Assembly (NCBI GenBank): GCA_040757115.1 | Contig: JBFLYA010000129.1 | Span: 1-10,826, forward strand | DNA length: 10,826 nucleotides | Direction: 5' to 3' | Source: a bacterium | GTDB taxonomy: Bacteria; UBA9089; CG2-30-40-21; SBAY01 | Shown here: piece by piece, positions 1-10,826 of the stretch | How positions within the stretch are numbered: position 1 is the stretch's first letter | Layout of the letters: each line of letters starts with the position of its first letter | Made by a program: the position numbers and the translations under genes | Notes under the pieces: generated by a model | What the model was told of the DNA's origin: nothing | What the model saw: only the letters and a program-made list of their open reading frames with translations | Database searches by the model: none

Positions 1-125
1 TTCCACAATCAATTTCTACCTATTTCTATAAATTTCAATCTATTTCTATTATCTTATCTCCATATCACTCTTATCTCCTTATCCCCTTTCTTACACTTTT
101 GATATATAGCCTGAACGGTTACAAA
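1..125. repeat. AT-rich imperfect tandem repeat ending in a GTAAC-type element end
   Basis: Positions 10-60 repeat variants of ATTTCTA and ATTTCAATC in a degenerate pattern, followed by a pyrimidine-rich stretch. The segment closes with CCTGAACGGTTAC (110-122). The reverse complement of that sequence, GTAACCGTTCAGG, resembles the outer ends of the inverted-repeat elements further along. The same 15 bases, CTGAACGGTTACAAA, recur at 10500-10514. The segment may be the right end of an element whose left part lies outside the window. No coding frame is convincing here. Confidence 0.4.
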
Positions 126-244
126 TATTAAATATCAAAATGCAAAATTACAAATCAAATTTCAAAGAGGAAGTAACAGGGTTTTTCAAAGAGTTGGAGG
201 AATTTGGTAATATCTTTGCTTCAAGTATTTTAACGCTGAAATGT

Positions 245-337
245 AGTAGATAGTTGATAGTTTATAGTTGATAGTAGATAGTTGATAGTTGAAGGACTAT
301 AAACCATAAACTATAAACCATAAACTATAAACTATAA
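245..337. repeat. Head-to-head heptanucleotide arrays (large imperfect hairpin)
   Basis: Seven consecutive 7-base units of the AGTTGAT type (245-293) are followed, after GG, by six units of the ACTATAA/ACCATAA type (296-337). The second array is nearly the reverse complement of the first (AGTTTAT versus AGTTGAT, about one mismatch per unit), so the pair could fold into one long imperfect hairpin or cruciform. It lies about 130 bp upstream of the sensor gene at 466. The rest of 1-465 shows no gene I would defend. It also contains AAAATGCAAAA near 137-147 and its inverse TTTTGCATTTT near 343-353, which bracket the array. Confidence 0.75.
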
Positions 338-418
338 ACGAGTTTTGCATTTTGCTCTTTGGAGGAAATTGATAAAAATAGAGGTTTTAAATACCCGCTT
401 AAAAACTACAGTTTCTTA

Positions 419-445
419 GTTTTGCAGAACTCTAAATTGCAAAAC
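419..445 (+). promoter_or_regulatory. Inverted repeat just before the ribosome binding site of the sensor gene
   Basis: GTTTTGCA (419-426) and TGCAAAAC (438-445) are a perfect 8-bp inverted repeat with an 11-base loop. It ends 5 bases before the GGAGG ribosome binding site at 451-455. It could be an operator or a leader hairpin. There is no T-run after it, so it is unlikely to be an intrinsic terminator. I found no convincing -35/-10 pair upstream. Its function is inference only. Confidence 0.35.
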
Positions 446-465
446 ACAAAGGAGGATTAAAAATC

Positions 466-3400
466 ATGAAAAGAAGGATTAAACCAAAACCACTTGAGAT
501 GGAAAAAATTCTTAAAATGTCTGATATAGTCATGGTGCTTTTCCTTCTCATTATTATATTTATCAGTTATTTAGCCTATCAAGAAGGAATAGGTTATATG
601 TTTATCCTTTGGGCACCATTATCCGCCTATATTGCTGTCTTTTATCTGTATTTACTTAATATCCTGAAACAACAAAACCAACACTTATCCAGACAAAATA
701 AAGCCCTGGTTTTAGCCAATCAAAAGAAATCCGAATTTGTTTATAATTGCGCCTATCAACTTAGAACTCCATTGACAACGATAAAAGGTGCCATTGACCT
801 TTTATTAGATAAGGCTTTGGGTGAAATAAGCCCTGGACAGGAAAGATTCTTATTTAACATTGATAAATCATTATTGCAACTTAACGGGTTAGTCTGTAAT
901 CTCTTAGACCATTCGATGATGACCTCCGGGAGGCAAGACTTAGATATAAAGTTGACTAATATCCAGAGTTTAATAGATGATGTGCTGAGATTTTTTAAAC
1001 CATCTGCTATGGAAAAAAATATCACCTTAGAATCTATTATTCCCAAAGATATTTCAGATGTTCCTGCTGATTCAGAAAGAATCAGGCAAGTATTAGTCAA
1101 TCTAATAGATAATGCGATTAGATTTACGCAAGAATCAGGGAAGGTAAGTATTCAAGCCAAAGAATGGAGTGATTGTATTCAGGTGGGCGTGATAAATACA
1201 GGTAAGGGATTGCAGGAAGAAGATTATGAGCGAATATTTGATGAATTTTTTAAAAAAGCCCCTCTTTATGGTGGGCAAGGATTAGGATTAGCTATCGCTA
1301 AGGGAATTATCGAAGCACATGGCGGGGAAATCTGGGCAGAAGGAGCCCCAGACAAAGGTAGCGGGTTCTATTTTATACTGCCAAAAGAAACAAAAGCATT
1401 AGACTTGATTAAAGAACGAAGAGAAATCTCCAGGTTTTTAAACCCAACTTTAACCCTCATAGATTATGTTGACCAGAAAACGCTTCAAAAAATTCTGGAT
1501 AATTTTACTGAGGCGATTGGTCTGTCAATCTCAATATTAAATAATGAGGGAAACTATATAATTAAACCTGTTGGATTAAATAGATTTTGCAGTTTAATTC
1601 AAGGTTGTGCTAAGGGTAAAACAAAATGCAAACAATTCAGCGTAAAGGTTAGAAACGATAGTTTGCGAGATAATAGACCCAAGGCATACTATTGTTTTGC
1701 AGGACTGGCACATTTTGCCGCACCCATCATTGTTGAAAATATACCTATGGGTTCTATAGAAATAGAGGGAACACAAATATTTACCCATATTAACCCAAAA
1801 AAAATTGAAAATATCGCACAAGAACTTGGGCTTGACCCGGATATCTTAATAGAAGCGGCTTCAGATATTAAAAAGTTCCCAGAAAATAGAATTTATGCCG
1901 CTGGAGAATTACTCCATTCAATAGCAAAAATCATCTCGTCATTATGTGCTCAAGAACATGAACTAACACATAAAATTGCAGAATTATCCACTCTAAGTCA
2001 TATTGGTAAGGCAATTACTTCAAACCTTGACTTAGATAAACTATTAGACTTAATACTTTATACCACGATTACTGTTCTTGAAGGAGATTCGGGTTCCATT
2101 ATGCTTATAGATAAGGAGAAAGAGGAATTATATGTTAAATCTGGCTACGGAATAACAAAAGAGGTAATTAAAGGAAGAAGGATTAAAATCGGTAAGGATA
2201 TTGCGGGCTATGTGGCTAAAGAAAATAAACCATTGCTTATAAATCGTGGTATAGATGATTCTCATTTTGTTAGCATTCTACATAGAGAAGGGCTAAAATC
2301 TGTGATGTCAATACCGTTAGTTATTAAAAATGAACTGGAAGGTGTATTTAATATTGACCGCACCAAAGGGAGAGATTTTACAGAGGATGATTTGAATATG
2401 TTTTGGGCATTAGCCGTTCAGGCAAGTATTGTTATAGAGGATGCATTCTTATATCAAGAACTTGAACATAAAACCTCTGAATTAACGGCATTTTCTAAAG
2501 TTGGCAAGGGTATCTTATCTACTCTAAGCATTGAGCGGGTTTTAAAATTAATACTTGACGCCGTCGCCGAGGTAATGAATACAAAACAATGTGTCATTAG
2601 AATCATAGATAAAAAAGAAGGTAAATTAATCTTACAAAACTCAATAGGTTTGAATCAAAAAGAATTAGCCGTAGAAGAAAGGTTTGCCATACAATCCGCA
2701 GAACAGAAAAAACCTATTATTTGTGCGGATGTAAAGAAGGAATATCCAGAAGAAAAAATCGAAATCTTCTCATTATTAACTGTTCCTTTGATAATCCGGG
2801 AAAGGGTACTGGGGACTAATAGCGTTCTTTCAACAAAACCACATCAATATACCCAACATGAAATAGATTTACTTTCTACATTTGCCGACCAATCCTCCAT
2901 TGCCATTGAAAATGCAGGATTATTTGAGGCGGTTAGAAAGGGACTTTTAGAGACGGCTTCAGACATAGGTCAAACGATAGACCTCAAAGATGCCTATATA
3001 AGTGGTCATTCTGAGGAAAAGGCAAGATATGCCTATGAGATTGCCCGAGCATTAAATATGAGTGAGTCAGCCGCAGAAAATATAAAAATGGCAACACTCC
3101 TGCATGATGTCGGTAAGATTGGTATTCCAGAAGAGATTTTGCTTAAACCAGGTAAATTAAGTGATGAGGAATTTGAAGCGGTTAAAAAACATCCTCTTAT
3201 CTCAACCGAAATTTTAAAATCAATCGTATTTCCAAAAGAGATAATATGTGCTATTCGTCATCACCACGAAAGGTTTGATGGGAAAGGTTATCCAGATGGT
3301 CTGAGTAAAGATGAAATAGCTAAAGAGGCACTCATTATTGAGGCGGTAGATGCTTATGGTGCGATGACAAAAGATAGGCCTTATCGAAAAGCACTATCTA

Positions 3401-3513
3401 AAGAAGAGGCGGCTAAAGAACTAAAGAATGGTGCCGGAACTCAGTTTGACCCGGAGGTAGTAGATGCCTTTATAAAGATATTAAAAACGGAAAAATCCTC
3501 AAAAGGAGCGTAA
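466..3513 (+). CDS. Membrane sensor: degenerate histidine kinase + PocR + two GAF + HD-GYP phosphodiesterase
   Basis: This 1015-residue protein begins at an ATG 10 bases after GGAGG. Two membrane segments (about residues 20-38 and 44-67) anchor it. A histidine-kinase-like module (about 88-308) follows, with an N box (N212, N216), an F box (FDEFF, 258-262) and an intact G2 box (GGQGLGLAIAKG, 269-280). The H box reads AYQLRTPL, with Tyr97 where the phospho-accepting His belongs. The G1 box has Asn244 instead of the usual Asp. Residues about 330-490 resemble a PocR sensory domain (Cys375, 381, 388 and 410; YYCFAGLAHFAAPI). Two GAF-like domains (about 505-665 and 670-825) lead to a C-terminal HD-GYP domain with H848, HDVGK (880-884), HHERFDGKGYP (933-943) and D962. 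HD-GYP proteins hydrolyse cyclic di-GMP. The kinase part probably acts as an ATP- or signal-binding regulatory module. It is first in a cluster with thiC. Confidence 0.9.
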   Translation: MKRRIKPKPLEMEKILKMSDIVMVLFLLIIIFISYLAYQEGIGYMFILWAPLSAYIAVFYLYLLNILKQQNQHLSRQNKALVLANQKKSEFVYNCAYQLRTPLTTIKGAIDLLLDKALGEISPGQERFLFNIDKSLLQLNGLVCNLLDHSMMTSGRQDLDIKLTNIQSLIDDVLRFFKPSAMEKNITLESIIPKDISDVPADSERIRQVLVNLIDNAIRFTQESGKVSIQAKEWSDCIQVGVINTGKGLQEEDYERIFDEFFKKAPLYGGQGLGLAIAKGIIEAHGGEIWAEGAPDKGSGFYFILPKETKALDLIKERREISRFLNPTLTLIDYVDQKTLQKILDNFTEAIGLSISILNNEGNYIIKPVGLNRFCSLIQGCAKGKTKCKQFSVKVRNDSLRDNRPKAYYCFAGLAHFAAPIIVENIPMGSIEIEGTQIFTHINPKKIENIAQELGLDPDILIEAASDIKKFPENRIYAAGELLHSIAKIISSLCAQEHELTHKIAELSTLSHIGKAITSNLDLDKLLDLILYTTITVLEGDSGSIMLIDKEKEELYVKSGYGITKEVIKGRRIKIGKDIAGYVAKENKPLLINRGIDDSHFVSILHREGLKSVMSIPLVIKNELEGVFNIDRTKGRDFTEDDLNMFWALAVQASIVIEDAFLYQELEHKTSELTAFSKVGKGILSTLSIERVLKLILDAVAEVMNTKQCVIRIIDKKEGKLILQNSIGLNQKELAVEERFAIQSAEQKKPIICADVKKEYPEEKIEIFSLLTVPLIIRERVLGTNSVLSTKPHQYTQHEIDLLSTFADQSSIAIENAGLFEAVRKGLLETASDIGQTIDLKDAYISGHSEEKARYAYEIARALNMSESAAENIKMATLLHDVGKIGIPEEILLKPGKLSDEEFEAVKKHPLISTEILKSIVFPKEIICAIRHHHERFDGKGYPDGLSKDEIAKEALIIEAVDAYGAMTKDRPYRKALSKEEAAKELKNGAGTQFDPEVVDAFIKILKTEKSSKGA

Positions 3514-3518
3514 ATAAA

Positions 3519-4802
3519 GTGACTCTGAAGGCAAAAGCTAATGACGGGGAAATATCTGACGAGATACAACAAATAGCCAAAAGTGAAAATGTCACATTAG
3601 AATTTATTCAACAGGGGCTATGTGAAGGAACTATCGTTATTCCTCATAATCCTAATCATAAAAAACTATCCAGACAATGCGGTATTGGAAAGGGACTTCG
3701 GACGAAAGTCAATGCCAATATTGGAACATCACCGAGTATCACTAATCTTCAAGAAGAACTAAAAAAAACTGAAGTGGCAATCGAGGCGGGTGCGGATACG
3801 ATAATGGATTTATCTATTGGTGGAGATATAAGAAAGATAAGACTTGAAATACTTAAGGATTTAGAAGTGCCTCTTGGAACCGTGCCAATTTATCAAGCCG
3901 CTATCGAAGCCGTTGATAATAAAGGGTCAATCCTTGAAATGACCCCAGAATCAATCTTAAAGGTGATTGAAGAGCAGGCAAAAGATGGTGTTGACTTTAT
4001 GACTATTCATGCAGGTGTAACTAAACACACGATTGAAAGGTTAAAAAATCAAGAAAGAATTATGGATGTCGTTAGTCGAGGTGGGGCATTTTTAATCGAG
4101 TGGATGATTTTTCATAACCAGGAAAATCCACTTTATCAATATTTTGATGCTATCCTGAATATTGCTTTTGAATATGATATTGTTTTAAGTCTTGGTGATG
4201 GGCTACGGCCTGGTTGCTTAAAAGATGCCACTGATAGACCACAAATACAAGAATTAATCACCTTAGGTGAATTAACTAAGCGAGCCTTTGAAAAAAATGT
4301 TCAGGTAATGATTGAGGGACCAGGTCATATACCGATAAATCAAATTTCAGCAAATGTTTTATTAGAAAAAAGGCTATGTTACGAGGCACCATTTTATGTT
4401 TTGGGACCCCTTGTTACTGATATAGCCCCGGGTTATGACCATATTACCGGGGCAATAGGTGGAGCAATTGCGGCCGCTTCTGGTGCTGATTTCCTGTGTT
4501 ATGTTACCCCGGCAGAACATCTTAGACTCCCAACGATTGAGGATGTTAAGGAAGGAGTTATCACCTCAAGAATAGCCGCTCATGCCGGCGATGTCGCTAA
4601 AGGTATTCCTCATGCATTGGATAGGGATACACAAATGGCTAAGGCACGAAAAAAATTAGATTGGGAAACTCAAATTAAACTGGCAATTAACCCTGAAAGG
4701 GCAAGTAAATACCAACAACAATCTCCACCACTATCCGAAGGCTGCACGATGTGTGGGAAATATTGTGCGATGAAAGAGGTAGAAAAGTTTTTCAGGAGGT
4801 AA
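3519..4802 (+). CDS. thiC: Phosphomethylpyrimidine synthase ThiC
   Basis: ThiC is a radical-SAM enzyme that converts 5-aminoimidazole ribotide to HMP phosphate, the pyrimidine half of thiamine, in the cytoplasm. The 427-residue product matches the shorter ThiC form without the N-terminal extension of proteobacterial enzymes. Recognisable segments include CGIGKGLRTKVNANIGTS near the N-terminus, VDFMTIHAGVT, LSLGDGLRPG, MIEGPGHIP, LGPLVTDIAPGYDHITGAIG and ITSRIAAHAGD. The C-terminal cluster motif is CTMCGKYC (C409, C412, C416), spacing CX2CX3C, one residue tighter than the E. coli-type CX2CX4C. I believe this spacing occurs in short ThiC proteins, but an alignment is needed to confirm it. The start is GTG, 10 bases after AAGGAG and 5 bases after the sensor stop codon, so the genes are probably cotranscribed. 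No TPP riboswitch is visible upstream. No other thiamine gene is present. Confidence 0.95.
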   Translation: MTLKAKANDGEISDEIQQIAKSENVTLEFIQQGLCEGTIVIPHNPNHKKLSRQCGIGKGLRTKVNANIGTSPSITNLQEELKKTEVAIEAGADTIMDLSIGGDIRKIRLEILKDLEVPLGTVPIYQAAIEAVDNKGSILEMTPESILKVIEEQAKDGVDFMTIHAGVTKHTIERLKNQERIMDVVSRGGAFLIEWMIFHNQENPLYQYFDAILNIAFEYDIVLSLGDGLRPGCLKDATDRPQIQELITLGELTKRAFEKNVQVMIEGPGHIPINQISANVLLEKRLCYEAPFYVLGPLVTDIAPGYDHITGAIGGAIAAASGADFLCYVTPAEHLRLPTIEDVKEGVITSRIAAHAGDVAKGIPHALDRDTQMAKARKKLDWETQIKLAINPERASKYQQQSPPLSEGCTMCGKYCAMKEVEKFFRR

Positions 4803-4807
4803 AAAAA

Positions 4808-5596
4808 GTGGAGAAATACAAAATACAAAATACTAAATCTAAAATTAACCTATTAGTGTTTCTTATTATTTTAATAATAAATCCTGCATTAATCCTGGCA
4901 GAAGAATATTATGGTCCTAAAAAGAAAATTATTGTTGAGGATTTCTATGTTAATCTGAAGAATGTCCCTCCTCAAAGTGCTAAAATCTTTACTTCAAAAT
5001 TTAGATTAGCATTACTTAACACAAATAGGTTTGTGGTTAAAAAGGCAAAAACTGAAGAATTTACTCAAATGACCGTTCGTGGGAAAATCTTAAAATGTCA
5101 GGAAGAAAAATTAACTAAATGGTATGAGAAAACCTTACCAGCTCGATTCAGAGGACCAAAGATTACCAGGGCATACATTGTAGTAGCAATAGACCTATGT
5201 GACCCCAATAGAGATCTGGTAATTAAATCCTTTCGGATTAAAGGAGATGCAAAAGTAAGCGAGGGAAAATTAGGGGAAAAACCCACTGTGGATGTAGAAC
5301 ATTCGGCACTTGTTATGTCCATTAATAAGGTGCTAACAAAAGTAATTGGTGTGATAATTGCAGAAATGGAAAAATACAAATGGGAAGCAAAAATAACCAG
5401 TGTAAATGGGAATAAGCTCTACATTGACAGTGGATTAGAGGCAGACATAAAGGCAGGAACGGTCTTTAAAATATATGATGGGGAAACATTCATCGGTGAA
5501 ACGAAAATAATTGAAGTAAATAAAGATTTCTCAATTGGTCTTATGACAAAAAATGATGGAATTAAACCAAATATGAGCGTGAGGATGATGGAGTAA
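4808..5596 (+). CDS. Exported protein with CsgG/FlgT-like features, function unknown
   Basis: I place the start at GTG 4808, 7 bases after AGGAGGT (4794-4800), which overlaps the thiC stop codon. An in-frame ATG at 4751 lies inside thiC and would prepend 19 residues to the signal peptide, so I reject it. The 262-residue product has a basic n-region, a hydrophobic core (about 15-30) and a likely cleavage after ILA-31. Residues 36-185 show alternating strands and helices that recall CsgG or FlgT periplasmic domains (KIIVEDFYVN, then NTNRFVVKKA). Residues about 188-262 look like a small beta-barrel similar to the FlgT C-terminal domain (ITSVNGNKLYIDSGLEADIKAG ordering, short of certainty). It probably acts in the periplasm or at the outer membrane. 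No curli or flagellar genes are nearby, so a role in either is unsupported. The n-region codons derive from an AAATAC-type dispersed repeat. Confidence 0.7.
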   Translation: MEKYKIQNTKSKINLLVFLIILIINPALILAEEYYGPKKKIIVEDFYVNLKNVPPQSAKIFTSKFRLALLNTNRFVVKKAKTEEFTQMTVRGKILKCQEEKLTKWYEKTLPARFRGPKITRAYIVVAIDLCDPNRDLVIKSFRIKGDAKVSEGKLGEKPTVDVEHSALVMSINKVLTKVIGVIIAEMEKYKWEAKITSVNGNKLYIDSGLEADIKAGTVFKIYDGETFIGETKIIEVNKDFSIGLMTKNDGIKPNMSVRMME

Positions 5597-5610
5597 ACCA
5601 ATTATTTAAA

Positions 5611-5918
5611 ATTTCTACGTAACTATTCACCGCAGAGACGCGGAGACACAGAGAAAAAATTAAAATCTATTGGTTATACGCTTAATTCCATCTCTTAGAA
5701 CAGAAACATTAAAATTGATCAATAAACTTATCCTTTTATTCATCATTTTTAGATAGGTTAAAAGTTGAGCTTCGTGAATCGGAAGTAGTTGCTCGACTGC
5801 TTTTAATTCTACGATAACTTTTTCTTCAACTAAAAGATCTATCCGGTATCCACAATCTAATTTAAATCCTTTTTTCTCTGTTCCTCTGCGTCTCTGCGGT
5901 GAATAGTTACATTTCTAC
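5611..5918. mobile_element. Deleted (MITE-like) GxxExxY element with 8-bp target duplication
   Basis: The element proper is 5619-5910 (292 bp). Its ends are inverted repeats of 41 bp, 5619-5659 and 5870-5910, with three mismatches by my count; both outer tips read GTAACTATTCACCGCAGAGA inward. The element is flanked by the perfect direct repeat ATTTCTAC at 5611-5618 and 5911-5918, which is direct evidence of transposition. The interior is about 96% identical by hand count to the left half of the element at 8601-9059 (eight mismatches in about 213 bases) but lacks 167 bp. It lies between two gene clusters. Its right end is 20 bp from the first codon of the ygjP-like gene. Confidence 0.88.
5660..5875 (-). 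pseudogene. C-terminal half of a GxxExxY protein gene
   Basis: Read on the - strand, this matches residues 56-125 of the intact GxxExxY protein encoded at 8642-9019, with few changes, for example Gly104 to Ser and Ala122 to Thr. The presumed catalytic core is kept (D67 and the E77-x-K79 pair in intact numbering). Residues 1-55, including the GxxExxY motif itself, are gone. The frame stays open upstream through the right terminal repeat to a stop just outside the element, but I see no ATG, GTG or TTG start before the Met-Met pair at residues 98-99. I therefore treat it as non-functional. The junction is at a run of six T, consistent with deletion between short T tracts. Confidence 0.8.
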
Positions 5919-5930
5919 TATTATTGAGCA

Positions 5931-6602
5931 ATGATGAATGACATCAAAATAGACAAAATAATTCGTTCTAAAAGAAGAACAATAGGTATTGAGATTACCT
6001 CGGATGCAAGCTTAATTGTGCGCGTGCCTCTGCGGACTTCTTTAGAACATATTAAAAAAATAGTTGATAAAAAGCGGTTTTGGATTCAAAAAAAACAGAA
6101 AACGGCTAAAGAGAAAAAAAGCATACCCAGAAAATTTGTCGAGGGAGAAAAATTCCTCTATCTGGGTAATACCTATCGCCTCTATATCTTTAATAATCCT
6201 TCCCCACCACTTTTATTTAACCAGAAATTTTTGCTTTCAAGAGATTATCTTCCTTATGCCCAGGACATATTTGTTGCCTGGTATAAAAACCAGGCATACT
6301 ATAAGATTAAGGAGAGATTAGACTGGTATTCTACTTTATCAGGATTGAAATATAATGGATTCAAGATAACGAATGCCAGAAAGCGGTGGGGTTCTTGCAA
6401 TGGGAAAGACAGGTTATGTTTTAGCTGGCGGCTCATTATGACACCGTTAAGTGTTATAGATTATGTCGTTGTTCATGAATTAACACATATCGTCGAAAAA
6501 AATCACTCAAAGAGATTCTGGCACAAATTAAAGATAATCCTCCCTAATTATGAAGAAAGTAAAAAGTGGTTGAAAGAGAATGAGTATTTGTTAGGGATAT
6601 AA
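5931..6602 (+). CDS. YgjP-type (M48-like, DUF45) zinc metallohydrolase
   Basis: This 223-residue protein has the family's hallmark C-terminus: RKRWGSC (150-156), then a VVHELTHIVEKNHSKRFW segment with HELTH (182-186) as the HExxH zinc site and His192 as a likely third ligand, then a P-x-Y and KKWLKE tail. The N-terminal half carries the usual basic, strand-rich region (IIRSKRRTIGIEI, LIVRVPL). Family members are predicted zinc metallopeptidases of poorly defined substrate. The start is ATG 5931 or ATG 5934. Only a weak GAG precedes it, because the transposable element ends 20 bp upstream and has probably displaced the original leader. Its stop is 4 bases before recQ, so the two are likely cotranscribed. 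I do not assign a pathway. Confidence 0.88.
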   Translation: MMNDIKIDKIIRSKRRTIGIEITSDASLIVRVPLRTSLEHIKKIVDKKRFWIQKKQKTAKEKKSIPRKFVEGEKFLYLGNTYRLYIFNNPSPPLLFNQKFLLSRDYLPYAQDIFVAWYKNQAYYKIKERLDWYSTLSGLKYNGFKITNARKRWGSCNGKDRLCFSWRLIMTPLSVIDYVVVHELTHIVEKNHSKRFWHKLKIILPNYEESKKWLKENEYLLGI

Positions 6603-6606
6603 TGAT

Positions 6607-8604
6607 ATGGATAAGATTTATCACATTTTGCAGAATAACTTTGGCTTTAGCCAATTTAAACCAGGTCAATTAGAAATTATCCAGGAGATATTGGCGAAAA
6701 GGGATGTTCTGGGTATTTTACCAACTGCGGGTGGGAAATCACTTTGCTATCAATTACCTGCAATTATCTCCTCTGGAGTAACTATCGTTATCTCGCCACT
6801 TATTGCCTTGATGAAAGACCAGGTAGATTCCTTTGAGGAGCTTGGTCATACAACGGCAACTTATATTAGCTCAGGGCTTTCTGTGAATCAAGTAAAAGTT
6901 CGATTAGAGAAAGTCAAACGAGGTGAATTTAAACTTCTGTATGTCTCTCCAGAGCGTATGCTTATGCCAGGTTTTAAAGAGGTATTATCCAGGATTAAAA
7001 TTAGTTTATTTGTTGTCGATGAGGCACATTGTGTTAGTCAATGGGGACACGATTTCAGACCTGAATATTTAAAACTTAAAGGTATATTTGCCCAATATCC
7101 CAAAACCCCTATCTTAACTATTACGGCAACCGCTACCCCACATGTCCAACAGGATATTATGACTCATCTGGGTTTGCGAAGAGCCAGGCAGGTAATTATA
7201 AGTTTTGACCGCCCTAATCTTGAATTTAGTGTCATTTCCACCCGAGTAAGTGAAAAAAGTGAGCATTTATTAAAGATTTTAAAAGCAGAGCCAGGCAGTT
7301 TTATCGTTTATGTCGCCAGACAAAAAGATGCCGAAGAAGTAGCTAACTTCCTTAAAACAAATCAAATCTCTGCTCTACCATATCATGCGGGACTTGGGAA
7401 TGAGACTCGATGGAAAACCCAGGAGGCTTTTATGTCTGGGGTAACGCGGGTAGTAGTCGCTACGGTTGCCTTTGGATTAGGTATTGATAAACCGGATATT
7501 CGCGGCATTATCCATTATCATACACCTGCCTCTTTAGAGGCTTACTATCAAGAAGCAGGTCGGTCAGGCAGGGATGGCAAAAAGGCAAAATGTATTCTCC
7601 TCTTTAATCGTAAAGATTTAGAGATTCACCGCTATTTTATCTATCAATCTTATCCAAGTTCACGAGAAATCTACTGGATATATCGTCAGCTGTGTGACGG
7701 GCTTTCTCCACAACAAATAATCGCCGAGGGGAAGAATGTCCACGAAACAAAGATGAATGTGGTCCTGAGGTTATTGGAGGAAGCAAATTGTATCCAATTA
7801 GGCGACAACCTCAAAATAACTAAAGGACTGAGATGGCTTAATATTAACCTGACAAATGAAGAAAGACGCAAGATGATGGAGCTTGATAGATTAAAAAAGA
7901 TGGTAGAATACGCTGAGAATAAAACCTGCCGTCGAGCATACATCCTTACTTATCTTGGTGAGCAAAATCTACATCCATCTTGTAATAATTGTGATGTTTG
8001 CCTTGGACTTACAACTGATGTCCAGAGTATTTATCAGGGAAAGATTGAAGCGATTATTTACGAGTGTGTTAAAGAATATGAAGGGAAAATGGGCAGACAG
8101 GGTTTTGCCCAATTACTTAATGGCAGTCAAAGTAACACTATGGAAACCCTGAACTTAAAGACATCAGCGTTTTATGGAAAATTAAGGGATTTTACTCAAA
8201 AAGAGATTATCGCTTTCATTGACAATTTCATAAGTAAAGGTTCACTTGAAGTAATCACAAAGGATTATCCGCTACTATTTCTATCTAAAGAAAAGACCGT
8301 TGATAAACCTGTCCCTCGAAAAGTAGGATTAGAGATTCTGCGATTAGTCCATAACTGGAATGGTAAATTACCATCATCCAGTATCGCCAATATCCTGAGG
8401 GGGGTAGAAACTTCTGATGCCATTATTAAATATGGTCAGGATATTTTTGGAGCACATTTTGGTATACTTAAAGAATATGATTATCATCAATTAAAAGAAT
8501 TTATTGACCTGATGCTTGCTAAAGGTTATCTTCAAAAGGAAAAGAATCAATTCTCCCTGAGCGAGGCAGGATTTGGTGTTTTGGGGATTAATCCTGAAGA
8601 GTAA
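6607..8604 (+). CDS. recQ: ATP-dependent DNA helicase RecQ, with an extra C-terminal winged-helix-like segment
   Basis: RecQ unwinds DNA 3' to 5' in recombination and replication-fork repair. The 665-residue protein has helicase motif I TAGGKS (40-45), DEAH (138-141) followed by CVSQWGHDFRPEY, motif III TATAT (173-177), motif V VATVAFGLGID and motif VI QEAGRSGRDG (315-324). The RecQ zinc site is C441 plus C459, C462 and C465. A winged-helix RQC domain spans about 475-563. There is no clear HRDC domain; residues about 572-658 instead look like a second, diverged RQC-like winged helix. The start is ATG 6607, preceded by a weak AGGG at 6593-6596. The last Glu codon takes its third base from, and the TAA stop (8602-8604) lies in, the GTAAC tip of the element at 8601-9059. 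The native C-terminus may therefore have been altered. Confidence 0.95.
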   Translation: MDKIYHILQNNFGFSQFKPGQLEIIQEILAKRDVLGILPTAGGKSLCYQLPAIISSGVTIVISPLIALMKDQVDSFEELGHTTATYISSGLSVNQVKVRLEKVKRGEFKLLYVSPERMLMPGFKEVLSRIKISLFVVDEAHCVSQWGHDFRPEYLKLKGIFAQYPKTPILTITATATPHVQQDIMTHLGLRRARQVIISFDRPNLEFSVISTRVSEKSEHLLKILKAEPGSFIVYVARQKDAEEVANFLKTNQISALPYHAGLGNETRWKTQEAFMSGVTRVVVATVAFGLGIDKPDIRGIIHYHTPASLEAYYQEAGRSGRDGKKAKCILLFNRKDLEIHRYFIYQSYPSSREIYWIYRQLCDGLSPQQIIAEGKNVHETKMNVVLRLLEEANCIQLGDNLKITKGLRWLNINLTNEERRKMMELDRLKKMVEYAENKTCRRAYILTYLGEQNLHPSCNNCDVCLGLTTDVQSIYQGKIEAIIYECVKEYEGKMGRQGFAQLLNGSQSNTMETLNLKTSAFYGKLRDFTQKEIIAFIDNFISKGSLEVITKDYPLLFLSKEKTVDKPVPRKVGLEILRLVHNWNGKLPSSSIANILRGVETSDAIIKYGQDIFGAHFGILKEYDYHQLKEFIDLMLAKGYLQKEKNQFSLSEAGFGVLGINPEE

Positions 8605-9059
8605 CTGTTCACCGCAGAGACGCAGAGACACAGAGGAAAAATTAAAATCTATTTGCTATACGCTTAATTCCATCTCTTAGAACAGAAACATTAAAATTGA
8701 TCAATAAACCAATCCTTTTATTCATCATTTTTAGGTAGGTTAAAAGTTGAGCTTCATGAATCGGAAGTAGTTGCTCGACTGCTTTTAATTCTACGATAAC
8801 TTTTTCTTCAACCAAAAGATCTATCCGGTATCCACAATCTAATTTAATTCCTTTGTATATTACAGGTAATTCAATTTGTCTTTTGAAAGCTAACCCCACC
8901 ATAGATAGCTCATAACATAAACATTCTTCGTATGCAGATTCTAATAGACCTGGACCTAATGTCTTATGTATTTCAATTGCTGCACCAATAATTTTTTCTG
9001 TTACCTGATTTATTTCCATGTTTTCTCTGTTCCTCTGCGTCTCTGCGGTGAATAGTTAC
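8601..9059. mobile_element. Full-length GxxExxY element with GTAAC terminal inverted repeats
   Basis: The ends are inverted repeats of about 39 bp: the left begins GTAACTGTTCACCGCAGAGA at 8601 and the right ends in the inverse of GTAACTATTCACCGCAGAGA at 9059, with about four mismatches. The repeat has internal 8-base periodicity (CGCAGAGA, CGCAGAGA, CACAGAGG). The 459-bp unit contains one gene, GxxExxY, on the - strand. It is the undeleted relative of the element at 5619-5910. The 8-base flanks (CCTGAAGA on the left, TAAAATAT on the right) do not match, so there is no target duplication. It sits between convergent recQ and bioD and forms the end of both reading frames. Confidence 0.85.
8642..9019 (-). 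CDS. GxxExxY protein, PD-(D/E)XK nuclease-fold family
   Basis: This 125-residue protein is of typical full length for the family. The name-giving motif is GLLESAY (residues 24-30). The nuclease-fold core is visible as [17 protein letters not shown], with D67, E77 and K79 in the D...ExK arrangement, followed by a [10 protein letters not shown] helix containing Gln91. The family is usually annotated as unknown function; nuclease activity is inferred from the fold. Both start (ATG 9017-9019) and stop lie inside a transposable unit. The only ribosome-binding-like sequence, GAGG (9032-9035 on the complement), lies 12 bases upstream and belongs to the terminal repeat itself. The bioD frame overlaps its first 47 bases in another frame. 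Confidence 0.88.
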
Positions 9060-9764
9060 TAAAATATCAACCTTCAAATTCTCTTTTAATAAATTAATAA
9101 TATTCCCTGGATTTCCCTTTTCAAGGTTAATTTCAGGATTATATGGAATAATAGCAAGTATTGGCACTTTAGATAATGTCTGGATTATTTGAGGATTTGT
9201 CTTTTCAACTATCGTCGCCTCATCTTCTTTAAACATATTTATCACTACCCCAAAAATCCGAATTCCTTGTGATTGAGCCTGTTTGATAGTTAATAAGGTA
9301 TGGTTTATCGTGCCTAAGGAAGGTTTAGCTACGATTAAAATAGGCAGGTCTAAATCCTTGATTAAATCTATCATCAGGTAATTATCTTTAATCGGAACTA
9401 ATATCCCACCCGTACCCTCAACTATAACTATATCATACCTTGATTTTAATTCACGGTAGGAGGCGAGAATTTTTTCAATATCTATTTTTACGCCCGTTAT
9501 TTGACTTGCGACTAATGGTGCGACCGCAGGTTCTAAGCAGTAAGGATTTAACAATTTAACATCTTCCACAATCCCGGAGGTTTTAATCATCAACTCTAAA
9601 TCCTGAGAGATAAGTTTTCCCTCTCTTTTAACCGCTCCGGTCTGGATAGGTTTCATCACACCTACTTTTAACCCTTTTTCTCTAAACAGCCCGGCTAACC
9701 CCGCCGCAATTACTGTCTTGCCCACCTCCGTATCTGTCCCTGTAACGAATAATCCTTTCACCAT
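8973..9764 (-). CDS. bioD: Dethiobiotin synthetase BioD with an element-derived C-terminal tail
   Basis: BioD performs the ATP-dependent carboxylation of 7,8-diaminononanoate to dethiobiotin, the penultimate step of biotin synthesis. The P-loop GTDTEVGKT (9-17, Lys16) is at the N-terminus, followed by KPIQTG (38-43) and [11 protein letters not shown] (115-125), all typical. The open frame is 263 residues, longer than the roughly 220-240 usual for the family. Residues 236-263 (from the Val codon at 9057-9059) are translated from the inverted-repeat element and include [12 protein letters not shown], a translation of the terminal repeat. The native end must have been near residue 235 and has been replaced. 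The catalytic core is complete, so activity is plausible. No other bio gene is in the window. Confidence 0.93.
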
Positions 9765-9775
9765 AATATCTTCTT

Positions 9776-9804
9776 ATTTTATCACAGATTGAGTATATCT
9801 CAAT
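9776..9804 (-). promoter_or_regulatory. Candidate bioD promoter overlapping a palindrome
   Basis: On the - strand, TTGAGA (9798-9803) is followed by 16 bases and TAAAAT (9776-9781), a reasonable -35/-10 pair 11 bases before the bioD ATG. The -35 box is part of the perfect 6-bp palindrome ATTGAG/CTCAAT (9788-9793 and 9799-9804), a possible operator. It does not resemble the BirA operator I know. The implied leader would be only about five bases long with no ribosome binding site, so the start signal may be placed differently. Confidence 0.35.
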
Positions 9805-9869
9805 AAAATTCTTTTCCCTCCTGTGATTCAGACACTGGAGCATCAGACACAAGACTATAGACTCTATTT

Positions 9870-10040
9870 ATGCAGGAAATTAGTGACATTTGGGAAACCA
9901 TCCTCAAAACTTCACTCCCTGAATTTTTCCTAAGCCTTACCTATGTCAGTGACAGTGTCAGTGTCGGTGAAGAAACTCCTTCAACTCATCCAACACTTCC
10001 AACTCTTTCTACTCTTTCAACTCTTCCAGCAGAAGCATAG
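9870..10040 (+). CDS. Possible 56-residue frame inside the inverted-repeat unit
   Basis: An ATG frame encodes MQEISDIWETILKTSLPEFF and continues for 36 residues to TAG. The first 13 residues resemble the start of DnaA domain I by eye (acidic start, then DxW and an ILK helix), but nothing after that supports DnaA. The second half comes from tandem repeats: the 6-base units give Val-Ser-type residues and the 9-base units give Ser/Pro-Thr-Leu triplets. There is no ribosome binding site before the ATG. It may be a gene fragment captured between inverted repeats, or chance. Confidence 0.2.
   Translation: MQEISDIWETILKTSLPEFFLSLTYVSDSVSVGEETPSTHPTLPTLSTLSTLPAEA
9945..9968. repeat. Four-unit hexanucleotide tandem repeat (GTCAGT type)
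   Basis: Units are GTCAGT, GACAGT, GTCAGT and GTCGGT. The array is in frame with the 56-residue frame and gives Val/Asp-Ser-type pairs. It lies inside the inverted-repeat unit. Confidence 0.6.
9981..10025. repeat. Five-unit 9-base tandem repeat (YCAACTCTT type)
   Basis: Units are TCAACTCAT, CCAACACTT, CCAACTCTT, TCTACTCTT and TCAACTCTT. The 9-base period keeps the reading frame of the surrounding + strand ORF. It lies inside the same inverted-repeat unit. Confidence 0.7.
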
Positions 10041-10174
10041 GCAGGTCTCCCAAGCCTTCATTCTTCTGCAATTTCTGCCCGCTTTAGTCTGAGGTCTAAT
10101 GTCTATAGTCTACTGTCTGAATCACAGAATATCTTTCCCCTTTTTCCCTACTTTTCCATTTTCCCTTACTTACA

Positions 10175-10187
10175 CCTGAACGCTTAC
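10175..10187. repeat. Solitary GTAAGCGTTCAGG element end
   Basis: CCTGAACGCTTAC is one base different from CCTGAACGGTTAC at 110-122 and 10499-10511. Inverted, it reads GTAAGCGTTCAGG, similar to the outer tips of the GTAAC elements. It abuts the TGA stop codon of a short protein remnant at 10188-10190. I could not find a partner end. Confidence 0.4.
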
Positions 10188-10264
10188 TCAAAACACTCTA
10201 TTTATAATCTTGTAATTGCCATCAGGTAAAAGTTCTTTTTTAAATTGATACTTCGCCAGAAAGG
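10188..10264 (-). pseudogene. Short C-terminal protein remnant between two element ends
   Basis: Read on the - strand, this gives PFLAKYQFKKELLPDGNYKI and five further residues, then TGA. The composition looks like a real protein end, but I do not recognise the family. The stop codon touches the element end at 10187, and the upstream side is cut by the element beginning at 10265. I did not find the rest of this gene in the window. The fragment is too short for a confident call. Confidence 0.35.
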
Positions 10265-10511
10265 GTAACCGTTCACCGCAGAGACACAGAGATGCAGAGA
10301 AAAAAATTAAAATCTATTCACCAGAGACAGAAATTTCCTTTTTTTTGTACATTTCGGGTCTTTCGTTGTTTATTAATCTTTTAATACTTACTTTTGACTA
10401 ACTGTTTTTAAGCCTTTTTAAACACCGAAAAACGCGAAAAAGAGGGAAAAAAAGATATTTTCCTCTCTGTTTCTCTGCGTCTCTGCGGTAAAGGATTACC
10501 TGAACGGTTAC
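10265..10511. mobile_element. Third, gene-less relative of the GTAAC element
   Basis: The left end (10265 on) reads GTAACCGTTCACCGCAGAGA. The right end, inverted from 10499, reads GTAATCCTTTACCGCAGAGA. The arms extend about 36 bp with roughly six mismatches. The left arm is followed by AATTAAAATCTATT, the same junction as in the two GxxExxY copies, which shows common origin. The interior has no trace of GxxExxY. If the right end is 10499, the flanks CAGAAAGG and CTGAACGG agree at six of eight positions, perhaps an eroded target duplication. A second nested end, CCTGAACGGTTAC (10499-10511), offers an alternative boundary. Confidence 0.6.
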
Positions 10512-10679
10512 AAAGCTTTCAATCACGGCACACTCCCCCGCCGTCCACTGCAACGACTGGTTAAGCATAAAATTTCTCACTGCAATTCTCTTTCTCTTCT
10601 CTTCCCTTGCCGAACTATTGTCCATTCCATAATCAAGGTACGACCCTACTATTCCCCCTTTTAGGCAATAGATAAATAG
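10512..10679. other. Gene-less stretch with a GC-rich islet
   Basis: Positions 10524-10560 are clearly richer in G+C (CACGGCACACTCCCCCGCCG and following) than anything nearby. An open frame on the - strand (ATG at 10623-10625) crosses it and then continues through the terminal repeat of the third element. The product is arginine-rich at the start and shows no family I recognise. I consider the frame non-genic and the islet a possible dispersed repeat or remnant. Confidence 0.3.
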
Positions 10680-10694
10680 GGAAAGATTCTTTCC
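10680..10694. other. Short perfect hairpin GGAAAG-ATT-CTTTCC
   Basis: Two 6-bp arms (10680-10685 and 10689-10694) surround a 3-base loop. It lies immediately downstream of the candidate - strand promoter at 10700-10728, so it would fall at or near the 5' end of that transcript. Its role is unknown. Confidence 0.4.
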
Positions 10695-10699
10695 TCTCC

Positions 10700-10728
10700 A
10701 TTATAGCACAATAATTAATTATACGCAA
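10700..10728 (-). promoter_or_regulatory. Candidate sigma-70-type promoter pointing left
   Basis: On the - strand, TTGCGT (10723-10728) is followed by exactly 17 bases and a perfect TATAAT (10700-10705). A further TTGACA lies upstream (10767-10772) but at the wrong spacing. No gene starts soon after it: bioD is more than 900 bases away, and the intervening frames are not convincing. It could drive a small RNA or be left over from a lost gene. The evidence is sequence match only. Confidence 0.4.
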
Positions 10729-10826
10729 CTATTTTTTTGTCTCAGATCAACAGACAATCACCATTTTGTCAAAACAAAAGATTACCTCATTCATTCATGC
10801 CCCCCATTCATTTCCAGATGTTCTGT

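Follow-up and report, generated by a model that had tools for sequence, protein, structure and literature searches.

A 292-bp miniature element with IS66-type ends and an interior derived from a GxxExxY cassette

Mobile insertion cassettes are passenger genes that lie between IS ends without a transposase, and GTAA ends together with an 8-bp target duplication form a pattern known for IS66. Within the ISBst12 group, ISDge4 consists of a single 449-aa ORF between the ends GTGACTACTCAGCA and GTAACTGCTCAGCA, and an 8-bp duplication was found upon its observed transposition (PMC12898284). The 292-bp element that we describe here, located in a window of 10,826 nucleotides (the whole stretch of DNA that was analysed), shares features with each of several such systems. 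Its relation to the ISBst12 group is seen in the outer ends (GTAACTATTCA and GTAACCGTTCAG/C here versus GTAACTGCTCAGCA in ISDge4), in the 8-bp target duplication common to both and in the fact that such ends also enclose single-ORF IS66 transposases in this phylum. Unlike a member of that group, however, the element has no transposase, and its interior gives no IS66 match but contains a GxxExxY remnant instead. Like bacterial MITEs, it is short, transposase-free, bounded by inverted IS ends, flanked by a target duplication and present in many copies, but here the ends are of the IS66 type, only the outer 11 bp are common across many unrelated interiors, and the units are not one deletion derivative of one IS. 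The longer relatives of the element resemble mobile insertion cassettes in that IS-type ends, flanked by 8-bp duplications, enclose a GxxExxY or a four-helix-bundle gene; they are set apart by their IS66-type ends, their GxxExxY and 23S-IVP genes and their very high copy number. The element's interior in turn comes from a gene cassette of the GxxExxY type (TIGR04256 / PF13366), in which inverted CCRCAGAG repeats occur across phyla, although such cassettes in other phyla have neither GTAAC ends nor a target duplication. A literature search found nothing on point for IS66-derived MITEs and no paper explaining CCGCAGAGACGC-type repeats or GxxExxY genes, both of which recur across genomes of many phyla. 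As argued below, we consider it highly probable that this is a non-autonomous miniature element with IS66-type ends and a GxxExxY-cassette interior, moved by an IS66-family transposase of the ISBst12 group.

Structure and setting of the element

The element occupies positions 5619–5910 of the window (no strand assigned) and is delimited both by its inverted repeat and by near-identical copies elsewhere. An inverted-repeat search placed its two 41-nt arms at 5619–5659 (plus strand) and 5870–5910 (minus strand), 210 nt apart and 38/41 complementary (93%), with three mismatches. The putative transposase recognition end is the outermost 11-mer, which reads GTAACTATTCA at 5619–5629 on the plus strand and recurs as its reverse complement at 5900–5910 (minus strand), as placed by the inverted repeat and by the end survey described below; subterminal CCGCAGAGACGCGGAGACACAGAG lies inside the left arm. 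Directly outside these ends, the exact 8-bp sequence ATTTCTAC is read (without strand) at both 5611–5618 and 5911–5918. An ORF at 4751–5596 ends shortly before the element, and a ygjP-like gene (5931), which is followed by recQ, starts 12 bp after it. The repeats with their three mismatches, the exact duplication and the location between genes are all as the original prediction had described them. No transposase gene is present inside the 292 bp, where only a GxxExxY remnant was found, and the element, being short with inverted ends, qualifies as a MITE. A further unit of 247 bp (10265–10511, no strand) has the ends GTAACCGTTCACCGCAGAG and GTAACCGTTCAGGTAATCC and is without a target duplication. 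Lone right-type ends, TGAACGGTTAC and TGAACGCTTAC, were also noted in the window at 112–122 and 10177–10187, with no partner identified for them.

Movement of units that share an 11-bp end

The 292-bp form is present in 11 near-full-length copies of 96–100% identity, distributed between this genome and a genome of the same genus (G001). Six of these copies are flanked by exact 8-bp duplications of six different targets (ATTTCTAC, ACGAAATT, GCCATAAT, TCACGAAA, CTTCATTA and TGCGAATC). The 292-bp element is thus a real mobile unit that inserted as a discrete piece, as had been proposed for it.

We also looked for empty sites in G001 by searching with the joined flanks of duplication-bearing units (approximately 23 of 32 junctions) and re-aligning the matches to the junctions. 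At the site of the element itself, G001 has one ATTTCTACTATTA and lacks the element, while the upstream spacer differs and extra sequence is present downstream; the empty site that had been anticipated in a relative therefore exists, but its surroundings have changed and it is not perfectly clean. Exact empty sites, each with a single 8-mer and matching all or the greater part of the junction query at 96–100% identity, were found in G001 for six related units (L068:3060, L069:19625, L075:9751, L078:14892, L087:397 and L097:16478), with orthology less certain for the L069 and L097 sites, whose flanks are repeated. The unit at L078:14892–15402 is 511 bp long and carries a GxxExxY gene with one in-frame stop, and since its site is empty in G001 a GxxExxY cassette is seen here both filled and empty. 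A cassette caught in both states with an exact 8-bp duplication points to a way of spreading that can be tested.

The boundary of these units is not the one first proposed. The CCGCAGAGACGCAGAGA repeat had been taken as the unit end, whereas the end is the outer GTAACTATTCA; CCGCAGAGA is subterminal and missing from many units that have these ends and duplications, and the GxxExxY cassettes that it flanks in other phyla have neither a GTAAC end nor a duplication. When CCGCAGAGA was used as the unit boundary the ends of many pairs were misplaced, and use of the outer GTAA...TTCA end fixed the placement. The annotation boundary for such units is thus 11 bp and not the conspicuous repeat. These outer 11 bp, GTAA(C/G)YRTTCA, are common to units with unrelated interiors, including CCGCAGAGACGC, CCACAGAGGCACAGAG, CCACTGATTAACACGGAT, CCACGAAGGGCACGGAG, GGCTATATATC/GGTGGTGTAAC, CCTGTAGG and others. 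The ends are not conserved beyond about position 13, with positions 1–4 and 8–11 being fixed by the search pattern.

The end was surveyed in 1.47 Mb of the 4.32-Mb genome, a non-random sample that took the largest contigs first and added contigs with GxxExxY or IS66 matches. The exact end occurs 544 times in this sample and its reversed pattern 60 times; adjacent convergent end pairs less than 1 kb apart number 150. An exact 8-bp duplication flanks 53 of the 150 pairs where shuffled flanks give an expectation of 0.44, and no duplications were observed among them at 9 bp or at shifted offsets. The check proposed with the original prediction, that other paired copies should show 8-bp duplications, was thus positive for both the 292-bp form and the wider set of pairs. 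About two thirds of the pairs lack an exact duplication, presumably through age, recombination or mispairing. The duplicated targets are 76% A+T as compared with 63% in the sampled genome.

Over the whole genome GTAACYRTTCA occurs 1065 times, against 22 for the reversed pattern, and its count is 1074 in G001, 717 in a genome from another family of the phylum (G008) and near background outside the phylum. Counting two ends for each, we infer roughly 500 units per genome, so that in a 4.3-Mb genome one short end would drive many unrelated interiors, a heavy burden of miniature elements with IS66-type ends. The same ends in G008 enclose partly different interiors, and 8 of 32 pairs there have 8-bp duplications (0.24 expected). 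Some CCGCAGAG-type units have another end, TCCACCTGTGCGATTAGACTAATTCATCGCAGAG (L079 4179–4384, L082 9740–10038 and L077 11487), and some of these are chimeras whose opposite end is of the GTAAC type, from which it appears that the repeats may swap ends by recombination.

A GxxExxY cassette as the source of the interior

Sequence comparison within the window identified a 459-bp parental form at 8601–9059 (no strand) that has the same kind of ends and an intact GxxExxY gene but no target duplication, its flanks being CCTGAAGA and TAAAATAT. The gene (8642–9019, minus strand) encodes a 125-aa protein of the PD-(D/E)XK nuclease superfamily (PF13366, E=2.9e-46; TIGR04256, E=6.2e-48); no solved structures related to GxxExxY by sequence were found. 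Positions 5619–5872 of the element are 96% identical to 8601–8854, and its right arm from 5872 to 5910 is identical to 9021–9059. Together these matches indicate that the 292-bp element lost approximately 167 bp, and alignment of the deletion junction shows that the loss took the N-terminal half of the GxxExxY gene. What is left is a C-terminal remnant of 70 codons at 5663–5872 on the minus strand, which by tblastn matches residues 56–125 of the intact copy with 96% identity; the TIGR04256 match in the element spans 5675–5908 (81 bits). The interior therefore matches a GxxExxY cassette and is not what an internal deletion of IS66 DNA would leave, and we file the element as IS66-ended and not as an IS66 deletion derivative. 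The earlier reading had overlooked the origin of the interior in the tail of a GxxExxY nuclease gene, a fuller copy of which is in the same window.

Several side observations concern the 459-bp unit. The recQ stop codon (TAA, 8602–8604) falls within its GTAAC end, and the bioD frame (8973–9764, minus strand) enters the unit and terminates inside it (8973–9059). At the same recQ–bioD junction G001 has a 292-bp form (L241 9123–9414, contig C122) that shares its SNPs with the 459-bp unit of the window (2 differences in 287) but has the deletion junction of the 292-bp family; judging from this combination, it would be either the birth site of the family or a product of gene conversion. Distances for the G0_C215 row of this alignment, which was wrongly oriented, are disregarded.

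The genome contains 68 GxxExxY matches, many of which are fragments, and short remnants are kept by other miniature families. An open GxxExxY gene lies in a unit at L118 4650–5145 that has the 8-bp duplication TTATACAC. A unit with the same ends at L270 15465–15948, with the exact duplication AATAATTC, carries instead a four-helix-bundle / 23S-rRNA-intervening-sequence-protein gene (TIGR02436, 1.7e-29; PF05635, 1.4e-29), which suggests one route by which this family spreads. Outside the phylum, the gene is flanked on both sides by purine-rich repeats in inverted orientation at 43 of 80 GxxExxY loci drawn from many phyla, the repeats being mostly TTCA|CCRCAGAG or a near variant. Nearly all of the CCRCAGAG-flanked loci are without the GTAAC end, and target duplications around the 43 cassettes did not rise above chance at any of the many offsets and lengths tried. 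Since the repeats occur elsewhere without the GTAAC end or the duplication, the GxxExxY gene plus its repeats is a wider unit, which in this phylum lies inside IS66-type ends. In some other phyla (L164, L182, L163 and L194) the CCRCAGAG repeats around GxxExxY form arrays with repeated flanks, spaced at about 57, 60, 149 and 271 bp.

One reading of this relationship is that the GxxExxY nuclease, alone or with host factors, mobilises the units and that the 292-bp element arose by deletion from a GxxExxY transposon in which the nuclease is the sole gene. Several duplication-flanked miniature families do hold N- or C-terminal GxxExxY remnants, which is the classical relation of miniature to parent; GxxExxY genes lie between inverted CCRCAGAG repeats in many phyla; and most differences between the window copy and the copy nearest to it are silent (dN/dS 0.085, a value for close pairs only, frames L040, L046 and L050 being non-homologous in the alignment). 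We nevertheless regard this reading as very unlikely, as the same ends and 8-bp duplications also mark units without detectable GxxExxY, one of them the unit with the four-helix-bundle gene, the 43 cassettes in other phyla have neither, and the same ends bound IS66 genes. A more limited role for the nucleases is doubtful too: they might aid the movement or persistence of these units, for instance as an accessory to an IS66-type transposase acting on the purine-rich subterminal repeats. If so, CCRCAGAG-flanked GxxExxY cassettes would be one cross-phylum mobile class that borrows different transposon ends.

An IS66-family transposase as the candidate enzyme

The ends of the miniature units also bound IS66 genes or their remnants in several genomes of the phylum, where they read GTAAC(C/T)(G/A)TTCA. 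One example in this genome is a transposase gene of the IS66 family that contains two stops and is enclosed by GTAACCGTTCAGG ends (L106 3061–4623). In a genome of the same order (G004), an open single-ORF transposase of 468 aa (NF033517; ORF at L227 1375–2781) stands alone between GTAACCGTTCAC ends (L227 1339–2843), and IS66 fragments adjoin the same ends in five further genomes (G002, G006, G007, G008 and G014). The IS66 copies that we saw are themselves without 8-bp duplications.

We found only decayed IS66 copies in the 462 contigs of this assembly and no intact transposase in G001, despite more than 1000 end sites in each genome and insertions that differ between the two. Mobilisation in trans is therefore the best-supported reading of the sequences, and the intact transposase may have been lost or may be missing from the fragmented assembly. 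Contig C130 ends in an IS66-like fragment, which was considered as an intact source and rejected because it is interrupted. Numbers of transposases and of miniature elements are uncorrelated, as G004, with the clearest intact IS66 gene, has only 28 end sites.

These observations also bear on the idea that the units are moved by a DDE transposase of some other family with similar ends, the IS66 remnants beside GTAAC ends being a coincidence. It would account for the lack of an intact IS66 gene in the two genomes richest in end sites and for the single decayed C-terminal IS66 fragment found in G008 alongside 717 end sites. Against it, IS66 genes or fragments adjoin these exact ends in several genomes, and the 8-bp duplication and GTAAC...TCAG end match the experimentally observed ISBst12-group insertion (PMC12898284). 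Furthermore, none of the units of 800–2600 bp that have the two ends and an exact or almost exact duplication, collected from approximately 1.87 Mb, contains a long ORF for another transposase. We give this idea only a slim chance.

According to the IS66 model that we favor, a single-ORF transposase of the ISBst12 group would recognise the 11-bp ends GTAA(C/G)YRTTCA and, acting in trans, would insert the unit into A+T-rich DNA, leaving the 8-bp duplication. The GxxExxY cassette with its purine-rich inverted repeats (CCGCAGAGACGCAGAG) sits within IS66-type ends that it presumably acquired by recombination or capture. Recombination within shared repeats is one conceivable way into such ends, an idea suggested by the mixed-end units. 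Loss of the cassette's middle then produced the 292-bp form, copies of which have in turn spread to new sites.

A static repeat hairpin, such as a terminator or a protein-binding repeat, with an incidental flanking ATTTCTAC match would fit the long, potentially folding arms and the location between genes, but is already refuted by the filled and empty sites between sister genomes and by the six copies whose targets differ and are each duplicated exactly over 8 bp, and its probability is close to nil.

The IS66 transposases of G002 (L228) and G004 (L227) are 98% identical although they come from different families of the phylum, which suggests recent horizontal transfer or cross-contamination of the assemblies.
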